Below, one piece after another: positions 1 to 5,597 of a DNA stretch of 5,597 nt. Numbering within the stretch: position 1 is the stretch's first letter; each line of letters starts with the position of its first letter. The stretch covers positions 1 through 5,597 of the forward strand of contig PMCA01000003.1 in the NCBI GenBank assembly GCA_003153935.1. The letters are read 5' to 3'. The stretch comes from Elusimicrobiota bacterium. GTDB lineage: Bacteria > CAYTYR01 > UBA6262. Under the pieces are notes generated by a model. It saw only the letters and a program-made list of their open reading frames with translations. It was not told the origin of the DNA and did not search any database. Made by a program: the position numbers and the translations under genes.

Positions 1-1451
1 GTGTCGGTGTCTTTCTGGTGCGGTTTCAGTTCAGCGGTGGGCGCCTTTTTCAGCACGTTCACCGGTATCACAAAGCCCTTGCCGTTCCGGTACTTGGCTA
101 ATTTATAGACCAGGGTTTTCGGGACGTCTTTGATCACCGCGAAACCTCCGACCATATCCCCGTACAGGGTGGCGTAACCGGTACTCATCTCTGATTTATT
201 ACCGGTCGCTAATACCAACCAGCCAAATTTGTTAGAAAGAGCCATCAGGATAGTGCCCCTGATGCGCGCTTGCAAATTCTCTTCCGCTATATTCTTTGCC
301 TCAGCCGCGAACACCGGCTCCAGTATCATCAAATAAATGTTATATAATTGCTCAATGGATATCGTCATCAGCTTGATGCCCAGCTTGTAGGCCAACTGCT
401 TGGCGTCCACTTCGCTGGCCTTGGACGAATACCGCGACGGCATGAACACGCCAACTACGTTATCCTTACCCAGGGCATCGGTCGCCAGGGTCGCTACCAG
501 CGCCGAATCCACCCCGCCGCTCAGTCCCAGCACCACTTTCTTGAACCCGTTCTTGTTCACATAGTCCTTCAGTCCCAATAATAGCGCCTGGTACACTTCC
601 TCTACCGGCTCCAGCACTTTCACATGGCTCTTAGGCAATGGTAGCCGACTCTTAACCGATATTTCTTTATCAATGACAACGCATTCTACGCCCTTATGGC
701 TCTTGGACTCCGGCACTTCCAGGTCCACTACCAGCAGGTCCTCTTTAAAGGCTTTCGCCAGGGTCACCAGGTGGCCCTTCGGGTCCACTACAATGCTCTG
801 GCCGTCAAACACCAGCTCATCCTGCCCGCCTACCAGGTTAGCATACACCACGAATACATTGTTCTCCTTGGCCTGGCTCTTGACCACTTTCTCCCTGACC
901 CGTATCTTGCCTGTATAATAAGGTGAAGCATTGATATTCACTATCAGTTTGGCGCCGGCCTTGGCCTGCTTGTGGGTCGGCCCGGTGGCATGCCAGATAT
1001 CCTCACAGATGTTCAGGCCGAACAGGATATTGCCAAATTGGAACACTGATGACTGCTCACCCGATACAAAGTATCTCTTTTCATCAAAGGGCCCGTAATT
1101 GGGCAACAGCATTTTGTGGGCTACGCCCTTAACCGTACCATTATGTATAATAGCCGCGGCATTGTAGAGGTTCCGGCCCTTCTGGTCCACAAAACCCACA
1201 ATAGCCAGTATATTGTCCACTCCCTTAGCCAATTCCTTCAAAGCATCCAGATTATCCTGTACGAACTGCGGCTTCAGCAGCAGGTCCTCAGGCGGGTACC
1301 CGGTCAGCACTAGTTCCGGGAATACTACCATATCCGCGCCAAATTCCTTGGCCTTCAGTATGGTCTGGCCGATCTTCTTGGCATTGCCCTGAAGGTCGCC
1401 TACTGTGCTATTTATCTGCGCTATGGCTATCCTAAGTTTCCCATCCATCAT
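1..1451 (-). CDS. nadE: Glutamine-dependent NAD+ synthetase, C-terminus cut by the window edge
   Basis: This cytoplasmic enzyme makes NAD+ from deamido-NAD+, ATP and glutamine, the last step of NAD biosynthesis. 483 codons are visible and the frame is still open at position 1, so roughly 60-100 residues are missing compared with the usual 540-580 or so. Residues about 5-270 form a nitrilase-type glutaminase domain with the Glu-Lys-Cys triad visible: E46 in VVFPELVLTGYPPEDLL, K113 in HKMLLPNYGPFDEKRYF, and C149 in LNICEDIW. Residues about 285 onward form the ATP-pyrophosphatase synthetase domain, with the P-loop SGGVDSA at 311-317 and GNKSEMSTGY from 417. The last visible part (IPVNVLKKAPTAELKP) matches the family's late conserved block. 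Three in-frame ATGs lie close together (1457, 1451, 1448). I chose 1451 because AGGA at 1462-1459 is then 7 nt upstream. The gene is GC-rich and has its own promoter and structured leader upstream. The identification is firm; only the exact start is open. Confidence 0.97.
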   Translation of the reverse strand, partial: MMDGKLRIAIAQINSTVGDLQGNAKKIGQTILKAKEFGADMVVFPELVLTGYPPEDLLLKPQFVQDNLDALKELAKGVDNILAIVGFVDQKGRNLYNAAAIIHNGTVKGVAHKMLLPNYGPFDEKRYFVSGEQSSVFQFGNILFGLNICEDIWHATGPTHKQAKAGAKLIVNINASPYYTGKIRVREKVVKSQAKENNVFVVYANLVGGQDELVFDGQSIVVDPKGHLVTLAKAFKEDLLVVDLEVPESKSHKGVECVVIDKEISVKSRLPLPKSHVKVLEPVEEVYQALLLGLKDYVNKNGFKKVVLGLSGGVDSALVATLATDALGKDNVVGVFMPSRYSSKASEVDAKQLAYKLGIKLMTISIEQLYNIYLMILEPVFAAEAKNIAEENLQARIRGTILMALSNKFGWLVLATGNKSEMSTGYATLYGDMVGGFAVIKDVPKTLVYKLAKYRNGKGFVIPVNVLKKAPTAELKPHQKDTD

Positions 1452-1458
1452 GGTCATG

Positions 1459-1462
1459 TCCT
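1459..1462 (-). promoter_or_regulatory. Ribosome binding site that decides the nadE start
   Basis: AGGA on the minus strand, within AAAGGA. It lies 1 nt from the ATG at 1457, 7 nt from the ATG at 1451 and 10 nt from the ATG at 1448. The spacing favours 1451, giving a protein that begins MMDGKLRIAIAQ. Confidence 0.6.
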
Positions 1463-1480
1463 TTATCGTCTATTGGTTAG

Positions 1481-1540
1481 GGTTAAGATACCAGTCTGGT
1501 CCTTTGGCCAGGGTTAGGTCTTAGACCTTACCCCTTAACC
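1481..1540 (-). promoter_or_regulatory. Predicted three-way-junction RNA in the nadE 5' UTR
   Basis: On the minus strand, GGTTAAG (1540-1534) pairs perfectly with CTTAACC (1487-1481) to make a closing stem of 7 bp. Inside it, and directly abutting, is a 10-bp stem with one A-A mismatch and a TAA loop (arms 1533-1524 and 1520-1511). Directly after it comes a 5-bp stem with a single bulged A and an AAA loop (1510-1497). A 9-nt single strand (1496-1488) returns to the closing stem. The element sits about 20 nt upstream of the nadE ribosome binding site, inside the expected transcript. I do not recognise it as a named riboswitch. Function is inference; the pairing is seen directly. The helices are equally possible as DNA palindromes, and no covariation evidence is available here. 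Confidence 0.45.
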
Positions 1541-1571
1541 ATACCGGCTTCCTCGCCCTCACCCTTACCGT

Positions 1572-1580
1572 ATTATACCA
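1572..1580 (-). promoter_or_regulatory. Extended -10 promoter for nadE
   Basis: The minus strand reads TGGTATAAT, a consensus -10 box (1577-1572) with the TGn extension (1580-1578). No good -35 box lies 16-18 nt upstream: the sequence there is the T-rich tail of the preceding terminator, and the closest match, TTGCTT, is 19 nt away. An extended -10 can work without a -35. Transcription would start near 1565 and give a 5' UTR of about 110 nt. It sits just downstream of two terminators, as expected for an independent nadE promoter. Confidence 0.6.
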
Positions 1581-1593
1581 CATTAAGGCCCTC

Positions 1594-1649
1594 AAAAAGC
1601 AAAAACGTAGATACCGTCAAATCCTTGCGGATTAACAGGACATCTACGT
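1594..1649 (-). terminator. Second intrinsic terminator (T2) of the tandem pair
   Basis: On the minus strand ACGTAGAT (1649-1642) pairs with ATCTACGT (1612-1605), and G-U, U-G and C-G pairs extend the stem. The interior holds a second hairpin, AATCC-GCAA-GGATT (1633-1620), with a GNRA-type tetraloop. Two U-runs of five follow, at 1605-1601 and 1598-1594. The wobble pairs are only possible on the minus strand; on the plus strand they become A-C mismatches, which supports the strand call. An alternative hairpin at 1652-1637 would take up the same 5' arm. Confidence 0.65.
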
Positions 1650-1657
1650 CCTAAATG

Positions 1658-1686
1658 AAAAATCTTCCAGCAACTTTGCCGGAAGA
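1658..1686 (-). terminator. First intrinsic terminator (T1) of the tandem pair
   Basis: On the minus strand the arms TCTTCCGGCA (1686-1677) and TGCTGGAAGA (1672-1663) form 10 bp with one G-U pair and a 4-nt AAGT loop, followed at once by five U (1662-1658). The G-U pair would be an A-C mismatch on the plus strand, so this belongs to the minus strand. It may also stop transcripts that run on from the upstream lipoprotein genes. Confidence 0.75.
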
Positions 1687-1729
1687 CGACTTTGTCTCAC
1701 CGATTCGTATGTCTTAAACTTACAAGATA

Positions 1730-1758
1730 AGTATACAACAACGGGGGCGGATTGTCAA
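1730..1758 (-). promoter_or_regulatory. Strong sigma70-type promoter upstream of the tandem terminators
   Basis: TTGACA (1758-1753), a spacer of exactly 17 nt, then TATACT (1735-1730). The -35 is a perfect consensus and the -10 differs at one base. It begins only about 23 nt beyond the stop codon of the lipoprotein gene at 1782. It therefore drives a new transcript into the non-coding region rather than serving the gene upstream of it. Confidence 0.75.
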
Positions 1759-1781
1759 GAGGAAAATAAATGGAATATTTC

Positions 1782-2618
1782 CTATTTATTAAATATATCA
1801 AAAGATATATCAAGATTGCTTGTATACCAGTAATTACCAGTAAATTCAATTCCCAGAGGTTCAAGCCCCAGGATCATTCTCTCCCCGGACCCATCCGCGT
1901 TGATCTCCATTATCCCCCTATTATCTCCGGTAAACTCCGAATAATGGTCCAAATAGTAATAGATCTTGTTATCTCTCCTATCCCACATGGGGTTAAAATA
2001 AAGCCGTATATTCATATATCCTGCATCTTTATTTAACTGCCATTTCCCGGAAAGGTCCTTGTTACTGACATAAATATTATTAAGTTCTGCCCATAGCATT
2101 TTTGACCTATCCTGAGAATAATAATATCTTATGCCCTTCACGTCAATCTTCAAATAATTGATCTCCTCACCTTGGGGCAACCTTTTCCCCGTGCCGTCAT
2201 AGTTCACAACAAAATAATCTTTGATCGACTGCCTGTATATAAGGGTTTTGGAATCAGGAAGGACAGCGAAATGATATATATCCTTCAATATAGGCTTCAG
2301 GTTTTCACCATTTTCATCAACAACATATACCCCTTTCTCCTTTTCGTTAAGATAATGCCAGGGACCTTCGTAATAGAATATAATATTTTTCCCATTATTG
2401 GCCCACTTAACATTTTTTATCATTCCGGGCAAAGTGGAATTAGGCACTAATTGTTTATTACCATCGGGGTTAATTATGTACAACTTATAGTACGTATCAT
2501 GCCCTTTTATCTCTGGGACGGCCATAACGATCTTCTCTATGGCAGGATCCAGCCGGTTAATTGGCACGTAGCTGCACCCAGACAGAACTAGCGCTAAAAC
2601 AAATAATAATTTTTTCAT
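1782..2618 (-). CDS. TolB/PD40-like beta-propeller lipoprotein B
   Basis: Predicted lipoprotein of 278 residues carried to the cell envelope; exact function unknown. The N-terminus MKKLLFVLALVLSGC is a textbook lipoprotein signal, with the lipidated cysteine at residue 15. The mature part carries repeats of the PD40/TolB-propeller type, such as VKWANNGKNIIFYY (70-83), VLPDSKTLIYR (119-129) and MWDRRDNKIYYY (211-222), with DENGENLKP- and NADGSGER-like turns between strands. A GTG at 2627 gives a start three codons longer. I prefer the ATG at 2618 because it overlaps the upstream TGA as ATGA, has GGTGG about 5 nt upstream, and yields the cleaner signal peptide. It is a paralogue of its upstream neighbour, is GC-poor, and is probably translationally coupled to it. 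Such propellers often mediate protein contacts, but no partner is visible. Confidence 0.85.
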   Translation of the reverse strand: MKKLLFVLALVLSGCSYVPINRLDPAIEKIVMAVPEIKGHDTYYKLYIINPDGNKQLVPNSTLPGMIKNVKWANNGKNIIFYYEGPWHYLNEKEKGVYVVDENGENLKPILKDIYHFAVLPDSKTLIYRQSIKDYFVVNYDGTGKRLPQGEEINYLKIDVKGIRYYYSQDRSKMLWAELNNIYVSNKDLSGKWQLNKDAGYMNIRLYFNPMWDRRDNKIYYYLDHYSEFTGDNRGIMEINADGSGERMILGLEPLGIEFTGNYWYTSNLDISFDIFNK

Positions 2619-3364
2619 TTTGTCCACCAGTCGAAATAGGCGCGATCATCAGAATTAAAAACAAGTCTGTTGAATTCTATGAGGACAAAATCGTCGCCAG
2701 TGTTTATATTTACAATTCTTATCTCATTCTTCGGCAAAATTGGCATAAAAGGCCAAGCCTCGTTAAAAACACACCTGCTATATGCTATTCTTTGACTATC
2801 TCTTGACCAGACAATATTGTCGATACTAGTATTCATACTTGATAATTTAGTGATGGCTCTTTTCTCTGAGCCATCTATATTACTTACAAATATATTTGGA
2901 TGATCATACTTAGACTCTATAAAAGCACACATCTTACCGTTGGGAGATACTACTTTCTCTTCATTTAACATCTCTCTTCTTCTATTAATATATTCACTGC
3001 CTTCCTTGGTTATTGGCTTCAAGTTATGGCCATTAGCATCGATGACATACAATCCACTGGTTATAGCTTGTTCAGCATTTCCCTTCCCCGTCCCCTGATA
3101 CATAAATATTATTTTCTGCCCATCTTCAGTCCAAACTGGCGCATATATTGCGTTCGGCATTAATGAATTATTTATCAGTTCGAAATCTTCAGTCGATTTA
3201 TTAAATACATATAGCCCAAAATATCTTTCTCCATCTGTGGCTTGTTTGGCAACAACTAATTTACCATCTAAGAAATTTGCCTCCCGCAATACTCTAACTT
3301 CGGCGCAGCCAATTAAAGAACCCATAAATAATATCAATATAAATCGTGACAGAATTTTTATCAT
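2615..3364 (-). CDS. TolB/PD40-like beta-propeller lipoprotein A
   Basis: Predicted envelope lipoprotein of 249 residues; function unknown. The signal peptide ends in LIGC, with the lipid-anchored cysteine at residue 20. PD40-type propeller repeats are visible at 76-90 (PVWTEDGQKIIFMYQ), 138-151 (VVSPNGKMCAFIES) and 184-197 (IVWSRDSQRIAYSR). Three or so blades are few for a closed propeller, so it may be incomplete or pair with another protein. The start is well supported: GGTGGAGG ends 4-5 nt before the ATG. The segment GLYVIDANGHNLKPI (104-118) closely matches VYVVDENGENLKPI in the next gene, showing that the two are tandem duplicates. The stop overlaps the next gene's ATG by 4 nt. I see no convincing promoter in the 92-nt gap upstream. 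Confidence 0.85.
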   Translation of the reverse strand: MIKILSRFILILFMGSLIGCAEVRVLREANFLDGKLVVAKQATDGERYFGLYVFNKSTEDFELINNSLMPNAIYAPVWTEDGQKIIFMYQGTGKGNAEQAITSGLYVIDANGHNLKPITKEGSEYINRRREMLNEEKVVSPNGKMCAFIESKYDHPNIFVSNIDGSEKRAITKLSSMNTSIDNIVWSRDSQRIAYSRCVFNEAWPFMPILPKNEIRIVNINTGDDFVLIEFNRLVFNSDDRAYFDWWTK

Positions 3365-3456
3365 TTATTCCTCCACCTTATCAACTCATGTTTAAATCTT
3401 AATCCTACTTGCCGCATATATGGCGATGGGCAAGCATATGATAAAAATCTTCTCCT
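3365..3456. other. Intergenic gap with a weak hairpin
   Basis: This 92-nt AT-rich gap holds the ribosome binding site of lipoprotein A (GGAGGA, 3374-3369). It also holds an imperfect inverted repeat, CTTGCC and GGCAAG, around CATATAT on the minus strand. No U-run follows, so I do not call a terminator, and no TTGACA/TATAAT pair is visible. Confidence 0.4.
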
Positions 3457-4056
3457 TTATATCATTCCTTGCTGAATTGCTATGATAACGCCTCTAGTTC
3501 TAAGTATTCCTATCAATTTAAAAAAATCTGCTTTACCGAATGGTTTGGTGTCTGCAAGGTAACTTCCTCCGTTCTTAATCTCAAACCGTAAAAATGGAGT
3601 ATATTTCGTCCCAATCCAAGTATTAAACGGCATCGGTATATGACTGGTTACTAATACTGTATTCTGTTTGTATTTATCCAGATTTCTATCATTCTTAACT
3701 TCTCTTAGATATCTAGCCTCAGCCAAAAGAGCAGATTCGATGTCTGCCAATTTTATGCTCTTTTTATTAACTTTAGGCCAAAGATTCCTTTGGATGATAG
3801 TTCTGTCATATATTGAAAAATTAATTTCATTATCCGTTACTTCTATCTTATTTGACCTAATATATGCGACAAGATAAGTTGTGATCCAGGGTATTACTAC
3901 GAATAGACCAAAATAACCGATTAAAGAATATGTAACACCCATAATCAAGTCTCTTATTCCCATTGTAAAGATAAACAGGAACATTACGATCAAAACAGAA
4001 AAGAAATATAGCGCCATCCCTCCAGTATATATTACGAATTTATTCTTGTTTTCCAT
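3457..4056 (-). CDS. Two-helix membrane protein, possible bacterial PH-like domain
   Basis: 199 residues; family not firmly recognised. Two hydrophobic segments, about 13-32 and 42-66, are followed by a positive stretch (YIRSNK) and a soluble domain of about 130 residues, probably cytoplasmic. That domain begins KIEVTDNEINFSIYDRTI, then IKLADIESAL, and ends in an amphipathic helix (ADFFKLIGILRTRG). This layout resembles membrane-anchored bacterial PH-like proteins: beta strands, an 'I-x-L-x-D-I' turn, then a closing helix. It is a resemblance of pattern, not a proven hit. The ATG has GAGGG 7 nt upstream, and AAGGA directly abuts it. The gene is about one-third GC in the part I counted, unlike the GC-rich GH16 gene upstream, and it reads in the same direction as the lipoprotein pair. 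Confidence 0.8.
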   Translation of the reverse strand: MENKNKFVIYTGGMALYFFSVLIVMFLFIFTMGIRDLIMGVTYSLIGYFGLFVVIPWITTYLVAYIRSNKIEVTDNEINFSIYDRTIIQRNLWPKVNKKSIKLADIESALLAEARYLREVKNDRNLDKYKQNTVLVTSHIPMPFNTWIGTKYTPFLRFEIKNGGSYLADTKPFGKADFFKLIGILRTRGVIIAIQQGMI

Positions 4057-4072
4057 TCCTTAACCCTCGCTC

Positions 4073-4108
4073 ACTGTCAACCGCTACTGTCAACCTCGGA
4101 GGTTGACA
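4073..4108. repeat. Short direct repeat plus perfect 9-bp palindrome between GH16 and the membrane protein
   Basis: ACTGTCAACC occurs at 4073-4082 and again at 4086-4095, a period of 13. The second copy is the left arm of a perfect inverted repeat: TGTCAACCT (4088-4096), CGG loop, AGGTTGACA (4100-4108). On the minus strand this gives GGTTGACA twice in tandem plus once inverted. No U-run follows in either direction, so it is not a standard terminator. It could be an operator, a REP-like dispersed repeat, or a stabilising 3' end for the GH16 message. Confidence 0.6.
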
Positions 4109-4124
4109 CCTGGTAGTGGTCATC

Positions 4125-5012
4125 TTACTCTTTCTGATATACCCTGACCCAGTCTATCATCATGGTTTGGGGTGTGGCGGTGATTTGATCGGCGGTTGGC
4201 GGATGTGGGTTAAAGAACTGACCGCCTATTTTGATATTATAATAAAAATAGAAGGCCTTGCGGAAAGAATCCTTAATCTTGCTGGTGGTGTAGTTCGTGT
4301 AATAATCCTTCCCATCCAATTGGAAAACGATCTTTTCTGCATCCCAGACGACCCCGAAAATATGGTAATCATCGCAGAAATTCGCGTTTCCTGGCAGTTT
4401 AACCGACTTAGATTCATATTTCCAGGTGGGCATATCGTGACCAAAGTGAACCGTACCCATAATAGTCCGGTTGCTGTCACCGGAATCCCCGCCGCGCATT
4501 TCCATAACATCGATCTCGCCGCAGGCTGGCCAACTGATGCCGTTGTCGCTGCTGGCATGGTCGAACTGATCGTCTCCGTACATGCAGAAACCCGGCCATA
4601 AGCCGTAGCCTTTGGGTAATTTTATCCGCGCCTCGATCCGACCGTATTTAAAAGCAAATTTACCTTTAGTTGTGACCTCTCCGGAAGTGAAATGGCTCCC
4701 GGCGTATTCCTCTTTGACCGCTCTGATAGCCAGCGCCCCGTTGGAAATAAAGACATTGTCCGTACGGGCCGTATAATATTCCAGCGACCAGCTGCCAAAT
4801 CCATCGTGGTTAGGGCCGTTGCCGGTATCTATCCTCCAGTGATTTGGGTCAATTGTACTGCCATTGAACTCATCAGACCAGATCAGCTTGTATCCGGTCA
4901 GGTCCGCTGGATTCTGAGCTACGGCGTCATAAGGACCGATAGCCAGCAGGCAGAACCAGATAATATAGGCAATAAGGAGTATTATCGGCAATTTTCTATT
5001 CATGCTATTCAT
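4125..5012 (-). CDS. Secreted GH16 family endo-beta-1,3-glucanase (laminarinase-like)
   Basis: Hydrolyses internal bonds of beta-glucans; most likely beta-1,3 or mixed 1,3-1,4 linkages, outside the cytoplasm. 295 residues. The N-terminus has a hydrophobic core (about 8-26) and a signal peptidase I site after AVA, near residue 32; the cysteine at 21 is not in a lipobox. The catalytic domain starts near YKLIWSDEFNGSTIDPNHW (41-59). The active-site motif GEIDVMEM holds the nucleophile E166, D168 and the acid/base E171. The extra residue before the second Glu (ExDxxE with a Met) is typical of laminarinase-like GH16 rather than lichenase-type members. The protein ends in the usual strand MMIDWVRVYQKE. 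It has no binding module, so it is a single-domain enzyme of normal length. Its ATG overlaps the upstream gene's stop by 8 nt, with no clear Shine-Dalgarno sequence, suggesting coupled translation. An ATG at 5003 is an alternative start. Linkage specificity is inferred. Confidence 0.93.
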   Translation of the reverse strand: MNSMNRKLPIILLIAYIIWFCLLAIGPYDAVAQNPADLTGYKLIWSDEFNGSTIDPNHWRIDTGNGPNHDGFGSWSLEYYTARTDNVFISNGALAIRAVKEEYAGSHFTSGEVTTKGKFAFKYGRIEARIKLPKGYGLWPGFCMYGDDQFDHASSDNGISWPACGEIDVMEMRGGDSGDSNRTIMGTVHFGHDMPTWKYESKSVKLPGNANFCDDYHIFGVVWDAEKIVFQLDGKDYYTNYTTSKIKDSFRKAFYFYYNIKIGGQFFNPHPPTADQITATPQTMMIDWVRVYQKE

Positions 5013-5358
5013 CCGGCAACGCGTTCAGGATCTTTTCTATTTCACTCTTATGATGCTGGACAATATCGTCCGGCGTGCCCCAGGATTTGGCCTTAGTGGC
5101 CAGGATCTGCACTACTTTGATTAGGTCGCTTTTCCTGGGTTTGTCAAAATCCGCCCCTATCTCCTTAAACACCGCCCTGACTGCGGCAGTCACCGTGCTT
5201 TTGATTTCCTTGGCACTGACAAAAGAATGGGCTTTTTCTTTCATCCGGACAAAAGTTTCCCTTTGCGCGGTAAAAAAACAGTTTATGATCGTGTCCCGGG
5301 CCTTTACCGGAGTCAAGAACATAGTATCTCTCAAAGAAGCAAACCATTTAGTGAACAT
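5005..5358 (-). CDS. Conserved-looking small helical protein of unknown function
   Basis: 117 residues; I do not recognise the family. There is no signal peptide or membrane segment, so it is probably cytoplasmic. It is rich in Lys, Glu, Ala and Val and appears largely helical: a charged N-terminal half (MFTKWFASLRD to VRMKEKAHSFVSAKE) and a second half with TVTAAVRAVFKEIGADF (55-71), DLIKVVQILATKAKSWGTPDDIV (78-100) and a C-terminal helix IEKILNALPDE. The start is well supported by AAGGAAG 8 nt upstream and a consensus promoter beyond it. The stop lies inside the first codons of the GH16 gene, so the two are probably one transcript with coupled translation. Nothing in the sequence links it mechanically to glucan breakdown. 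Confidence 0.85.
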   Translation of the reverse strand: MFTKWFASLRDTMFLTPVKARDTIINCFFTAQRETFVRMKEKAHSFVSAKEIKSTVTAAVRAVFKEIGADFDKPRKSDLIKVVQILATKAKSWGTPDDIVQHHKSEIEKILNALPDE

Positions 5359-5379
5359 GGGCCCCCCTTCCTTGTCTTA

Positions 5380-5409
5380 TTTATATCCCCCTCACCCGTA
5401 TCCTGTCAA
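5380..5409 (-). promoter_or_regulatory. Sigma70-type promoter for the 117-residue gene and GH16
   Basis: TTGACA (5409-5404), then 18 nt to TATAAA (5385-5380), or 17 nt to ATATAA. Transcription would start near 5373, right at the ribosome binding site AAGGAAG (5373-5367), giving a very short leader of about 15 nt before the ATG at 5358. It follows the terminator of the preceding gene, which fits a new transcription unit. Confidence 0.7.
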
Positions 5410-5434
5410 CCCAATTTCCATAGTTTTAGCTGAA

Positions 5435-5467
5435 TAAAAAAGCAACCTCAGGTTAATGAGATTGCTT
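5435..5467 (-). terminator. Intrinsic terminator after the small CxxC gene
   Basis: On the minus strand AAGCAATCTCA (5467-5457) pairs with TGAGGTTGCTT (5450-5440): 11 bp with one U-G wobble and a 6-nt loop, followed by a run of T down to 5436. The wobble becomes a C-A mismatch on the plus strand, which supports the minus-strand assignment. It ends transcription of the gene whose stop is at 5502. Confidence 0.85.
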
Positions 5468-5501
5468 TAGTTGCCCTTATTTTAAACTTGAGCTAATTTT
5501 A

Positions 5502-5597
5502 CTACTTACCTGCCGGCATGGCGGGCATGGCTTTCGGCGTTGCAGGAGCGCACTCCTTGCATTCTTTGTCCATCTTCTTCTGGTGTTCTGCCTTCAT
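5502..5597 (-). CDS. Small Cys-x-x-Cys, Met/Pro-rich protein, edge of window
   Basis: An open frame of 31 codons ends in TAG at 5504-5502, just before a good terminator. An ATG falls exactly at the window edge (5597-5595), but the frame may continue upstream, so this may be only the C-terminal end of a longer protein. It begins MKAEHQKKMDKECKECAP: charged, with C13 and C16 in a CxxC pair. It ends in a low-complexity tail, PKAMPAMPAGK. CxxC pairs can bind metal or act in redox, but two cysteines alone do not show this. The terminator and the tidy end support a real gene; the function is unknown. Confidence 0.6.
   Translation of the reverse strand: MKAEHQKKMDKECKECAPATPKAMPAMPAGK

Follow-up and report, generated by a model that had tools for sequence, protein, structure and literature searches.

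The DNA between nadE and a neighbouring lipoprotein gene is, very probably, a 5′ leader of nadE that acts as a transcription attenuator under the control of an ANTAR protein. The window analysed, that is, the whole stretch of 5,597 bases, is one complete contig (C10) of a draft genome of 1.75 Mb. The elements on which this reading is built are the following:

3 to 1457, minus strand: nadE, glutamine-dependent NAD synthetase (Pfam PF00795 and PF02540), truncated at the contig end
1572 to 1582, minus strand: proximal nadE promoter element, an extended -10 TGTGGTATAAT, between terminator T2 and nadE
1601 to 1651, minus strand: terminator T2, an interrupted stem of 15 pairs with a nested inner hairpin AATCC-GCAA-GGATT and the U-tract TTTTT
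1638 to 1651, minus strand: hairpin H3, GGAC-GTAGAT-GTCC, with a six-base loop that has G at position 4 and also G at position 1; it lies in the 5′ arm of T2
1657 to 1687, minus strand: terminator T1, an 11-bp stem (1687-1662) followed by the U-tract TTTTT (1661-1657)
1667 to 1682, minus strand: hairpin H2, CCGGC-AAAGTT-GCTGG, loop 1677-1672 with A1 and G4; it abuts H1
1683 to 1698, minus strand: hairpin H1, GAGAC-AAAGTC-GTCTT, loop 1693-1688 with A1 and G4
1730 to 1758, minus strand: distal promoter TTGACA-N17-TATACT (exact sequence), predicted RNA start near 1723-1721
1782 to 2627: lipoprotein gene, with the distal promoter just past its end

The nadE product combines a carbon-nitrogen hydrolase (glutaminase) domain with an NAD synthase domain, and shares 92-94% identity with its counterparts in genomes of the same family. 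Positions 1782-3364 hold a tandem pair of lipoprotein genes whose ends overlap slightly; the upstream one has a weak match to PD40 beta-propellers, and the other has no Pfam match. The window also codes for a probably secreted protein of glycoside hydrolase family 16 (4125-5012).

An earlier note on this DNA had called attention to a near-consensus promoter just past the lipoprotein gene, and the boxes and their spacing were indeed found to be exact on the minus strand (1758-1730). This promoter ranks first among the 27 promoter-like sites of the window, with 11 of 12 positions matching. The distances of about 65 and 125 nt that the note gave from promoter to terminators are correct, the G-U pairs of both hairpins fit the minus strand only, and the leader contains no convincing ORF, all as it had stated. 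Its description of two tandem terminators was also borne out: T1, with 11 pairs, and T2 are both present. T1 is not just a terminator, however, but also the mutually exclusive partner of a structure that is likely a protein-bound antiterminator. T1 tops the 11 terminator-like sites of the window, where shuffles predict 4.6. T2 was missed by a simple terminator scan because of its inner hairpin. In one of its base pairs, both sides change in a compensatory manner (A-U to G-C) when four sequences are compared. For the whole leader of 131 nt, the folding energy is -42.5 kcal/mol, compared with an average of -27.4 for its shuffles (z = -4.6), and none of 200 shuffles was as stable.

Searching the DNA of relatives, we recovered the element from each of the other three family genomes (G001, G002 and G003), the phylum being represented by five genomes in the searched collection. 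When about 85,000 species were scanned for the pattern, one further nadE-linked copy, L072, came to light. The contig in question (JAQTVP010000049.1) is filed under a Dehalococcoidales MAG, and the nadE and PII genes on it are those of the present lineage, clearly so in the case of nadE; the contig is probably misbinned or mislabelled. In the five nadE leaders, TTGACA and the -10 box occupy the same place and are followed by the core GTAAG...AGACAAAG..GTCTTCCGGCAAAGTTGCTGGAAG, the terminal terminator and TGGTATAAT. The earlier note had proposed looking for conservation upstream of nadE with a model built from relatives, and both promoter and stems turned out to be kept in four of them. The genes upstream of the promoter all differ where they are readable (own genome, G001, G003 and L072) while the element stays before nadE, and the unit therefore belongs to nadE. 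The element TGGTATAAT, found between terminator and nadE in five of five genomes, endows nadE with a downstream promoter of its own, so that the leader would add a regulated transcript to a basal one.

Several other matches were set aside. The core of T1 is absent from the 2.9 million viral contigs scanned. A match in Delongbacteria (L070) is an ordinary terminator behind a membrane-protein gene, a dual-hexaloop match in another lineage (L058) lies within a coding gene and is due to chance, and the weak model matches G003:C48, G000:C23 and G004:C87 did not look like leaders on inspection. An extra hairpin pair found between T1 and T2 in G001 and G002 looks like a dispersed palindrome that does not belong to the motif. 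The nadE leaders L062 and L063, as well as L087 and L088, repeatedly contain, between terminators or behind them, a dispersed palindrome close to ACCCGCCGAAGCTTGGTGGCGGGT with a TTTACGAAAGTAAA-like hairpin ahead of it.

According to Ramesh et al. (PMC3369931), an ANTAR target consists of two hairpins whose stems have 3 bp or more and whose six-base loops both begin with A and have G in position 4; the second hairpin overlaps an intrinsic terminator. All five nadE leaders have six-base loops on stems of at least 3 bp, with 5 bp in H1 and 5-9 bp in H2. A1 and G4 are present in both loops, which read AAAGTC and AAAGTT in the own genome, and AAAGAT or AAGGAT with AAAGTT in the relatives. H2 is identical across the five leaders, and H1 keeps its stem and loop positions 1, 2 and 4 in all of them, while positions 3, 5 and 6 vary. 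As the stems are nearly invariant, covariation among the nadE leaders is uninformative. H3 has no A1, which makes ANTAR control of T2 uncertain.

T1 requires the GTCTT arm of H1, and the T1 and H1 folds are thus mutually exclusive. In the own leader, T1 folds at -17.1 kcal/mol and H1 plus H2 at -12.4 kcal/mol, and the other nadE leaders are similar; T1 is thus the more stable fold in unbound RNA, as expected for an attenuator that is off by default. The gap between the loops of H1 and H2 is 10 nt, which corresponds to a linker of 0 nt with 5-bp stems or 4 nt with 3-bp stems. Linkers measure 5-12 nt in the eut system and 2-25 nt in an actinobacterial set (PMC8164766), a range that includes the nadE linker only when its stems are counted as 3 bp. 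The proximity of the two hairpins counts against ANTAR control, given that induction of the eut system suffered when the linker was cut to 3 nt (PMC3369931).

Using a covariance model made from four of the leaders and run over the phylum, we detected weaker relatives of the element before PII-amt genes (G001 and G003), before nifH-nifI1-nifI2 (G002) and, in the own genome, before an operon coding for an outer-membrane protein, PII and Amt. L072 also holds a copy before PII. All these sister elements are located at nitrogen operons, which pointed to control of the ANTAR (AmiR/NasR) type. Known ANTAR targets are mostly nitrogen genes (PMC3369931). We then scanned both strands of 163 kb of loci of the lineage for hairpin pairs whose stems reach 3 bp and whose loops both have A1 and G4, with a linker of 2-25 nt (PMC8164766) and an overlapping terminator. 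Eleven distinct leaders were collected, all before nitrogen-related genes, although this count is biased in that the loci were partly picked for nitrogen or ANTAR genes, with many unrelated genes also included. They precede nadE (5), the own outer-membrane protein-PII-amt operon (1), gdhA (2, in G001 and G003) and glnA (3, in the own genome, G001 and G003). The total counts distinct sites, as two sites occurred twice among the loci scanned and G002 has two overlapping matches at one leader. The same scan gave 2 matches in 400 shuffles of the window, and with stricter settings 2 matches in 12.4 Mb of shuffled strand.

The glnA leaders precede glutamine synthetase III genes (L147 18956-19158, on contig C28 of the own genome; L149 3258-3520; L151 2969-3220) and combine dual hexaloops with a terminator. 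Their first loops, ATTGGT, AAAGCA and AAGGTA, agree at positions 1 and 4 only. In the PII leaders, the loops have G4 and the first of them begins with G; when G4 alone is required, the nifH leader of G002 also matches. The PII-type T1 pattern matched only leaders before PII (G003) and nifH (G002), plus one site that is probably a chance match. L087 (G002:C5) has a strong match to the NifH nitrogenase protein, in G002 alone of the five genomes; two nifI-type PII genes accompany it, and two leaders follow each other upstream. In the gdhA leaders (L107 389-603 and L105 2643-2867), the ribosome-binding site is inside an extra A1/G4 loop, TTTGC-AAAGGA-GCAAA, just before the ATG; this loop could mediate translational control by an ANTAR protein. 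Several nitrogen leaders (L147, L086, L087 and L088) share GTTACCAAA or a similar sequence about 20-25 nt before ACTTGTA, a combination that we take for a promoter or an activator site different from the one at nadE.

A strong distal promoter, two terminators and a proximal nadE promoter, all of them present in five of five genomes, might also be expected of a sponge, in which the terminated RNA of 65-125 nt sequesters the ANTAR protein and nadE is transcribed mainly from its own downstream promoter. EutX and Rli55, which sequester EutV, provide precedents for such RNAs (PMC7602753, PMC8934654). Nevertheless, the persistence of the element with nadE as its upstream neighbours change, and sister elements that are ordinary leaders of nitrogen genes, make this possibility improbable and favour attenuation of nadE.

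Genes for candidate regulators were found in the same genomes. ANTAR domains (PF03861) associated with GAF domains are encoded in all four genomes of the family, above the Pfam cut-off of 27.3. The own genome codes for a GAF-GAF-ANTAR protein of 411 residues (74 bits) and a GAF-ANTAR protein of 243 residues (60 bits). A GAF-ANTAR protein of about 240 residues is present in four of four family genomes and the longer protein of about 411 residues in three of four, its GAF-GAF-ANTAR architecture having been established in the own genome. In G001, a GAF-ANTAR gene immediately precedes gdhA, and a dual-hexaloop leader separates the two. G003 has a second GAF-ANTAR copy (L105 1348-2642) reduced to 79 residues behind a transposase-like gene, the intact copy being on L104. 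The ANTAR domain aligns with those of EutV (6wsh/6ww6), of the putative antiterminator Rv1626 (1s8n) and of NasR (4akk). Of the RNA contacts listed in PMC8934654, Met172 and Arg175 are conserved and Tyr164 corresponds to either Tyr or Phe, whereas other residues stand in the places of Arg168 and Arg177; the Met plug and an aromatic residue at the G4 contact described there are retained.

At the default cut-off, no PF03861 protein was detected in 14 control genomes or in G004, whose assembly is 88% complete, and no ANTAR gene was found in the bin that holds L072. G004 counts against ANTAR control, as it has ANTAR-like loops before PII-amt, yet no ANTAR gene was detected there. This genome belongs to another family, and the loops of its PII-amt leader (L155 610-835) are GAC-AAAGGC-GTT and GGGC-AAAGGC-GTCC, over terminators.

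Mutually exclusive folds and a conserved 5′ segment right after the start site would also suit an attenuator that senses a small molecule directly, as riboswitches do, or that is bound by a protein of another kind. Membership of an Rfam family, which the earlier note had suggested checking with Infernal, did not materialize: the window gave no matches even at E-values up to 5, and the nadE leaders of G001-G003 gave nothing at gathering score. Sub-threshold PyrR and ssnA matches were found in relatives only and were rejected; the PyrR match (28.3 bits against a threshold of 54, E = 1.1) touches only the start of the G003 leader. With conservation concentrated in the two six-base loops of ANTAR signature, and with ANTAR genes present, we regard a riboswitch or another type of binding protein as very unlikely. 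The earlier note had left the choice between a small RNA and a leader with controlled readthrough, and the leader is the part that stands, given nadE synteny, the ANTAR signature and the sister leaders; a small RNA gene that stands on its own and acts in trans, without involving nadE, as its own promoter and terminators and the lack of an ORF might suggest, is not needed and is scarcely credible, since the element is syntenic with nadE in five genomes and has relatives among the leaders of further nitrogen operons.

For the ANTAR-controlled attenuator of nadE that we favour, the following mechanism can be proposed. The RNA would begin near 1723 and, without an active regulator, the nascent chain would fold into T1 and stop near 1657; molecules passing T1 would reach T2 and stop near 1601. 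An active GAF-ANTAR protein would bind H1 and H2 at their six-base loops as these come out of the polymerase. Folded H1 would then keep the GTCTT arm, so that all that remained of T1 would be a 5-bp hairpin separated from the U-tract, and the polymerase would continue to nadE. The 5′ arm of T2 is common to H3, and T2 may be switched likewise. The promoter after T2 would ensure a basal supply of nadE. The presumed signal is nitrogen status.

A link between nadE and nitrogen has a precedent at the protein level. NadE(Gln) is bound by PII proteins, which lift its feedback inhibition, and PII genes are frequent neighbours of nadE (PMC7196632). In the lineage studied here, nadE is found near PII genes in G003, L072 and the outgroup G004, and it adjoins glnA in G004. 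We found no literature linking ANTAR with nadE; the supplementary target tables of PMC3369931 were outside that search, and priority is unproven. The mechanism itself is already known; nadE is apparently new as an ANTAR target, and the geometry of the switch is compact. On balance, we lean slightly towards the broader view that a GAF-ANTAR protein acts on transcription elongation to tie NAD synthesis to nitrogen status, that nadE is a new class of target, and that abutting hexaloops with an inverted terminator overlap represent a distinct switch geometry. An unexplained promoter that lacked a gene can now be tested as part of a regulatory circuit in bacteria that have not been cultured, and NAD synthesis joins the nitrogen genes likely to be under ANTAR control, in parallel with the contact between PII and NadE. 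The predicted ANTAR regulon of this uncultivable group includes glnA, gdhA, PII-amt, nifH and nadE.

In Klebsiella oxytoca, nasF is under antitermination by NasR, which senses nitrate through its NIT domain. There, as proposed here for nadE, a one-component protein that joins a sensor to an ANTAR domain controls a nitrogen gene through antitermination; the candidate regulators here have GAF domains in place of the NIT domain. The eutP leader of Enterococcus faecalis, the target of EutV (PMC3369931, PMC8934654), resembles the nadE leader in that both have two A1/G4 six-base-loop hairpins overlapping an intrinsic terminator. They differ in their target gene and in spacing, the nadE loops being just 10 nt apart, and also in that T1 of nadE disrupts the first hairpin, the second remaining at its apex, whereas in eutP it is the second hairpin that is lost; this reversal counts against the ANTAR reading. 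Furthermore, the likely regulator here has a GAF sensor and not the receiver domain of EutV. The ANTAR nitrogen regulons predicted for Desulfotomaculum and Pelobacter (PMC3369931) likewise comprise several leaders per organism, for P-II, amt, nitrogenase and glutamine or glutamate synthesis; the present set belongs to another, uncultured lineage, and its targets include nadE and gdhA. Finally, the control of NadE(Gln) by PII (PMC7196632) likewise ties NadE to carbon and nitrogen status, but it works on the enzyme by protein contact, whereas the control proposed for the nadE leader would operate on transcription.
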